Origin: Leptolyngbya sp. NIES-2104
GTDB taxonomy: Bacteria > Cyanobacteriota > Cyanobacteriia > Leptolyngbyales > Leptolyngbyaceae
DNA: 64,000 bases
Assembly: GCF_001485215.1 (NCBI RefSeq)
Contig: NZ_BBWW01000001.1
Coordinates: 3,906,001 to 3,970,000 of the forward strand
Direction of reading: 5' to 3'
A model generated the notes under the pieces. It was given only the letters and a program-made list of their open reading frames with translations, did not search any database and was not told the DNA's origin. Each line of letters opens with the position of its first letter. Within the stretch, counting starts at the first letter, position 1. The translations under genes and the position numbers were made by a program. Below, piece by piece: positions 1 through 64,000 of the stretch.

Positions 1-2
1 AC

Positions 3-1637
3 TACGATCTTCGAGTGGAATATGCAGAATTCGGAGGAGATGCCAGCGCGAAACTATATTGGGCAAGTCCAAGCCAGACGCGAGAAATCATTCCACAAAG
101 TCAGCTAAAATCACCGTTTATCAGCACGAATACGAATTCGGGCGCGGCTTTGATGGGAGATGCGCGAGACATTGATATCAACAGTCTCACGTCGATTAAC
201 GATAGTTTAAGCTCTGAGAATCTTTCGGATTTCTACCGATTTACTCTGACACAATCGACGGCAATCAACGTCACCATTGGAAATCTAGCTGCTAACGTAG
301 ATCTCAAACTGCTCAATGAGCGGGGCGATATTATTAGCACATCTGCCAATGATGGAACCATGATGGAATCAATCTCCGCAGTTTTGAGCGCTGGAACGTA
401 TATGCTCCAGGTCTTTTCCGGTCAGCCCGTGAATACTCAGTATGTGATGACTTCCGCGATCGCAGACACAATTCGAGAGCGTGCGCGACCTGCTGATACT
501 TTTATCGACTCGATGGGAATTAATACCCATTTACGCTACACCGGACTCAGTTATGGACGCTTTGATGATGTGGTCGAGCCGCGTCTAAAAGAATTGGGAC
601 TCCGACACATTCGCGATGGTGGTAACGATCCGAATCTGTACCCCAAGATTCGACGATTGGCACAGAGTGGAATCAAGACGACGTTGATCATGGACCCGCG
701 TGATGGAGTGACACCAGATAATGCAGTCTCGCTGATTAAGGCAGGAATGCCCGGAATCGAGGCGGTCGAAGGTCCGAATGAATGGGATGTCGGGAATATG
801 ACCTATAAAGGTGCAAACTACCCGGACGGACTGCGCTTGTATCAATCGGAGCTGTATCGTGCAGTCAAAAATGATCCCGTGACTGCAAAATTGCCTGTGT
901 TGATTCCGTCGATGGCACAGCCAGAACATGCTGAAAAAATCGGATCACTGGGCGAATACAGTGATTACGGCAATATGCACAGTTATTCGGGGGGTCGAGT
1001 TCCAGCGTTTGACTTCGATCGACGTTGGTTGCCGTTGACGCGAAAATATTCGGACAACAAAACGATCATCGTGACCGAAACGGGCTATCACAATGGGATT
1101 AACGATCGAGAAACGACACACAAAGCTGTGACCGAGCAAGTTTCAGCAAAGTACATTCCACGCACGTTTCTAGAATTCTTTAATCGAGGTATCAAGCGCA
1201 CGTTTCTCTATGAATTTCTGGATCAGCGCCCCCTGCCTGATTCGGAAAATAACTACGGGATTATTCGGCATGATGGCACTCCGAAGCCTGCGTTTTATGC
1301 GCTGCGGAACATGATTCGTGTGTTGAATGATAAGCCTGGAAGTACGGCAAGTGGATCGCTCTCCTACTATTTCAGCGGCGATGTCAAAGATCTGCGTCAT
1401 ATGTTGCTGCAAAAGAGCAATGGTGAGTTTTATCTAGTGATGTGGCTGAATTCTGAAAGTACAGAAGCGACGAAAACGCAACGGGTCACGGTGAATTTGT
1501 TAACGCCAACAAAGGAAGCGGCGACGTTTTTACCGAATCGATCGGATTCTGCGACGGCGACGTTTTCGACTCCGAGCCGGGTGACGATGGATGTTCCGGA
1601 TGCACCGATTATTTTGAAGGTGGTGCCGAGAGCGTGA
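3..1637 (+). CDS. PA14-PPC-glycoside hydrolase (clan GH-A-like), 5' truncated by window edge
   Basis: The reading frame is open to the left edge, so the true start lies outside the window; the GTG at 15 is only an in-frame codon. The first ~30 residues look like the end of a PA14 carbohydrate-binding domain (GGDASAKLYWASPSQ). Residues ~50-148 fit a PPC (bacterial pre-peptidase C-terminal) domain. Residues ~160-540 look like a TIM-barrel glycosidase: GPNEWD near residue 256 (numbered from 15) would hold the acid/base Glu and VTETGYHN near 355 the nucleophile, as in clan GH-A. It is probably secreted and acts on polysaccharide, but the signal peptide would be upstream of the window. It converges on the oxidoreductase at 1783 with a nested inverted repeat between. 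The substrate cannot be told from sequence. Confidence 0.75.
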   Translation, partial: YDLRVEYAEFGGDASAKLYWASPSQTREIIPQSQLKSPFISTNTNSGAALMGDARDIDINSLTSINDSLSSENLSDFYRFTLTQSTAINVTIGNLAANVDLKLLNERGDIISTSANDGTMMESISAVLSAGTYMLQVFSGQPVNTQYVMTSAIADTIRERARPADTFIDSMGINTHLRYTGLSYGRFDDVVEPRLKELGLRHIRDGGNDPNLYPKIRRLAQSGIKTTLIMDPRDGVTPDNAVSLIKAGMPGIEAVEGPNEWDVGNMTYKGANYPDGLRLYQSELYRAVKNDPVTAKLPVLIPSMAQPEHAEKIGSLGEYSDYGNMHSYSGGRVPAFDFDRRWLPLTRKYSDNKTIIVTETGYHNGINDRETTHKAVTEQVSAKYIPRTFLEFFNRGIKRTFLYEFLDQRPLPDSENNYGIIRHDGTPKPAFYALRNMIRVLNDKPGSTASGSLSYYFSGDVKDLRHMLLQKSNGEFYLVMWLNSESTEATKTQRVTVNLLTPTKEAATFLPNRSDSATATFSTPSRVTMDVPDAPIILKVVPRA

Positions 1638-1642
1638 TAGGT

Positions 1643-1728
1643 ATTGTGTAATGGGGCAATTGTGGGGCAGGCATCCTGCCCGCCACCGGGAAGCAGGCAA
1701 GATGCCTGCCTCACAGTAATTACACAAT
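1643..1728. repeat. Nested inverted repeat of the GCAGGCAT type between convergent genes
   Basis: Outer arms ATTGTGTAAT (1643-1652) and ATTACACAAT (1719-1728) enclose a second palindromic pair built on GGCAGGCATCCTGCC and GGCAAGATGCCTGCC. The whole 86 bp can fold into one long hairpin. GGCAGGCAT-type hairpins are a common kind of dispersed repeat in filamentous cyanobacteria (general knowledge). Here it sits between two convergent genes and could also end both transcripts. Confidence 0.7.
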
Positions 1729-1782
1729 TTATGATTCAACTTTCATAATCGCTCTACCCGGATCTTCCGTTGCAACGATAGA

Positions 1783-3288
1783 TTATCGGATCGATCGCAA
1801 TAATTCCAAATGTTTACCCACAGGCGCGATCGTATTTGCCGCGATCATTCCACTCGCAGCCACCGCAGGTAATCCAATGCCTGGAAATGTCGAATCTCCA
1901 CAGCACAACAATCCTGAAATCGGTGTCATCGCACTGGGGAACAATCCATCGGTTGCGCGAATTGCTGCTCCATAAGTTCCTCGATATCGACGTAAAAATC
2001 TTTCGTGAGTGATGGGTGTTCCGACTAACGATAGTTCAGTTCTCGATCGAATATCCGGTATCACTCGCTCCAAAGCTTTCCACATGACCTCCGCCCGTTG
2101 TTGTTTTAGTTCCTCATAGTTCTCACATTGCTCCCAAACTTCATAAGGTTCATTGCCCGGTGTGTAGACATGAATGGCATGTTTTCCATCAGGTGCAAGG
2201 GATGGATCAAGAATGGATGGAATCGAGATCAGCACAACATTTTGAGGCGCACCAATGCCTAAGTTCCAATCATTGACCACAATGTGATGACACGCGATCG
2301 AGTCTAATCCCTGTGCATCAATGCCTAAGTGCAAGTGCATGAAACTCTCACAGGTCGGTGTTGCTTGTCGTGCTTGCTGAAATCGTTTCGGGAAACTATC
2401 GACTAACTTAAGCGTGTCCCAAATCGAAGCATTGGAAACCACATAGCGCGATCGCAGTTCTTCACCGTTTTGCAATCGCACCCCGATCGCTTTCTGATTT
2501 TCAACTAAAACCTTTTCTACGGGTGCTCTTAAGCGAACTTTACCACTATGCTTTTCAATGCCACGAACTAACGCATCGACGATCGCACCACTCCCACCCG
2601 CTGGATAGTCCAATTTCACATTCGGGCGATACCAATCGGCAAACATAAACGCCACTTCAGCGGCATTAGTGCTATCTGCTGGAAGTCCCGATAGTAAAAA
2701 GCACAATAGATCTAACCAATTGCGAATGAATGGATCAGTAATCACCTGATTCATTACAGGCGCGAATGCTCCAGTAAGCTTGGAAAACCCGATCGCATTT
2801 TGCACCATTGCAGGTAAGTACTGTCCAACGCTTAAAAGTGCTCCTAAGTCATAGCGCACCGCAGCGGGGGGAAGCGCGATCGCGGCTCTTGCTAACGGAC
2901 TCATTACTTCTTGCAATCGTTGCCATTCTGCAACCGCAGATTCTCCTCGAAGTTGCTGTAAGACTTCGCAGAACTGAGAAGCTCCGACTTGCGTATCGAA
3001 CGTTCCTTCTGGCAGACAACAGCCCCACGTTTCGTAATTTAGCCACGAGATATCTTCGTCGATCGCGTCTAAAACTTGCCGTAAGGGATTCGGAGAAGGA
3101 CTGTAAGACATTCCCGAATACAAGGAAGGACCCGAATCGAACGTATATCCGTTGCGCTTAAAACTATGGGCGGCTCCTCCAGCGATCGAATGACTCTCAC
3201 ACACGAGCACATTAAATCCATATTTCGCCAGAATTGCTGCACAACTCAAGCCACCGATTCCGCTACCAATCACAATGACATCAATCAT
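1783..3288 (-). CDS. FAD-dependent oxidoreductase, phytoene desaturase / carotenoid isomerase family
   Basis: The 501-residue protein opens with a Rossmann FAD-binding motif (IDVIVIGSGIGGLSCAA) followed by the ESHSIAGGAAHSF segment typical of CrtI/CRTISO proteins; the C-terminal ISGLLCCGDSTFPGIGLP is the second FAD contact of this family. Known members desaturate or isomerise carotenoids, or reduce retinol-like polyenes, at the membrane. I chose the ATG at 3288 rather than the upstream one at 3309 because AGGA lies about 9 nt before it and the FAD motif starts at once. It stands alone, with no other carotenoid gene nearby. Whether it is CrtH itself or a paralogue cannot be decided here. Confidence 0.75.
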   Translation of the reverse strand: MIDVIVIGSGIGGLSCAAILAKYGFNVLVCESHSIAGGAAHSFKRNGYTFDSGPSLYSGMSYSPSPNPLRQVLDAIDEDISWLNYETWGCCLPEGTFDTQVGASQFCEVLQQLRGESAVAEWQRLQEVMSPLARAAIALPPAAVRYDLGALLSVGQYLPAMVQNAIGFSKLTGAFAPVMNQVITDPFIRNWLDLLCFLLSGLPADSTNAAEVAFMFADWYRPNVKLDYPAGGSGAIVDALVRGIEKHSGKVRLRAPVEKVLVENQKAIGVRLQNGEELRSRYVVSNASIWDTLKLVDSFPKRFQQARQATPTCESFMHLHLGIDAQGLDSIACHHIVVNDWNLGIGAPQNVVLISIPSILDPSLAPDGKHAIHVYTPGNEPYEVWEQCENYEELKQQRAEVMWKALERVIPDIRSRTELSLVGTPITHERFLRRYRGTYGAAIRATDGLFPSAMTPISGLLCCGDSTFPGIGLPAVAASGMIAANTIAPVGKHLELLRSIR

Positions 3289-3309
3289 AGTGAAATTCCT
3301 ATCTATCAT

Positions 3310-3784
3310 CCCCGTATTATCACGAATCTACCTCTCGAAAATTAATCGTGCTGTTTTTAAAATCGCGTGTAGTATGCAAAATTAGGTGTGCTATTTCTTA
3401 CATTGAGGAGGCTTCCGTAGCGATACTTAGTTGAACGAATTACACCCGAAAAGATTGTAATTTCTGAGCAAAACAATTGGCTCAAACTGAGCAATTTAGA
3501 GTGATTTCTAGTCGAGATTCGCTCTGTTTTCAGTTGCTCGAAACGTTTAGGGGCAACCGTTTTAGAAATTTCTCTAACTTTCTTGAATTGAGTTGTTTAT
3601 TCTTGTAAAAACCTGGGCAGTCTAAGTTCGTTACACGAGAAATAAATCACGATCGATGCTCAATAGAGTAACAGATTTTTAGATAAATTTCCGTGTGATC
3701 ACCCAAACTTTTTCAACATCCCAAGACTGCACTTCTCGAATGCAGACACCTGTTACTCATTCACTTACAGCGGGCTAACAAACA
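3310..3784. other. 475-bp gap upstream of pilM
   Basis: No convincing ORF, RNA gene or long repeat was seen. It is AT-richer than its flanks and lies between divergent genes, so it should hold the promoters of the oxidoreductase (minus) and of the pilMNOQ operon (plus). I could not fix a -10/-35 pair with confidence. Confidence 0.4.
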
Positions 3785-4873
3785 GTGGTTAACGTCAAGA
3801 GTTTATTCTCAAAAAAATCAAGGGGGGTTGGCATTGAGTTAGCCGCCGATCGCCTAAACATTGTGCTCCTGCGGAAACAGGGGCAAGGCTTTCGACTCGG
3901 TTCTTATGCGACGGTTCCCGTTCCTGAAGGTGTGTTTCACGAAGGGCAAATCACCGATCCGCCCGCGATGGCAGAGATTATTCAATCTGCGTTAGCCGAA
4001 CACAAAATCAAAGTGAAACAGGTGGCAACGGCGGTTCCTGGTGGGCGCGATACGGTGACGCGGATTATTCCCGTTCCGGCAGAACTCGACGATCGAGAAC
4101 TGCGCGAAATGGTGCTCAATCAAGAAGCGGGCTTGTATCTGCCTTTTCCTCGTGAAGAAGCCGATGTTGATTACCAGAAGCTCGGTCTGTTTGTGGATGA
4201 AGACGGGATCGAAAAGGTGCAAGTTCTCCTAGTTGCGACCCGCAAAGAAGTGACAGATACCTATCTCAATACATTCCAGCAAGCGGGGTTACAGGTTGAT
4301 GTCCTGGAAGTCAGTAGTTTTTCGCTGATTCGGACGATTCGAGAACAGTTGAGACAGTTTGCCCCTCAAGAAGCGGTCGCACTGGTCGATATCGAGTTTG
4401 ACAATACCGAAATTTCGATCACGGTGGATGGTGTGCCTCAGTTTTCGCGAACTGTCCCGATCGGAACTTATCAAATTCAATCGGCGCTATCGAGAGCGAT
4501 GAATTTACCGCCCTCGCGCAATATTGATTTACTGCAAGGAATGACGATTCCGACCGGGGATTCTAACCGACCGGGTGGAAATCCAGGAGCGGCGGCGATG
4601 CTGCGAGTGTTAGGAGAACTGAGCGATGAACTGCGGCGATCGATTGATTTCTACCTGAACCAAGGCGAAAACCTCGAAGTCGCGCAGGTGATGTTAGCTG
4701 GACCCGGAGCCGCGATCGGGCAATTAGACGAATTTTTTACAACTCGATTGAGTTTGCCCTGTAGCTTGGTTGATCCGGTCACGGCTTTATCGCTCAACGG
4801 TGATGAAATTCCAGCGAACTTGCGCCCTGGTCTGGGTGTGGTACTCGGTTTAGGACTGCGGGAGGCGTGGTAA
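3785..4873 (+). CDS. pilM: Type IV pilus assembly protein PilM
   Basis: The 362-residue protein has the FtsA/actin-like fold of PilM: GIELAADRLNIVLLRK at the N-terminus (phosphate-1 region), ALVDIEFDNTEISI mid-protein (phosphate-2) and VMLAGPGAAIGQLDEFF near the C-terminus (adenosine site). PilM is a cytoplasmic ATP-binding protein that docks on the N-terminal tail of PilN and links the pilus motor to the inner-membrane platform. Translation starts at GTG 3785. It is first in pilMNOQ and its stop codon abuts the ATG of pilN. The length is normal for the family. Confidence 0.93.
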   Translation: MVNVKSLFSKKSRGVGIELAADRLNIVLLRKQGQGFRLGSYATVPVPEGVFHEGQITDPPAMAEIIQSALAEHKIKVKQVATAVPGGRDTVTRIIPVPAELDDRELREMVLNQEAGLYLPFPREEADVDYQKLGLFVDEDGIEKVQVLLVATRKEVTDTYLNTFQQAGLQVDVLEVSSFSLIRTIREQLRQFAPQEAVALVDIEFDNTEISITVDGVPQFSRTVPIGTYQIQSALSRAMNLPPSRNIDLLQGMTIPTGDSNRPGGNPGAAAMLRVLGELSDELRRSIDFYLNQGENLEVAQVMLAGPGAAIGQLDEFFTTRLSLPCSLVDPVTALSLNGDEIPANLRPGLGVVLGLGLREAW

Positions 4874-5734
4874 ATGTACAGTTTAGATGTCAATTTTCTC
4901 AACGATCGACCAGAGATCAAGCCCGATAAACGGCGCAGCAGTGGAGGACGCAAACCCTCGATTTCATCCGACGATCGTCGCCCGCTGTATCTTGGAGTTG
5001 CAGCGCTGGTCTTTTTTCCGACACTTGCGGCGGCGCTCTTGGGAATTCTCACCTTGCGAAACGGTGATTTAGAAAAGCAGAAAGCCGATTTAGAGATACA
5101 GCTTGGCAATTTAGAAACTGAGAAGAAAAATCTCTCGAAGATTCAGGAAGACGCGAAACAAGCGACCGCAGAAGCAGAGTCGCTGGCTTCCGTGTTTAAC
5201 CAGATCAAACCTTGGTCAGCAATGACTCAGGACATTCGCGATCGCTTGCCTTCGACGGTCCAGCTTGCCTCGATTGAGCAGAAAGCTGATCCGGCTGCTG
5301 CTGGAATCACTCCCGCAGCCTCGACGACTCCCGTGTCAGGACGCATCGAGATTAAAGGAACAGCGAATTCGTTTAATGATGTCAATGATTTTCTATTGAC
5401 GCTTCAGCAATCGAATTTTCTCAGAGCCGATCAAACCAAAGTCATCAGCGCGGAGTTGGGTGAGGAAAGAACGCTTCAGCTACCAGAATTTCCAGGCGTG
5501 AAGCGGGAAATGGGTGAGTTCAAACCTCCTCGCCTACCGCGACGAGTCTCGTTTGCGATCGCAACTGCGATTAATGATGTTCCGGCTTCGGAATTGATTC
5601 GGGAACTCGATCGTAAAGGGGCAGTGGGTCTTGTGACTCGGATCGAAGCCTTGAAAGAACGCGGTGTGATCTCGGAGTCGGCTCCGAAATCTCCGACCCC
5701 CGCAGCGAAACCAGACGGAGCGAAAAAACCATGA
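4874..5734 (+). CDS. pilN: Type IV pilus assembly protein PilN
   Basis: The 286-residue bitopic inner-membrane protein has a short cytoplasmic tail containing VNFLNDRP (residues 6-13), the equivalent of the INLLP motif that binds PilM. A membrane segment follows at about residues 36-60, then a coiled coil (~62-105), then a periplasmic ferredoxin-like domain. It forms the alignment subcomplex with PilO. The start is directly behind the pilM stop (0-bp gap) and its end overlaps pilO by 4 bases (ATGA), which indicates translational coupling. The C-terminal ~20 residues are Pro/Ala/Lys-rich. Confidence 0.9.
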   Translation: MYSLDVNFLNDRPEIKPDKRRSSGGRKPSISSDDRRPLYLGVAALVFFPTLAAALLGILTLRNGDLEKQKADLEIQLGNLETEKKNLSKIQEDAKQATAEAESLASVFNQIKPWSAMTQDIRDRLPSTVQLASIEQKADPAAAGITPAASTTPVSGRIEIKGTANSFNDVNDFLLTLQQSNFLRADQTKVISAELGEERTLQLPEFPGVKREMGEFKPPRLPRRVSFAIATAINDVPASELIRELDRKGAVGLVTRIEALKERGVISESAPKSPTPAAKPDGAKKP

Positions 5735-6609
5735 CGGCTGACTTTATTCCTGATTCGGAGTTTGAGAGTACTCCAAACTATCCCACAGCGTTTGGGGTCA
5801 CATTTACGCCAACCATTAGCGGAATTCTGCTGGGTCTGCTGGGTTTGCTCGGTGGCGGTGCGCTGATCTACTATCTGGTGATGCCTGCATTTGAAACGAA
5901 TCAAACCTTGAGCAAGTCTGTCGAAGAGAAAACGCAACAGCTTCAACAACAAGGCGCGATTCGTAAACAGATTCAGGATGCGAAGGATCAGTTAGAGAAA
6001 GCAAAACAGAAACGAGATCAGGTTTACAGCTTGTTTGCCAATGAGAAAACCTTGAATACGCTGATGTTTGATCTCAACCAATTGATCGAGCGGAACAATG
6101 CAGGGTTACTCGCTGCAAGAAATACAAAGCTAAATGCTTGTCCAGCGTATGTGCGGCAAATATTCGCGACTCCGGGCGGTGCTCAAGAGTTTCAAGATCA
6201 GTTTGGTCCGCTAGTGTCTGAGGCAAAGTTAAAACGCTTCAAGCCGGACGATAAAGGAGCCGCAGTGATCAACGATAGTTCGCTGGGTGCGCCAATTAAC
6301 AACAAGCTAAAGCGCCAAACGATCGATATCGAGATTCGCGGCAACTTTAACCAAACGCAGTCGATTTTTAGAACGATCGAGCGGCTTCAACCGCTGTTAC
6401 TGGTTCGCAATCTAGATGTCAAAGTCGTGGATCAAAAAGTAGCAGAAGGCTTGTACGAAATCCAGCCCGACGGCACGATCCGCTATTTAACCAACTGCCA
6501 ACCGGATAACCAAATCGCGGCGACCTTCCAGATGGATGCACTGTTGCCGTTGACCGATGTCGATCGACAAGCGGTACAAGCGGCTCAGCAATCCCCTGAG
6601 AAAAAATAG
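5731..6609 (+). CDS. pilO: Type IV pilus assembly protein PilO
   Basis: The 292-residue protein has a single membrane segment at about residues 28-50, a coiled coil (~52-95) and a periplasmic domain, the usual PilO plan. It pairs with PilN in the periplasm and connects the PilM platform to the PilQ secretin. It overlaps pilN by ATGA. No pilP follows, as is usual in cyanobacteria, so PilO probably contacts PilQ without that lipoprotein. A 190-bp gap with a dispersed inverted repeat separates it from pilQ. Confidence 0.9.
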   Translation: MTADFIPDSEFESTPNYPTAFGVTFTPTISGILLGLLGLLGGGALIYYLVMPAFETNQTLSKSVEEKTQQLQQQGAIRKQIQDAKDQLEKAKQKRDQVYSLFANEKTLNTLMFDLNQLIERNNAGLLAARNTKLNACPAYVRQIFATPGGAQEFQDQFGPLVSEAKLKRFKPDDKGAAVINDSSLGAPINNKLKRQTIDIEIRGNFNQTQSIFRTIERLQPLLLVRNLDVKVVDQKVAEGLYEIQPDGTIRYLTNCQPDNQIAATFQMDALLPLTDVDRQAVQAAQQSPEKK

Positions 6610-6652
6610 CGATCGCTGATGAACTTCTGCGCTGCGATTGCAAATCCGGGAA

Positions 6653-6738
6653 GCCCCCTAAATCCCCCACGAGTGGGGGACTTCAAACCAAAAGAGCTTT
6701 AACGCTCAAAGTCCCCCAGAATGGGGGATTTAGGGGGC
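6653..6738. repeat. Dispersed inverted repeat, CCCCCTAAATCCCCC family, copy 1
   Basis: The left arm GCCCCCTAAATCCCCCA...TGGGGGACTT (6653 on) is matched by its reverse complement ending at 6738 (GGGGGATTTAGGGGGC). Each arm is itself a small hairpin (CCCCCAnnnTGGGGG). Further copies are at 38525-38629 and, as a half copy, at 32357-32384. It sits between pilO and pilQ and may act as an RNA hairpin that lowers or tunes pilQ expression; that role is inferred. Confidence 0.8.
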
Positions 6739-6808
6739 GAAACCCACTTCCAACGCAGCGAAAAACCATCCATATAATCCCCAATTCCCCCTAAGAGGAG
6801 TGTCCCCC

Positions 6809-9256
6809 GTGAAAGAGCTTCGATCGATCACTATTGCAACTGCCGCGACGCTTGCCCTAGTCAGTCCTGCGTCTGCTAACCCAACCCAAGTCACCAATGT
6901 GCGCGTCAACCCGAATGGTGCTGGTTTTGATGTTGTGCTCGAAACCCAAGGCGGCAAAGCGCCTCAAGTGTTCAACGTCAATCGCGGCAATACGTGGAAT
7001 GCGTATGTGTTCAATGCCCAAATCAGTCAACCGTTCAATCAGAAAAATCCGGCTCCTGGAATTGCTCAGATTTCAGTGATTCCGTCGGGTGCGAATGGTG
7101 TGCAAGTGACGGTCGTGGGAACGAATGCAGCCCCGATCGGTCAAATTGCTTCCCGGAATGCTCAAGGTGTGATCTTCAATGTTGCGGGTGCAGGTGGCGG
7201 AAGTGCTCCGAACACTGCCCCTCCGATCGTTACGGCTCAAGCACAGTCGGCTCCTTTGCCAACGGCTCCCGTCGCTCAATCGATGCCAAATTCGACCACT
7301 CCGATCGCTCCGTTTGTTCCGAGTGCTCAGGTGCCGAATCAAGGACAGCCAGTCGTTCCAGTTGCCCCAGCTCCACCGTTGCTCAGAAGAGCCGTTGCGC
7401 CTCCAGTCGGTGATCAAGCGATTTCGCAGATTGATACCTCAGCAACAACGATCGATCTCGGCACAAATGAGCGGATTCCTCGGTTGGTGTTGCGTGATGC
7501 TCCAGTACGAGAAGTGTTGTCACTTTTGGCACGTGCAGCAAAATTGAACCTAGCTTATGTCGAGCCGCCTAGTAACGGACAGCAGGGACAGCAAGGTGCT
7601 AAACCGAATGGTCCTACAATCTCTTTAGACATTGAGAATGAATCTGTCCAGGAGGTATTTAACCACGTCTTGCGAGTCACTTGCGTAACGCCAACGTTTG
7701 CAGTGGTAAATGGTGGCAGTACGGGTCAATGTGCGTCTTTGGAAGCAAATCGAGTTGGGCGAACTCTGTTTGTTGGACCTCGCCTCCCTGACGATGCGAG
7801 AAATTTCATCACTCGAACCATCCGTCTCAATCAGGTTTCTGCGTCTGATGCTGCTGGTTTTCTAACAACTCAAGGTGCTGAAACCCAGCAAGCTGGTACA
7901 AGGAGAACAGTTGTCAGCTTGAGACGATCCGATAACCAAGTGCGAGAGGAATTAGTTGAAGAACCTGCAATCATTTCTCTACGGGCAACAGAGGGGACGG
8001 CTCCGCTATTGCTCAGAGGAGTAGCGATAACCGCTGATCCTCGTCTCAACACAGTTACTCTTGTTGGATCACCCCGTAGGATTGAGATTGCAACTCGCCT
8101 GCTCACTCAACTTGATGCTCGTCGTCGTCAAGTTGCAATCAATGTAAAAATTGTTGATGTGAATTTGCTGAGAACGGATGACTTTAACACCAGTTTCTCT
8201 TTTGGCATTGGCAACAACTTCTTTAACGTCGATCGAGGTGCAGCAGTTTTCAACTTCGGTCAGTACAGACCACCGACTAGTGCTGAATCGACCGATAGTT
8301 TAGCTGGTCGTCCTATCATCAATAACCCCTACACGGATTCTAACAGCTTCATTAATGTCAATGGCGCTGGGTTCCCAGTTCCTAATACGTCTCCAGGAGA
8401 GCGAGTCATTGTTGATGGACGAGTGTTAACGAACATTCCAAATGGATCTGCAACATTCTTTGGTCGATCGGTTCAGACGAACAATCCTCTGCAACCGGGT
8501 ATTACCGACATCACTCCAGCGACTCCTAATGTGACAACGTTCACCACTGATCCAACCACTGGAAGGGTAACAGGAGCCTTCTCACCTGGAACGGTTGGAG
8601 CACTTACTGCTGCCTTGCCGACTTTGTTCCAATTCCCAACGCGCTTTTTGGCACGATTGCAGTCGCAAGTTACGAGCGGAAATGCAAAAATTCTGACTGA
8701 TCCAACTGTTATTGTCCAGGAGGGTCAAAAAGCAAATGTCAACCTGACTCAAGATGTAGTCACGAACACTAAAATCACCCGTACAGATACGGCGGGTGTG
8801 AGTCGTGAAACTGTTGAGCTAGAAAGACAGCAAGCAGGATTGAAGCTCGATATTGTACTGGATCGAATTGATGATAATGGCTTTGTCTCTCTTAGTATCA
8901 ATCCCTCTGTGACGGCTCCGGTTAGCACCGTAGACACAGGTGCAGGTCGAGTCGTGCTGTTATCAAGACGGGAGATTCAATCTGGTTTAATTCGGTTACG
9001 CGATGGACAAACATTGATTTTGTCTGGAATCATTCAGGAAAGCGATCGTTCTTCTGTAAGAAAAGTTCCAATTTTGGGCGACCTTCCTCTGTTAGGTTCG
9101 CTTTTCAGAAGCACGAGTCGCGATAATCAGCGTCAAGAAGTCATCGTGATGCTGACCCCTCAAATCCTGGATGATAGTGATCAATCCAACTTTGGTTACG
9201 GTTATGTTCCCGGTCGCGAAGTGCGTCAGTTCTTGCAGCAGCAAGAAAACCGCTAA
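6809..9256 (+). CDS. pilQ: Type IV pilus secretin PilQ
   Basis: The 815-residue precursor of the outer-membrane pilus secretin. A signal peptide ends at VSPASA (residue ~24). An AMIN domain (~25-110) follows, then a Pro/Ala-rich linker, N0/STN (~215-290), N1-type repeats, and the secretin barrel domain whose signature VPILGDLPLLGSLFRS is near the C-terminus. I place the start at GTG 6809 because AAGAGGAG lies 8 nt upstream; a GTG at 6800 overlaps that ribosome-binding site. It forms the gated channel for the pilus fibre. Its 3' end (9190-9211) recurs as a 22-bp scar at 10302. Confidence 0.93.
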   Translation: MKELRSITIATAATLALVSPASANPTQVTNVRVNPNGAGFDVVLETQGGKAPQVFNVNRGNTWNAYVFNAQISQPFNQKNPAPGIAQISVIPSGANGVQVTVVGTNAAPIGQIASRNAQGVIFNVAGAGGGSAPNTAPPIVTAQAQSAPLPTAPVAQSMPNSTTPIAPFVPSAQVPNQGQPVVPVAPAPPLLRRAVAPPVGDQAISQIDTSATTIDLGTNERIPRLVLRDAPVREVLSLLARAAKLNLAYVEPPSNGQQGQQGAKPNGPTISLDIENESVQEVFNHVLRVTCVTPTFAVVNGGSTGQCASLEANRVGRTLFVGPRLPDDARNFITRTIRLNQVSASDAAGFLTTQGAETQQAGTRRTVVSLRRSDNQVREELVEEPAIISLRATEGTAPLLLRGVAITADPRLNTVTLVGSPRRIEIATRLLTQLDARRRQVAINVKIVDVNLLRTDDFNTSFSFGIGNNFFNVDRGAAVFNFGQYRPPTSAESTDSLAGRPIINNPYTDSNSFINVNGAGFPVPNTSPGERVIVDGRVLTNIPNGSATFFGRSVQTNNPLQPGITDITPATPNVTTFTTDPTTGRVTGAFSPGTVGALTAALPTLFQFPTRFLARLQSQVTSGNAKILTDPTVIVQEGQKANVNLTQDVVTNTKITRTDTAGVSRETVELERQQAGLKLDIVLDRIDDNGFVSLSINPSVTAPVSTVDTGAGRVVLLSRREIQSGLIRLRDGQTLILSGIIQESDRSSVRKVPILGDLPLLGSLFRSTSRDNQRQEVIVMLTPQILDDSDQSNFGYGYVPGREVRQFLQQQENR

Positions 9257-9281
9257 CGCAAACCCACTCTAGATCCACAGC

Positions 9282-9313
9282 GCCAGAGTTCCCCTGCGAA
9301 TTCTGGCTTTTTT
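9282..9313 (+). terminator. Intrinsic terminator of pilMNOQ
   Basis: A 9-bp stem (GCCAGAGTT with AATTCTGGC, one G-U pair) and an 8-nt loop are followed by six T. It lies 26 bp behind the pilQ stop and its T-run touches the stop codon of the convergent vapC. Confidence 0.8.
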
Positions 9314-9755
9314 ATTGCACAGTTTGAGGATGCACAACCATAATCGGAGCGGTCACTGTAAAATCATTTGGATTCAAGGTGAGTAGATGATCGATCCCAT
9401 GCGCCAGCATCACAGCGACCAGGCGAATATCATGTGCTCTCTTGCCTTGAATGTTGTTTTCTGTGATTAACCGAAACCAGAGCGGAAAAATTTCTGGTCG
9501 CTCTTCAAGTAAGGCAAATCCAGTCATCAACTCATTAATTCTATTTTGTGTTTGATCAACACTCCAACCTAATCCGTTCACACTGGTTGGACGAGTTGCA
9601 ACCACCCAAAACTCAATAAGAACTTGTGGAGTCAGAACACATTGATTTCCCTGCAATCCCAAGCGGGATATTGCATTAATGGTGAGGGAGTGCTGAGCAT
9701 CAATCGGATTGGAAAATCGTAAAACGATGTTTGTATCTAATAGGTATCGGGTCAT
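9312..9755 (-). CDS. PIN-domain toxin (VapC family), copy 1
   Basis: The 147-residue PIN-domain protein starts MTRYLLDTN with the first acidic residue at D7. Further acidic residues lie at IEFWVVATRP, GKRAHDIRLVAVM and LTLNPNDF, as expected for a metal-dependent RNase of the VapC type. It overlaps the antitoxin gene upstream by ATGA. It is clearly paralogous along its full length to the toxin at 10327-10770 (shared IEFWVVATRP, HDIRLVAVMLA and LLTLNP segments), so the two arose by local duplication. Its stop codon abuts the pilQ terminator. Confidence 0.85.
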   Translation of the reverse strand: MTRYLLDTNIVLRFSNPIDAQHSLTINAISRLGLQGNQCVLTPQVLIEFWVVATRPTSVNGLGWSVDQTQNRINELMTGFALLEERPEIFPLWFRLITENNIQGKRAHDIRLVAVMLAHGIDHLLTLNPNDFTVTAPIMVVHPQTVQ

Positions 9756-10018
9756 TGATCGCTGATACTTCCCCGATCGCCGTAAATACTTTCTCGATCG
9801 AAAGCCTCATCCGGTAGACTCACGCCAGTTTTAGGAAGGTGTGCAGTCCATTCTTGGAAGCTTTTCACCCATTCTTCTGGAGTCACAGCATTCCAAGATT
9901 GCAGCAACGCTTGCGGTTTCTCAGCCTGATGCTTAATCGAAGCAATGAAACCTTCAACTTGCTTGAGTTGGTCTTCATTCAATCGATCAATTTCTTGCTT
10001 TACTTTATCTCGCAGCAT
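9752..10018 (-). CDS. VapB-type antitoxin, copy 1
   Basis: The 88-residue partner of the toxin at 9312. The N-terminal half (MLRDKVKQEIDRLNEDQLKQVEGFI) matches the antitoxin at 10767 (MLKEKVKQEIDKLNEDQLRRVEIFI), and both end in a PKTG..LPDEA.DRE segment that would wrap the toxin. The ATG at 10018 fits the shared N-terminus. It lies 24 bp behind the small antitoxin-like gene at 10043. Confidence 0.8.
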   Translation of the reverse strand: MLRDKVKQEIDRLNEDQLKQVEGFIASIKHQAEKPQALLQSWNAVTPEEWVKSFQEWTAHLPKTGVSLPDEAFDRESIYGDRGSISDQ

Positions 10019-10042
10019 AATTGCAATGAGTTCTTTCTTCTA

Positions 10043-10249
10043 TCATATAGGCTCTTCTTCGTCTAATTGAATCACTCCGATTAGGCTTTGAGTCCAGGGA
10101 TCAAGACTGGTAAAAGAATTCGTACTTGGAGTTGAATCGCTAGACACCAGCGTTTCTTGTTGAATTGAGCTTAATAATGACTGCACCAACCGCCAGCGAT
10201 CGCGAATCGGCAATTGCAATGCCTGATTCTGAAGTTCCTGCCAAGTCAC
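10043..10249 (-). CDS. Small antitoxin-like protein without an adjacent own toxin
   Basis: The 68-residue protein begins MTWQELQNQALQLP followed by RDRWRLVQSLLSSI, the type of N-terminal helix found in many small cyanobacterial addiction-module proteins. The start is GTG 10249 with GGAGG 8 nt before it. It sits between two complete vapBC pairs on the same strand and has no toxin of its own next to it. It could be a solitary antitoxin left after toxin loss or an extra regulator of the array. Confidence 0.6.
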   Translation of the reverse strand: MTWQELQNQALQLPIRDRWRLVQSLLSSIQQETLVSSDSTPSTNSFTSLDPWTQSLIGVIQLDEEEPI

Positions 10250-10301
10250 TCGCCTGCCTCCAATAACACTACTCGTCTATCGTAAGCGATCGCCATCCCT
10301 G

Positions 10302-10323
10302 CTTTGGTTACGGTTATATTCCC
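10302..10323 (+). repeat. 22-bp scar of the pilQ 3' end
   Basis: Positions 10302-10323 match pilQ codons at 9190-9211 in 21 of 22 bases (CTTTGGTTACGGTTAT then A or G then TTCCC). Both copies lie next to the 3' end of a vapC gene, so the scar probably marks the left border of a tandem duplication that included the end of pilQ and a vapBC pair. Confidence 0.75.
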
Positions 10324-10326
10324 TTC

Positions 10327-10770
10327 TTACTGCACCATTTGGGGATGAACAACCGTAATGAAAGACGTGACAGCGAAATCACTCGGATTCAACGTGAGCA
10401 AATGATTAACGCCATACGCCAGCATCACAGCAACCAAGCGAATATCGTGTATTCTCTTTCCCTTGAGGCTACTGATTGAAACTAGCTCTAGCCAAATCGG
10501 AAAAATTTCTGGACAGTCTTCAAGTAGTGGAAAGCGATCGAGCAATCTATCGACAGAAGCTTTCACTTGCTCTACGCTCCACCCGAAACCATTCACATTT
10601 GTAGGACGAGTTGCAACCACCCAAAATTCAATGATGACTTGAGAAGTAATGACACACTCATTGTTTTGGTCTAACAGCTTGCGAATCGCACTTGTGACTA
10701 GAGAATGATTCACATCTAAAGTATTTGCAAATCGCAGAATAACGTTCGTATCCAATAGATATCGCGTCAT
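10327..10770 (-). CDS. PIN-domain toxin (VapC family), copy 2
   Basis: A 147-residue PIN-domain protein, paralogue of the toxin at 9312 with the same length and termini (MTRYLLDTN at the start; TVVHPQMVQ against MVVHPQTVQ at the end). The acidic PIN residues are conserved, so it should be an active RNase. It overlaps its antitoxin gene by ATGA. Divergence between the two copies is spread over the protein, so the duplication is not recent and the pairs may have separate targets or poor cross-neutralisation. Confidence 0.85.
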   Translation of the reverse strand: MTRYLLDTNVILRFANTLDVNHSLVTSAIRKLLDQNNECVITSQVIIEFWVVATRPTNVNGFGWSVEQVKASVDRLLDRFPLLEDCPEIFPIWLELVSISSLKGKRIHDIRLVAVMLAYGVNHLLTLNPSDFAVTSFITVVHPQMVQ

Positions 10771-11021
10771 TCGTCGCCGTCGTCGCCGTAGTAAATGTTT
10801 TCTCGATCGCAGGCTTCATCGGGTAGACCTCCACCTGTTTTTGGAAATTGCGAAGCCCACTCTTCTAGATCTCTCGCTCGTTCTGCGGGTGTTGTTCTCT
10901 TCCAGAGTGGAACCGATGATTTTTCAGTCTCAAGCTTAATCGAAGCAATGAAGATCTCAACTCGTCTCAACTGGTCTTCGTTCAGCTTGTCGATTTCTTG
11001 TTTGACTTTTTCTTTCAGCAT
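10767..11021 (-). CDS. VapB-type antitoxin, copy 2
   Basis: The 84-residue antitoxin for the toxin at 10327, paralogous to the protein at 9752. It is the first gene of the minus-strand array (vapB2-vapC2-orphan-vapB1-vapC1), so the array promoter probably lies between 11022 and 11148. The C-terminus is very acidic (YYGDDGDE). Confidence 0.8.
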   Translation of the reverse strand: MLKEKVKQEIDKLNEDQLRRVEIFIASIKLETEKSSVPLWKRTTPAERARDLEEWASQFPKTGGGLPDEACDRENIYYGDDGDE

Positions 11022-11148
11022 GGCTTTATGAGATCGCTATTCTTTTATCGTAATCGAATTCACTTTCTTAAATCTTCCCGTCTCTCTATTCCTGACTCCC
11101 CCACGGCTTATAAACTAGCAACAGAGCTACACTTAGAGGGACGACGGT

Positions 11149-12732
11149 ATGACTGCTTCAGCACTTTGGCAACGCTATCAAGACTGGCTGTATTATCACG
11201 ACGGCTTATCGCTGTATCTTGATGTCAGTCGAATGCGGTTTGACGATCGCTTTGTCGAATCGATGTTGCCTAAATTCGAGCAAGCCTTTGTCCAGATGAA
11301 AGACCTCGAAGCAGGCGCGATCGCGAATCCCGATGAAGATCGGATGGTCGGTCACTATTGGCTAAGAGATCCCGGTCTTGCGCCAAATGAGGATTTGAAA
11401 AAAGATATTATCGACACGATCGAGGCGATTGAATCGTTTGCGGGTAATGTGCATTCCGGTCAGATTCATCCGCCGAACGCCGAAAAATTTACCGACATTT
11501 TATCGATCGGCATTGGGGGATCGGCTTTAGGTCCTCAATTTGTGGCTGAAGCGCTGGGTGCAGAGTCGCCTTTAGCGATTCACTTCATCGATAACACTGA
11601 TCCAGCGGGAATCGATCGCAGAATCGAGGAATTGGGCGATCGATTACGCACAACGCTCGTGATTGTGATTTCCAAATCGGGGAGTACGCCAGAGCCGCGA
11701 AATGGAATGCTCGAAGTTCAGGCTGCATTCAAGCAGCGAGGGTTGGATTTTAGTAAAAATGCGATCGCGATTACCGGAAGAGAAAGCAATCTCGACCAAC
11801 TTGCAAAGTCAGAAGGCTGGTTGGCAACCTTCCCGATGCACGATTGGGTGGGGGGTCGGACTTCGGAACTTTCAGCCGTGGGTCTCGTTCCTGCGGCACT
11901 TCAAGGAATTGCGATTCAAGAAATGCTAGAGGGGGCGCGAGAAATGGACATTGCCACTCGTGTACCGAACCTGAGAACGAATCCAGCGGCGTTACTTGCG
12001 CTGAGTTGGTACTTTGCTGGAGACGGCAAAGGCAAAAAAGATATGGTAGTACTGCCGTACAAAGATAGTTTGCTGCTGTTCAGTCGGTATCTGCAACAGT
12101 TGGTCATGGAATCGCTCGGCAAAGAAAAAGATCTCGATGGCAACATCGTGCATCAGGGGATTGCAGTGTACGGAAACAAAGGCAGTACTGATCAACACGC
12201 TTACGTGCAGCAGTTGCGTGAAGGAGTGCCAAATTTCTTTATGACCTTTATCGAGGTGTTAAAAGATCGATCGCAGTCCTCGATCGAAGTTGAATCGGGT
12301 GTCACTTCCGGTGATTATCTCTCTGGATTACTTCAGGGAACTCGAAAAGCATTGTACGAGAACGATCGCGATTCGATCACGGTCACGATTCCCGAAGTCA
12401 CTCCGCGTCATGTCGGTGCTTTGATTGCGTTATACGATCGAGCCGTCGGCTTCTACGGCTTCTTAGTTAATGTCAACGCTTACCACCAGCCGGGTGTCGA
12501 AGCAGGGAAAAAAGCGGCGGCAGTTGTTCTAGAGATTCAGCGTAAAGTGATGGAAGCGTTGCAGCAGGAAAAAACGCCGATTCCACTGCAAACATTGGCG
12601 ATCAATGTTGGAAAACCCGATGAAGTGGAATCGATTTACAAAATTGTGCGGCACTTAGCGGCAAACGATCGAGGTGTGAAACTTCACGGTGATTTATCAA
12701 AACCGGGAAGCCTAACCGTGAGTGCGTTCTAA
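11149..12732 (+). CDS. pgi: Glucose-6-phosphate isomerase
   Basis: The 527-residue enzyme interconverts glucose-6-phosphate and fructose-6-phosphate in the cytosol, feeding glycolysis, the oxidative pentose route and polysaccharide precursors. Visible motifs are [18 protein letters not shown] (sugar-phosphate loop), [13 protein letters not shown], the [11 protein letters not shown] signature and [21 protein letters not shown]. The ATG at 11149 is preceded by GAGGGA. Its last 21 bases overlap the 3' end of csaB on the other strand. The length is normal for cyanobacterial Pgi. Confidence 0.95.
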
Positions 12733-13761
12733 CACCTGTTCTAGAACCATTTGATGAAACAGGGCGCGATCGATTAATGAATGAATCTGATCATCAGAAA
12801 GCGCATCTCCGTTCGCATACAACTCGATCCACATTCGACTCAACTCGTTTGCATGAGTAGGCAAATCAGCGATCGCGCATCCCGCCATGTCTAATTCGCT
12901 CATGAGTTGAGTCACTTTCGGGTCATAGCTCAATCCAAAACAGCGACATCCTTCTGAGGCTGCCATGATCAATCCGTGGAGTCTCATCGCGATCGTCATT
13001 TCCACACCCCGAAACACCCCTTTCAATTCCTGCGGTTGTTTGATTTGCAAAATATGACTGGTTTCGGGTAACTGTTCATGGAGCGATTGAGCGATCGCAA
13101 AATCCTGACTCGCTTGAAACGGCAGTAATAAGATGCAGGTCTGAGTCGCTCTCTGGAAATCGACTAACGCACGAGTAAAAATATCTAAGCGTTCTGGAGT
13201 TAAATGACGATGCGATCGCAGATTTACCGCAACTCTCGGAGCCGGTAAATTCCATAATCCTTCAACCGGACTCGATTCCATTGCCCAAACCGGATCAGGC
13301 GCGAGGGTGAATGGAATTTGCCAATCGTGCAGCAAGGCAGCCGAAGCACGATCGCGAACACTGACTTGAGTACAGTGCTTAAAGGTCGATCGCGTCAAGC
13401 TCGTCACCCACGATCGTTTTAGCGGTCCAATGCCTTGTGCCCAAGCGATCGTTTTCAACCCCATAATCTGAGCTAATCGCATTAACCCACCGTAATAGAC
13501 CGGATTCATCGCGCTCGTGGAATCCTGCATCAAACTTCCGCCACCCCAGATAAAGGCATCTGAAGTCCGGATCGCATTCAGCACCGCAGGCAGAGATTTA
13601 CGATCGCACACTTCAACTTGATAGCGATCGCGGGTTTGGGCTGGATCGCCAGATAATACGATCGGTTCAACATCATCCGGCAACATTTGCAGCAGTGAAG
13701 CCAATAACGCCTCATCGCCTCCATTTCCCATACCATAGTATCCACACAGAACTGCCCGCAT
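12712..13761 (-). CDS. csaB: Polysaccharide pyruvyl transferase CsaB
   Basis: The 349-residue protein of the polysaccharide pyruvyltransferase family. The N-terminus [14 protein letters not shown] and the segments [24 protein letters not shown] and [14 protein letters not shown] are typical of CsaB. It transfers pyruvate from phosphoenolpyruvate to a cell-surface polysaccharide, which in other bacteria creates the anchor for SLH-domain proteins; an SLH-type porin is encoded at 26116 in this window. It converges with pgi. Its 5' side faces the remnant of the DUF2499 gene, which suggests csaB and that gene were once direct divergent neighbours. Confidence 0.85.
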
Positions 13762-13777
13762 AAGCGCTACTGCGAAC

Positions 13778-13860
13778 CTCTAGAATTAAACAGGTGTCAT
13801 TAACTGTACTATGGCGGCTCTCTCGATTCCCACTTGAATCAGCCTTATTTTCGATCGCTA
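13778..13860 (+). pseudogene. Dead copy of the 5' end of the DUF2499 gene
   Basis: The 33 bases before ATG 13811 and about 45 bases after it align without gaps to the 33 bases before and the first codons of the DUF2499 gene at 15576 (shared TCTAGAATT, ACTATG, CGGCTCTCTC). The copy would read MAALSIPT and then stop (TGA), so it is non-functional. The two copies bracket two toxin-antitoxin pairs (13908-15507). The simplest reading is that this material was inserted next to, or together with a duplicate of, the start of this gene. Confidence 0.75.
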
Positions 13861-13907
13861 TCATAGTGAGATACCCCAAATCTACTACCTAGATGGAGTC
13901 CCAACCG

Positions 13908-14222
13908 ATGCAAACCCAGGAACCTGGCACACAGCCCCTCTCAACCGAGCAATCAGTTCGAGAGCAGTTGATTCAGGAAACTGAAGAAATTTCAGATGAG
14001 CTTCTGAGGGAAGTTTTAGATTTTTTACTTTTTATCAAAACTCGTCAGGTCACTCGGACAGAAAAACTGATCGCATCTAAAGCCCCCTTCTCATCAGCCA
14101 AATATGTTTTAGACAACCTGAGCGACATTGGCACTTGGGAAGGTGATGACTTTGAAGAGTGTTTGCAAATGGTAAAAGATACTCGCAGTCAGGTAGATTT
14201 TTTCAAGCACGAACCGTTTTAG
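13908..14222 (+). CDS. DUF2281-like antitoxin
   Basis: A 104-residue acidic protein. The central helix (EISDELLREVLDFLLFIKTR) resembles DUF2281-type antitoxins, and the remainder is a flexible acidic tail that could cover a PIN toxin. An in-frame ATG lies at 13893, but the ATG at 13908 has GGAG 9 nt upstream and is preferred. The PIN gene follows after 3 bp. Confidence 0.65.
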   Translation: MQTQEPGTQPLSTEQSVREQLIQETEEISDELLREVLDFLLFIKTRQVTRTEKLIASKAPFSSAKYVLDNLSDIGTWEGDDFEECLQMVKDTRSQVDFFKHEPF

Positions 14223-14225
14223 AAC

Positions 14226-14693
14226 ATGTATCTATTAGATACTAACCACTGTAGCTTTATCCTTAGAAGAGAGCCTAGCGTTATTCAACGATTAGATGAG
14301 TTGGGGTTTGTGCAGATTATGACTTCTGTGATTACACAGGGAGAATTAATTTACATGGCTGAAAACTCAGAGCGTAGAGAATATAACTTGGGTTGCGTTG
14401 ATGCGTTTCTAGAAACGATCAGGGTATTTAACATAGACGGGGCAACCTCTAAGATCTACGGGCGATTGAAGGCTGATCTCATAAACCAGTTTGCTTCTAA
14501 AGAAAAGAGGCAAAGGCGAAGAACCAAAATCACAGATATTGGTTTTGATGATAACGATGTATGGATTGCTGCGGTCGCGCTTCAACACAACCTGACGATA
14601 GTTTCTTCAGATAGCGACTTCCAACGTCTTCAATCTATGTGCGGTCTTTCCCTAGAAGTTTGGTATCAACCCTCTATAAAAACTGATTCATAA
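14226..14693 (+). CDS. PIN-domain toxin (VapC family)
   Basis: The 155-residue PIN protein starts MYLLDTNHCSFIL (D5) with TQGELIYMAE, DIGFDDNDVWIAAVAL and IVSSDSDFQRL supplying the remaining acidic residues of the RNase site. It belongs to a different PIN subgroup from the array at 9.3-11.0 kb, so it is not part of that duplication. It lies 3 bp behind its antitoxin. Confidence 0.85.
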   Translation: MYLLDTNHCSFILRREPSVIQRLDELGFVQIMTSVITQGELIYMAENSERREYNLGCVDAFLETIRVFNIDGATSKIYGRLKADLINQFASKEKRQRRRTKITDIGFDDNDVWIAAVALQHNLTIVSSDSDFQRLQSMCGLSLEVWYQPSIKTDS

Positions 14694-14872
14694 CTAAAAT
14701 TTATATTGCACTATCAAAAAGTCGTCGTGCTCAAAGAAGCGATGCAGCGAATAGAAGAAATTGCTCAACTCGTTCCTGGGTTCCCGATCGAGTAAAAGCA
14801 ATCTCGGTCTTAGTCATCTTCAGAACCTCGATAGTACACTAAAGTAAGAAATCACCGTTTGGATCTTTCATC

Positions 14873-15076
14873 ATGAGCACAGAACGAGTTGCCGATATGA
14901 CAATCGGTGAGCTTAGAAGATTCGTCACGCAAATTGTGGATGAGAAGCTACATGACTCACCAGAAGACGATCGTACCCTTGAAGAAGTTTTAGCCTCAAT
15001 GGATCGAATTCGTTGGACACCCCCACCCGGAGCACGAACAACATTAGAGATGATTCAAGAGGATCGAAACGCTTAA
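14873..15076 (+). CDS. Small antitoxin paired with the PIN toxin at 15076
   Basis: A 67-residue protein with an N-terminal helix MTIGELRRFVTQIVDEKL and a C-terminal WTPPPGARTTLEMIQEDR tail, a layout seen in small cyanobacterial proteins encoded before PIN genes. Its stop codon shares one base with the ATG of the PIN gene (TAATG), which supports a toxin-antitoxin operon. Function is inferred from context. Confidence 0.65.
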   Translation: MSTERVADMTIGELRRFVTQIVDEKLHDSPEDDRTLEEVLASMDRIRWTPPPGARTTLEMIQEDRNA

Positions 15077-15507
15077 TGGCTGATTATGTAGTTGATGCAA
15101 GTGTTGTGATTCAGTATGCAATTACTCAACAGTACACACCAGAATCGAGAAATCTAATTTCGCAGATGTATCAGGGAAGCCAATTACACATACCTGAATT
15201 CTGCTTATTGGAATGTACGAATGTTCTTTGGAAAGCGGTTCGCTTTGACAATTTAGCAGTCACGATCGCGACGCAAATTGTTAGAGAATTACAGCGATTG
15301 CCATTCCAGATAGAGTCTGTTGCTTCACTTCTGCCGGACGCATTACAAATTGGTTTGACCCACCAGTTAGCGATTTACGATTCACTTTATATCACACTTG
15401 CCCAGCAGCTAGACATACCGCTGATTTCAGTAGATGAACGACAGGTTAGAGCCGCGATCGCGCAAAACGTAACCATCAAGTTAATTTCAGATTTTTCTCC
15501 TAGCTAA
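15076..15507 (+). CDS. PIN-domain protein (toxin)
   Basis: A 143-residue PIN-domain protein beginning MADYVVDASVVIQYAI (D7), with FCLLECTNVLWKA, LAIYDSLYITLA and LISVDERQVRAA holding the other acidic residues. The ATG at 15076 overlaps the antitoxin stop by one base; the ATG at 15013 lies inside the antitoxin gene and gives an out-of-family N-terminus, so it is rejected. It ends 35 bp before the live copy of the DUF2499 promoter repeat. Confidence 0.82.
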   Translation: MADYVVDASVVIQYAITQQYTPESRNLISQMYQGSQLHIPEFCLLECTNVLWKAVRFDNLAVTIATQIVRELQRLPFQIESVASLLPDALQIGLTHQLAIYDSLYITLAQQLDIPLISVDERQVRAAIAQNVTIKLISDFSPS

Positions 15508-15542
15508 AACTCTCAAATTCCTCAATAAGTGATGCTCAGACC

Positions 15543-15620
15543 TTCTAGAATTGAACGAGTGTCTCTCACACAACTATGACGGCTCTCTCAATTCCGACTT
15601 GGATTATCCATATTTCCAGC
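15543..15620 (+). repeat. Live copy of the duplicated DUF2499 5' region
   Basis: This is the right-hand partner of the dead copy at 13778-13860, in direct orientation and with identical spacing to the ATG. Its promoter side is less conserved (about 20 of 33 bases) than its coding start, so the duplication is old or the dead copy has drifted. Confidence 0.7.
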
Positions 15621-15881
15621 GTGATCGAATGGATTGCGGCAATTTGGCTAATCTGGCGATATGCAGAAATTAGCGGCGATCGAGTTTGGCGATCGCTCTC
15701 CTTTGGAATGCTGCCCGCGCTCGTCAGTGCAATGTGCGCTTGCACGTGGCACTTCTTTGATAATCCGCCTGCACTCGAATGGCTCGTGACGCTTCAAGCC
15801 GCGATGACTGTGGTAAATAACTGTACCTGCTGTGCGGCGGGCTGGTGGATTTGGCGTTCTACACAAAAAGCGGAATCATGA
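15576..15881 (+). CDS. DUF2499 (Ycf49-like) membrane protein
   Basis: A 101-residue protein with three to four membrane helices and the pattern IPTWIIHISSVIEWIAAIWLI, ACTWHFFDN and NNCTCCAAGWWIW that marks the DUF2499/Ycf49 family, kept in cyanobacteria and plastids. The function is unknown. It overlaps the following DUF3593 gene by ATGA; this pair is a recurrent neighbour set in photosynthetic organisms as far as I recall, so a shared thylakoid or envelope role is inferred. Confidence 0.78.
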   Translation: MTALSIPTWIIHISSVIEWIAAIWLIWRYAEISGDRVWRSLSFGMLPALVSAMCACTWHFFDNPPALEWLVTLQAAMTVVNNCTCCAAGWWIWRSTQKAES

Positions 15882-16186
15882 TCTCTAAAGAAACTCTGTT
15901 TGCGATGTCGCTGTTTCCGTACTTGGGATTTTTGTGGTTTTTAACGCGATCGCAAAAAACGCCTCGTCTCGCGCTCATCGGCTTTTATATGACGCTCGTT
16001 TTTGTTGCGGTCACGATTCCAGCGGGAATCTATGCCCAAGTTCACTATGGCAAACAATTGGCAGATGTCGATTGGCTGCATGGCAGTGCAGAATCGTTTC
16101 TCACCCTGTCAAATATTTTGATTGTTCTGGGATTTCGGCAAGCTGCTTCTGAAGCGTCTCCCGATGCTAAGAAATTAAAAACTTAG
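15878..16186 (+). CDS. DUF3593 membrane protein
   Basis: A 102-residue protein with three predicted membrane helices (MSLFPYLGFLWFL, LIGFYMTLVFVAVTIPAGIY, FLTLSNILIVLGF). It fits the DUF3593 family of oxygenic phototrophs, of unknown function. The ATG at 15878 overlaps the DUF2499 stop; a longer frame from 15845 would run inside the upstream gene. Its stop overlaps the end of the convergent barrel gene by 4 bases. Confidence 0.75.
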   Translation: MISKETLFAMSLFPYLGFLWFLTRSQKTPRLALIGFYMTLVFVAVTIPAGIYAQVHYGKQLADVDWLHGSAESFLTLSNILIVLGFRQAASEASPDAKKLKT

Positions 16187-17670
16187 AACAGCGGCACGCT
16201 AAACACCAAGCCTGCCCCAAAGATAAAGCTATTAAAATCAATGCGACTGTCACTCGAATGTCCGAAGCTATATCCAGCAAAAAGATTCGCTTGGGTGCGT
16301 GGTGTGAAATTGTAAGTCACACGACCGATCAATTGATGATAAAGGTCATCCCGCGCCTGTTGAGTGAAATGTGACCATGAGAATTGGTAATCGATCGCGG
16401 TTTGCAGCTTTTGAGAAAAGTTGTAGCCGAGGGTTGCAATAAATGTGTTGAGGATTCGACTGCGATCGTTAGGATTTGCCAAACTCCAACGAAACTGATA
16501 GTACGTGTTCAAGGAAAGTTTGGGCGATAGCGCATCTTGTCGGCTCAATTCAAATCGGATCGAATTATCACCAAAGAATTCTCGACCGCCAAAAACCTGT
16601 TGTAATCCACGAGCGGACGTAAACAGTTTTTGATTACTCCAGCCTAGTTCCGCAGATAAACGGCGCGTGATGCGATGAAATACGCCTGCTCGGAATCGCA
16701 ATTCGTCATAGTTGAGCGATCGATTCGTGCCATTGACATCTTGGTATTGTCCAAGTCGGGTATAGCGAATCAAATTGGCATCGATCGACGTAATCAGAAA
16801 GGTTCGAGAACCAATCGGCGGTGCGTAGAAAAACGTCAATCCCGTTCTAAATAAGCCATCATCCACCGGATCAATATCAGAGAAGACATTTGACGACCTG
16901 AAATAATCCGCTCGTGCTAGTAAATACGCAGTCGGTTGACGCGGGCTAGTGGGAAGCGCGATCGGCGGTTGTGGAGTCGTACGCTCCTGAATTCGTAACG
17001 TTCCCAATTCAGGATCAGCGCTCCCGACGGGCGGATCGGTTTCTAGCGGTTGAAGCTGCAAAATTCCCAGTTCTGAATCGGGAACTGGGCTTAAGCGCAA
17101 ATCACCTAACTCAGCATCGGATCTCGATTCCGGCGGCAATTCGGTTTCCTCAGTCACCTGGACGTTACCCGTACTGTACGTGCAATCTGTCGGAAGCGAT
17201 CGCCAGCACTGGCTTGAAGGTAAAACTGGTGACTCTACTGATCTCGGTAGCTGCTTTTGAGTGGTTGTGAGTGATTCAAGGTTTTCTGGCAACGACGATC
17301 GCACTGAAACTGACTCAACGACAAGCTGACTCTCTTCTGAAACTAAATCTTTTGCTTGACGAGAAAAATTTGAAGGATTTGCCTGCGGGATCAGGAACTT
17401 TTCTGAAGATTCTTTAGTCTGCGATCGCGGTTCTATCGATCGAACTTCAGACGGCTGATTTCCTGAAGCAGAATTTCCAGCCTGTATAAAGGTACACAAG
17501 CCTTTATTCGTAAAACTAAGGATTACCCAGAACCCAACTTGACTGAACAAGTGGCACTGTAATTTCCACGGTAGTTTCGTCTGATGAAAACGTGCTGGAG
17601 TCGTAATCAGGGAGGTCACAACACTAAATCGTCTCAAAGTCAATCGTTTCACAATCGTCCCGCTCACCAC
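16183..17670 (-). CDS. Outer-membrane beta-barrel protein with a disordered N-terminal half
   Basis: A 495-residue protein in two parts. Residues ~65-245 are low in hydrophobics and rich in Ser, Pro, Glu and Gln, with three copies of an xELGxLxL motif at about 187-193, 200-206 and 221-227. Residues ~248-495 alternate polar and hydrophobic residues as in beta strands and end in Phe (GLVFSVPLF), the C-terminal signature recognised by the BAM complex. The GTG start at 17670 is uncertain and no clean signal peptide is visible in the first 60 residues, so the real N-terminus may differ. No named family was recognised. It is divergent from the FecR gene. Confidence 0.6.
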   Translation of the reverse strand: MVSGTIVKRLTLRRFSVVTSLITTPARFHQTKLPWKLQCHLFSQVGFWVILSFTNKGLCTFIQAGNSASGNQPSEVRSIEPRSQTKESSEKFLIPQANPSNFSRQAKDLVSEESQLVVESVSVRSSLPENLESLTTTQKQLPRSVESPVLPSSQCWRSLPTDCTYSTGNVQVTEETELPPESRSDAELGDLRLSPVPDSELGILQLQPLETDPPVGSADPELGTLRIQERTTPQPPIALPTSPRQPTAYLLARADYFRSSNVFSDIDPVDDGLFRTGLTFFYAPPIGSRTFLITSIDANLIRYTRLGQYQDVNGTNRSLNYDELRFRAGVFHRITRRLSAELGWSNQKLFTSARGLQQVFGGREFFGDNSIRFELSRQDALSPKLSLNTYYQFRWSLANPNDRSRILNTFIATLGYNFSQKLQTAIDYQFSWSHFTQQARDDLYHQLIGRVTYNFTPRTQANLFAGYSFGHSSDSRIDFNSFIFGAGLVFSVPLF

Positions 17671-17969
17671 TCAGCATCCATACTTTCAACTAATTTCAGC
17701 ACCTTGACAGATAGATTCCGGACATCTTTAACAACTGTTGCATATACGATCGATGCTAGTATCTTCACGGAGATTTATGTGAAGTCTCTTTAAAGCTTGA
17801 AGGGAAATTCCTTGTGTTTTTCCATGGGAGTGTAAAGTATTTGTGAAGACTAAATTCTGTAATTTCACCTAATCATCTCATACGAGTAGAACTGGGTTTA
17901 ACTTGTTCTAGGCTGACCCGCCTCTGATCGCGCCGCTGCGCTATCTGTCCTTTTGTTCTTGGAGCGTCT
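17671..17969. promoter_or_regulatory. Divergent intergenic region of the barrel and FecR genes
   Basis: About 300 bp with no ORF of note. It must carry the promoters of both neighbours. TTGGAG in front of ATG 17970 is a good ribosome-binding site. I could not assign promoter boxes. Confidence 0.4.
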
Positions 17970-20126
17970 ATGTCCCGCAATTGGTTCCTCGCAATCCCGT
18001 CACTGGCGCTAGGAATGAGTGCCGCCCTGACCGCTGGTGCTGCTCATGCCCTAACTCCCATCACTTCCGCCGAAATCCGGGAGATTGTGAGAAAAGTTGA
18101 ATTCGTCCCGAACGGGCAAATCGCTCGACCCGCTATTCTCTCTGAGATGATGCGTCCAGAGGATGCAATTCACACCGCAAGAGCTTCACGGGTCGGCTTA
18201 CGGTTCAACGACGGCTCTTGGGCACGAGTCGGCGAAATGGCAGTGTTTCGCCTCATCCCAGGAACGCGAAATTTTCGCTTGAACAATGGGACGGTGCTGC
18301 TGCTGATCAAACCGGGACAAGGCAGAACCACGATCGATACACCGAATGCGTCCGCCGGAGTCCGGGGATCAGCGCTATTCGTCCGCTACGACGAGCAAAC
18401 CGAAACGACCGTCGTCGGTGCCCTGACGAATAACCCAAACGGACCGATGGAAATCATCGACAATACCACCGGACGAAAATTGCCCTTAGAAGCCGGACAA
18501 ATGGCGATCGTCGATCCGTTGGGCATCCGATTGTTCAATTTTGACATGCACCGCTTTTATGAAACCAGCGATATCGTGCGCGGGTTAGATTTGCAGCGTC
18601 GAGAAGCACAACCCAGCCCAGAGCCTGGAATCGCTGCTGTACAAGCCGAAACTTCTCAGGCATTACAGGAGCAAAAACCACTCAGCGGACCGGTGATCGA
18701 AAATCCTAGAATGGTGCAACTTTCCCAGCCTGCGGAAACTCCTGTTGCTACGCCTGCACAGACCCCAGCAACTCCTCCAACCACAGGCACAACAACATCG
18801 ACCGAGGCGACCAAAACGACACCTACCGAAACGACCACAACCGAAACCAAGCCAGACACCGGAACAGGAACGACTACAGGCGGTACCACTGGAGGAAGCA
18901 CAACCCCTTCTACGTCCACAAATGGTGGCTCAACAACAGGCGGATCTTCAACCGGATCTTCGACAACCGGGACTAGACAAGTCGTTCCGCGCACTGATGT
19001 ACAGGGTGCAACGAAAACTGACACCACTAGCGGTACTCAAACGCCCACTACTTCCAATACTTCTACAGGCAGTACTGGAACGACGACAACTGGAACCACC
19101 CCGCCCAGCAATACCACTACGCCCAACACTTCCGCACCGCCCACAGGCAGCACTGGAACCACCCCGCCTACGACCTCTACTGGAAGCACAACCACCCCTG
19201 GAAACTCCACAACGGGTACACCCCCTTCCACCACTCCCAATGGCTCCAGTGGAACCACGAATTCAACCCCTTCATCCGGCTCGACCACGCCCGGTACAAC
19301 CCCAACGAGTTCCGGAACCACACCTGCTACTGGAAGTTCAACAACCCCAGGAACTTCAACCCCTATCAATTCCGGTTCTACCCCTTCCCCTAGCAATACA
19401 ACTCCCAATGGTTCCACACCTGTCACGCCTACAACTCCCACGGGCAGTGTCGTAGCTCCAACTTCTGGCAGCTCTACTCCGACTCCAAACCCGATCGTCA
19501 CGCCCTCGCTCAACCCAAATCCCACAACTAACACCCCTGTTAATCCCGCTGTTACCCCAACCCCCAGCCCCAATGCTTCTCCCGTAACATCTCCTACGCC
19601 CACTCCGACTTCTCCCACTCCGACGACTTCGCCCGCACCCTCCCCTGTGCTGACAACTCCGCCGAGCAATGCCACTCCAGCTCCAGAGCCAGTCCAGAAC
19701 TCCGGGCAGCCTACCCCCACTCCTCCAGTAAGGCAGATTCTAGAACTCAACCCGACACGTGGCGCAGTGCAAGAGCAACCCACTCCGGTCACTCCCCCTC
19801 GTGTTGAACCCAGTCAACCTGTTCCTGCACCTCCTGTGCAGCCTGCTCCACCAGAACCCGCTCCACCTACACCCGTCACTCCACCGATCGATAACTCGAC
19901 TCCACCTGTGCAACTCCCATCACCACAACCGCCGATCACTCCCGTTCCACCAACACCAACTGCCCCCATCGAGCCAACACCAGCACCTCCCGTACAGCCT
20001 GCACCCGTTCAACCGATAGACCCACCCATTCAACCCCCAATTTCTTTACCGACACCTCCGGTTGAGCAGCCCCCAGCTCCTCAGCCTGCGGAACCCCCAC
20101 GCAATTCCGCTCCGAGCACACCATAA
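17970..20126 (+). CDS. Exported FecR-domain protein with a ~490-residue Thr/Ser/Gly/Pro tail
   Basis: A 718-residue protein. A signal peptide ends near AGAAHA (residue ~27). Residues ~60-130 form a FecR domain (VGLRFNDGSWARVGEMAVFRL, GRTTIDTPNASAGVRGSALFVRY). From about residue 225 to the end the protein is low complexity: first Thr/Gly/Ser-rich blocks (TTPSTS, TTGTPP types), then Pro/Thr-rich, then Pro/Val/Gln-rich. FecR domains in such proteins usually lack the sigma-regulator role and may bind wall or surface ligands. The tail resembles an extended, possibly glycosylated stalk. The antisense frame of the tail is open only because of base bias. Confidence 0.75.
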   Translation: MSRNWFLAIPSLALGMSAALTAGAAHALTPITSAEIREIVRKVEFVPNGQIARPAILSEMMRPEDAIHTARASRVGLRFNDGSWARVGEMAVFRLIPGTRNFRLNNGTVLLLIKPGQGRTTIDTPNASAGVRGSALFVRYDEQTETTVVGALTNNPNGPMEIIDNTTGRKLPLEAGQMAIVDPLGIRLFNFDMHRFYETSDIVRGLDLQRREAQPSPEPGIAAVQAETSQALQEQKPLSGPVIENPRMVQLSQPAETPVATPAQTPATPPTTGTTTSTEATKTTPTETTTTETKPDTGTGTTTGGTTGGSTTPSTSTNGGSTTGGSSTGSSTTGTRQVVPRTDVQGATKTDTTSGTQTPTTSNTSTGSTGTTTTGTTPPSNTTTPNTSAPPTGSTGTTPPTTSTGSTTTPGNSTTGTPPSTTPNGSSGTTNSTPSSGSTTPGTTPTSSGTTPATGSSTTPGTSTPINSGSTPSPSNTTPNGSTPVTPTTPTGSVVAPTSGSSTPTPNPIVTPSLNPNPTTNTPVNPAVTPTPSPNASPVTSPTPTPTSPTPTTSPAPSPVLTTPPSNATPAPEPVQNSGQPTPTPPVRQILELNPTRGAVQEQPTPVTPPRVEPSQPVPAPPVQPAPPEPAPPTPVTPPIDNSTPPVQLPSPQPPITPVPPTPTAPIEPTPAPPVQPAPVQPIDPPIQPPISLPTPPVEQPPAPQPAEPPRNSAPSTP

Positions 20127-20140
20127 TTGAACCAATGGAA

Positions 20141-20182
20141 AGAGAGGGGAGCGATCGACAATTGTCGATCGCTCCCCTCTCT
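20141..20182. terminator. Perfect 42-bp palindrome behind the FecR gene
   Basis: Two 21-base arms (AGAGAGGGGAGCGATCGACA then A, and its exact complement) meet with no spacer at 20161/20162, and TTTT follows within two bases on the plus strand. It is 14 bp behind the FecR stop, so it is a strong intrinsic terminator; its centre is ACAATTGT and each arm contains GCGATCG. Confidence 0.85.
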
Positions 20183-20195
20183 TTTGCACTGCAAT

Positions 20196-20223
20196 AAAAA
20201 ACTCCCGAACCACTGTTCGGGAG
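20196..20223 (-). terminator. Intrinsic terminator of the infB operon
   Basis: A 9-bp stem (CTCCCGAAC with GTTCGGGAG) and 4-nt loop are followed, on the minus strand, by six T. It lies 16 bp behind the infB stop. Confidence 0.9.
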
Positions 20224-20239
20224 CGAATCAAACATGAAT

Positions 20240-23200
20240 TTATCGGGCAAGCGTTCTGCGCTTCGTGACCATCTTGTAAGCCTCGACGATATCGCCTTCA
20301 GCCCAATCCTTGAAGTCATCCAAGCCGATACCGCACTCGTAACCGAAATTCACTTCACGCGCATCTTCTCTCATCCGCTTCAGCGAATCTAAGTTGCCAG
20401 AGTGCATCAGCTTACCGCCGCGATGAACCCGCACTTTGCAGTTCCGTACAAGCTTACCGGACTGCACATAACAGCCTGCGACCGCTCCACGTCCCACAGG
20501 GAACACCGCACGAACTTCTGCCTGTCCGAGTCCTTCCTCGACCAGTTCCGGTTCCAAGAGACCTTCCATCGCGCCTTGGACATCATCCAAGAGATTGTAG
20601 ATGATGTTGTAATCGCGCACATCTACACCTGCTCGATCGGCAGCTTGACGCGCACCCGGAGCCAACGTAGTGTTGAATCCGATAATTACGGCATCACTCG
20701 CCGCCGCAAGGTCGACATCTGTTTCGGAAATTTCACCCGGAGCCGAGAACAAGACACGTACTTGGACTTCGTTCTGCGGTAACTGGCTTAATGCGCCTAA
20801 AATTGCCTCGATCGAACCCTGTACATCCGCTTTCAGCACCAAATTCAATTCCTTGAGTTCGCCTTCTTGCGCCTTGGCAGAGAGCGTATTCAAACTCACT
20901 CGACGCGATGACATTGCTGCCAACAGTCGAGAAGTCCGCTGCTCATCTGCCCGATCTGAAGCCACAGCACGCGCTTCTTTCTCTTCGGTGTAGACCTGGA
21001 ACTCGTCTCCCGCTGCCGGAACATCCGCCAAACCGAGAACCTCCACCGCAAACGATGGACCTGCAACCTGGACACGCTGTCCTCGATCGTTGACCATTGC
21101 CCGCACTTTACCAAGCGCTGATCCGGCAACTAGAACATCTCCCACCCGGAGCGTTCCATTTTGAATCAGCAAGGTCGCAACCGGACCCTTCGCTTTATCC
21201 AAATGTGCCTCGATAACGGTTCCTCTTGCGGGTCGATCGGGGTTCGCAGAAAGGTCTTCCACTTCCGATACCAGCAGAATCATTTCCAGCAGCGTATCGA
21301 GATTTTCACCCGTCAACGCACTCACTGGAACCATGATTGTGTCGCCACCCCATTCTTCCGGCACAAGATTGTACTCGGTCAACTCTTGTTTAACGCGATC
21401 GGGCTGTGCAGATTCTTTGTCAACCTTGTTGATTGCCACAATAATCGGCACCTCTGCCGCTTTTGCGTGGCTAATCGCTTCAGCCGTCTGAGGTCGGACT
21501 CCATCATCCGCAGCGACCACTAGAATCGCAACATCTGTTACCCGTGCCCCACGCGCTCTCATTGCTGTGAACGCTTCGTGACCCGGCGTATCGAGGAACA
21601 CGACTTGCTGCATTTCGCCATTGTGTTCCACATCGACGTGGTAAGCCCCGATGTGCTGAGTGATTCCACCCGCTTCTCCGGCTGCCACTTTCGTCTTCCG
21701 AATTGAGTCGAGCAGCGTTGTTTTACCGTGGTCAACGTGACCCATGATTGTCACAACTGGAGGACGACGGTGCAGATAATCTAAGTCACCCGCATCGATC
21801 ATTTCTGTGACTTTTCTCGCAGCGGCTGCTTTCTCACCGACTTCGACGAGAATACCGTACTCTTCAGCCACCATCGTCGCCGTTCCCGCATCTAACATTT
21901 GCGTGATCGTGGCGGCAATGCCCTTCATAAAGAGCTTGGTGATGATTTCAGTCGGAGAAACGGCGAGTAGATTCGATAGCTCTTGAACGGTGAGTCCACC
22001 GGTGAGCGTGATGATTTCTGGACGCTCAGGTTTGTCGGATTCGTTGCGGCGATCGCGGCGATCGCGGAAGTTATTCCGTCTACGCTGCGTCGGTGCCGCA
22101 GTTGCTACAGGTCGCAGTTGCTGCTGTCCTGGTAATCCCTTCGGTTTTGCAGGACGAGCCAATGACAAACTGACCTGAGCAGAACTGACCGCTCCCTCTT
22201 CGTCTTCGTTGAGCAGATCGAGATCCTCGTCTTCGTCATCCTGAATCTTGGGCTGTCCTCGGCGTTTTCCTTTGCCGAGTTTTGCTGCTTTTTCAGGAAT
22301 CTCTTGAGTGTCTTCTTCCTCGTCTTCCCAGACCTTTGTGCGGCGCTTGGGTGGAGTGGGCTTGTTCAGCGTCAAATCTGGAGACGCGATCGCATCGGGA
22401 GCAGTCGGCTTGACTGGGCGCGATCGCAATACTGGAGTCGTGCCATCCTCTGTCGCGCCGTCTTCTGACTGGACGGGCTTTGGTCGCCGAAGTTCTACGA
22501 TTTGCTGCGACCTGGGGGCGGCTTCTCCAGGTTTCGACGGCGCACCCGGACGCTTATTGATTGAAGGACGCTGCGGTTTGTCGCCTCTGGCATCACGCGA
22601 GGGTTGCTGATTGTCGGACTGCTCTGGAGTCGCAGGTTTGTCCCGCTTCAGGACGGGCTTGCTCACGGTTGAAACAGGGCGAGCAGGCGACGCTGGACGA
22701 GCGGCAGGCGTTTGCAGTGTTGTCTCAGGTTTCGACGGCGCACCCGTTTTCGCAGCTTTTGGAAGTGCTTCCGGTTCGACGGGCTGCGCGACTGGAGCGG
22801 GTTCGGGAGCTGAAATCGATTCAGGGACAGCCGGAGTTGACCGCTCTGGAGTCGGGCGCGTTGGACGCGGCGGCTCCAGAGATTTCGCCGCTGGAGTTGC
22901 AGTCTGAGGAGACTGAGGCGGCTGAGGAGGAGTGCGAAGTTCGGAAGATTCCTTTTCGGCAGTCGATCGTGTAATCGGACGGCGAATTTCTAAGATTTGC
23001 TGTTTCTTCTGGATATTCAAGGGCGTTTTCTTTCTTGATTCAACAGATTGGGGGGCATTGGGACGGGCAGAGGCACTGCGACTAGATTGGCTGGCAGCGT
23101 ATTTTTCAGCGGCGGCGCGGATTTGTTCCGCTTCGGTTTCCGTGATGGTGCTGCTGTGGCTCTTGACCGCGATATTTAGTTGTTCACAGATGGCGAGAAT

Positions 23201-23263
23201 GTCTCGATTGTCTAGGTTCAATTCTTTGGATAGCTCGTAAATTCTGACTTTGCCGTTATTCAT
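20240..23263 (-). CDS. infB: Translation initiation factor IF-2
   Basis: The 1007-residue GTPase brings initiator tRNA to the 30S subunit and promotes subunit joining. The N-terminal IF2_N motif ([19 protein letters not shown]) is followed by a ~400-residue Pro/Glu/Lys-rich linker typical of cyanobacterial IF-2, the G domain with GHVDHGKTT near residue 508, DTPGHEAF and NKVD, and the C-terminal beta-barrel domains. It is last in rimP-nusA-ylxR-infB, but a 420-bp gap before it suggests an additional promoter or leader. Confidence 0.96.
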
Positions 23264-23686
23264 CCACTCTTTCCTCGTGCGACTTCGATGTGTTACATAG
23301 TGACCTTCTGTTTTGTACTAAAACGACAGGTTAGATCGGGTTATAGCAGAGTTTCTGCCTTGGTAATCTTGAAGAAGATGTTACCCCCTTGGTTGAATGG
23401 TAGCTTAGAAACGGAATCGTCGATGCGTGGATCGACGAATTTGCTCGTAATGCAGTACCGCGAAGGGTTCGCGGTTTCAGTGTGAAATAGTGACTGATGC
23501 GTTACTCTCCCTCGATGTCATGCCTGAGGTGCTCTGGAGCAATAGAACTGAAGAGAGGATACAGATAACATCTCAGAGCAATGGAATAGGATTCTCCTAC
23601 GACAGTACGGGGGGAGTAGACTGGATCGTGAGCGTTGCATTTAACTGAGAGACGCTCGACTAGATTGACACTAGATCTAGTATAGC
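23264..23686 (-). promoter_or_regulatory. Leader region between ylxR and infB
   Basis: There is no ORF of note in this 423-bp gap. It holds a stable 8-bp hairpin (ACCGCGAA, GGG, TTCGCGGT) at 23457-23475 without a T-run. On the minus strand TATACT within 23683-23690 could be a -10 box of a separate infB promoter, but no good -35 is visible. Length and structure suggest a long infB 5' leader. Confidence 0.4.
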
Positions 23687-23950
23687 TTAGGTGAGTGAAG
23701 AAGTTTCTGCCTGTTTTTGTTTCAAAGTTTGATAAATCTGTGGCGGAACGGGCGCTTTGAGAACACGACTGAGGCGGTCTTTTTTCTGAGCGGCTTGGAT
23801 GCAATTAGAATTTGGGCAGAGGTAAGCAGAACGACCCATGCCGTGATCGATCGAGATTTCATGAGAGGGGTAAAGGCGCACGACTCGGAGAAATTCGGTC
23901 TTGGGTGCGATTTTGCGACAGGTGAGACAGCGACGAAGGTTTGAGGGCAT
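23687..23950 (-). CDS. ylxR: YlxR-family RNA-binding protein (DUF448)
   Basis: An 87-residue protein with RRCLTCRKIAPKTEFLRVVR and GRSAYLCPNSNCIQAAQKK, the conserved core of YlxR/RnpM. Family members are small nucleoid- or RNA-binding proteins encoded between nusA and infB; in Firmicutes one binds RNase P RNA. The position here is canonical. No clear ribosome-binding site precedes the ATG at 23950. Confidence 0.88.
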   Translation of the reverse strand: MPSNLRRCLTCRKIAPKTEFLRVVRLYPSHEISIDHGMGRSAYLCPNSNCIQAAQKKDRLSRVLKAPVPPQIYQTLKQKQAETSSLT

Positions 23951-23997
23951 GGTGCTTGGTGGAGGAAATTTAGGGATTGCCTTTTATCGCTTCGCTT

Positions 23998-24087
23998 GGA
24001 TGTGTTTTGAAATCTTTCGCTTCGTTTACTCCCGCCCCGGAATGGAATTCGGGTCAACAACGCAGTAAAAAGACTCTAAACACATCC
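23998..24087. repeat. MITE-like inverted repeat, degenerate
   Basis: Terminal arms GGATGTGTTT (23998-24007) and AAACACATCC (24078-24087) bound a 90-bp unit. Its interior (CTTTCGCTTCG, CCCGCCC, GGAAT, TTCGGG) resembles the interior of the larger element at 45441-45648, so it is probably a shortened relative. It lies between nusA and ylxR. Confidence 0.6.
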
Positions 24088-24117
24088 CAGGAAGGAAGAC
24101 GGAGCAAAAATTCAATT

Positions 24118-24141
24118 CCTCTTCTTCCCAGGAAGAAGAGG
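24118..24141 (-). other. 11-bp hairpin between nusA and ylxR
   Basis: CCTCTTCTTCC and GGAAGAAGAGG are separated by two bases. On the minus strand a T5 run follows after about 7 nt, so it may be a weak or partial terminator, or a processing site, that lowers ylxR relative to nusA. Confidence 0.45.
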
Positions 24142-24181
24142 AGATGAGGGCAACCTAAAGAAATTGCAGGTCGATCGAGTT

Positions 24182-25459
24182 TTACACTTCCTGTTCTTCG
24201 AGTTCCGGCTCCGGAGCGGTTATAGGTTCTTCGTCCTCGTAATCTTCGTCTTCGTATTCATCGATCGCAGGTTGAGACTGGCGGCGGGCTTCGATCACTT
24301 CTGCAATCTTCTGATTTTCCGCGTCCGCATCGTATTTACGGCTGTCTTTGATGTCGATTTTCCATCCGGTAAGACGAGCCGCGAGGCGGACGTTTTGACC
24401 TTCTTTACCGATCGCTAAACTGAGTTGATCTTCACCTACGAGAACGTGAGCCTGACGACCTTCGGGATCAACGAGGCGCACTTCGTCCACCCGCGCAGGA
24501 CTGAGCGCATTCGCGATATAGGTTGACGGATCAGGCGACCAGCGAATCACATCGATTTTTTCTCCGCGCAGTTCGTTCACGACGGCTTGAATTCGAGACC
24601 CTCGCGCACCGATACACGCTCCAACGGGATCAACATCACGCTCTAGCGTGTCTACTGCAATTTTGGTTCGAGGTCCAACGTGGCGAGAAGGCGGATTCGC
24701 TTCACGCGCAACCGCGACAATTCGCACTACATCGTCTTGAATTTCAGGGACTTCGTTCTCAAAGAGATAAACGACTAGACCTGCATCGGCTCTCGATACG
24801 AGCAATTGGGGTCCACGATGCGATCCTTCGCTAACTTTCTTGAGATAAACGCGGAAGGTGGCGTTTGCACGGTAGTTGTCGTTCGGGAGTTGATCGCGTT
24901 TGAGCAATTCGGCTTCGACTTCAGGCTGTCCAAATCCGCTCACGACCGCCATAATCACGGATTGACGCTCGAATCTTAGGACTCTTGCCTGTAGGATTGT
25001 GCCCTCAAGGTCTTGGAATTCTTCTTGAATCAGTTTGCGCTGTTGATCCCGGAGTTTTTGCGCTAAGACTTGTTTGGTTTGGATCGCTGCCATCCGACCG
25101 AAATCGCCTTGCTCTGGAGTCACATCTAGAACGACCGTATCGCCTGTTTGTGCTTCAGCGGCGACTTCTTGAACCTCGGTTAGAGAAATCTGGTGATCGG
25201 CGTTGCTGACTTCTTCGACGATCGTTTTAGTTGCCAATACTCGGAAGCCTTCTTCCTCGGCATCGAGTTCAACTTCAAAATTGTCAAAATATTCTTCGTC
25301 GAAGCCGTCACCGTCAATTTTTTGCGTCCGGCGGAACCGCTCGTAGCCTTTCATCAAGGCTTCTTTGAGTGCGGCTTGGACGGCGTGCTTGGGTAAATTG
25401 CGTTCGCGGCTGATGCCGTCGATCATGTCTTTGAGTCCGGGCAGGGCGACCATTGACAT
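24182..25459 (-). CDS. nusA: Transcription termination/antitermination factor NusA
   Basis: A 425-residue protein with the NusA N-terminal domain (~1-130), an S1 domain (~135-200) and two KH domains (VGACIGARGSRIQ; LAIGKEGQNVRLAARLTG), then an acidic tail (DEYEDEDYEDEE). It lacks the C-terminal acidic repeats of the E. coli protein, as is normal in cyanobacteria. NusA modulates RNA polymerase pausing and intrinsic termination. GGAG lies 9 nt before ATG 25459. The terminator-like leader upstream of rimP is a possible autoregulatory target. Confidence 0.95.
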   Translation of the reverse strand: MSMVALPGLKDMIDGISRERNLPKHAVQAALKEALMKGYERFRRTQKIDGDGFDEEYFDNFEVELDAEEEGFRVLATKTIVEEVSNADHQISLTEVQEVAAEAQTGDTVVLDVTPEQGDFGRMAAIQTKQVLAQKLRDQQRKLIQEEFQDLEGTILQARVLRFERQSVIMAVVSGFGQPEVEAELLKRDQLPNDNYRANATFRVYLKKVSEGSHRGPQLLVSRADAGLVVYLFENEVPEIQDDVVRIVAVAREANPPSRHVGPRTKIAVDTLERDVDPVGACIGARGSRIQAVVNELRGEKIDVIRWSPDPSTYIANALSPARVDEVRLVDPEGRQAHVLVGEDQLSLAIGKEGQNVRLAARLTGWKIDIKDSRKYDADAENQKIAEVIEARRQSQPAIDEYEDEDYEDEEPITAPEPELEEQEV

Positions 25460-25496
25460 AGGGAAAATCTCCGTAAGTATTGAGTTGTTGAGAAAA

Positions 25497-25955
25497 TCAG
25501 TCTTCGCTTTCGGTCAGTTGAACGCTGGTGATCAGCGATCGTGGAATTGCGATCGTGCGTCCTTTTTTGCTGATGTAGACGTTTTCTTCGTCTCGTCGAA
25601 TCAGCTTTCCTTCCCAGTAAATGTGACCTTGGAACGGCTCAGAAGTCGTGACCATTGCCGGAAATCCCCGGAACGAGATGAATTCTCGATCGCTAGTCAA
25701 GTGTTTGGAAATACCAGGACTAGAAACTTCTAGGACGTACTGATCCGGGAGCAGTTCATCTAAGAGTGGCTCTAGGGCGCGGCTCATTCGTTCACAATCA
25801 TCGAGTCCGGTATCCTCTTGCTTATTTCGCACATCGATCCGCAGCACGGGCGGACTCTGGTTCGTTTGCAACACGGCATGAACGACTTCTAGATCGATCG
25901 ACTCCGCCACCGGAGCCGCCACTTCTAAAATTTGAGGAATCAAAGGATGCGCCAT
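25497..25955 (-). CDS. rimP: Ribosome maturation factor RimP
   Basis: A 152-residue protein required for 30S maturation. HPLIPQILEVAAPVAESIDLEVV, RIDVRNKQEDTGLDDCERMSRALEPLLDE and LEVSSPGISKHLTSDREF are characteristic. The ATG at 25955 has GGAG 9 nt upstream; the ATG at 25997 lies inside the leader hairpin and is rejected. First gene of the nusA operon. Confidence 0.93.
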   Translation of the reverse strand: MAHPLIPQILEVAAPVAESIDLEVVHAVLQTNQSPPVLRIDVRNKQEDTGLDDCERMSRALEPLLDELLPDQYVLEVSSPGISKHLTSDREFISFRGFPAMVTTSEPFQGHIYWEGKLIRRDEENVYISKKGRTIAIPRSLITSVQLTESED

Positions 25956-25971
25956 CGAACACTTCTCCAAA

Positions 25972-26022
25972 TAAAAAAAGTGGGACAATCTGCCCACTTC
26001 TCATGAAACGACTGATTTCATG
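25972..26022 (-). promoter_or_regulatory. Terminator-like attenuator in the rimP-nusA leader
   Basis: Read on the minus strand, a first hairpin (CATGAAA with TTTCATG, 26002-26022) is followed at once by a second (AAGTGGG with CCCACTT, 25978-25999) that runs into seven T. The rimP ribosome-binding site begins a few bases later. A complete intrinsic terminator within the 5' leader of the operon that encodes NusA suggests attenuation, possibly by NusA itself; the mechanism is inferred. Confidence 0.65.
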
Positions 26023-26070
26023 GAGTTCGGTCAAACAGAGATTGCTGTTCTTCCTTCCCCAAGTTTAGCG

Positions 26071-26115
26071 AAAAATTTCAGAGTGGCTCGTTTTTTCCAC
26101 GAGCTACCCTGAAAT
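26071..26115 (-). terminator. Intrinsic terminator of the porin gene
   Basis: A 17-bp stem with two mismatches (26075-26091 pairing with 26099-26115; core ACGAGC, CTGAAAT) is followed on the minus strand by five T. It lies directly behind the porin stop codon. Confidence 0.85.
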
Positions 26116-27903
26116 CTAGAAGGTGAAGGTCGAACGAATCACGGGCACGATCGCGGTATCATTCGCGCTCAGTCCTTCTGGATTGAAGATTGCGAACACA
26201 CCGGGTGTGATGCTCAGATTGTCGTTCACGCGGAAGTTGAAGAACCCTTCAATTTGGTACGGCGTTCTGTCTTCAGGGTTGAAGGCGATTCCGCCTGTGC
26301 TCACCCGTTTGAGCGGCTGACCGAAGATGACCCCTGCTGCGTTGCCTTTCTTGAATAAATCGGTGACATAAAGCCCAACTAACCAGGAATCGAAGTTGGT
26401 GCGGGCATCGACATCAACTAAATTCGAGAAGATGTACGAATAAGAGCCAGCCAGCGTGATGTTCGGTGACAGTCGGAAGGAAGCCGATGCACCGAGCGTG
26501 TTCAGCCGAATTCCTTCATCTAGAGCGGTCGCGAACGGAACACCCGTCAAGGCGATCGCGCCAATATCTGAACTGCTCAAGCCCGCTCCTAAAATATTGA
26601 TTTGGTGATAGCTGTTGGCGTAGTTCAGACCGATATTAAACGCGGGAGAAGGCTTGATCGTGACTTGTGCCGCTGCGACATAGCTACCGCCACCGATCCC
26701 GGCACCGAGAGGCGTTCCACCTGCAAGACCTCGGTTTCCAGGAAGGTTTGCGTTGACGGAACCGTAGAGGGCGCGAATGTCGATCGCATCTGAAAGATTG
26801 AAGATCACACCCGCTGCGGCTGCGAGTCCAGTCTGCGAGGTTCCACCCGAAACCCGTTGAGCCGCAGGTAGCGAGGCAAATCGAGACAGCGCTCCTTGCC
26901 CTTCACTTGCCCAAGGCAAAATCGAGGGAAACGCATCAGAGACTTCTGCGTTGGTTCCCGCGAAAGTAGTGAAGCGATCGGCAACGGGGAAAATGTACAA
27001 CAATTTGTAGATTGTCGCGCTGTTTCCTGCACCTTTCGCAGTCAGGGTCGAAGGATCAACGGTTGGAAACTGCGGCTCGTAAGCGAGTCGAAGATTGCTG
27101 GAAGAACCGAATACGGGATCAGCCAGTCCTAAAGTTTGAGCAAGGCTGGAACCACTTCCAACTAAACCGCTTGCTCCAAAATTTTGAGATTGAATTCCGG
27201 TGATCAGCAAATCTCTGCCGCTGAAACTGGTATTGAAGTTTAATCGAACGCGGTTGTTAAAAACAGTATTTGCATCTGATCCAGCAGGAGAGCCACCGTA
27301 TGCACCTGCAACACTGAAGATCGCTTCTCCTTGAAGTTTCGTCGTGGTTGAAAATTGTTGTTTTTCTAAGGTGGTAGTTCTCGCTTCGAGTGCATCCACA
27401 CGTCCGCGAATTGTTGCCAATTCTGCTGCGAACTGTTCTTGCAGTTTTTGCAGCGTCGCCAGGTCTTCTTTCTTCACCAGGTCAGCAGTCGATGCGGCGA
27501 TCAGTTCGTTGACGCGATCGAGACACGCATTCAGACCTGCTGCAAATTCAAAGCGAGTGAGCGCACGATTTCCCCGGTAAGTGCGATCGGGATAACCCGC
27601 GATACAGCCGTAGCGTTCAACGAGAGATTGAAGCGCCTGGAAAGCCCAATCGGTGGGACGAACATCAGAAAGCTGGGACACTGAAGTGACTTGTCCCATT
27701 GAATTCGTCGTACCGCTGCTGAATTGAGCCACAGACGGAATTTGGCTCATTGTGGGACTGGGTTGAGCCGTTGTGCCAGCTACTGGGGGGTTCGTTTGGG
27801 CGGGTTCTGAAGCGATCGCACTTGTTGCAATCAAGCTCAAAGAACCTGCAAGCAGGCTAATCAATCCGAACTGTCCATTGAATTTAAATCGATTCACAGT
27901 CAT
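26116..27903 (-). CDS. SLH-domain OprB-type porin (iron-uptake porin family)
   Basis: A 595-residue outer-membrane protein. A signal peptide ends near TSAIAS (residue ~32). An SLH domain (~80-135; DVRPTDWAFQALQSLVERYGCIAGYPD) should bind the peptidoglycan or its polymer, a coiled coil (~150-185; VKKEDLATLQKLQEQF) follows, and the C-terminal OprB barrel ends in Phe (VIRSTFTF). Such porins are the most abundant outer-membrane proteins of cyanobacteria and let small solutes pass. The ATG at 27903 is preceded by GTGAGGTA and replaces the longer frame to 27933. Monocistronic, with its own terminator. Confidence 0.9.
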   Translation of the reverse strand: MTVNRFKFNGQFGLISLLAGSLSLIATSAIASEPAQTNPPVAGTTAQPSPTMSQIPSVAQFSSGTTNSMGQVTSVSQLSDVRPTDWAFQALQSLVERYGCIAGYPDRTYRGNRALTRFEFAAGLNACLDRVNELIAASTADLVKKEDLATLQKLQEQFAAELATIRGRVDALEARTTTLEKQQFSTTTKLQGEAIFSVAGAYGGSPAGSDANTVFNNRVRLNFNTSFSGRDLLITGIQSQNFGASGLVGSGSSLAQTLGLADPVFGSSSNLRLAYEPQFPTVDPSTLTAKGAGNSATIYKLLYIFPVADRFTTFAGTNAEVSDAFPSILPWASEGQGALSRFASLPAAQRVSGGTSQTGLAAAAGVIFNLSDAIDIRALYGSVNANLPGNRGLAGGTPLGAGIGGGSYVAAAQVTIKPSPAFNIGLNYANSYHQINILGAGLSSSDIGAIALTGVPFATALDEGIRLNTLGASASFRLSPNITLAGSYSYIFSNLVDVDARTNFDSWLVGLYVTDLFKKGNAAGVIFGQPLKRVSTGGIAFNPEDRTPYQIEGFFNFRVNDNLSITPGVFAIFNPEGLSANDTAIVPVIRSTFTF

Positions 27904-28177
27904 TACCTCACCACGCAAAAGAATTCCGAACAATTAACCGTGCCCAAAACGAATGATTTGGCAAGCGCAGTTCATTCTCTTCAACGCTAAGCTTTTAGGG
28001 CATCGAAACGGAATAGCAATGACTTCGGAATTTCTCGCGTGTGTGGATAGAGATGAACTTATGGCTGTTGAATTTCTGATTAGGTTAATTAATGTTTCGG
28101 ATTGAATAGCGAGAGAACTTGCCCGAAATCTACAAGTCATAGTAAGATTGAAAACTGTGTCGAATTAGAGCAAACCC

Positions 28178-28375
28178 ATGCCGAAGCTGAAAACCCGTAA
28201 ATCTGCACAAAAGCGTTTTAAAGCAACTGGTGGTGGCAAGATCCAACGCCGTCGCACTCACGGAAATCACTTGCTGTTTCACAAGAGTATGAGCCGCCGC
28301 CGTCGAATTGCGGGCGGAGATCTCGTGAACGAACGGGACGAAGCGAATGTTCGGTTGATGATGCCTTATCTCTAA
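28178..28375 (+). CDS. rpmI: 50S ribosomal protein L35
   Basis: A 65-residue basic protein, [21 protein letters not shown] and [13 protein letters not shown], unmistakably bL35. It precedes rplT by 45 bp as in most bacteria. The upstream 270 bp hold the promoter; no infC is present here, so this is the usual cyanobacterial rpmI-rplT pair. Confidence 0.97.
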
Positions 28376-28420
28376 GATCAGACACGCTTTACATACAATT
28401 TAGTCAAGGATAATTGAAAC

Positions 28421-28771
28421 ATGGCACGGGTGAAGCGCGGCAATGTGGCTCGGAAACGCCGCAAGAAGATTTTGAAACTCGCAAAGGGCTTTCGTGGCTC
28501 TCATTCCCGGTTGTTCCGGACAGCGAATCAGCAGGTGATGAAAGCGCTGCGGAATGCGTATCGCGATCGTCGTAAAAAGAAACGGGATTTCCGCCGTCTG
28601 TGGATTACCCGGATTAATGCGGCTGCCCGTCAACAAGGAATCAGCTACAGCCAACTGATCGGGAAGCTGAAGAAGGCGGATATTTTGATCAACCGGAAGA
28701 TGCTGGCTCAATTGGCAGTGCTTGATCCGGCTGGATTTGCGAAAGTTGTTGAAAAAGCAGTTCAGGCTTAG
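28421..28771 (+). CDS. rplT: 50S ribosomal protein L20
   Basis: The 116-residue bL20 ([26 protein letters not shown]) is an early assembly protein of the large subunit that binds 23S rRNA. Its stop codon is directly followed, with no spacer, by the ATG of an amino-acid-binding protein gene, an unusual coupling. Confidence 0.97.
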
Positions 28772-29542
28772 ATGAAACGGCGATTCGTCGCACTTTTGAT
28801 ACTGATGGGGATGCAATTGATTGTGTCCCCTTCTTTGTTTGCGGCAGATTTAAGAACGATCGCACAACGAAATAAGCTAATCGTCGCGGTGAAAGACAAT
28901 GTTCGACCGCTAGGATTTCGAGATGCTCAAGGCAAACTACAAGGCTTTGAAATTGAAATCGCTCAACGATTGGCACAAGAATTATTTGGGCGATCGATTC
29001 CGATCGAGTTTCGACCTGTGACGAATCGCGATCGTCTTTCGGTTGTCACGGATGAAGAAGTCGATTTCGCGATCGCTCGTGTGACGGTGAATTCTTCTCG
29101 CGCTCGAATCGTGGCATTTAGTGAACCGTATTATTTCGATGGAACGGGGATCGTGACTAAGAGTTCAGCGATTCAGACTCAGCGAGATTTGAACAATCAG
29201 ACGATCGCGGTTTTGAATAATTCCAGTACGATCGCGGCTCTGCGATTTCAATTTCCTCAAATTAAGCTGGTCGGTGTAGATTCGTATCAAGCTGGAAAGC
29301 AATTAATCGAGTCCGGTCAAGCCGTTGGATTTGCGGCTGACGTGAGCGTTTTAGCGGGTTGGGTGCAAGAATTTCCGGAGTATCGAATTTTGCCGTTTCG
29401 GATTGCAGCGGAACCGTTAGCGATCGTTTTTCCGAAAGGACTTGAATCGGATGAACTGCGACGGGCAGTCGATCGACTCTTGCTGCGGTGGGAATCAGAA
29501 GGATGGCTCGAACAACGGGCTACCTATTGGGGACTTCCTTGA
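28772..29542 (+). CDS. Periplasmic amino-acid-binding protein, solute-binding family 3
   Basis: A 256-residue protein with a signal peptide ending near SLFAA (residue ~25) and the family 3 pattern NKLIVAVKDNVRPLGFRDAQGKLQGFEIEIAQRLAQEL, DFAIARVTVNSSRARIVAFSEPYYFDG. It should bind a polar amino acid for an ABC importer, but no permease or ATPase is adjacent. Its ATG touches the rplT stop, so it is probably co-expressed with ribosomal proteins by translational coupling; no separate ribosome-binding site is needed, although purine-rich bases occur in the rplT end. Confidence 0.85.
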   Translation: MKRRFVALLILMGMQLIVSPSLFAADLRTIAQRNKLIVAVKDNVRPLGFRDAQGKLQGFEIEIAQRLAQELFGRSIPIEFRPVTNRDRLSVVTDEEVDFAIARVTVNSSRARIVAFSEPYYFDGTGIVTKSSAIQTQRDLNNQTIAVLNNSSTIAALRFQFPQIKLVGVDSYQAGKQLIESGQAVGFAADVSVLAGWVQEFPEYRILPFRIAAEPLAIVFPKGLESDELRRAVDRLLLRWESEGWLEQRATYWGLP

Positions 29543-29587
29543 GATACGCTGGGGAATGGACTTAAAATTCGCGATCGACAAACTCTT

Positions 29588-30124
29588 ATGGACAGCGTAG
29601 CCTCTCCCGTTCTCTACATTTCTCTTTTGCTTGTCTTGCTTAGTAGTGCTGCTTTCTTCGTCGCTCGACAAGTTTTGAAAACGCGCAAGGTCGAAAGCGC
29701 TCTGTCGCGTCTGCAAAGCAAACTCAACAAAGAGAAGGGCACCGCAGAAGAATATTACGAACTCGGTAGTATTCTGCTCGATAAACGATTATTTTCTCAG
29801 GCAATCAATCAGTTTCAAAAAGCGATCAAGCTCGAAACGCTCGAAGGTCAGGATCTCGCGGCTGTTTATAACGCGATGGGATTTGCTTACTTTGCTCAGG
29901 AACAGTACGATTTGGCGATTCGGCAGTATAAAGAAGCGCTCAAGTTGCTGCCTGAGTATGTAACTGCGTTGAATAATTTGGGTCATGCTTACGAACGCAA
30001 ACAGTTAGCGGCTCAAGCCTTGGAAATGTACGATGAAGCGCTGAAGCTTGAACCTACGAATCAGACTGCAAAACGACGAGCGGAAGCGTTGAGAAAGCGA
30101 TTGGTTCCGACTGCACAAAATTAG
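29588..30124 (+). CDS. Ycf37-like TPR protein with N-terminal membrane anchor
   Basis: A 178-residue protein: a membrane helix at ~8-27 (VLYISLLLVLLSSAAFFVARQVL), a coiled linker, and three TPR units (AEEYYELGSILLDKRLFSQA; AAVYNAMGFAYFAQEQYDLAIRQYKEAL; VTALNNLGHAYERKQLAAQALEMYDEAL). Size, anchor and TPR count match Ycf37, a thylakoid protein that assists photosystem I assembly. Other TPR proteins share this outline, so the identity is probable rather than proven. It is 45 bp behind the binding-protein gene and on the same strand. Confidence 0.7.
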   Translation: MDSVASPVLYISLLLVLLSSAAFFVARQVLKTRKVESALSRLQSKLNKEKGTAEEYYELGSILLDKRLFSQAINQFQKAIKLETLEGQDLAAVYNAMGFAYFAQEQYDLAIRQYKEALKLLPEYVTALNNLGHAYERKQLAAQALEMYDEALKLEPTNQTAKRRAEALRKRLVPTAQN

Positions 30125-30147
30125 AGAGCGATCGTAGCCGAATTCTA

Positions 30148-30948
30148 TCAGACCTGATAGGAACACCAATCACTCCAGCTTCCAGGGTAGAGTTTGGCTC
30201 GATCGATTCCCGCATCTGCCAGTGACAACAAATTCACGCAAGCCGTAACCCCAGAGCCACAATAAACTAAAATTTCTTCTTTTGATTCAAGATCTGACCA
30301 GTCTTGGGATTCGAGAAAACCGCGATCGTCCGTCACAGCTTGCCAAGGATAATTCACGGCTCCCGGAATGTGACCTGCGATCGGATCAATTGGCTCCCGC
30401 TCTCCGCGATACCGTTCGGCTTCACGCGAATCAATTAAGGCAACATTCGGCAAATCTTTTTTAGCTTTTACAGCTTCAATATCGACAATCCAATCTGTAC
30501 GAACTTGAGGCGTGAAATTTCCAGATTTGGCTGGAGGCTCGATCGTCGTAACCGGATAGCCTAAGTTTTTCCAATTCGTGAAGCCACCATTGAGAACAAA
30601 AACGCGATCGTGTCCCAAATACCGTAACAGCCACCAAAATCGCGCCGCAAATCCAAACTGCGAATCATCGTAGGCGATTACTAAAGTTGAAGACGTGATC
30701 CCCATCCTGGAAAGTTTGGCAGAAAGTCGATCGGGATCAGGAAGCGGATGCCGTCCGCCGTGTTTTTGAACAGGGCTGGAAAGATCTTGATTCAAATCAA
30801 AATAGTAGGCACCTGGAATATGTCCGGCTTCGTATTGTTGCCGTCCCAGTTCCGGTTGCATCAGCGCGAAACAACAATCCGCGATCGCGATTTCTGGAGC
30901 GTCTAAATGTTCGGCTAACCAAGCGGGATCGATCGTCACTTCAGGCAT
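30148..30948 (-). CDS. Sulfurtransferase of the 3-mercaptopyruvate type (two rhodanese domains)
   Basis: A 266-residue protein with an inactive N-terminal rhodanese domain and an active C-terminal one. The catalytic loop is CGSGVTA with Cys230; this loop favours 3-mercaptopyruvate, while thiosulfate enzymes usually have CRKGVTA. It transfers sulfane sulfur to cyanide or thiols in the cytosol. It converges on the TPR gene with 23 bp between. Confidence 0.85.
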   Translation of the reverse strand: MPEVTIDPAWLAEHLDAPEIAIADCCFALMQPELGRQQYEAGHIPGAYYFDLNQDLSSPVQKHGGRHPLPDPDRLSAKLSRMGITSSTLVIAYDDSQFGFAARFWWLLRYLGHDRVFVLNGGFTNWKNLGYPVTTIEPPAKSGNFTPQVRTDWIVDIEAVKAKKDLPNVALIDSREAERYRGEREPIDPIAGHIPGAVNYPWQAVTDDRGFLESQDWSDLESKEEILVYCGSGVTACVNLLSLADAGIDRAKLYPGSWSDWCSYQV

Positions 30949-31059
30949 GAGAATTCGACTTTTGAGGGGTGTTCAGATCCTACCTTTGGAAAGACGGCGA
31001 TCGCGTTGAATTTCAAGAGAATAATGATGAACCGTTAAAACAATTGATAGAGAAATCCT

Positions 31060-31239
31060 ATGAACTTTTTACGTTTAGTATTTGCGATCGTGCTGCCGCC
31101 TGTTGCAGTCTTTATGACTTCGGGAGTTAGTTCTGCATTATTTGTAAGTATTTTGCTGACTTTGATCGGTTGGGTTCCGGGTGTGATTCATGCGCTTTGG
31201 TATCTGCAAAAAACTGACGAGCGTCGGGGCGCTTACTAA
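31060..31239 (+). CDS. Pmp3/YqaE-family small membrane protein (UPF0057)
   Basis: A 59-residue protein reading MNFLRLVFAIVLPPVAVFM, then a second membrane helix and GWVPGVIHALWYLQK. Two helices with the ILPP..VF and GW.PG.IHA.W motifs define the Pmp3/YqaE family, linked to membrane potential and salt or cold stress in other organisms. A terminator hairpin follows at 31261. Confidence 0.88.
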   Translation: MNFLRLVFAIVLPPVAVFMTSGVSSALFVSILLTLIGWVPGVIHALWYLQKTDERRGAY

Positions 31240-31260
31240 TTAAATTTAGACAAAAAGAAA

Positions 31261-31294
31261 ACCGCTCGATCGACAATCGATCGAGCGGTTTTTT
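31261..31294. terminator. Bidirectional terminator between pmp3-like gene and 31316 gene
   Basis: A 13-bp stem (ACCGCTCGATCGA with TCGATCGAGCGGT) and 3-nt loop. Six T follow on the plus strand; on the minus strand the A-rich flank gives a shorter, interrupted T-run. Confidence 0.85.
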
Positions 31295-31315
31295 GCTAAT
31301 GCTGTTCAGTGAAAC

Positions 31316-31849
31316 TTAGTTGTTCGGAGTCTTGACGGTTTTTGCCATGTCAAGGAATGAACCCATATTCGCACCGGGGCGACGACGGGTATTGGTTGGT
31401 TTCGGCGCTAGGTATTCAGACGCGAAGCTGACCGTCGGTTCGGGAAGGTTCAGCGTTTCGGCTGGAACGGGTGGTTTTGCTCCATTCGATGAACCATTGG
31501 TTTCGGCTTTCTCAGCCGTTACAGGTTCAGCTTTCTTTGCTTTTGCTTTGACCGATTTTGCCGCAGGTTTCGCGGCTTCTTGTGTGGTCGCAGTCGCTTC
31601 TTTCACGGTTTCAGCAACAGAGTCAGCCGTTGATTTTGCCGCCGCTTCGACAGTCGCAACCGCAGATTTAGCATTTTCGACCACGGCTTCTTTCGCTTCA
31701 CTTGCTTTCGCTTTCACGGAGTCAAGTTTTGCGACTTGCGCTTCATCGAGTTCCATAAAGTAACCCGATTTTTTGCCGCCGAAGATTCCTCCGATGAAGG
31801 AGAGAATGCCGCTAAAGAGGTTTTTAATTAAGTTAAAGACACCGCCCAT
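31316..31849 (-). CDS. Unknown cyanobacterial protein: amphipathic N-terminus and Ala/Lys-rich histone-like middle
   Basis: A 177-residue protein. The first ~25 residues (FNLIKNLFSGILSFIGGIFGG) form a hydrophobic, Gly-containing helix that could insert in or curve a membrane. A segment KKSGYFMELDEAQ links to an Ala/Lys/Glu/Val-rich region (~40-115; repeated AK, AAK and VKA steps) like histone H1 or LEA proteins, then a Pro-rich C-terminus with RRRPGANMGSF. I do not recognise a named family. A stress-protective or membrane-associated role is possible but not shown. Confidence 0.7.
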   Translation of the reverse strand: MGGVFNLIKNLFSGILSFIGGIFGGKKSGYFMELDEAQVAKLDSVKAKASEAKEAVVENAKSAVATVEAAAKSTADSVAETVKEATATTQEAAKPAAKSVKAKAKKAEPVTAEKAETNGSSNGAKPPVPAETLNLPEPTVSFASEYLAPKPTNTRRRPGANMGSFLDMAKTVKTPNN

Positions 31850-32456
31850 TGAACCATACTCCTGGGTTTTTGCTGAATCGTTATGCTCGATCGCTCATCA
31901 ATACGGACAAGCTCGTGAAAAGTAGTCGTTAACACGATTATCCGCCCGCGATGGAACTAGATGCAAGCTGATCCCAGATTTTTTTATCCATTTTGCGGAA
32001 TACCCCATCCACAATGCGGTGGAGATGGTTAGCAACGGCGCGATAGCGCCAATCTCTTAGAAATCTTCACAAAATCACTCCTCGTTTTGTCGTACGTTTG
32101 AGTCAATAGCATCGGTGTATAGACGTGCATGTGACGCACCACCACCGGGCATAGGATTCAGGCAGTTTAGCTTTTAGCCATATTGCTCAGGCGTTGCGGG
32201 ACTGTACCACACACGTTTTCTGTCACATCCCACTTCACAAACAGGCTCTTGTCCCCCTTCTCTTTCGAGTTAAGGTTAATTATTCGCCTTGGAGTCAATT
32301 GCCTTGAACTCCAGCCAACTGAGTTGGCGATTCAATCACTGCGTACCACGGCGCACAGTCCCCCAGAATGGGGGATTTAGAGGCATTAGCCGACTGAAAC
32401 GAAGCAAAACACGACTTGTGTGTGTGCGGTAGGGGCGTTCATACGATGGCTTGGAA
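31850..32456. other. 607-bp gap between the Ala/Lys-rich gene and GSIII
   Basis: No credible gene. It contains the promoter region of the 31849 gene, a small GGCGC/GCGCC hairpin near 32037-32050, and a half copy of the CCCCCTAAATCCCCC repeat at 32357-32384. No clear GSIII terminator with T-run was found; the CCCCCA/TGGGGG hairpin of the half repeat may serve. Confidence 0.4.
32357..32384. repeat. Half copy of the CCCCCTAAATCCCCC repeat
   Basis: AGTCCCCCAGAATGGGGGAT plus TTAGAGGC corresponds to the right arm of the element at 6653-6738. The other arm is missing. Confidence 0.75.
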
Positions 32457-34628
32457 TTATTTCACAAACAGCATTTCTTGATAAGTTGGCAGGGGCCACA
32501 AATCGTCTGCAATCTCACCTTCGAGAGCATCAGCATACTCGCGCACTTTATCCATCAAAGGACGAAGCGTTTGAGCACAGTACTGCATATGATCTTCAGG
32601 AGTCTCAAAGTCATGCTTGCTTAAAGCTGCACTGAGTTTACTCACGTTATCGGTCATCGATTGCGTCAGAGTTGCGACTTTTTCAGCGGTTTCTTTGTCG
32701 AGCGATAGTCCGATGTTGCTCAAATTCGCGATCGCACTTCCCAAATCGGACAGATACCGCACCGCTGCTGGATAGATGATCGTCTTCGCCATGCTGATCA
32801 CCAGTTTCGCCTCAACCGCGATCGAGTTAATGTACTGTTCTGCATAGACATCGAAGCGGCTTTCGAGTTCAACTGGAGTCAGAACACCGAGTCGATAGAA
32901 CAGTTCTTCGATCTCTGGCTTTTTCAACACAGGAAGTGCATCCGCAGTTGTCCGCAGATTCGGTAAACCGCGCTCTTCGACTGCCATCTTATGCCATTCT
33001 TCAGAGTATCCATCCCCTCCAAAGATCACGGCACTGTGATTGTCCATCACTTCCTTGAGGACAGTAAACACAGCCGCGCTCAATTCAGTTCCTTTCGATA
33101 GTTCAGCTTCGAGCTTGTCGCTCACCCAGGTCAGCGAATCAGCCAAAATGGTGTTCATTGCAACGAGTGGACCTGAAACCGATTGTCCAGAACCGACAGC
33201 GCGGAACTCGAAGCGGTTTCCGGTAAAAGCAAACGGAGAAGTCCGATTGCGATCGCCCGGATCTTTCACAAACACAGGCAGTGTATCGACACCAAGATCC
33301 ATGAATCCGCTATGGGTAGAATCCTTCACTTCACCTTTTGCAATTTGATCGAACACTTCTTCTAGCTGAGTTCCGAGGTAAACCGAAATGATTGCAGGCG
33401 GCGCTTCATTTGCACCTAAACGGTGATCATTGCTTGCGGTTGCAACCACTGCGCGTAACAGTGATCCGTAGCTGTGCACACCCCGAATCACAGCACCACA
33501 GAACAGTAGAAACTGTAGGTTCTTGTGCGGGGTATCACCGGGATCAAGTAAATTCCCTTGGGTCGGATTACCAACCGACCAGTTGACGTGCTTTCCAGAA
33601 CCATTCACCCCGGCAAACGGTTTCTCATGCAGCAAGCACATAAAACCATGTTTTTTCGCAGTTGTTTTCAGAATGGTCATGATCAACTGTTGGTGATCAC
33701 TTGCAACGTTCGCGGCTTCAAAGAATGGAGCAATTTCAAACTGTCCGGGTGCGACTTCGTTATGTCTCGTTTTTGCTGGAATACCAAGCCGATAAAGCTT
33801 TTCTTCTACGTCCTGCATAAAGACTTGGACGCGCTCTGGAATCGCTCCAAAATAGTGATCATCGAATTGCTGACCTTTTGCGGGAGACTTACCAAACAAG
33901 GTGCGACCTGTTAACAGTAAATCTGGGCGATTGTGGGCAAAGTGAGCATCCACTAAGAAATACTCTTGTTCGGCTCCACAGCTTGAGTTAACGGGCGCAA
34001 TGTCGGTATAGCCCAGCAGTTTAAGAGCGCGAGTTGCGGCTTTGTTCATTGCCGAAATCGATCGCAATAATGGCGTTTTCTTATCAAGTGCTTCGCCCGT
34101 CCATGACACAAACACAGTCGGAATGCACAGCGTCACACCGTTATCGGTTTCCATCACGTACGCTGGACTCGTCACATCCCACGCGGTGTAACCACGAGCC
34201 GCATTCGTCGCTCTAAGTCCACCATTCGGAAATGATGATCCATCGGGTTCACCTTGGACTAGAACTTTTCCGGTGAACTCAGAAATCACAGAACCATCAC
34301 TTTGAACCGAGATGAAACCATCGTGCTTTTCAGCGGTTGCATTCGTCAAAGGATAGAATACGTGAGCATAGTACAGTGCGCCTTTCGAGATTGCCCAATC
34401 CTTCATTGCAGCGGCGACAATTCCAGCAACGGACACATCGAGCTTTCCACCTGTTTTGATCGTGTTTTGCACCGATTTGAACACATCTTTCGGCAAACAA
34501 GCCTGCATCTTGCTCAAACTAAACACATCGGTTGCCCAGATTGCTTCTAAGCGCGGCGGAACCTTCGACGGTAACGGAGTCCGATCGGTCACTTGTGAAA
34601 TGGCTTGGACTCTCAATTCATGACTCAT
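32457..34628 (-). CDS. glnN: Glutamine synthetase type III
   Basis: The 723-residue enzyme makes glutamine from glutamate, ammonium and ATP as the entry of the GS-GOGAT cycle. Length and the motifs SSCGAEQEYFLVD, LTGRTLFGKSPAKGQQFDDHYFG, RHNEVAPGQFEIAP, VNGSGKHVNWS and RNRTSPFAFTGNRFEFRAVGS place it in GSIII (GlnN), about 250 residues longer than GSI. In cyanobacteria GlnN typically rises during nitrogen starvation under NtcA. It is the second gene behind a PPK2 gene (18-bp gap) with TGAGGA before its ATG. Confidence 0.93.
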   Translation of the reverse strand: MSHELRVQAISQVTDRTPLPSKVPPRLEAIWATDVFSLSKMQACLPKDVFKSVQNTIKTGGKLDVSVAGIVAAAMKDWAISKGALYYAHVFYPLTNATAEKHDGFISVQSDGSVISEFTGKVLVQGEPDGSSFPNGGLRATNAARGYTAWDVTSPAYVMETDNGVTLCIPTVFVSWTGEALDKKTPLLRSISAMNKAATRALKLLGYTDIAPVNSSCGAEQEYFLVDAHFAHNRPDLLLTGRTLFGKSPAKGQQFDDHYFGAIPERVQVFMQDVEEKLYRLGIPAKTRHNEVAPGQFEIAPFFEAANVASDHQQLIMTILKTTAKKHGFMCLLHEKPFAGVNGSGKHVNWSVGNPTQGNLLDPGDTPHKNLQFLLFCGAVIRGVHSYGSLLRAVVATASNDHRLGANEAPPAIISVYLGTQLEEVFDQIAKGEVKDSTHSGFMDLGVDTLPVFVKDPGDRNRTSPFAFTGNRFEFRAVGSGQSVSGPLVAMNTILADSLTWVSDKLEAELSKGTELSAAVFTVLKEVMDNHSAVIFGGDGYSEEWHKMAVEERGLPNLRTTADALPVLKKPEIEELFYRLGVLTPVELESRFDVYAEQYINSIAVEAKLVISMAKTIIYPAAVRYLSDLGSAIANLSNIGLSLDKETAEKVATLTQSMTDNVSKLSAALSKHDFETPEDHMQYCAQTLRPLMDKVREYADALEGEIADDLWPLPTYQEMLFVK

Positions 34629-34646
34629 AAAAAACTATCCTCAAGA

Positions 34647-35579
34647 TTAGTAGGTCTGGGGTACAAAAAACTGCTCATTCCGAGGCGGACGAACATAATC
34701 TTCTGGAGCAATCCGGCGCGGGGGTAACTCCATTGCTTCGGGAGTCATATCGGTGTAAGGCACTTTGCTCAAAATGTGGCTGATACAGTTCAATCGAGCA
34801 CGTTTTTTATCATTCGCTTCAACGGTGAACCACGGTGCTTCAGGAATGTTAGTGCAAGCAAACATAGCATCTTTTGCTCTAGAAAATTCCACCCAGCGAT
34901 CGCGAGATTCTAAATCCATTGGGCTGAGCTTCCATCGCCGGGATGGATCAGTCGTGCGAGATTGAAATCGCCGCTCTTGTTCGTCATCACTCACCGAGAA
35001 CCAGTACTTTAGCAGCATAATCCCCGATCGCACTAACATCCGCTCGAATTCTGGACAAGAGTGCATGAACTCCTGGTACTGAGCATCGCTACAGAAGCCC
35101 ATTACATGTTCGACTCCAGCGCGGTTGTACCAACTGCGATCGAACAAAACAATCTCACCCGCACCCGGTAAATGCTCCACATAGCGCTGGAAGTACCACT
35201 GTGTTTTCTCACGATCCGAGGGCGTTCCGAGAGCAACCACTCGACAACCACGGGGATTGAGCGGTTCAGCAATGCGCTTGATCGTGCCTCCTTTTCCAGC
35301 AGCATCACGACCTTCAAACAGAATCACCACACGATATCCAGTGTGCTTGATCCAGTACTGCATCTTCACCAGTTCAGCTTGTAATCGCCCTAGCTCGATT
35401 TCGTAAGCTTTAGAGTTCAGCTTCTTCGGCTCAGGCGGTTCAAGCTCAACCTTTAAAGTCTGGTTGGGTAAGTGAATTTGATGTTTTTTGTGTTTCTTAT
35501 GTTTTTTATGGGGTTTCTCCTCGAATAACTGCTCTCTCTCTTGAACGGCAGTTGAGCCATTCGTAAGTGGGCGTTCCAT
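34647..35579 (-). CDS. ppk2: Polyphosphate kinase 2 (PPK2) family protein
   Basis: A 310-residue protein with Walker A GRDAAGKGG (residues 90-98), a lid region and Walker B LFDRSWYNR (~145-153), the class I PPK2 pattern. PPK2 enzymes phosphorylate nucleoside diphosphates from polyphosphate or the reverse. An extra N-terminus (~1-45) contains HKKHKKHKKH, which could bind polyphosphate or metal. The ATG at 35579 has AGGAG about 10 nt upstream. It is the first gene of an operon with GSIII, which suggests polyphosphate-derived ATP or ADP balance during glutamine synthesis; that link is inferred. Confidence 0.9.
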   Translation of the reverse strand: MERPLTNGSTAVQEREQLFEEKPHKKHKKHKKHQIHLPNQTLKVELEPPEPKKLNSKAYEIELGRLQAELVKMQYWIKHTGYRVVILFEGRDAAGKGGTIKRIAEPLNPRGCRVVALGTPSDREKTQWYFQRYVEHLPGAGEIVLFDRSWYNRAGVEHVMGFCSDAQYQEFMHSCPEFERMLVRSGIMLLKYWFSVSDDEQERRFQSRTTDPSRRWKLSPMDLESRDRWVEFSRAKDAMFACTNIPEAPWFTVEANDKKRARLNCISHILSKVPYTDMTPEAMELPPRRIAPEDYVRPPRNEQFFVPQTY

Positions 35580-35836
35580 GACACAAGATCTCCTGGTGAA
35601 AGTTAAAGTGTAGGAAGAGAAAGCATCGTTGCGGTTTCCCTTCCTACCGCCTTCCGCTTAGGAAAGGTCTGAAAAGGTAATGCAAACAAGCAAGCTAAAT
35701 TTTGTCAGCACAGTAATGGAAACTCTAGCGACCCCGTGAGGGAAAGCTTCCACGATCGAGCAACTTCCTTCAACCTGTTAGAGAGCGCTTCCCAGACACA
35801 ACTCAATGCTTTAACCTGACCGTGAACTACACAGAT

Positions 35837-35850
35837 GTAACAAGTAATAA
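35837..35850. promoter_or_regulatory. Near-consensus NtcA site (GTA-N8-TAA)
   Basis: Five of the six fixed bases of GTAN8TAC are present, and the inner sequence (CAAGTAA) matches the perfect site at 36101. It lies 258 bp before the ppk2 ATG. On the minus strand a TTAAAG follows at the right distance, but it does not fit TAN3T. Weak candidate for control of ppk2-glnN. Confidence 0.35.
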
Positions 35851-36100
35851 TCCTCAAAATCTCAACCTTCAATGTTTCAGTACTATCGAAGGTTCTTCTA
35901 CTCGACTCATAGTAGAAATAGAATAATGAGTTGTTTGTATCGCAAATTACCGTTCTTCAGGAAAAACGAAAAAGTTTTCATAAGTTCATTGTTTCAGCAC
36001 AGTTTGAAACACTTGTCACTAAAGACAAATTTAATAATTCTGCAAAAGCTTTGCTAGGCGGTAGTTTTAGTTAGCAACAAAAGAAAATATTTTTGATCTT

Positions 36101-36141
36101 GTAGCAAGTAATACCAAGTAATCTTGCAGTCTGTCTAAAGT
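36101..36141 (+). promoter_or_regulatory. NtcA-activated promoter of the APC-PII-YnfA operon
   Basis: GTA (36101-36103), eight bases, TAC (36112-36114), 21 bases, then TAAAGT (36136-36141). This is the class II NtcA promoter consensus (GTAN8TAC, ~22 nt, TAN3T) with every fixed base present. Transcription would start near 36148, ahead of ATG 36177 and behind the alternative GTG at 36147, which supports the ATG as the true start. Confidence 0.82.
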
Positions 36142-36176
36142 GTTCTGTGCAACCTCAGAGGGATGTAACAGAAAAA

Positions 36177-37745
36177 ATGTCTAATTCGAACGGCAGCGAA
36201 CTAAAGCCAACACTCGGTTTAGTCGGGATTACGATTAATGCAATGGCGCTGATCGCTCCTGGAGCTTTTTTATGGACGACGTATCAGCTTCAAGCTCCTC
36301 CGGATTCTGCCAAAAATATGTGGGCAGCGATCGCGCTTGCAACTTGTATCGCTTTATTGACCGCGAGTTGTTATGCAACGCTGTCAAAAGCTTACCCTGA
36401 AGCGGGCGCAGGCAGTTCTTACTATTATGCTGAAGCTGCAATTCTCGCTAAAGAAGCACACAAACACTTCCGATTAGCGCGGCTGGCAAAGTTCGTCACA
36501 GGATGGGCAGCACACCTCTACTACTGGGTGTATCCGGGCATCATGGTGAGCTTTATGGGAACTTTAGTTGTTTACATTGGACAATTGTTTAATCCAGATT
36601 TTGGCTCAGACTGGCTCACAAAAGCGCTGATTTGTTTTGTGTTTGCTGGCATTATTGGTGGGATTGCGCTGATGGGTGTGAGTGGCTCAACGTTGGTCAA
36701 CATCGTTATCAACATTGTGCAGATTGCATCTCTGACTTTTCTAGGGTTGCTGATGATTGTTTATCGGTTGGGACATCCCAATGTGAACTATGAACATGCA
36801 AATGCACTGAGTGTGGTTTTGCCACATGACTTGAGTGGTTTGATTTATCAAGCTACGATCGCGATTCTACTATTAGTCGGGTTTGAATCCGCGACTGCAA
36901 TGGCAGGTGAAGCGGTGAATCCGCAGCGTGATATTCCGAGAGGAGTGATTTTATCGTTATTTATTCAGGCTTGTATCTGCTACTTTTTTGAGTATTTTGC
37001 AGCAAACTTCTTTATCGGGGATCAATACACTGCAACCGTCGATGGTAAAACGGTGACTGGATTTGCAGCCGCGCTGTCGTCTGGAGCACCGATCGGTGAT
37101 ATCGCGAAAATATTAGGAGATACATTGCTGTTTGGAAATGGCTTTTTGCTGCAACTGATCATGGCAAGTACTGTGGTGATGGCATTGCTTGGAACAGGAC
37201 TTTCTTCACTGTCTACGGGGGTGCGAATTAGTTTTGCAATGGGAGCCGATCGAGAATTGCCCGCAGTGTTTGGATTCCTTCACGGTCGCTACAATACGCC
37301 TTATCTTGGAATTTTCTTTCTGTCTGGACTGTCTGCGCTGATTGGTGCTTATGCTGTCCAAAGTGTGGATAATGTCACGATCGTGACTCTCGTTTCTAAC
37401 ATTGGCACATTCATGCTGTACGGCATTACTTGTGGAGTCACATTGATTGCAACACTAGAGCATTTACTCGATGGTGAACGCAATCCGATTAAGACGATTG
37501 TGATTCCGTTACTAGGTTTGGTGCTGAATTTAGCAATGGTCTGTGGGATTTTCTATTACGGTTTAACCGGAAGCGGAAATGCACAGGTTAATTCAATCAC
37601 GGCAATTGGAATCGCGATCGCGTTTTTCGTGGCTGGATTTGCTTACCTAGTTGGCGATAGTTTGTTCAAAGGTAAACCGCTCTTCTTGCCGCCCGACATG
37701 CAGCAACGATTGCGCGATCGTGTCAGTGCTGCAAAATCTCGCTAA
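36177..37745 (+). CDS. APC-superfamily amino-acid/polyamine permease
   Basis: A 522-residue integral membrane protein with about 12 helices. GLVGITINAMALIAPGAFLW in helix 1 and FESATAMAGEAVNPQRDIPRG around helix 6 are APC hallmarks. It should import an amino acid or another nitrogen compound; the substrate is unknown. The ATG at 36177 is preceded by AGAGGGA. It heads an operon with a PII paralogue (24 bp downstream) and ynfA, behind an NtcA promoter, and faces the ppk2-glnN operon. Confidence 0.85.
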   Translation: MSNSNGSELKPTLGLVGITINAMALIAPGAFLWTTYQLQAPPDSAKNMWAAIALATCIALLTASCYATLSKAYPEAGAGSSYYYAEAAILAKEAHKHFRLARLAKFVTGWAAHLYYWVYPGIMVSFMGTLVVYIGQLFNPDFGSDWLTKALICFVFAGIIGGIALMGVSGSTLVNIVINIVQIASLTFLGLLMIVYRLGHPNVNYEHANALSVVLPHDLSGLIYQATIAILLLVGFESATAMAGEAVNPQRDIPRGVILSLFIQACICYFFEYFAANFFIGDQYTATVDGKTVTGFAAALSSGAPIGDIAKILGDTLLFGNGFLLQLIMASTVVMALLGTGLSSLSTGVRISFAMGADRELPAVFGFLHGRYNTPYLGIFFLSGLSALIGAYAVQSVDNVTIVTLVSNIGTFMLYGITCGVTLIATLEHLLDGERNPIKTIVIPLLGLVLNLAMVCGIFYYGLTGSGNAQVNSITAIGIAIAFFVAGFAYLVGDSLFKGKPLFLPPDMQQRLRDRVSAAKSR

Positions 37746-37769
37746 TCTCACTTGTAAACGAGGCGACTT

Positions 37770-38156
37770 ATGAATTTAATTCTTGCTGTGATTCAACCTG
37801 GAAAGCTCGATGCCGTGAAAGAGGCACTGGTAAAGTTGGGAGTTCAGGGTATGACGGTGACAGGTGCGAAAGGTTTTGGACGGCAGAAAGGGCGACCTTT
37901 GGCATTTCTTGGATTGCTGGATATGGAAGGTAAGCCGTTCACCATTGATTTTATTCCTAAAGTCAGGCTCGAAATTGTCGTGAATGATGACATCACCGAT
38001 CTGGTGGTAGATGCGATCGTCAATACTGCCAGAACTGGCACGATCGGCGATGGTAAATTGTTTGTGATTCCGGTGAGTCGCGCTGTTCGGATTCGTACAG
38101 GCGAAGAGAACGAAGTTGCTCTGACCGTGGAAGAACCCACAGTCGTGAAAAAATAA
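37770..38156 (+). CDS. PII-family signal protein with an extended, atypical T-loop
   Basis: A 128-residue PII protein. Conserved are GFGRQKG (K40), IGDGK (equivalent of K90) and RIRTGEE (equivalents of R101/R103), so ATP/ADP binding should persist. The T-loop is about six residues longer than in GlnB ([20 protein letters not shown]) and lacks both the uridylylated Tyr51 and the phosphorylated Ser49; the usual basic residue at position 85 is Thr. It sits directly behind an APC permease, like GlnK behind AmtB. I infer a regulator of that permease. Confidence 0.88.
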
Positions 38157-38479
38157 TGCTTCAATCTCTTCTGCTCTTTGTGTTAGCGGGTCTGTGTGAA
38201 ATTGGTGGCGGCTATCTCTTCTGGCTGTGGTTGCGTGAAGGGAAAAGTGTCTGGCTTGCCGTTGTAGGGGTGATGATTCTGGCGGTTTATGGTGTGGTGC
38301 CGACATTGCAGCCTGCGAATTTTGGACGCGCTTATGCGGCGTACGGCGGCGTTTTTATTGTGCTGTCGATTTTATGGGGTTGGGGAGTCGATCGCGTTCA
38401 ACCAGATAAATTCGACTGGCTCGGTGGCTGGATTGCGCTGCTCGGTGTGTTGGTGATCATGTACGCGCCTCGGCATTAA
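38156..38479 (+). CDS. ynfA: YnfA-family small membrane protein (UPF0060)
   Basis: A 107-residue protein with four membrane helices ([27 protein letters not shown] at the start, [10 protein letters not shown] at the end). YnfA proteins resemble small multidrug-resistance exporters. The ATG overlaps the PII stop (TAATG), so it is translationally coupled and probably part of the same NtcA-controlled operon. Its role there is not known; export of a toxic nitrogen compound is one guess. Confidence 0.85.
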
Positions 38480-38524
38480 ATTTGTTCTTTATACCGAATC
38501 CATCTGTTAATGCTACAGATTCTC

Positions 38525-38629
38525 GCCCCCTAAATCCCCCATTCTGGGGGACTTTGAAACCTGAAACCGTTCTAACTTCCAAGGAGATTTCATGCTCAAA
38601 GTCTCTCACTCGTGGGGGATTTAGGGAGC
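38525..38629. repeat. Dispersed inverted repeat, CCCCCTAAATCCCCC family, copy 2
   Basis: The left arm GCCCCCTAAATCCCCCATTC and the right arm ending GGGGGATTTAGGGAGC enclose about 45 bp that differ from copy 1 at 6653. It fills most of the 337-bp gap behind ynfA and may end that operon. No gene is seen in the rest of the gap. Confidence 0.8.
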
Positions 38630-38816
38630 TACGAAGATCTGTGGCACCTAAAGATCAATTTGGTATTACTTGGGTGTCGATCGTAGATTTGAAATCTGCG
38701 ATCGATTTTCGTGTCAAAGTTTAATCACATCAGCACAACCGCCCCTAGATTTTTTCCAACAAATCGATAAACTGTAGTTAATGCTACAGAAAAATTCGGT
38801 TTTATAGGAAAAAGAC

Positions 38817-39335
38817 ATGGTTAGGGAAGTATTGACTCAGCGCCGTCAAGTAATTGGAATGTTCTTAACCCGTGAAGAGGCAGGACAATCACTCGATCGA
38901 CTAGTTTTAGCTGGATTTCCGATCGCGCAAACTTTCCTGATTGGTCGCGACTCTAACCAATCTACTGTGCTGACCGAATTCTCTGCTTCTGACTTTGGAG
39001 CGATCACAGGGACAGCGACCGGATTGAAGAAAGGCTTTGTGCTGGGAAATCTGATTGGCGGAACCTCTGGATTGCTGCTCGGTGCTAGTTTGTTAGCGCT
39101 GCCAGGAGTTGGAGCAGTGTTGATGTCTTCTGCGATCGCGTTTACCTTACTAAGCGGTGGTATCGGTACGGCGGCAGGCGGTATTATTGGCGCAATGATT
39201 GGTTTAGGACTAACCACTGAGCAAGCCAAACAATACAGTCAGTATGTTGCAAAAGGCTATATTCTGCTAATGATTGAAGGGACGACACACGAGATCGATC
39301 GTGCTCAACAACTCTTGAAGAAATCAATTGTTTGA
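38817..39335 (+). CDS. Gly/Ala-rich membrane-associated protein, GSP17M-like N-terminus
   Basis: A 172-residue protein. Residues 1-60 (RQVIGMFLTREEAGQSLDRLVLAGFP) resemble the small alpha/beta domain of general stress protein 17M-like proteins. Residues ~62-140 are a Gly/Ala-rich double hydrophobic hairpin (glycine-zipper-like: LGNLIGGTSGLLLGASLLA, GGIGTAAGGIIGAMIGLGL). The C-terminal 30 residues return to an alpha/beta pattern (GYILLMIEGTTHEIDRAQQLL). This plan is common in cyanobacterial stress-related proteins of unknown function. Confidence 0.6.
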   Translation: MVREVLTQRRQVIGMFLTREEAGQSLDRLVLAGFPIAQTFLIGRDSNQSTVLTEFSASDFGAITGTATGLKKGFVLGNLIGGTSGLLLGASLLALPGVGAVLMSSAIAFTLLSGGIGTAAGGIIGAMIGLGLTTEQAKQYSQYVAKGYILLMIEGTTHEIDRAQQLLKKSIV

Positions 39336-39443
39336 AACACTGAACTTGAGAGAGAATGACAGCATCTCTCAAAACTGTTATTTCAATAAAGCAAGTAATT
39401 TTAATCTCTTACCTCTGATCTCTCTAGGTTGATCACATAGACG

Positions 39444-39794
39444 ATGGTTGCCGAATACGATCGAGAACGCGAAATTTGGGAACGGCTAGAGCAAGGACGC
39501 AGAACAAAAGCGGCACAGGGTGGCTATGTCGGTTACGGATCGCCCGCGTTTGGACAGCGATCGCTCAATGGTGAATTGGTTGAAAATCCCGATGAGCAAC
39601 AGATTATTGAACTCATCCGCCGACATCATAAATCGGGCAAATCTCTGCAACAAGTCGCGGATTGGCTGAATCAAAACGGCTACCTGACAAAGCGCGGTCA
39701 ACAATGGCAGCGAATTTCAGTCAAGCGCGTTTTGGATCGCCTGTACGGACGGACACCGAGAATTTCTGGAATTGAACACTCAGACGAATCTTAA
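39444..39794 (+). CDS. Stand-alone recombinase-domain protein
   Basis: A 116-residue protein matching the middle Recombinase domain of large serine recombinases (GYVGYGSPAFGQRS, NPDEQQIIELIRRHHKSGKSLQQVADWLNQNGYLTKRGQQWQ). It lacks the catalytic resolvase domain and the zinc-ribbon/coiled-coil end, so it cannot recombine DNA. Small complete proteins of this type are found in cyanobacteria and may act as DNA-binding factors; a gene remnant is the alternative. Confidence 0.65.
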   Translation: MVAEYDREREIWERLEQGRRTKAAQGGYVGYGSPAFGQRSLNGELVENPDEQQIIELIRRHHKSGKSLQQVADWLNQNGYLTKRGQQWQRISVKRVLDRLYGRTPRISGIEHSDES

Positions 39795-39890
39795 AAATTT
39801 CCAGAGATTGGAAAATCCGTGACGCATGGCGCAGAAACTAGAGCAATAAATTGCATACCTTAAAAGACTGCTCCACTGCGTCAGAGTTTT

Positions 39891-41030
39891 ATGGTTACCT
39901 CCTTCGATCGTTCCATTGGCACACCGCCGATCGCTGAGGCTGTCGATCGCTATCCGCTGATCGTTTCACCCGATGCCCGACTGAGCGAAGTTGCTGCATT
40001 GATGTACAAAACGGCTCATCCATTCCAGCCTGATCCGCTGTGTGGAGCGCGATCGAGTTGTGTTTTAGTCATGCAAGACGAGCAGCTATCCGGCATTTTT
40101 ACCGAGCGGGATTTAGTGCAACTGACCGCACTAGGGATTTCAATGGAATCGACTCGGATTGCGGATGTGATGCACTATCCCGTGTTGAGTATGACCGAAG
40201 CTTCGTTGCACAATGTTTTTGCAGCATTGTTTCTCTTTCGGCGGCATCGGATTCGGCATTTAGCGATCGTGAATGATCAGAGTCGCTTAGTCGGTGTGAT
40301 CTCGCTTGATAGTATTCGTCACATTCTTCGACCCACGAACTTACTGAAAATTCGTCGAGTTGCAGAAGTGATGTCGCGCAATGTGATCACGGCAATGCCT
40401 AATACTTCAGTCTTGCAACTCACGGAACTGATGGCAACGCATCAAATTAGCTGCATTGTGATTGTGGAGTCGTTTAGCGATGAAGATGAAATGCAGCATC
40501 CGATCGGAATTGTGACTGAGCGCGATATTGTTCAGTTCCAGGCATCGGGATTAGACATTGAACACACGCAAGCAAGTAAAGTGATGAGTACGCCGCTGTT
40601 TGTTCTGAGTCCTGAAGATTCGCTTTGGACTGCTCACCAACAGATGGAACAGCGACAAGTTCGACGGCTGGTAGTGTCTTGGAACTGGGGCAAAGATTTG
40701 GGAATTATTACTCAAACGAGTTTGTTACGAGTGTTTGATCCGATCGAGATGCACGATGTGATCGAAACTTTGCAGCGGACGATTCAACAACTCGGACTTG
40801 ATCCAAACAAAATTTTGGAAAGCGCGATCGATCATGATGCTCATTTGCCTGCTCCGAGTTGTTCGCTCCATCAGACCGAAATTCCGAATCTCAATGAGTT
40901 TTTGAAGGGAATTGAATCCCAGGTTGAGCATTTGATCAAAACTCCTGAACTCACTGCGGAATCTCGATTTTCTGTATTGTTGAACATGCTTTCAGAGATT
41001 CGACAAACTCAGGGCGCATTGCAGCATTAA
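39891..41030 (+). CDS. Protein with four CBS domains
   Basis: A 379-residue soluble protein with two Bateman modules: CBS1 ~15-78, CBS2 ~90-148, CBS3 ~157-225, CBS4 ~235-292, with GIFTERDLVQLTALG, GVISLDSIRHIL and GIVTERDIVQFQASG. CBS pairs bind adenosine nucleotides. The last ~85 residues form a helical tail without a known output domain; in cyanobacteria such CBS arrays are often the front of histidine kinases or cyclases, so this may be a trimmed version or an adaptor. Confidence 0.85.
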   Translation: MVTSFDRSIGTPPIAEAVDRYPLIVSPDARLSEVAALMYKTAHPFQPDPLCGARSSCVLVMQDEQLSGIFTERDLVQLTALGISMESTRIADVMHYPVLSMTEASLHNVFAALFLFRRHRIRHLAIVNDQSRLVGVISLDSIRHILRPTNLLKIRRVAEVMSRNVITAMPNTSVLQLTELMATHQISCIVIVESFSDEDEMQHPIGIVTERDIVQFQASGLDIEHTQASKVMSTPLFVLSPEDSLWTAHQQMEQRQVRRLVVSWNWGKDLGIITQTSLLRVFDPIEMHDVIETLQRTIQQLGLDPNKILESAIDHDAHLPAPSCSLHQTEIPNLNEFLKGIESQVEHLIKTPELTAESRFSVLLNMLSEIRQTQGALQH

Positions 41031-41058
41031 AAAGCACGATCGAGCATACGATCGTGCT
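41029..41058 (-). terminator. Terminator of the ABC permease gene
   Basis: AGCACGATCG and CGATCGTGCT around a 6-nt loop, followed on the minus strand by five T. The convergent CBS gene stops inside its T-run side. Confidence 0.85.
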
Positions 41059-41080
41059 CTCCAAAAAATTCAAAAAACCG

Positions 41081-42247
41081 TTATCGCTGCAAACTCCGAG
41101 GATCGAGCGCGTCGCGCAACCCATCCCCAAGCAAGTTAAACGCCAATACAGTCAGCACAATCAAAATCGCTGGGGGCCAAACTAACCAAGGTTGCAGCAC
41201 CAAAATCGACGCATTCGTCGCCAGTGACAGCATATTCCCCCAAGACGGATCAGGCTGTTGAATTCCCAACCCAATCAAACTCAACACCGATTCCGCGATG
41301 ATGAAACTCGGAACCTGAAGCGTTGCCGAAATAATCACATAAGTCGCAGTTTGCGGTAGAACGTGCCGAACAATAATGTAGAGCGGCTTTCCACCCATCG
41401 CCCGTGAAGCCTGCACAAATTCGCGCTCTTTAATCGAAAGCACCTGCCCCCGAATCACTCGCGCCAATCCTGCCCAACTAATAAACGAGGTAATGAAAAT
41501 AATCAGTAAAAATCGTTGAGCGCTCGTCAATCCAGGCGGCAACACCGCAGCCAACGCGACCAACAGATAAATACTTGGAATCGTCATTAATACTTCGACA
41601 ATCCGCATCAAAACCGCGTCAACCCATCCGCCGATATAGCCTGAAATTCCGCCGATCAACATCCCGATCGGGAACGATAGCGCAATTCCCACCAGTCCAA
41701 TGCTGAGACTAATTCGACCACCGTAAACTAAACGGCTAAATAAATCCCGCGCTTGCTCATCGGTTCCAAGCAGATTAAATTTTGCTTCGCCTGTTGTCCC
41801 GAATAAATGTAGATTGCCAGGAAACCCCGGAAAGAGTTCAATCTCTTCAAAGCGGGGATCGCTGAGAGAAAACCTTGTCGGCAGCGGGAATCGGAGTTGA
41901 AGAAAGCGATAGGGTTCGCCTTGAACAAATAAACGCAACCCAGAAGGTTTAGATCGATCGACGCGCAATTCTCGATTGCCTGTATTCACATCCACCGGAC
42001 CCTGAGTGGTGGGATACACATGCGGACCAATAAAGCGACCACTCTGATCCGCCCAATAAATCTGCGTTGGGGGCAAAAGTGCGCCGTCCGTTTGCGGTTT
42101 ACATGCCCCACTTGTAATTGAAACCGTATCACACGGGCTATAAGGTGCGACAAATTCGGCTGCAATCACCGCTAGGTAAAACAACACCAGCAAGAACGCT
42201 CCAAACTTGGCTAACGGATTTCGTTTGAGTTTCAGCCACCAGTCCAT
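41081..42247 (-). CDS. ABC transporter permease, peptide/nickel (DppC/OppC) type
   Basis: A 388-residue permease. Helix 1 (~15-32) is followed by a ~125-residue periplasmic insert, then five helices. The EAA loop EFVQASRAMGGKPLYIIVRHVLP contacts the ATPase. DppC/OppC permeases import oligopeptides or related compounds. No partner permease, ATPase or binding protein is adjacent, so its partners are encoded elsewhere, as is common in cyanobacteria. It is 23 bp behind the AI-2E gene and may share its transcript. Confidence 0.88.
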   Translation of the reverse strand: MDWWLKLKRNPLAKFGAFLLVLFYLAVIAAEFVAPYSPCDTVSITSGACKPQTDGALLPPTQIYWADQSGRFIGPHVYPTTQGPVDVNTGNRELRVDRSKPSGLRLFVQGEPYRFLQLRFPLPTRFSLSDPRFEEIELFPGFPGNLHLFGTTGEAKFNLLGTDEQARDLFSRLVYGGRISLSIGLVGIALSFPIGMLIGGISGYIGGWVDAVLMRIVEVLMTIPSIYLLVALAAVLPPGLTSAQRFLLIIFITSFISWAGLARVIRGQVLSIKEREFVQASRAMGGKPLYIIVRHVLPQTATYVIISATLQVPSFIIAESVLSLIGLGIQQPDPSWGNMLSLATNASILVLQPWLVWPPAILIVLTVLAFNLLGDGLRDALDPRSLQR

Positions 42248-42270
42248 AGGTCAACAGAAGATAAAAAGGT

Positions 42271-43413
42271 TTAATGCGAGTCAGTCACAATCACGGTTAC
42301 TTTCGGTTCTTCGGGATCAACCGATAGCATGGGTTCTAAGATACTATTCTCCACAGTTTCCGAGAAGATTGATCCCGTTTGTGGAGGCAGATCAGGATTG
42401 AGCATAATTTCTACGATCGTTTTCACCACACTAGTGAGCGGAATCGCCAAAATTACACCTAATAATCCCGCTACTCTAGCACCCACCAGCAGCGATGTGA
42501 GAATAATCACGGGGCTAAATCCGGTCAGTTCTCCCAAAATCCGGGGCGCGATCGCATTATCTTTCACTTGCTGAATCGCGACTGAGATGCCTAAGACCTC
42601 GATCGCTAACCACCAATCAATAAACGCCACCAACACACAAACCGTTACAATTCCCAGCGTTGCTCCGATAAATGGAATCACTTCCATCACGCCAATAAAC
42701 ACGGCAAACACGAGGAAGAATGGAACTTTGAGCCACCAAAACGCGATCGACAACAGAATCGCCATGAAGAGTCCGAGCAACAATTGACCCGATGCAAACC
42801 GCTGAAGACTATCACGAGTCGAATTGGTCAGCGCGTCTCGAATCGGTTTGGAAAAAATCCCGGTCAATCCGTTCCAGATCTTTTCCCCGTCCAGCACGAG
42901 ATAAAACGAAATCACCAGAATCAGGATGAAATCGAGCACCCAGTTAAACGTGCCCAGCACAAGACCGATTCCGGTAGACGCGATCGATTTCGTTTGGTCT
43001 TGCAACTGAACAGATAACTGCTGCTGAAGAAATGACAAATCAACGCCTAAATGCCGATCCTGGCTCCAAGCTTGAAACTCAGAAATCTGTTCTTGTCCTG
43101 ACGTGATCAGATTCGGGAGATTAGTGGCGAGTTGTTGCGCTTGTTGAAAAATCGGCGGCGCGATCGTGACTCCAACAACTCCTAAAATCAGACCCGCAAA
43201 GAGATAAACGATCGCAGCCGAAACCGCTCTCGGTAGAATTTGACTGAGCCGCGCCACTGGATAATTCAGCAGGAACGCGATCAGACTTGCCGTAACGATT
43301 ACGCTGATCAGTTCACCGAAATAAGTCAGTGCATTGAGTGTCAGCCACCCAGAAACTAGGATCAGCAACCAGGTGATCAGAAATTGTTGAATCGGGGAGA
43401 AAAAACGATCCAT
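42271..43413 (-). CDS. AI-2E family transporter (PerM/TqsA type)
   Basis: A 380-residue membrane protein with the paired-helix layout of the AI-2E exporter family: PIQQFLITWLLILVSGWLTL at the start, FILILVISFYLVLDGEKIW, GVMEVIPFIGATLGI and LGELTGFSPVIILTSLLVGARVAGLLGVILAIP. Substrates in cyanobacteria are not established. The ATG at 43413 is used rather than the GTG at 43428, which lies in the terminator of the upstream gene. An acidic C-terminal tail follows the last helix. Confidence 0.85.
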   Translation of the reverse strand: MDRFFSPIQQFLITWLLILVSGWLTLNALTYFGELISVIVTASLIAFLLNYPVARLSQILPRAVSAAIVYLFAGLILGVVGVTIAPPIFQQAQQLATNLPNLITSGQEQISEFQAWSQDRHLGVDLSFLQQQLSVQLQDQTKSIASTGIGLVLGTFNWVLDFILILVISFYLVLDGEKIWNGLTGIFSKPIRDALTNSTRDSLQRFASGQLLLGLFMAILLSIAFWWLKVPFFLVFAVFIGVMEVIPFIGATLGIVTVCVLVAFIDWWLAIEVLGISVAIQQVKDNAIAPRILGELTGFSPVIILTSLLVGARVAGLLGVILAIPLTSVVKTIVEIMLNPDLPPQTGSIFSETVENSILEPMLSVDPEEPKVTVIVTDSH

Positions 43414-43420
43414 GACAGCA

Positions 43421-43491
43421 AAAAGCACGATCGAGTACTTTTCAATTCTGCCGTTTGATTCGACAATTGCGCTCTTTGCGATCGTGCTTTT
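43421..43491 (-). terminator. Long-loop terminator between the HD and AI-2E genes
   Basis: Arms AAAAGCACGATCG (43421-43433) and CGATCGTGCTTTT (43479-43491) are 13 bases and perfect, separated by 45 nt; a five-T run follows on the minus strand just before the AI-2E ATG. The arm core AGCACGATCG is the same as in the terminator at 41029. Confidence 0.7.
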
Positions 43492-43500
43492 CGTCCAGAA

Positions 43501-44346
43501 TCAGGCTAAATACTCGTCTGAAGGCTCGTGTTCAACGACGAAAACATTCGAGTAAAGATTAGCAACGATTTGTTTTCCCTGCTGAGTCAGCGACAAGTAA
43601 TAAAGCGCGTGCTTGATATACGGATAGACTCCCTGCCAATAAAATTTCGGGTAATTCTTCCGCAGATCCCCAGGATGGCGATACCCTAACGCCTTATTCA
43701 CGCCCGTTTCCTCGAATTCGTAATACAGAGCGCTGATCTTTTTCAAATAGCGGGGATCGCTCAACTGCCCGATCAAATCTGAAGCCCGAATCAAACCTGG
43801 ATAATTCTGCGTGTCCTGGTGATCTTCAGCCGCTGGAACCGGAAAGCGCGTCAGTTCGATATTTTGTTTGACCTTCTCGGCATCGATCAGTTTGTGTCCG
43901 CCGAAGCGCTCATCGATAAATAGTTTTGCTCGATCGACATGATACGGAGTCATCGCGGCATCAGATGATCCGGGTTGAACCGACACCATCGCACCATCGC
44001 GCCCTGTTGCGTACAAATGATGGGTATCAGCGCGGCACACTCCCCGCACATAGCCGATATCGTGACAGACCAGAGAAATAATGAAGTGCAACCAGTCCTC
44101 ACACGAGACTCCGCCATCGCGAATATGCCGTCCGCGTAAAATTTCCTGACCCACCAGCGTGACTAAAATCGAATGCTCAACGTTGTGATAGAGCGCGTCA
44201 CTGTTGGCGATGTTCTCCATTGCCATCGACCCCACCCAGCCGATGATATCTTCATAATCCGACTTCCAGCCGCCGTACGTCCGACGATAGCCTTCCTTTA
44301 GTTTGTGAACAAAATCATCGATCAAGAGTTCTGTGGCGTTAAACAT
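43501..44346 (-). CDS. HD-domain metal-dependent phosphohydrolase (Npun_R2479 type)
   Basis: A 281-residue protein with the HD motif spread over ALYHNVEHSILV, IISLVCHDIGYVRG and later His/Asp residues. The whole length fits the cyanobacterial Npun_R2479 family of HD phosphohydrolases, whose substrate is unknown; HD enzymes usually cut nucleotide phosphoester bonds. It has no visible ribosome-binding site; a stable stem-loop ends 4 bases before the ATG. Confidence 0.82.
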   Translation of the reverse strand: MFNATELLIDDFVHKLKEGYRRTYGGWKSDYEDIIGWVGSMAMENIANSDALYHNVEHSILVTLVGQEILRGRHIRDGGVSCEDWLHFIISLVCHDIGYVRGVCRADTHHLYATGRDGAMVSVQPGSSDAAMTPYHVDRAKLFIDERFGGHKLIDAEKVKQNIELTRFPVPAAEDHQDTQNYPGLIRASDLIGQLSDPRYLKKISALYYEFEETGVNKALGYRHPGDLRKNYPKFYWQGVYPYIKHALYYLSLTQQGKQIVANLYSNVFVVEHEPSDEYLA

Positions 44347-44350
44347 TTTT

Positions 44351-44393
44351 GGGGCGGTTTCACTAGAGAGAACATCCCTAGTTTTCCCGCCCC
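44351..44393 (-). promoter_or_regulatory. Stem-loop immediately upstream of the HD gene start
   Basis: GGGGCGG (44351-44357) pairs with CCGCCCC (44387-44393), and inside it ACTAG (62-66) pairs with CTAGT (78-82). On the minus strand this structure ends 4 nt before ATG 44346 where a ribosome-binding site would be expected. It could terminate the upstream gene or limit translation; there is no T-run. Confidence 0.5.
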
Positions 44394-44429
44394 AACTTCA
44401 TAAATTGAATGCCGCGCTTGATTCAAGCT

Positions 44430-44762
44430 TTACTTTTTCAAGACTTCGACGACACAGCCTTCGACTATTTCTTTGAATCCTGCGGGTGGCTCTTTTCCTT
44501 CACCCAAGGTGGTTCCAATTCGCACGAATTCCTCAAACGTGTAGGTTTTTTGAATCTCGCGGATGTTGCAGGAACAGATTTCGCGCATGATTGCGGTCGG
44601 GACTCTGCTGGGATCACCTTGCGAAACGCAGGTATCAGTAAAGATTTGTACTGCTTCAGCGGGGTAGGGAGTCGTGTTTTGTGCGATCGCTTTCGGAGCG
44701 GCGACGAATGCGAAACTACTAGCTAGCGTGAGAAAGCCGATCGACACGGAAAGAACGCGCAT
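44430..44762 (-). CDS. Small secreted protein of unknown function with conserved cysteines
   Basis: A 110-residue protein. The ATG at 44762 gives a clear signal peptide (MRVLSVSIGFLTLASSFAFV, cut near AIAQ); the upstream frame to 44834 does not. The mature part has Cys in FTDTCVSQ, REICSCNI and EGCVVEV, which could form disulphides in the periplasm. I do not recognise the family. Confidence 0.65.
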   Translation of the reverse strand: MRVLSVSIGFLTLASSFAFVAAPKAIAQNTTPYPAEAVQIFTDTCVSQGDPSRVPTAIMREICSCNIREIQKTYTFEEFVRIGTTLGEGKEPPAGFKEIVEGCVVEVLKK

Positions 44763-44941
44763 AAGCAATGAACCGGGTAAGGTACTTACGCCATCGTAGC
44801 TTTTGGCACTTTGAAAGTCATCTGATCCTATCAAACCTTCATCGAACGTTGGGTCATCCGGATCGAAATTGGTTCGGTTAGAAATTATCTGCCTGCGTGG
44901 GATGTGACAAGATGGGGATGGTGTTTACCAGATCTTGTCGG

Positions 44942-45346
44942 ATGTCTTTGACTGAGTTTGATTCTACGCTGCAACGGTTGGGGCAAGTCCGTTTTGCCTT
45001 GTTGCGACTGCATAAAGCGCTGCTCGATGGGGAGCGGATACGGTACGAGCAGCAACATGGACGGATTCGATCGAATACTGAGTTTTTCCAGTTGGTGCTG
45101 GAGAATGAATGGTTTGCATGGTTGCGTCCGATTTCGCAGTTTATTGTGCAAATCGATGAGGCGTTGAGTGCGAAAGAGCCGATTACGATGGATCAAGCGA
45201 TCGATTTACTAAAGCAAACCCGCCAGCTCATGCACCCGTCTCAGACTGGATCGACGCTAGAGCAAAACTATTATCAAGCGATTCAGCGCGACGCAGATAT
45301 TGCCTTTATTCATGCAGAACTGACAAGTATGCTATCTGCAAGTTGA
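44942..45346 (+). CDS. Conserved helical protein of unknown function
   Basis: A 134-residue, mostly helical protein beginning MSLTEFDSTLQRLGQVRFALLRLHKALLD with an EWFAWLRPISQFIVQIDEAL core. I do not recognise a named family with certainty. The start is chosen at the ATG that begins the helical pattern; ATGs at 44897, 44912 and 44918 are in frame but give an unlike N-terminus, and no strong ribosome-binding site decides between them. A MITE-like repeat follows. Confidence 0.6.
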   Translation: MSLTEFDSTLQRLGQVRFALLRLHKALLDGERIRYEQQHGRIRSNTEFFQLVLENEWFAWLRPISQFIVQIDEALSAKEPITMDQAIDLLKQTRQLMHPSQTGSTLEQNYYQAIQRDADIAFIHAELTSMLSAS

Positions 45347-45440
45347 TTCTACTTTCGTCTAGGCGATTTCTGGCACTGATGCGGCTAAAATCACGATCGC
45401 AGAGCTGCGATTGTTCTATGAGAATGCAGTTTCGATTTAA

Positions 45441-45648
45441 GAGGGTGTTTGAGAAGTATAAAAAGTTTCTTCGCTTCGATTGCATCCCGCCCTGAAATGA
45501 ATTTCGGGCTAATAGTAGAAAGTCTACTGAAGTAGACTAAGAGACTGTTTCAAGTTCTTAGTCCATTTCTAATGGACTTGCGCCGATTAGCCCGAAATTC
45601 ATTTCAGGGCGGGAGTTTGCAACGAACGATAACTTCTCAAACATTCTC
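45441..45648. mobile_element. MITE-like element, 208 bp, with TAA target duplication
   Basis: Terminal inverted repeats of about 19 bp (GAGGGTGTTTGAGAAGTATA against the complement of AACTTCTCAAACATTCTC) bound the unit, and TAA flanks it on both sides (45438-45440, 45649-45651). A second inverted pair inside (CCCGCCCTGAAATGAATTTC and its complement) and small palindromes (GTCTACTGAAGTAGAC) give a cruciform-like shape. No transposase is encoded. The TNA-type target and TIR fit mobilisation by an IS5-like transposase elsewhere, which is inferred. Confidence 0.75.
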
Positions 45649-45690
45649 TAAGTGCCGTGGATCATCAAGTTATAACTGGACAGTAAATCA

Positions 45691-47076
45691 ATGTCGCTGT
45701 TGCACGATCGCTTAAAGCAAATTTGGGGTTATTCTGAATTTCGTTTTCCCCAAGCTGAGATTGTTCAAACGATTCTCGACAGGCGGGATGCGCTGATTGT
45801 TCTGCCCACGGGTGGCGGTAAATCTTTGTGTTTCCAACTTCCAGCCGTCATGCAGTCAGGATTAACGATCGTGGTTTCTCCGTTAGTTGCACTCATGGAA
45901 AATCAAGTTCAAGAACTGCGCGAAAAACGAATTCCAGCAGCGATGATTCATAGTGAACTTCCAGTATCAGAGCGACGACAGATCTTAGGCGCGATCGCGA
46001 ACTATCGGTTACTGTATCTCTCGCCTGAAACATTGCTCAGTTCAGCAGTTTGGCAGCGATTGTTAAATCCTCAGCTTAAGATTAACGCGCTGATCGTGGA
46101 TGAAGCACATTGTCTAACGCAGTGGGGTGAAACGTTTCGCCCGGTTTACTACCGCTTGGGTGCCGTTCGATCGGCATTATCAAACAATCGAAATCGAGTT
46201 GCGATCGCGGCTTTTACTGCAACTGCAAACCCATTGACACAAGAAACGATCCAGCGCATTCTCCAGCTAGAGTCACCCAAATGCTTTCAAATTAGTCCGT
46301 ATCGCTCTAATCTGACATTGAACGTTCAATCGGTTATGACACCGAGACAGCGTAAACAGAAACTATTGGAGGTCATTCGATCTCAATCTGGTTCAGGTTT
46401 GATCTATGTGCGATCGCGTCGAGACGGGGAAGAGCTTGCTGTGTGGCTCAATCAACAAGGCTACCGAACAGCGGCGTATCATGCCGGATTGAAATCGATT
46501 GATCGTCGAGCGATCGAGCAAGCTTGGATTAGAGATCAACTCCAGTTCGTCGTGGCGACTTGTGCATTTGGAATGGGCGTAAACAAATCTGAAACTCGCT
46601 GGGTTGTTCACTATCATGCGCCGTTCTTGATGAGCGAATATGTGCAGGAAATTGGACGAGCGGGAAGAGATGGAAAAGCTGCGATCGCAGTTCTCTTAAA
46701 AAGCAGTTGGCTTGATCCAGAAGACCAACAGCGCTGGAATTTCTTTGAAACTCAGGAACGCAATCAAACGACCAAAGCACGGAAACTCATTCAGAAGTTA
46801 CCAGAGCGCGGCAACATTGATGCCGTTTCACGAGAGTTCAAAGGAGCCGCGATCGCGCTTTCTCTCCTGCATAGTTCTAAGCAATTAATCTGGACTGATC
46901 CGTTCCACTATGAAATTCAATCGAGACAGAAGCTATCTGCATCACTCAACTCGACCCAATCGATGAGAACTTACCTCAAGACTAAAGACTGTCGGTGGAA
47001 GTTTGTTCTCGAATCGTTTGGGTTTGAGGAAATTTCTCACTGCGGTCACTGTGATGTCTGCTTCAGAGGAATTTGA
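45691..47076 (+). CDS. recQ: RecQ-family ATP-dependent DNA helicase
   Basis: A 461-residue 3'-5' helicase. Walker A LPTGGGKSLCFQLP, DEAH box (ALIVDEAHCLTQWGETFRP), TATA motif III (AAFTATANP), motif V CAFGMGVNKSETRWVVHY and motif VI QEIGRAGRDG are intact. The zinc-binding end is shortened: the final CRWKFVLESFGF and CGHCDVC supply four Cys. No winged-helix or HRDC domain is present, so it is a short RecQ. Its last 31 bases overlap the convergent histidine kinase gene. Confidence 0.92.
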   Translation: MSLLHDRLKQIWGYSEFRFPQAEIVQTILDRRDALIVLPTGGGKSLCFQLPAVMQSGLTIVVSPLVALMENQVQELREKRIPAAMIHSELPVSERRQILGAIANYRLLYLSPETLLSSAVWQRLLNPQLKINALIVDEAHCLTQWGETFRPVYYRLGAVRSALSNNRNRVAIAAFTATANPLTQETIQRILQLESPKCFQISPYRSNLTLNVQSVMTPRQRKQKLLEVIRSQSGSGLIYVRSRRDGEELAVWLNQQGYRTAAYHAGLKSIDRRAIEQAWIRDQLQFVVATCAFGMGVNKSETRWVVHYHAPFLMSEYVQEIGRAGRDGKAAIAVLLKSSWLDPEDQQRWNFFETQERNQTTKARKLIQKLPERGNIDAVSREFKGAAIALSLLHSSKQLIWTDPFHYEIQSRQKLSASLNSTQSMRTYLKTKDCRWKFVLESFGFEEISHCGHCDVCFRGI

Positions 47077-48935
47077 ATCATAAACTCTGCACCTTCATTG
47101 ACGATCGAGCGACAGGTCAATGAGCCTTGATGCCGTTGGGTGATGATTTTGTAGCTGATGGCTAATCCCATTCCAGTGCCTGTACCAATTGGCTTCGTGG
47201 TGAAAAAGGGATCAAAGATTTTTTGTAGCGTTTTCTGATTGATGCCCATGCCGTTATCGCTAATCGTAATTCTGACAGCGCTTTGATCGAGCATTTCAGT
47301 GGTAATCAAAATCAACGGAGTGGATCGTCCCAGCTTTTCAACGGCTTCATCGATCGAGTCGATCGCATTACTCAAGAGATTCATAAGCACCTGATTGAGT
47401 TGCCCAACATAGCATTCAACTAGCGGTAAACGGCTGTAGTTTTTTACAAGCTCGATCGCGCCGCGTCGATTGTTTGCTTTCGTGCGATGTGTCAAAATCA
47501 TCAGTGTGCTATCAATCCCATCATGAATATCAGCGGGTTTGACTTCAGCTTCGTCTAACCGCGAGAAGTTTCGCAGCGATAGTACAATTTCTCGAATGCG
47601 ATCGGCTCCGGTTTGCAGCGATTGAAGCAGTTTTGGTAGATCGGTTTCCAGAAAATCGAACTCAATGTCTTCTAGCGTTTCAAGGATGGCATCAGGCGGA
47701 TCAGGATAGTGTGACTGATAACATTGAATCAGCCTCAGCAAATCATTTACATAGATTTGAGCGGGATGAAGATTACCAGAGATAAAACTAACCGGATTGT
47801 TAATTTCATGAGCGACTCCTGCGACTAACTGACCCAAAGCAGACATCTTCTCGCTCTGAATCAGTTGTACTTGAGCTTGCTGTAATTGCTCTAAAGTAGC
47901 TTCTAGCTCAGCGGTTCGATGCACTCGATCGGTCACATCTTGCTGCACTCCAACAAAGTTCGTAATCTTGCCGCCTGCATCAAAAATTGGCGCAACAGTT
48001 AATTCAACCCAGACCTGAGTTGCATCTTTGCGATAGTTTCTCAGAATAATCGTGCAGCGCTCACCCGATTGCAGCGCCGATCGCAGTTGATCTAGACTCG
48101 GTTGATCGCGATCGCTGCCTTGCAAAAAGCGGAAATTTCGCCCGATGACTTCTGAAGCCGAATACCCTGTTTGCTGCTCGAATGCAGGATTGACATAGAC
48201 GGCTGGACAATCCGACTGTTGAGCATCAGCAATCACGATGCCAACTGGACACGCCGCGATCGCTTGGCGAGTTTGTTCGAGTTGGGCGATGGTGTGCTCT
48301 AGTGCTGCGGTACGATCGGCGACGCGCTGTTCGAGTTGGGCATTGGCGCGTGCAAGCTCAGATTCTAGCTGTTTGCGACTCGTAATATCGCGAACGCTCC
48401 ACCGTAACCCCGTCCATTGCTTGTGTTCATCATAAATAGCTGAAACCGCGATCGACACAGGAAAACTGTCTCGACTGTGCGGCTGGAATTCAAGTTCCCA
48501 ATCGTAGATTTCAGCATTCGCCTGAAATTGATTTAACTGAGTGCGAAACGTCGATCGAGAAGAAAGCGCGATGTAGACGCTGAGCGGTTTATCGACGAGC
48601 TGTTCAGCCTGAACGTTGAGAAATCGGCAAGCAGTCTGATTTGTGCGTTCAATTTTACCCAGTCGATCAGTGATGAAATAGGCATCAGGAGCAAAGTTGA
48701 ACCAGTCTTGATACTGGCGACGTTCGGTGAGAATTTCTTGCTCAGCATTGATCAGTGCGAGATCACACATCTGGACTTGTTCGATCGCAACCTGAAGTTC
48801 TTCGTAAGAGTCGCTGAGTTGTTCGAGCGTTTGAGCCAAAAGCTCTGGTGTTAGCTCAGGGTTAGATTTGAGCAGAGTCTCTAAGCGGCGCTGTGCAGAT
48901 TGAACGTGTTGTTCTAGCTGGAAAGCAAAATTCAT
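47046..48935 (-). CDS. PAS-PAS sensor histidine kinase with Cys-less LOV-like domain
   Basis: A 629-residue soluble kinase: coiled N-terminus (~1-75), PAS1 (~75-185), coiled coil (~186-222), LOV-like PAS2 (~225-337), coiled coil, HisKA with His376 (AGVAHEINNP), and HATPase_c (NAIDSID; ISDNGMGI; GTGTGMGLAIS). PAS2 has the LOV frame GRNFRFLQG, but Phe268 replaces the photoactive Cys of GxNCRFLQ. The cognate response regulator is not adjacent. It lacks transmembrane segments, so it senses a cytoplasmic signal. Confidence 0.88.
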   Translation of the reverse strand: MNFAFQLEQHVQSAQRRLETLLKSNPELTPELLAQTLEQLSDSYEELQVAIEQVQMCDLALINAEQEILTERRQYQDWFNFAPDAYFITDRLGKIERTNQTACRFLNVQAEQLVDKPLSVYIALSSRSTFRTQLNQFQANAEIYDWELEFQPHSRDSFPVSIAVSAIYDEHKQWTGLRWSVRDITSRKQLESELARANAQLEQRVADRTAALEHTIAQLEQTRQAIAACPVGIVIADAQQSDCPAVYVNPAFEQQTGYSASEVIGRNFRFLQGSDRDQPSLDQLRSALQSGERCTIILRNYRKDATQVWVELTVAPIFDAGGKITNFVGVQQDVTDRVHRTAELEATLEQLQQAQVQLIQSEKMSALGQLVAGVAHEINNPVSFISGNLHPAQIYVNDLLRLIQCYQSHYPDPPDAILETLEDIEFDFLETDLPKLLQSLQTGADRIREIVLSLRNFSRLDEAEVKPADIHDGIDSTLMILTHRTKANNRRGAIELVKNYSRLPLVECYVGQLNQVLMNLLSNAIDSIDEAVEKLGRSTPLILITTEMLDQSAVRITISDNGMGINQKTLQKIFDPFFTTKPIGTGTGMGLAISYKIITQRHQGSLTCRSIVNEGAEFMIQIPLKQTSQ

Positions 48936-49076
48936 GGCAAAACATCAGTCAACTTTTGCCTAGTTTGCCCTTTCGTTTATTCTTTCTAGAGAATAGTGCT
49001 ATTTTTTTAGGAAATGTGGTCATGAATCCAGTGAATCCCGCCAGGATGGAGCTAGACGGGATCAAATCTCTAAAAT

Positions 49077-50120
49077 TCATCCTGCTCGAAGTCCGGTGAT
49101 TAAATTCCGCACTGAGGAATAGATTTTAGTCCGCATTTTCACGCCTTGCTGATGGCTCAGATAGCGTTCTCCAAGCGCGATCGCGCACATCACTTCAATC
49201 ACGCTCAAAATCGCTCCCGTTGCCTCGAAAAAGTGCAGATTCAAAGCAATTCCAACTGTAACCAGAATGTAAGCGGTTGCAACCTGGGCATGACTCCAGC
49301 CCGATTGTTGAAGTCGCTGATAAAGGTGCGTCCGATGCGGCTTAAAGATGTTCTCTTTGCGAAGTAAGCGACGGATCAGAGTGTAGATTGCATCTGCAAT
49401 CAGCGGGAGTGTAATCGCTAACGATGACCAAGCTTGCACAGTGTTGTTAGCTTGATGCAACAGTGCGATCGCAATCACTGCTCCCAACACTGTACTTCCA
49501 ACATCGCCCATAAAAATTTTTGCAGGCGACCAGTTCCACCACAAAAATCCGAGCAAGGCAACGACTAACAATAAAAGAATCGGCTGATTGATCTCAATTG
49601 CTAAATAAGTGAGTTGTACTGCTGAAACACCAGCAACTAAGCCATCTAGCCCGTCCATGAAATTATAGAAATTGATCAGCGCGGTCATCCCGATCATCGT
49701 TAGCCCGATCGCGATCGCAATTCCAACAGTGCCAAACTGAGTCAGCCAAGGTTGAGGAAACGCGCCGTAGAGCACGATCGCAATTCCAGCGGCTCCAAGT
49801 TGAACCAAATAGCGAATCCGAGCGGGAACATCACCGCGATCGTCGAAGATACCCACAATCACCAGCGGAATCAACGCAGCCCAAATCGAGAGAACATCAC
49901 GAGAGCCGACAGATTGCCAATCAAGCACCGCAACAGTGATACTGGTCAGTGCAAACGCAATCACAAAACCGAGACCGCCGCCACGGGGAGTAGGTTGAGT
50001 ATGAGAACTGCGATCGTTGGGAATATCCAACAGAAAGCGGCTAAGGTACTGTCTGATCGAGGCAACCAGCAGAAAACTCAGAAACCCACTCGCCAGTAAA
50101 AAACTGAGAGAGATATTCAT
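49077..50120 (-). CDS. Undecaprenyl-phosphate sugar-1-phosphate transferase (WecA/WbpL type)
   Basis: A 347-residue membrane protein with about 10 helices. FDDRGD, NFYNFMDGLDGL, FMGDVGS and HRTHLYQRL are the catalytic motifs of the MraY/WecA superfamily; the last indicates the WbpL/WecA side rather than MraY. It starts repeat-unit assembly by moving a HexNAc-1-phosphate to the lipid carrier. It is the last gene of the surface polysaccharide locus, 75 bp behind a sugar epimerase, a pairing also seen with WbpL. Confidence 0.87.
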   Translation of the reverse strand: MNISLSFLLASGFLSFLLVASIRQYLSRFLLDIPNDRSSHTQPTPRGGGLGFVIAFALTSITVAVLDWQSVGSRDVLSIWAALIPLVIVGIFDDRGDVPARIRYLVQLGAAGIAIVLYGAFPQPWLTQFGTVGIAIAIGLTMIGMTALINFYNFMDGLDGLVAGVSAVQLTYLAIEINQPILLLLVVALLGFLWWNWSPAKIFMGDVGSTVLGAVIAIALLHQANNTVQAWSSLAITLPLIADAIYTLIRRLLRKENIFKPHRTHLYQRLQQSGWSHAQVATAYILVTVGIALNLHFFEATGAILSVIEVMCAIALGERYLSHQQGVKMRTKIYSSVRNLITGLRAG

Positions 50121-50195
50121 AGGTGAAAGGAACCGAAATCGATTCTCAGAAGCCGTTCAAGGCAGAACCTCTAGAGCGACCGTTACTTCAACAAG

Positions 50196-51140
50196 TCATT
50201 GAGTGTCTTGGAACCATCTCGCAGTCTGATCCAGACCTTGAGCGAGGGTAAACGGAGGTTGCCAATCGAGTGTTTGGCGAATCTTAGAACTCTCAATCGT
50301 CAATGAACCAAATAGTCGATCGAGCGTTGCCGTTTTACCAAAGATCCGGGCGAGTATAGTTAGTAATACGGGCGAAATCTTAACTAACCGGATAGGTTTA
50401 TTCAGAGAATTTGCTAAATTCTTCACGAGTTCGGCAGTCGAAAGATCCGTGCTGTCACTGATGAGAAACGTCTGACCAGCGGCATTTGGATGAGTGGCGC
50501 ATTGTGCGATCGCATCGACGAGATTTCCGACGTAAACGAGACTACGCTGATTGTTCACTGATCCCAGCGGCAGCGGAACACCTTTCTGAACGAGTTTCAT
50601 TAAGCTAAGAAAGTTCGCTCGGACTCCAGCCCCATACACTAATGGCGGACGTAAAATCACAACTTCTAAGCCTGTTTCAGCCGCAATGTCTTTTAGTGCA
50701 CGTTCCGCTTCCCATTTGCTGATTCCATAGGGGTCATTCGGCTGGGGTTCGCTTAGTTCTGTGTACGGTTCGGATTGTCCATCGCCGTTCACTTTAATCG
50801 AACTGAGATAGACAAAGCGCTTTACTCCTGCGGCTTGTGCTGCGATCGCGATCTGCTTAGTCGCTTCGGTGTTGATGGCGCGAAATTCACTCAAAGGATC
50901 AGCACTTGTATCTTTCATTTGATGGACTCGTGCAGCTAAGTGAATCACTACATCGATTTCGGATAGGATCGGATGAGTGGAGAGAGCTGCAATTGATGAA
51001 ACGAAAATCGGTTTCACCGAAGCAGGTAACACAGCATTAGACCGACGAACGACACCATAAACCGTGTGTTCTGATTGTTCTAAAAGCTGACAGAGTGCCA
51101 ATCCGACAAAGCCAGTTGCACCAGTAATGAGATAGTTCAT
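50196..51140 (-). CDS. NAD-dependent sugar epimerase/dehydratase
   Basis: A 314-residue short-chain dehydrogenase of the extended type. TGATGFVG binds NAD, and YLSSIKVNG with YGISKWEAE supplies Ser and the Tyr-x3-Lys pair. It resembles UDP-N-acetylhexosamine 4-epimerases (WbpV-like) that provide the substrate for the transferase downstream. It overlaps the preceding glycosyltransferase gene by 4 bases. Confidence 0.85.
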   Translation of the reverse strand: MNYLITGATGFVGLALCQLLEQSEHTVYGVVRRSNAVLPASVKPIFVSSIAALSTHPILSEIDVVIHLAARVHQMKDTSADPLSEFRAINTEATKQIAIAAQAAGVKRFVYLSSIKVNGDGQSEPYTELSEPQPNDPYGISKWEAERALKDIAAETGLEVVILRPPLVYGAGVRANFLSLMKLVQKGVPLPLGSVNNQRSLVYVGNLVDAIAQCATHPNAAGQTFLISDSTDLSTAELVKNLANSLNKPIRLVKISPVLLTILARIFGKTATLDRLFGSLTIESSKIRQTLDWQPPFTLAQGLDQTARWFQDTQ

Positions 51141-51892
51141 GCGGGACGTGCGACGAGTTGAAAGACTTTGACAAAATACTTAGAGAGCACCTTTGTCATG
51201 TTCGTTTGAATGCCATTTTCAAGACATCCTCGAACAATTTCACGATTCAAGATCCAATTACTGGATAGATTCGCGGTACTTGCTCCTCCAGTTCGCATCT
51301 TTACAAGCACTTGGGGAATGTAGTGATAGCTCAATTTGTGAATAGCTAGAAAGCGAATCAATAGTTCGTAATCTGCTGCAATTTTGTAATCGGTTTTGAA
51401 ATCGCCATAGCGATCGAACGCCCACCGTCTTACAACAAACGTGGGATGAGCAGGCATCCAGCCATAAGCGAACTTTCCTGGATGAAAGCTGGCTGAACTG
51501 TAATAGCGCACAATCTTATCTGGATTGTCATTTTTCACATAAACCAAGTCTCCAAACACCGAATCGACCTGATGCTGTTCAAAGTGTTGAACGATCGTTG
51601 AAATTACAGTCGAATCAATGTAGATATCATCAGCATTCAGAATCGCAACCACATCTCCTGTAGCGAGTTTAATGCCTTTATTCATGCCGTCATACATACC
51701 GCGATCGGGTTCTGAGACATATTGAGCAATTCGCTCACCATACGATCGCACAATTTCCGCCGTATTATCCTTCGAGGCACCATCGATGATGATATGTTCA
51801 ATGTCTGGATAGTCTTGTGATAGCACTGACTCGATCGTGTCTCGAATCGTTGCGCCTGCATTGTAGGCGACAGTAATAATAGAAACTTTCAT
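51137..51892 (-). CDS. Glycosyltransferase family 2
   Basis: A 251-residue GT-A enzyme with VSIITVAYNAGATIRDTIESVLSQDYPDIEHIIIDGASKDNT and NADDIY (metal-binding Asp cluster). It resembles enzymes of colanic-acid type clusters (WcaE-like). It uses a nucleotide sugar to extend the lipid-linked glycan in the cytosol. Overlaps both neighbours by 4 bases. Confidence 0.88.
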   Translation of the reverse strand: MKVSIITVAYNAGATIRDTIESVLSQDYPDIEHIIIDGASKDNTAEIVRSYGERIAQYVSEPDRGMYDGMNKGIKLATGDVVAILNADDIYIDSTVISTIVQHFEQHQVDSVFGDLVYVKNDNPDKIVRYYSSASFHPGKFAYGWMPAHPTFVVRRWAFDRYGDFKTDYKIAADYELLIRFLAIHKLSYHYIPQVLVKMRTGGASTANLSSNWILNREIVRGCLENGIQTNMTKVLSKYFVKVFQLVARPA

Positions 51893-52470
51893 GCGTTTAG
51901 AACTGTAGAAAAGCTTTCGTCTTTGATTACGCGAGGTTTAATCGCAATAGCAGGATTGCCAGCATAAATCGTCCAGGAATCAAGATTCCGAACGGCGACA
52001 CTGCCTAAGCTCAAAACGGCTCCTTCTCCGATTTCGACACCAGGCGCGATCGTGGATCTTGCCGCTAACCAACTCTGCGATCGCACCGTAATCGGAGCCA
52101 CTCGCAAATCGAATGTGGGCGCAGTCCAGTCATGATTTCCAGTGCAAAAATAGACCGATTGAGACACACAAATCTGGTCTTCAAGCACGATCGGGGCGAG
52201 GTTATCAATCCAAACATCTTCACCAATCCAGCAATGATCCCCGATCGTTAATCGCCAGGGAAACTTTACCTTTAGACCCGGTTTGATGTTGACCCCTTGC
52301 CCGATCGATGCCCCAAACACTCTCAAGATCCAAACTTTGAGACTGGACAGGGGAAGTAGACGACTTTTGACGATCGCATCACCGATGAAAAACCAGAGCA
52401 ATTGTTTCCAAATCGGTGCACCAGGAGAATAGTCTTTGATGGTGTATTGATTCAGGTGAATGAAGGTCAC
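51889..52470 (-). CDS. WcaF-like acyltransferase (left-handed beta-helix)
   Basis: A 193-residue hexapeptide-repeat protein (IGEDVWIDNLAPIVLEDQICVS, VYFCTGNHDW, IAPGVEIGEGAVLSLGSVAV). The sequence matches putative colanic-acid acetyltransferases of the WcaF group, including the extra N-terminal segment. It probably acetylates a sugar of the repeat unit. It lies 9 bp behind the lipoprotein gene. Confidence 0.85.
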   Translation of the reverse strand: MTFIHLNQYTIKDYSPGAPIWKQLLWFFIGDAIVKSRLLPLSSLKVWILRVFGASIGQGVNIKPGLKVKFPWRLTIGDHCWIGEDVWIDNLAPIVLEDQICVSQSVYFCTGNHDWTAPTFDLRVAPITVRSQSWLAARSTIAPGVEIGEGAVLSLGSVAVRNLDSWTIYAGNPAIAIKPRVIKDESFSTVLNA

Positions 52471-52479
52471 AGTTCTTTC

Positions 52480-53388
52480 TCAGAGTGATTGTTTGAATTT
52501 GACAGTAGCTTGCCACCAGTCCGATCGCGGATCGATCGCGTTAGGTTTAGAGCGATCGAAGCCAAACCAATCCCACAGCACAACGCCCTCAGCACCGCTA
52601 TCCCGAACGGTTTCTAGCTGTGTTTTCCAATAGTCTCCTTCGATGTATTGAAGTTTCCGTAAGCGATTGCTGACGTGATATCGAGTCCAGAGAAACGGGT
52701 ATACAGGCTTTCCGAAGCGTTGTGCTTCCTCTATGTTTGCACTGGCATACTTCACCCATCCGGGAACATCATCATAAAAGGCGTAGAGCGATGGACAAAG
52801 AAAATCGATCGCATCCGCGATCGGCTTCAAGGCATCATTTGCCCGTTGCCAATCCCGAAGCACTCCTGCATTTCCCCGAATCGGTCCCCAGTAGTCCCGA
52901 TGCGGCGGCGATCCATAAAACCCAAGCTGTAATTGGGGGCGTTCACTTCTCATCCAGCGAATCACTTGCAGAATTTTATTCATGCTTTCTTGCACTTTTT
53001 CCGTTGAAGCGCGTCGAACATCAAGCTGCCAATGTTCGATATTGACCACAACTTTTGAGTACTTTTCAGCCGCTTCACGAGCGAGCTGCCGACAAGCTGC
53101 TTCATCGGGTTTCGAGTAGTCTTGTCCTTTCCAGTAGCCTCTACCCGTAACCAAGATGGGTGTAAGACCGATCTTGGGCTTCTCGCCGTACATGAGTGAA
53201 TCGTAGACCGCGAATTTTGACGATCGAGTAACCCGCCGTTTCGGATCTGACGCATTCTCTGGCTTCGCCAGCGATGATCCTTGCAGTTTGGGTAGCGATG
53301 TCCCTTCGGATGAACAAGAAAGCGCACTAACCACTGAAGCAGAAGTCAGGAGTCGCAGTAAAAAGCGACGTGAGTATCGAGTATTCAT
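52480..53388 (-). CDS. Exported lipoprotein with a glycosidase-like TIM barrel
   Basis: A 302-residue protein. The ATG at 53388 gives RRFLLRLLTSASVVSALSC: a lipobox ending in Cys after a hydrophobic stretch, with paired Arg that might allow Tat export. The body (KIGLTPILVTGRGYWKG, VVVNIEHWQLDV, LGFYGSPPHRDYW, CPSLYAFYDD, GVVLWDWFGFDRS) resembles hyaluronidase-type beta/alpha barrels. A role in trimming or processing the exported polysaccharide is inferred from its position. It is the first gene after a terminator, so it probably has its own promoter. Confidence 0.7.
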   Translation of the reverse strand: MNTRYSRRFLLRLLTSASVVSALSCSSEGTSLPKLQGSSLAKPENASDPKRRVTRSSKFAVYDSLMYGEKPKIGLTPILVTGRGYWKGQDYSKPDEAACRQLAREAAEKYSKVVVNIEHWQLDVRRASTEKVQESMNKILQVIRWMRSERPQLQLGFYGSPPHRDYWGPIRGNAGVLRDWQRANDALKPIADAIDFLCPSLYAFYDDVPGWVKYASANIEEAQRFGKPVYPFLWTRYHVSNRLRKLQYIEGDYWKTQLETVRDSGAEGVVLWDWFGFDRSKPNAIDPRSDWWQATVKFKQSL

Positions 53389-53462
53389 AGGCTTCTTAAA
53401 GAAACAGCAGTGAAACATCAGATTGAATCGTTGTTCTCTATGTAGATGGCAAATCACTCAGC

Positions 53463-53510
53463 AAAAAATCCGTGTCATTCTGATCAAAATCGATCGAACA
53501 ACACGGATTT
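53463..53510 (-). terminator. Terminator inside the polysaccharide locus, behind the YdcF gene
   Basis: AAATCCGTGT (53466-53475) pairs with ACACGGATTT (53501-53510) and a T-run follows on the minus strand. It divides the locus into at least two transcription units: 63986-53534 and 53388-49077. Confidence 0.82.
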
Positions 53511-53533
53511 TCAAGATTGATTCGCTTAGCTGC

Positions 53534-54094
53534 CTAGCAAGCCGTTCTCCGATTAAAGCTCGCGCCCGTTCGTCCAGTCAGCGTCCAGACCACGGAACGC
53601 CCCACATCCCGCGCAATTCGGAGCGGCGATTCCTCCGGATACGTCGAGGGCACATTCACCGGAGTGTAAGCGATGTTTTGAGAGCCAAAAACAACATTCG
53701 CGATCGCGGTTGCTCGTGTCATATGACCCGCTGAAGTAAGCACATAAACATGCTCGATTCCTTTGTGCTTAAAATCGGTTGCAACAGTTGTAAAATTTGT
53801 CACAGTATCGGTCGCCCGACAATCTAAGTACACACGCGATGAATCAATTCCAGCCGATCGAAAAATATCCGCTGCTTGATTCGTTCCCGTCGAAACCCAA
53901 ATCTTCAGATTGGGATACTGTTGAGCGAATTGAGCCGCAAACTGTTCTCGCTCAACACCGCCCCCCAAGACCAGAATAATCTCTGAAGGAGAAGCTTCTT
54001 GGCGGGCGGAACTCGTCCAACCCGTACCGTAAATTAGTCCGATCGCGCACAGCAAACTGAGGCAAGCCCAGCGTATTCCTGACCGTTTCATCAC
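53534..54094 (-). CDS. YdcF/ElyC-family protein (DUF218)
   Basis: A 186-residue protein with an N-terminal membrane anchor (WACLSLLCAIGLIYGTG) and the DUF218 fold (IILVLGGGVEREQFAAQFAQQYPNLKIWVSTG, YLDCRATDTVTNF). YdcF-like proteins are often found in envelope and polysaccharide loci; no reaction is firmly known. It is 84 bp behind the GT14 gene. Confidence 0.8.
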   Translation of the reverse strand: MMKRSGIRWACLSLLCAIGLIYGTGWTSSARQEASPSEIILVLGGGVEREQFAAQFAQQYPNLKIWVSTGTNQAADIFRSAGIDSSRVYLDCRATDTVTNFTTVATDFKHKGIEHVYVLTSAGHMTRATAIANVVFGSQNIAYTPVNVPSTYPEESPLRIARDVGRSVVWTLTGRTGASFNRRTAC

Positions 54095-54178
54095 GTAAAT
54101 GGGTAGATTGCAAGATGATCTCTACCAATTTACTCTGCCCTGAAGTGGTCTGGGAAAACACAAAAGCAGACAATCCTG

Positions 54179-55084
54179 CTAAACCGAATCCACACAAGAC
54201 GCTGAACGTAATTCTCGATCAATGAGATCGAGCAGACGACTCGATTTTTCTGTTGTCACTTTTCTGACAAAGAGTTTATCTGAACCAGCAATTTCATCAA
54301 AATCGCGATCGTCGTAAATCTTACTCAACGTTGGATGAATCAAATGTAGATTCGCCATTTTTGCAGATCCACGTCCCAAAAAGGGCTGTAATCCATTGCT
54401 GCGATGCAAAAACGGAGAGTTTGCCACGATCGTGTGAAAGAAATGTTCATCGGGTGCAAACGTGTATTTGTAAGCCTGCTGCACTTCTGGATGCTGCTGA
54501 AGAAAATCGAGAATGAATGTGGCACAGTTTGGCGTGAGTGCCCACCATTGACTTCCAAAGCACGGCAGAAAAGATTGCTCGATCTTCCGCCGTGTCAATG
54601 GCTTGAGCAGCATTTCTAAACCGTATCGTATCGCCTTATCTAGCTTCGAGTAAGAAAATAAAGCATCGCGAAACCAGTAATAGCGAATATGGTGCAGATA
54701 ACAATCTGGTGATTGCCGCATATCAAAAAACTGAATCAATTCGCGATCGCGATTCGCAACCAAAAATTGATAGATCACTTTAGCAGAACGAATCGGATAA
54801 TCTACTCCTGACAGCAAAACAAAGTGGCTGTAATCGCTGTTGCGATCAAGTGCCGCCTGCATCAAATTCAGCGTTGCCGAAATCATTGAAAAACCCGCCC
54901 AGCTAATTGCAACCCGCTCTGAAATTAAAGTTGCTGATTCCGGCAAATCTAATGCGCGAAACGGTTCAATCGCTGACTTAGCATCAATGTGAATGAAGAT
55001 ATCCGCCTGATAATCGATCGCTCTAGCTAATCGTTGTAACTGGAGCGGGTCGGTATGAGCCAAAATTAAATAAGCAACTTTCAT
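54179..55084 (-). CDS. Core-2/I-branching type glycosyltransferase (GT14)
   Basis: A 301-residue enzyme starting VAYLILAHTDPLQLQRLARAI with FVLLSGVDYPIRSA and GSQWWALT, the core of the beta-1,6-N-acetylglucosaminyltransferase (GT14) family. In bacteria these add GlcNAc or xylose branches to glycans. It overlaps the GT4 gene before it by 4 bases. Confidence 0.85.
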   Translation of the reverse strand: MKVAYLILAHTDPLQLQRLARAIDYQADIFIHIDAKSAIEPFRALDLPESATLISERVAISWAGFSMISATLNLMQAALDRNSDYSHFVLLSGVDYPIRSAKVIYQFLVANRDRELIQFFDMRQSPDCYLHHIRYYWFRDALFSYSKLDKAIRYGLEMLLKPLTRRKIEQSFLPCFGSQWWALTPNCATFILDFLQQHPEVQQAYKYTFAPDEHFFHTIVANSPFLHRSNGLQPFLGRGSAKMANLHLIHPTLSKIYDDRDFDEIAGSDKLFVRKVTTEKSSRLLDLIDRELRSASCVDSV

Positions 55085-56241
55085 AAAGCAGTCGTGCGAT
55101 ACGCTTTAAGTAATTTGGCGGCGGAGCGTTCCCAGGTATAGTTCTGAAACACAAACTGTTGTGCCTGATATCCCGTGTGTCGAGCGTCGGAATGAACCAC
55201 GATCGCTTGACTCAAGGCATCTGCGATCGCGGAACTGGTCGCCTGAACAATATAAGCAACTTGAGCGGCTTCGGCAAAATTGCAGGCTTCGGTGACGACG
55301 CAAGGAAGCCCCGCAGCCATCCCTTCGAGCACCGACATACTAAAGCCTTCTGAGTAGGAAGGACAGACATAAACACTCGCAGCAGCAAGCGCTGATAGCT
55401 TCAGTTTGCCAGACAGCATTCCTGTAAAGGTGACTTGCTCAGTAAGATTCAAATCCGCAAAAAATGTTTGAGCCGTTGGTAGATAGCCGATCAGGTCAGG
55501 ACCTGCAACCACTAAATGGGTTTGTGGAAACTGCTGATGAATTGCTGCAAATGCAGGCGCAAGCAGATCGAGACCTTTTTTCGGATCTAAGCGTCCGAGA
55601 AACAGAATTAGCACTTTGTCGCGGGTTTGTGGAAACTGCTGATAAAACAACTCCACGTCCGGCAGAGATTCAAATTCTCGTCGATGAATCCCATTAGGCA
55701 CAACGACGGTTTGATTTAGTCCCAAAGATTTAACCTGTCCTGCTTCGATCGGAGTTAGAACATGAATCGCTTTTGCTTGCTTCAAAGTCGGTTGCTCGAT
55801 CGCAGTGTAGTAGAGTCTTTTTTTCCAAGCTTTCTGCGAGAGCGCCCAAGGCTCTAACATGCCGTGTGGAGTCATGACGAATGGAACACGATGCCAGCGA
55901 CAGATCCAATTCGTAGCAGACGCGATCGGCATAAACAAACAATGGGTATGCACGATATCATACTCACGTACATGCTGAAACAACCACGTTAACAGCGAAG
56001 TACTCCAGATTAAATCCTGTTGATTCCAGCTTGGAAAGTACTGAACTCGATACCCTTCGCGATCGTGCCAAACTTGAAGCGGCACATCTAGTGGCGTGTC
56101 AACGTTAGCATTGGTCGTCACCAGATCGACTTCGATGTCGAATTGAGCGAGTGCCTGAGTCAGTTCGACCACTACTTTACCCGGTCCGCCGTAAGTTGTA
56201 GCAACATAAGGAGCAACCACAAGAACACGCATCTTTTTCAT
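55081..56241 (-). CDS. Glycosyltransferase family 4 (WcaI/PimB-like)
   Basis: A 386-residue GT-B enzyme. YGGPGKVVVELTQALAQ near the N-terminus, HGMLEPWALSQKAWKK mid-protein, and LFLGRLDPKKGLDLL with SEGFSMSVLEGMAAGLPCVVTEACN in the sugar-nucleotide domain. It adds a hexose to the growing glycan. Only 3 bp separate it from the next GT4 gene upstream. Confidence 0.88.
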   Translation of the reverse strand: MKKMRVLVVAPYVATTYGGPGKVVVELTQALAQFDIEVDLVTTNANVDTPLDVPLQVWHDREGYRVQYFPSWNQQDLIWSTSLLTWLFQHVREYDIVHTHCLFMPIASATNWICRWHRVPFVMTPHGMLEPWALSQKAWKKRLYYTAIEQPTLKQAKAIHVLTPIEAGQVKSLGLNQTVVVPNGIHRREFESLPDVELFYQQFPQTRDKVLILFLGRLDPKKGLDLLAPAFAAIHQQFPQTHLVVAGPDLIGYLPTAQTFFADLNLTEQVTFTGMLSGKLKLSALAAASVYVCPSYSEGFSMSVLEGMAAGLPCVVTEACNFAEAAQVAYIVQATSSAIADALSQAIVVHSDARHTGYQAQQFVFQNYTWERSAAKLLKAYRTTAL

Positions 56242-56244
56242 CTT

Positions 56245-57375
56245 CTAAACTAGTTGTAGTGCTCGATTCACGGCATTGCTGAGTCCTTGAGCAAAGCGAT
56301 CGGGTGCGAATTGTTGAATCTGTGCGATCGCAGCTTGCCCCATTTTGTCTAAATCAATGGCTCGATCGCTGACTGTGACCATCAACGCTGCAAGTTCACC
56401 TGTATTGTTCGGATCAAATCCAAATCCATTCACTCCTTCAATCACAAGATCTTCAAAGCAACCACAACGATTTGACACAATCACTGGAAGTCCTGCCGCC
56501 ATCGCTTCATTCACAACTAAGCCCCACTGTTCCTGTAAGCTGGTATGCACAAAGCATTCCGCATATGCGAGATAAGGTAAGAGTTCTGCTTGCTGCAAAA
56601 AACCAGGAAGTCGAATCGATTCGGTCAAATTCAAGGTTGCTATCTGCTGTTCTAATTCGCTGCGGAGTTCGCCATCTCCACACAGAACTAACTCCCAAGC
56701 AGCTTCTCCAACTTGATTACGATAGGCAGCATAAGCATCAATCAAAACAGGAAGATTCTTTTTGCTAACAAAGCGATTAATCGCGAGAAAGTAGGGTTTT
56801 TCGTTTGGACGGGGCAGTTGACGGATACGATCGGGATGAAAATCAGCGTTCCCGACAGTATTGTATCCGGTAAAAATCTGCTCGGATGCTAAACCAAGCT
56901 TTTCTAGATAGCGTTGTTGAGGTTTACCTCCGACTAAAGCAGATTGATACTGCCGAATAATTTGACGTTTGATTCCTTCACCAAAGCGCGATCGAGGTGC
57001 ATCATCTTCTTTTGTAGCAGACATTAAGATCGTAGCTTTTCGATGCCATCGGCTCCAAGCTAAAGCAGCTAACATCGTCGGTTCAGCATATCCCATGATC
57101 GCGATAACATCAGGTTGGAGTTGATTGAGCAGTGCAATCAATCTCTGGCTTGCTGTCCAAGCAGGAATTTCTGCTAAGGTACGATCGCTAAATACCGTGT
57201 GTAATTCACCAGGAAAAGCATCTAGCTCAGTTCTCCAAGCATAAACATGATCAGTCCGTGTAAGTTCAATTCCAACAAAGTGCCAGTTTTGACGATCGCA
57301 CTCTTCCTGGAATGCGGCAAGACGTGCCAAGTGATACGGTCCAAAATTCACAAATAAAACAGCTACTTTTAGCAT
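56245..57375 (-). CDS. Glycosyltransferase family 4
   Basis: A 376-residue GT-B enzyme: LKVAVLFVNFGPYHLARLAAF at the start, FLAINRFVSKKNLPVLIDAY and EQWGLVVNEAMAAGLPVIVSNRCG in the C-terminal domain. In-frame starts at 57387 (TTG) and 57384 (ATG) are possible; 57375 is chosen because the first beta strand follows at once, but no ribosome-binding site decides it. Part of the same operon as its neighbours. Confidence 0.85.
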   Translation of the reverse strand: MLKVAVLFVNFGPYHLARLAAFQEECDRQNWHFVGIELTRTDHVYAWRTELDAFPGELHTVFSDRTLAEIPAWTASQRLIALLNQLQPDVIAIMGYAEPTMLAALAWSRWHRKATILMSATKEDDAPRSRFGEGIKRQIIRQYQSALVGGKPQQRYLEKLGLASEQIFTGYNTVGNADFHPDRIRQLPRPNEKPYFLAINRFVSKKNLPVLIDAYAAYRNQVGEAAWELVLCGDGELRSELEQQIATLNLTESIRLPGFLQQAELLPYLAYAECFVHTSLQEQWGLVVNEAMAAGLPVIVSNRCGCFEDLVIEGVNGFGFDPNNTGELAALMVTVSDRAIDLDKMGQAAIAQIQQFAPDRFAQGLSNAVNRALQLV

Positions 57376-57390
57376 GACAAACATCAAACG

Positions 57391-58101
57391 TTAGCTTTGT
57401 TTTACGCCGACCACACAGACCGCTCCGGACAGCAAAGGCGGATAGAATTGATGCATCACACCGAGCTTGCCAAATCCAAACGTTTGAATCGGATTGATGT
57501 TGTATTTTCGATAGATCTTTTTCAGCGATGAAAAGGTGAAATAGTGCAAATGACCGCCATCGAACAGTTCACCAGGTCTAACTTGTAAGCCTTCGTTCGT
57601 TCCGGAGGTCGAAGGAAACTGCCCGCTTAGCAGTGTTAATCGATGTCGCCAAGCTGCGATATTCGGAGTGACGGTTACTAACCGACCTTGAGGAGCGAGT
57701 AAACGTTCAATTTCCGCCATCGCTGCCCACACATCAACGACATGTTCAATCACGTCTGCCCAAAGAATCACATCAAAGTAGCCATCTGGAAACTCTAAGC
57801 CCGCCTCGATATTTCCGGTAATCGCTTGTAGGTTTAAGTTCTGCGATCGCGCCACTTCGGAAAGCTTGTTCGCACGAATCGGAGAAATCTCGACTCCATG
57901 AAGTTCAGAAAAGCGATCGCGTAAGTTGTAGAGTACATTCCCATCTCCACATCCAATTTCTAGCAAACGCTGTCCGGTTCCTGCTAATCTCACCAGCGCT
58001 TCATTTCGGTGCTGGGGAAATCGATCGGGAAAGTCTGCAAACTGGATCGTGTCGTCAGCGTATACGCGATCGTAAGCGACTGCAAGCACATCTTTGCTCA
58101 T
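57391..58101 (-). CDS. Class I SAM-dependent methyltransferase
   Basis: A 236-residue protein with LLEIGCGDGNVLYNL (motif I), DVILWADVIEHVVDVWAAM and LAPQGRLVTVTPN, a methionine-biosynthesis W-like methyltransferase fold. It could cap or decorate a sugar. The ATG at 58101 has AGGAG about 10 nt upstream; a longer frame to 58206 overlaps the preceding gene and is rejected. Confidence 0.83.
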   Translation of the reverse strand: MSKDVLAVAYDRVYADDTIQFADFPDRFPQHRNEALVRLAGTGQRLLEIGCGDGNVLYNLRDRFSELHGVEISPIRANKLSEVARSQNLNLQAITGNIEAGLEFPDGYFDVILWADVIEHVVDVWAAMAEIERLLAPQGRLVTVTPNIAAWRHRLTLLSGQFPSTSGTNEGLQVRPGELFDGGHLHYFTFSSLKKIYRKYNINPIQTFGFGKLGVMHQFYPPLLSGAVCVVGVKQS

Positions 58102-58123
58102 GCGATGGTTCTCCTGAAGTAAA

Positions 58124-59428
58124 TTAATGAATCGATGATTGACTAACTCGGAACGGTACCCTAGAAGTAGTAGAGGCTTGCTTTTGATACTGGTAAACAG
58201 TGACAAGCATCGCGAGTGATAGAAACAAATTCTTGTGTTGCCAGAGCGTAAAGCTAAATTGCGACACTACCAAACAAAGAATGTTCCAGGATGAAAATAG
58301 ATAAATTACTGGATAGGTGCGTGCAAGTGGATTAGCTTTGACCATCAAATGAAAGGCAAGACCCACTAAAGCTAGAAAAATCAGCAAGCCTATCATTCCC
58401 TGTTCTGAAAGCAGTTCTAAAGTGAGGTTGTGAGCATATCCGATAAAACCACCGCTGGCAGTACTAAAGTTTCCAGTTCCGACACCGAAAACTGGAGACT
58501 TTTGAAACAGGAGCAACGCAGCATCATAAGCATTAAATCGATCGTTTACAGATGCTCCCTTGTTGTCCTGCCCGATGAGAGAGAGCCGTTCTGACCAATC
58601 ACCAAAGAGTTCTGGTTGCCACTGAGCAATGCCAAATAAAAGAATGCTGATGCCGATGACAGCAACGAGGACGGTTGAGATCGATTTAACCAGAGTTTGC
58701 TGCCGGACAATTTGAAACACCATCACAGGCAGAGCAACAATTAGAGCAATCACCATACTTCGAGTGTTGCTTGCCATTAGGACAACCATGAGCAAACCCA
58801 ATGACCCATAAAGCACCACTTTTAGCATCGGTGGAATTTTTCGGCTACCCAGCAACCAATACGCATTAATAATAATGCCGCTGGCAATAATCAGCGAAAA
58901 TGGAATCGGGTTAATCGTTCCAACGCTTAACCGTGTAAAGGTATAGCCATATGCGAGTAAATTAATCAGCGCGATCGCTCCAAGCACGATCGCCATGATC
59001 CAGTAAGTCGCGACGGTTGCTGTAACATTTTCTTTAATCCGCTTCGGATCAACAAGCGGAATTAATCGAGCTACAAAATAAAAGCTACTGCCTAACACAA
59101 AATACCGAATGGTGATATCGATTCCCTGTGCCATTGCTGGAGTGTTCAGACTGCTGAAAAACATCCAAATCCCCAAGACAAGAACAATTGCATCAAGCGG
59201 ATGAAACTGATAATACCTTAATCGTGGAAAAGCCCGAATGATAATCAAGGCAAAAACCGCGATCGGTAAAAGCACATTTAACAGATTATTGTTCTCGATG
59301 CCTGCGGTTTGAGTGAATAGTGCGCCTGTAATCAAGTAAGCATTGGCAGCCAGTGCAAGTCCGACTCCCGGTCGCCACCATGCCAATGGAACGGTCAGTA
59401 ATGTAATCAGAATCGAGAACCAGGTCAT
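58124..59428 (-). CDS. O-antigen ligase/polymerase family membrane protein
   Basis: A 434-residue protein with about 10-12 helices and the Wzy_C region (KSPVFGVGTGNFSTASGGFIGYAHNLTLELLSEQGMIGLLIFLALVG, abbreviated here as SPVFGVGTGNF and AHNLTLELLSEQG). Such proteins either polymerise repeat units or ligate glycan to an acceptor in the periplasm. The ATG at 59428 is preceded by AGGGG; the frame up to 59554 runs into the previous gene and is rejected. Confidence 0.85.
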   Translation of the reverse strand: MTWFSILITLLTVPLAWWRPGVGLALAANAYLITGALFTQTAGIENNNLLNVLLPIAVFALIIIRAFPRLRYYQFHPLDAIVLVLGIWMFFSSLNTPAMAQGIDITIRYFVLGSSFYFVARLIPLVDPKRIKENVTATVATYWIMAIVLGAIALINLLAYGYTFTRLSVGTINPIPFSLIIASGIIINAYWLLGSRKIPPMLKVVLYGSLGLLMVVLMASNTRSMVIALIVALPVMVFQIVRQQTLVKSISTVLVAVIGISILLFGIAQWQPELFGDWSERLSLIGQDNKGASVNDRFNAYDAALLLFQKSPVFGVGTGNFSTASGGFIGYAHNLTLELLSEQGMIGLLIFLALVGLAFHLMVKANPLARTYPVIYLFSSWNILCLVVSQFSFTLWQHKNLFLSLAMLVTVYQYQKQASTTSRVPFRVSQSSIH

Positions 59429-59441
59429 GATCGCTTCACCC

Positions 59442-60686
59442 CTAATTGAGAGATTGACACACCACAGAACGCAGCGTTTCTTGAGCCTCGGTAAAGACAT
59501 CGAGAAAGTACTGTTGTCGTGCTTGTGATTGTTGAGAAGCGATGCCCGTTTCATACAGTTGAGTCAGGCGTTCTGCGATCGCTTCAGCATTCCGAACTTT
59601 GACGATATATCCATCGAGTTCGTGCCGAACGAGTGAGCCTGCATTGTAGGTCGTAATAATCGGCAGACCACACATCAAGGCTTCATACGTCACCATGGCT
59701 GATCCTTCCACGATCGAGGGCAGCACAAACACGTCTGCCCAGTCATACAGTTCACTCATCTGAGAGCGGGGAACTCGTCCGAGAAACTCACAAACATCGC
59801 TGTACTCTGCCACTCGCTCTGGCTTGATCTCAATTCCTCCTGCTGCTCTACAGGTAAAGGGAATTTTCAGCGATCGTAGTGCCGTTAACAGATACGGAAT
59901 ACCTTTTCGTAGATTGACGGCTCCCGCGAATAAGATTCGGAGTTCGTCGCCTCGTGCTTTTGGAGCAAGCCTTTCACGACGCTGAGCGGGCACAATCTCA
60001 CCTTTGAGGCGACCGAGCGGAACAACTGAAATGCGATCGTGATTCATTCCCTTCGCAATCAGCGATTCTTTCACGAATTCAGAACCGCAAACGATATGAT
60101 CAGCCAGTTTTTGCTCTTGTTGCTCTCTGGCGATTAGTTCTCGTTCAGCCGCTTGAATCTGAAACGGTGTGATCGACCAATTTGACCATAAAGTTTCTTC
60201 TTGTTCGAGTAGATCGTAGGTAAACGCCCGTTCTGCAATGATCTGATCTAAGATACAGTGCAATCCTTCTGACTTGGCGTATTCAAATAGCTCTAGTGAG
60301 GACACTGGGAACCCATAGAGTGTGTTTGCATCTCCCAAGCCATGTCGAATAATCCGGCGACAAAATTCTTTGCCTGCCCAGTTGTAAATCGAACAGGCTT
60401 GCTGCGGTGAGCTATTTTTGAGCTTCTGAATATATTGATAGCCAAACGCGGGAAAGTGCGTCACTGGGGCTTTTTCCAGAATCGGATCATATCGATCGAG
60501 TCCTTTTTTGAGCGCACCGGGAAGCTTGGGGAAAACAGTAGACGATCGCAGAAGTTTTGTCATGCGACCGTGACCTGCATAAAAATCGGTATAAAACCGC
60601 TCTAGGACTCCCCACTCATGAAACAGAATCGGTTCTTGATAGTGTTTTCGGGCACCGAGATGTGCGATCGCAACTTTAGCAGTCAT
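59442..60686 (-). CDS. Glycosyltransferase family 4
   Basis: A 414-residue GT-B enzyme with an N-terminal AKVAIAHLGARKHYQEP segment, RILFAGAVNLRKGIPYLL and VLPSIVEGSAMVTYEALMCGLPIITTYNAGS. The N-terminal half is unlike its neighbours' and points to a different acceptor. It is 13 bp ahead of the ligase gene and 12 bp behind a methyltransferase gene. Confidence 0.85.
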   Translation of the reverse strand: MTAKVAIAHLGARKHYQEPILFHEWGVLERFYTDFYAGHGRMTKLLRSSTVFPKLPGALKKGLDRYDPILEKAPVTHFPAFGYQYIQKLKNSSPQQACSIYNWAGKEFCRRIIRHGLGDANTLYGFPVSSLELFEYAKSEGLHCILDQIIAERAFTYDLLEQEETLWSNWSITPFQIQAAERELIAREQQEQKLADHIVCGSEFVKESLIAKGMNHDRISVVPLGRLKGEIVPAQRRERLAPKARGDELRILFAGAVNLRKGIPYLLTALRSLKIPFTCRAAGGIEIKPERVAEYSDVCEFLGRVPRSQMSELYDWADVFVLPSIVEGSAMVTYEALMCGLPIITTYNAGSLVRHELDGYIVKVRNAEAIAERLTQLYETGIASQQSQARQQYFLDVFTEAQETLRSVVCQSLN

Positions 60687-60698
60687 GTGATAAAACGC

Positions 60699-61526
60699 TC
60701 ACGAGTAGCTCATTACTTTCTCGACCGAAGTGGATCGGTTTCCGGACATCTCTGCATATCTCGGCTTGTACGCCTCGATCGCGATCGAGAAATAAGGATA
60801 GCTCATCCAATTCGTTAAACTCTGGTCGAACAATGGAATAAACCAGCGAAACGGAAACAGCATCAGCCAAGCGAGGATCGGGTGAAGTTGGGAGAATAAA
60901 CGATGCAAGTAAGTCATTTTCTGACTCAAGAAGCCACTACAAAATGTTTGTTCTTCTAGCATCAATCCTGCCTGTTCACACAGTTCGATCAGCATCGTTT
61001 TGGTGTATCCACGTCGAACGTGGCAGCCATTTTCTACGGTTGCAAATGGACCGTTATCTCGTGCCGTAATTGCTTCGTAGTGATAATAAGGAGTGGTCAA
61101 CAGCAAGCGCCCTCCAGGCTTGAGGCAGGCTGCCATATCAATAAATAGCTTGCGATCGTTTAAAATGTGTTCAACATTCTCGCAGCACACTACTACATCA
61201 AACTGATCGGCTAAATCTTCTCTGGTATGAAGCTCACGCACATCCAACACGTCAAACTCAGCAGATTCTGCATTGCATAACTGAGCACGTTCCTGAGCAA
61301 CACTCTGATTTCGCTGATCCCAACTTAATCCAAGTGCGTCATAGCCCAATTTTGCCGCTCCGATCGTGAAAGCACCCGTTCCACAACCAATATCAATCAG
61401 CTTTTCGCCGTTGAGCGTTTTGGGCAGTCGTTTCTTTAACCAGTTCCAGCGATCGAGGACTAAAGTATCTCCGTGCGTTAACGTTGCTGAAAAGCCAAAA
61501 AGTCTGACGAGAAAAGATTTGTTCAT
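60699..61526 (-). CDS. Class I SAM-dependent methyltransferase
   Basis: A 275-residue protein with LIDIGCGTGAFTIGAAKLG, FDVVVCCENVEHILND and LKPGGRLLLTTPYYHYEA (motifs I, post-I/II and III), and a hydrophobic C-terminal segment (ILAWLMLFPFRWFIPLF). The ATG at 61526 has AGGAC about 8 nt upstream; the longer frame to 61568 lacks support. Probably modifies a lipid-linked or exported sugar. Confidence 0.83.
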   Translation of the reverse strand: MNKSFLVRLFGFSATLTHGDTLVLDRWNWLKKRLPKTLNGEKLIDIGCGTGAFTIGAAKLGYDALGLSWDQRNQSVAQERAQLCNAESAEFDVLDVRELHTREDLADQFDVVVCCENVEHILNDRKLFIDMAACLKPGGRLLLTTPYYHYEAITARDNGPFATVENGCHVRRGYTKTMLIELCEQAGLMLEEQTFCSGFLSQKMTYLHRLFSQLHPILAWLMLFPFRWFIPLFDQSLTNWMSYPYFSIAIEAYKPRYAEMSGNRSTSVEKVMSYS

Positions 61527-61602
61527 CGTGAAAGTCCTGAATGAAATACAAGCGGGAGTCAGAATCAATCTTTAAAATCGGATCAAGCAAACAGAATGAA
61601 AT

Positions 61603-62877
61603 CTATCGGGTAGGTTCTCTGACTCCTATTTCGCTAAAAATTTTTGCTGCAAACTTCTCAGTCTGATGCTGCTGGACGAGCGCTTGTGATTTGGTGAGGT
61701 GAATGACTGGAGCCGGATACGAGGATAAGAAGCGCATCATTGATTGAGCAATCGCGTTCGAGCAAGAAGCGTCTACGGTAATTCCAAGCTCATACTGTCG
61801 CGTCAATTCGCCCATTAGTCCATAATTTGTGCACAGCGCAGGCTTTTTTAGTGCTGCTGCAATCAGCAAAATGCCACTCATGCCCACATGCTTTTGATAA
61901 GTTGCAAGCACCACATCAGAAAGCTCAAAATATTGTCTAACTTTCAGTTCAGAAACATACTGATCATCAATAACAACCTGAACCTGCTGAGCTTGAATTT
62001 TGCAAATCTCTGTTTCTACGAAGGTTCGTTCTGCGGGAGCAACTTTTCCAACAACTAAAAGACAGAGCTTTCTTGCTGCCTCTGGCGGAAGTTGTTGAAT
62101 TGCTTCTAGAATTTGATGGATTCCTTTTCGTCGATCGATCGCTCCAAACAGAAGAAATACACACCTTTCTTGCTCAATCTTGAGTGTTTCTCTTCGCAGA
62201 TCATCGATTTGCTCAGAGTGATCTTGCACGAACTTTGGGATTGGATCAGGCAAGACCTGCATCTTCGAGCTGTTCGCATTCGACTGAGAAGCCTCTACTG
62301 CATAAGGATCGAGACAAAAAATATGACTAACTTTTGAATGTTGAAGAACCCGTGAGAGAATTTGCTTCTGACGGATGCTTTTGATTCGCTCTTTCCAGGA
62401 TGAAACGTAACCCTCAAAGTTCTGATAGTGAAAGGATGGTCTGAGATAAATTCCTGACATCGAACAGCTTGGATTCAGCCCGATTGCTAAAAGCGCCTGA
62501 AAAGGATCAATAGCAGTCAAAAAGCAATGATCGGCGTTTAGCTGTTTGATATATCGATTAATGATTTTCCATTCCATCCACGCTTTGAGCAACAGACTTT
62601 TTTGTTGAACGATCGCAGTATGTTCACCCGCATCGATCGCATAGTACCGAATATTGTGATCGCTTGCTTCTGGCGGGCAAATCATGTCTCGATGTTGCTC
62701 TAACATCAAAGGCGAAACGACAAAATTTAATTCTCCAACTAGCTTCTCTTTGCACCAGTAGTCGATCAGATGACGCAAATAAACGGGATGATGTCCGCCG
62801 ACACCATTGCTGAACACCATCAGCCGACGAATTGAGTTTTCAGGATTGAGGGAGCTTTTTAGCGGGTGAGTCAGCAT
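61603..62877 (-). CDS. Glycosyltransferase, GT4-like
   Basis: A 424-residue protein with an N-terminal MVFSNGVGGHHPVYLRHLID and a C-terminal GT-B domain (FLLFGAIDRRKGIHQILEAIQQL, KHVGMSGILLIAAALKKPALCTNYGL). The EGMAAGLP-type motif is replaced by MSGILLIAAALKKP, so it is a divergent member. Likely glycan assembly, from context. Confidence 0.75.
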   Translation of the reverse strand: MLTHPLKSSLNPENSIRRLMVFSNGVGGHHPVYLRHLIDYWCKEKLVGELNFVVSPLMLEQHRDMICPPEASDHNIRYYAIDAGEHTAIVQQKSLLLKAWMEWKIINRYIKQLNADHCFLTAIDPFQALLAIGLNPSCSMSGIYLRPSFHYQNFEGYVSSWKERIKSIRQKQILSRVLQHSKVSHIFCLDPYAVEASQSNANSSKMQVLPDPIPKFVQDHSEQIDDLRRETLKIEQERCVFLLFGAIDRRKGIHQILEAIQQLPPEAARKLCLLVVGKVAPAERTFVETEICKIQAQQVQVVIDDQYVSELKVRQYFELSDVVLATYQKHVGMSGILLIAAALKKPALCTNYGLMGELTRQYELGITVDASCSNAIAQSMMRFLSSYPAPVIHLTKSQALVQQHQTEKFAAKIFSEIGVREPTR

Positions 62878-62894
62878 TCGGTGATTCAGGCAGA

Positions 62895-63986
62895 TTATGA
62901 CAATTTTGAGAGTTGCTGGACAGATTGAATGAAGCGGTTTTCTTCAGCTAGAGGGCGTTTTAATTCGGGGGGAGGGGGAAGCGATCGCGTGATCAAGTCC
63001 CGGAGTTCGATCGCGTCTTCATAGCAATACACACCGCTATATCCAAACGCACTTCGACCAGCATTGAGATTTGCTACCACTGGGATTCCAGCGATCAGCA
63101 TTTCTGGAATTCGCGTCAGTGCGCCAGAGCTTGCCGTTTGGTGAACGAGAGCCGCTTTGGTATGCGTTAGAAATTTCGTCAAGGCTGCGTCTGAAACGGC
63201 TCCGTGAACTGTAAAATCTGCGTCGCTGTACTCCATTAAAGTTTCCGTTGCATATCCCACAATATCAACTTGAAATTCGCTCTGTTGACGCAGTGTTTTT
63301 AACCAGGTAATTTGCTCGATCATGCCTTCACGGGTGGGTGGATTTCCAGCACTGCCAAGAATGAGGTAACGATCTTTTGTCATTGTTTCTCGCTGCTGTC
63401 GAATCCTTGCAAGCTGTTCGACGATCGCGCTCGGTGGATAATACGGCAAATAAAACGCATTCACGCCTTTTAGCCGCAAAAACCACATCTCTTCATAGGC
63501 AATGCAAAAAACGGTATCCGCCTTTGCTAAAGCTGCAACCTCAGTCGATAAACTCTCATGAAACGCCCGCTGATCTGGAACCAGTGATTCTAGGTTGTGC
63601 GGCATTGCAATCACGTTGAATCCCTGATCTTTCGCAACATACGGAGCGACATAGTTCTTAGTGGCTTCCCAAATTAGCAATGAATGTTCAGCATGTTGCG
63701 CTAATACTTGGTGATAAAGCTGACGCTGGAAGCCACAGAATGCCAGATTGTTTAGCGATCGATGAGTTCGGATTTGATGATTTGCAATGAAAAAGAACGT
63801 TTTCGGATTCGCGATCGCACTTAGTCCCGCAAGATACCGCTTGCTCGGCGTATCTAAAATCTGTCGTTCAAACTGAACGATTTCGAGATTTGCCCGCGCA
63901 ATTAGTTCGGCAATTTGTGCGGTTCGACGGTTGCCGCCATGACCGCTTGCGATGTTAGAAAAGAAAGTATCAACTAAAACCTGCAT
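62895..63986 (-). CDS. Glycosyltransferase-like protein
   Basis: A 363-residue protein. The N-terminal part has GHGGNRRTAQIAELIARANLEIVQ, the centre YLILGSAGNPPTREGMIEQITWLKTL and the C-terminus RIPEMLIAGIPVVANLNAGRS, matching the second domain of GT-B enzymes. It is the most upstream gene visible; only 14 bases remain to the right edge, so its promoter or upstream partners are outside the window. Confidence 0.72.
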   Translation of the reverse strand: MQVLVDTFFSNIASGHGGNRRTAQIAELIARANLEIVQFERQILDTPSKRYLAGLSAIANPKTFFFIANHQIRTHRSLNNLAFCGFQRQLYHQVLAQHAEHSLLIWEATKNYVAPYVAKDQGFNVIAMPHNLESLVPDQRAFHESLSTEVAALAKADTVFCIAYEEMWFLRLKGVNAFYLPYYPPSAIVEQLARIRQQRETMTKDRYLILGSAGNPPTREGMIEQITWLKTLRQQSEFQVDIVGYATETLMEYSDADFTVHGAVSDAALTKFLTHTKAALVHQTASSGALTRIPEMLIAGIPVVANLNAGRSAFGYSGVYCYEDAIELRDLITRSLPPPPELKRPLAEENRFIQSVQQLSKLS

Positions 63987-64000
63987 ACTTCTGATTACGC

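Follow-up and report, generated by a model that had tools for sequence, protein, structure and literature searches.

Among systems in which a PII-type regulator accompanies a transporter, the sequestration of GlnK by AmtB is known, and in SbtA-SbtB a cyanobacterial transporter gene is followed by the gene for a dedicated PII-type protein. KimA, which belongs to the APC transporters, carries a cytosolic nucleotide-binding regulatory domain, and APC transporters are not known for being trimers. Excerpts of a review (PMC10710835) name Amt, Nrt, Urt, and SbtA as the transporters controlled by PII, suggest trimers as a requirement, and describe SbtB as a PII-like protein serving a bicarbonate transporter; in the available sections of another study (PMC6603209), Synechocystis PII acts on Amt1, NrtABCD, and UrtABCDE, controlling nitrogen uptake. 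Of two further papers, each represented by partial text, one lists PII beside an ammonium transporter and APC permeases under distant locus tags (PMC9608346), and the other gives KimA and the PII-type protein DarA separate roles (PMC7857571). In the part of the literature that our search covered, we saw neither an APC-PII pair nor an APC-PII fusion.

The locus described here lies in a 64-kb window (the whole stretch of DNA that was analyzed) and resembles each of these systems in part. As in GlnK-AmtB, a PII protein with an intact ATP/2-oxoglutarate site is encoded beside, and predicted to be expressed with, a putative nitrogen transporter, a parallel that excerpts of PMC10710835 also show. 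Here, however, the transporter has the APC/LeuT fold and is not an Amt channel, the PII lacks the Tyr51 and Ser49 sites and has a longer T-loop, and the transporter gene comes first. The placing of a dedicated PII-type gene after a cyanobacterial transporter gene is that of SbtA-SbtB, but Pfam assigns the PII here to the classical family, and its operon has a predicted NtcA-type control. With KimA and other APC transporters the permease has its fold in common; whereas PDB titles name c-di-AMP for KimA, the regulatory partner or domain here is a PII.

The permease gene (522 amino acids; positions 36177 to 37745 on the plus strand, with its ATG at 36177) is assigned by Pfam AA_permease_2, an AlphaFold model, and a PDB fold match. 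The gene for an atypical PII protein (128 amino acids; 37770 to 38156, plus strand), recognized by Pfam P-II, PDB PII sequences, and ligand residues, begins after a gap of 24 nt from the permease stop, and the ATG of ynfA (38156 to 38479, plus strand; a UPF0060, SMR-like membrane protein by Pfam and NCBIfam) has 1 nt in common with the PII stop, an arrangement that agrees with the preliminary description of this DNA. All three proteins score above the curated Pfam cutoffs, as AA_permease_2, P-II, and UPF0060/YnfA. Downstream lies a conserved neighbor, the gene for a YflT-like protein of 172 amino acids (38817 to 39335, plus strand; Pfam YflT below the cutoff, E 3e-4). Divergent from the operon, on the minus strand, are the genes for polyphosphate kinase 2 (PPK2; 34647 to 35579; Pfam PPK2 and NCBIfam TIGR03707 above the cutoff) and a GlnN-like type III glutamine synthetase (GSIII; 32457 to 34628; Pfam GSIII_N, Gln-synt_C-ter, and Gln-synt_C). 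Near the operon, at 39444 to 39794, a 116-amino-acid open frame matches the Pfam Recombinase domain and is possibly the remnant of a mobile element.

Ahead of the permease stands a perfect NtcA-type box, GTAGCAAGTAATAC (GTA-N8-TAC; 36101 to 36114, plus strand), with the −10-like hexamer TAAAGT 21 nt 3′ of it (36136 to 36141, plus strand); both were read directly, agree with the preliminary description, and match the sequence pattern of an NtcA class II promoter (GTAN8TAC, about 22 nt, TAN3T). In the portion of PMC3898017 that treats them, canonical NtcA-activated promoters have the box centered near −41.5 and a TAN3T −10 element, a rule that predicts a transcription start near 36149. A motif scan located a second perfect GTAN8TAC box with a −10 element, facing PPK2-GSIII (35937 to 35950, minus strand). 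GTAN8TAC occurs seven times in the window, and only two occurrences are followed by TAN3T 20 to 24 nt downstream: that at 36101 (+), which points at the permease, and that at 35950 (−), which points at PPK2-GSIII, one intergenic stretch holding both. Among 20,000 random first-order sequences of 400 bp with the composition of this stretch, 6.3% contained the box alone and 0.46% the box plus −10; when this is extrapolated by hand to the two strands of 64 kb, the model leads one to expect about 1.5 sites with box plus −10. The number of such sites is unremarkable, but their place and conservation are not.

Conservation was assessed in the 24 loci, one of them the window, for which upstream sequence is available, against 130 other genes of at least 150 amino acids from the same loci, 39 of them from the window, with genes starting less than 1 kb from the permease start left out. 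A perfect box lies within 350 bp upstream of the permease in 21 of the 24 loci versus 22 of the 130 control genes (Fisher p 3e-11), and a perfect box together with a TA-hexamer 21 to 22 nt after it in 15 of the 24 versus none of the controls (p 5e-15), although kinship among the loci, some of them near-identical (such as L039 and L040), makes all p values for the box overstate independence. The strict TAN3T at 20 to 24 nt is confined to two loci, the window and L066 (0/130 controls; p 0.02). Where a TA-hexamer is present, its spacing from the box is 22 nt in 12 of the 15 loci, the window's 21 nt being one shorter; the combination is absent from 9 of the 24, and three (L053, L054, and L070) have no perfect box within 350 bp upstream of the permease. 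Phormidesmis priestleyi ULC007 carries both the gene pair and the box; Pseudanabaena biceps PCC 7429 carries the pair, with no perfect box in the 350 bp upstream. Six loci in which GSIII is upstream show a perfect box farther from the permease, at a distance comparable to that of the window's second box (L038, −268; L041, −233; L044, −272; L047, −179; L050, −357; and L062, −195 from a permease fragment); in L044 this distant box is the sole perfect one and may serve the opposite gene, the near site being one base off. The box, for which the preliminary description had asked for conservation in related genomes, is kept across cyanobacterial families. We reject a chance occurrence on the basis of this conservation relative to the controls and of the two boxes sharing one intergenic stretch.

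By its score of 67.2 bits against the APC Pfam profile (cutoff, 27) and by its LeuT-type fold, the permease belongs to the APC superfamily, and its Pfam matches are to AA_permease_2 and AA_permease only, which sets it apart from the Amt partner of GlnK-AmtB. The AlphaFold model (mean pLDDT 73.6, pTM 0.80) has its best PDB match in the bacterial CAT homologue 6f34 (Z 36.3, rmsd 3.0 over 416 residues), with further matches to CAT1 (Z 35.9) and KimA (Z 33.4). Identity is 11 to 20% in the top matches. Among solved structures, cationic amino acid transporters and ApcT come closest in fold, but an identity of 14 to 20% does not fix the substrate, which would be a nitrogen compound, most likely an amino acid or amine.

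The private PII is a classical PII by Pfam (P-II, PF00543; 99.4 bits against a curated cutoff of 25) and matches PDB PII sequences to 1e-34. We compared 21 orthologues with 14 canonical cyanobacterial PIIs, excluding the interrupted genes of L049 and L057. All 21 keep the same 12 ligand-site residues, T29, G35, G37, Q39, G41, K58, E62, G87, G89, K90, R101, and R103, of which Q39, K58, G87, K90, R101, and R103 belong to the ATP and 2-oxoglutarate site; position 86 is divided between I (8 orthologues) and V (13 orthologues), and G84 is altered in 3. The T-loop (17 residues, from alignments; 37893 to 37943, plus strand) is 6 residues longer than the canonical one, the insertion giving a conserved hydrophobic stretch, (L/M)AFLGL. 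Aligned across this insertion, S49 is replaced by K, Q, or R and Y51 by F in 21 of 21 orthologues; elsewhere, F11 gives way to small residues and E85 to T (17 orthologues) or K (4 orthologues). Tyr51 is the uridylylation site and Ser49 the phosphorylation site of the GlnB/GlnK T-loop, and a PII with neither falls outside the GlnB/GlnK subtype. In the relevant part of PMC6603209, the R9L variant of Synechocystis PII does not bind Amt1, NAGK, or Nrt subunits; unlike that organism's one general PII for several transporters, the protein here is a second, private PII, with R9 changed to Q in every one of the 21 orthologues. Because the ligand site is kept while R9, S49, and Y51 are changed, the private PII is expected to respond to the usual ligands but to have given up the canonical partners and covalent control, and it shows clearly how dedication of a PII may come about, with its ligand site kept and its partner-binding and modification residues lost. 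A recent duplication of the cell's own PII is not supported: in the tree the 21 orthologues come together (88/75, weak) apart from the 14 canonical cyanobacterial PIIs (99/89), with the fused Nitrospirota PIIs, described below, on a very long branch.

With each species represented by one genome, a scan gave 35 loci; once the window is added, 23 cyanobacterial loci can be read past the permease (L052, L055, L070, and L051, which shares its genome with L067, were left out because the contig ends). This PII is the next gene after the permease in 22 of the 23, so that the adjacency for which the preliminary description proposed a search proves conserved across cyanobacterial families; in the one exception, L062, the permease is fragmented and the PII absent. 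Among the 22, the L049 PII gene has a stop at codon 3, both genes of L057 (a MAG at 2x coverage) are broken across frames, and the L047 permease frame has an early stop as read; the gap between the two genes reaches 276 nt in some loci. Order-wide, the permease is matched at E 1e-40 in 8 of 42 genomes and the PII at E 1e-36 in 6, exactly the 6 whose permease is full-length. Of the two others with a permease match, G623 has a broken permease and no PII, and G603, a genome that is 69% complete, has a fragment of 116 residues where a contig ends. For G631, where PII and permease are on separate contigs that end 101 nt past the PII and 66 nt past the permease, we reject a PII without permease, since both contigs end near the genes and a split locus is likely. 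Across the phylum, the permease is found at E 1e-60 in 2 of 386 genomes, and the same two carry the PII at 81 to 100% identity, the other listed matches at E 1e-30 reaching at most 57%; around the genome of L048 the figure is 2 of 195 in its order, that genome counted, and none of these counts is independent, as the loci are related and the collections overlap (the whole genomes are partly the same). The permease-PII system is rare and patchy. We reject carriage on plasmids, as 72,556 plasmid records gave no match at E 1e-40.

The gene ynfA comes after the PII gene in 16 of 22 loci and is a frequent but dispensable neighbor, while the YflT-like gene lies downstream and codirectional in 17 of 22 and is placed or oriented differently in L053, L054, and L066. 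Glutamine synthetase III is upstream and divergent in six relatives and PPK2 in five.

In 3 of 198 Nitrospirota genomes (E 1e-60; the collection includes the MAG in which the fusion was first found), permease and PII form one open frame of 618 to 639 amino acids. The other two fusions are 76% and 73% identical to the first and have no internal stop, and we reject an assembly artifact because all three genomes have the fusion. Pfam places AA_permease at 33 to 497 and P-II at 513 to 618 of the first fusion, whose AlphaFold model (pTM 0.72) shows, immediately behind the last membrane helix, strands and helices that alternate as in a PII; given the usual APC topology, the PII part is presumably on the cytosolic side. 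By eye, no ribosome-binding site can be made out for the fused PII and one can for the next PII, a further PII following the fusion directly in all three genomes (its start is unclear in one); in two of the three an SMR-like gene, recalling ynfA, stands just before the fusion. Because permease and PII share one frame, the fusion argues for a direct link between them, more strongly than the evidence of the preliminary description, and the PII probably controls the transporter directly. The T-loops of the fused PIIs are short in contrast to the lengthened cyanobacterial T-loop, so that docking would not be identical in the two forms. As a single polypeptide, the fusion also lends itself to structural work. 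Its surroundings include, by reading, a KUP-like potassium transporter gene convergent to it in L110 and L111 and, in L110, an Amt-like gene some 2 kb upstream.

Gene order, box, conservation, co-occurrence, fusion, and residue pattern are observed here, and from them we infer NtcA binding, substrate, direction of transport, docking, and inhibition. Under nitrogen shortage, 2-oxoglutarate would rise and NtcA would turn on permease-PII-ynfA and, through the second box, the divergent PPK2-glutamine synthetase III; the permease, with its APC/LeuT fold, would take up a nitrogen compound, while the private PII would use the classical PII site to sense ATP/ADP and 2-oxoglutarate. Once nitrogen returned and 2-oxoglutarate fell, the unusual T-loop would let the PII dock on the permease from the cytosolic side, and transport would stop. 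The predicted induction by NtcA is the half of this mechanism that the sequence supports well; the proposed shutoff by PII is supported by linkage, fusion, and residue pattern. On balance we think it probable that a dedicated PII gates an NtcA-induced nitrogen importer, which would make this a starvation uptake operon with a built-in brake. For the wider proposition, we see the case as evenly poised: that PII control reaches the APC/LeuT-fold superfamily, a private or built-in PII directly switching a secondary transporter, with no need of a trimer, by docking unlike the plugging of the AmtB pore and with T-loops that differ between cyanobacterial and fused forms. If true, it would add a very large transporter superfamily to PII control and put the trimer rule to the test.

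The same genes could be read in other ways. The PII might merely share the operon and act on another partner, such as glutamine synthetase III, which is divergent next door, or in mixed trimers with canonical PII, which the three PII-domain genes of the genome make possible; we consider this unlikely, since the PII keeps with the permease where the available DNA shows no GSIII (for example, L042, L048, and L053) and permease and PII are fused in Nitrospirota. That fusion, the joint presence and loss of the two genes, and a T-loop conserved in its own way also weigh against plain coregulation, in which an NtcA promoter would hold nitrogen-stress genes together with no contact between their products. 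The shared promoter and the intergenic gaps of up to 276 nt in some loci would suit such an arrangement, to which we assign a slightly smaller chance still.

The least probable of these readings, and one that we hold to be improbable outright, makes the permease a transceptor that recruits PII to the membrane and signals external nitrogen instead of being inhibited. GlnK-AmtB sequestration offers a parallel, and L063 has a kinase and a phosphatase beside the permease; no downstream signaling target is visible, however, and the BBP2 porin gene that adjoins the permease in L058 and L061, and from reading also in L092 and L093, suggests transport.

Relatives of the permease in Bacteroidota and Chloroflexi are 36 to 50% identical; their available flanks contain no PII, nor do the whole genomes of L063 and L069 (G389 and G391). 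In L063, Amt, PP2C, a kinase, and glutamine synthetase surround the permease relative (3062 to 9691; Pfam), and in L058 a BBP2 porin, a kinase, and glutamine synthetase do so (4986 to 10220; Pfam); L065 has similar neighbors, by reading only (1837 to 8648). As a speculation, a kinase/phosphatase switch may replace PII in other phyla. These ammonium-assimilation neighbors support a nitrogen substrate for the permease as the probable one, without naming it.
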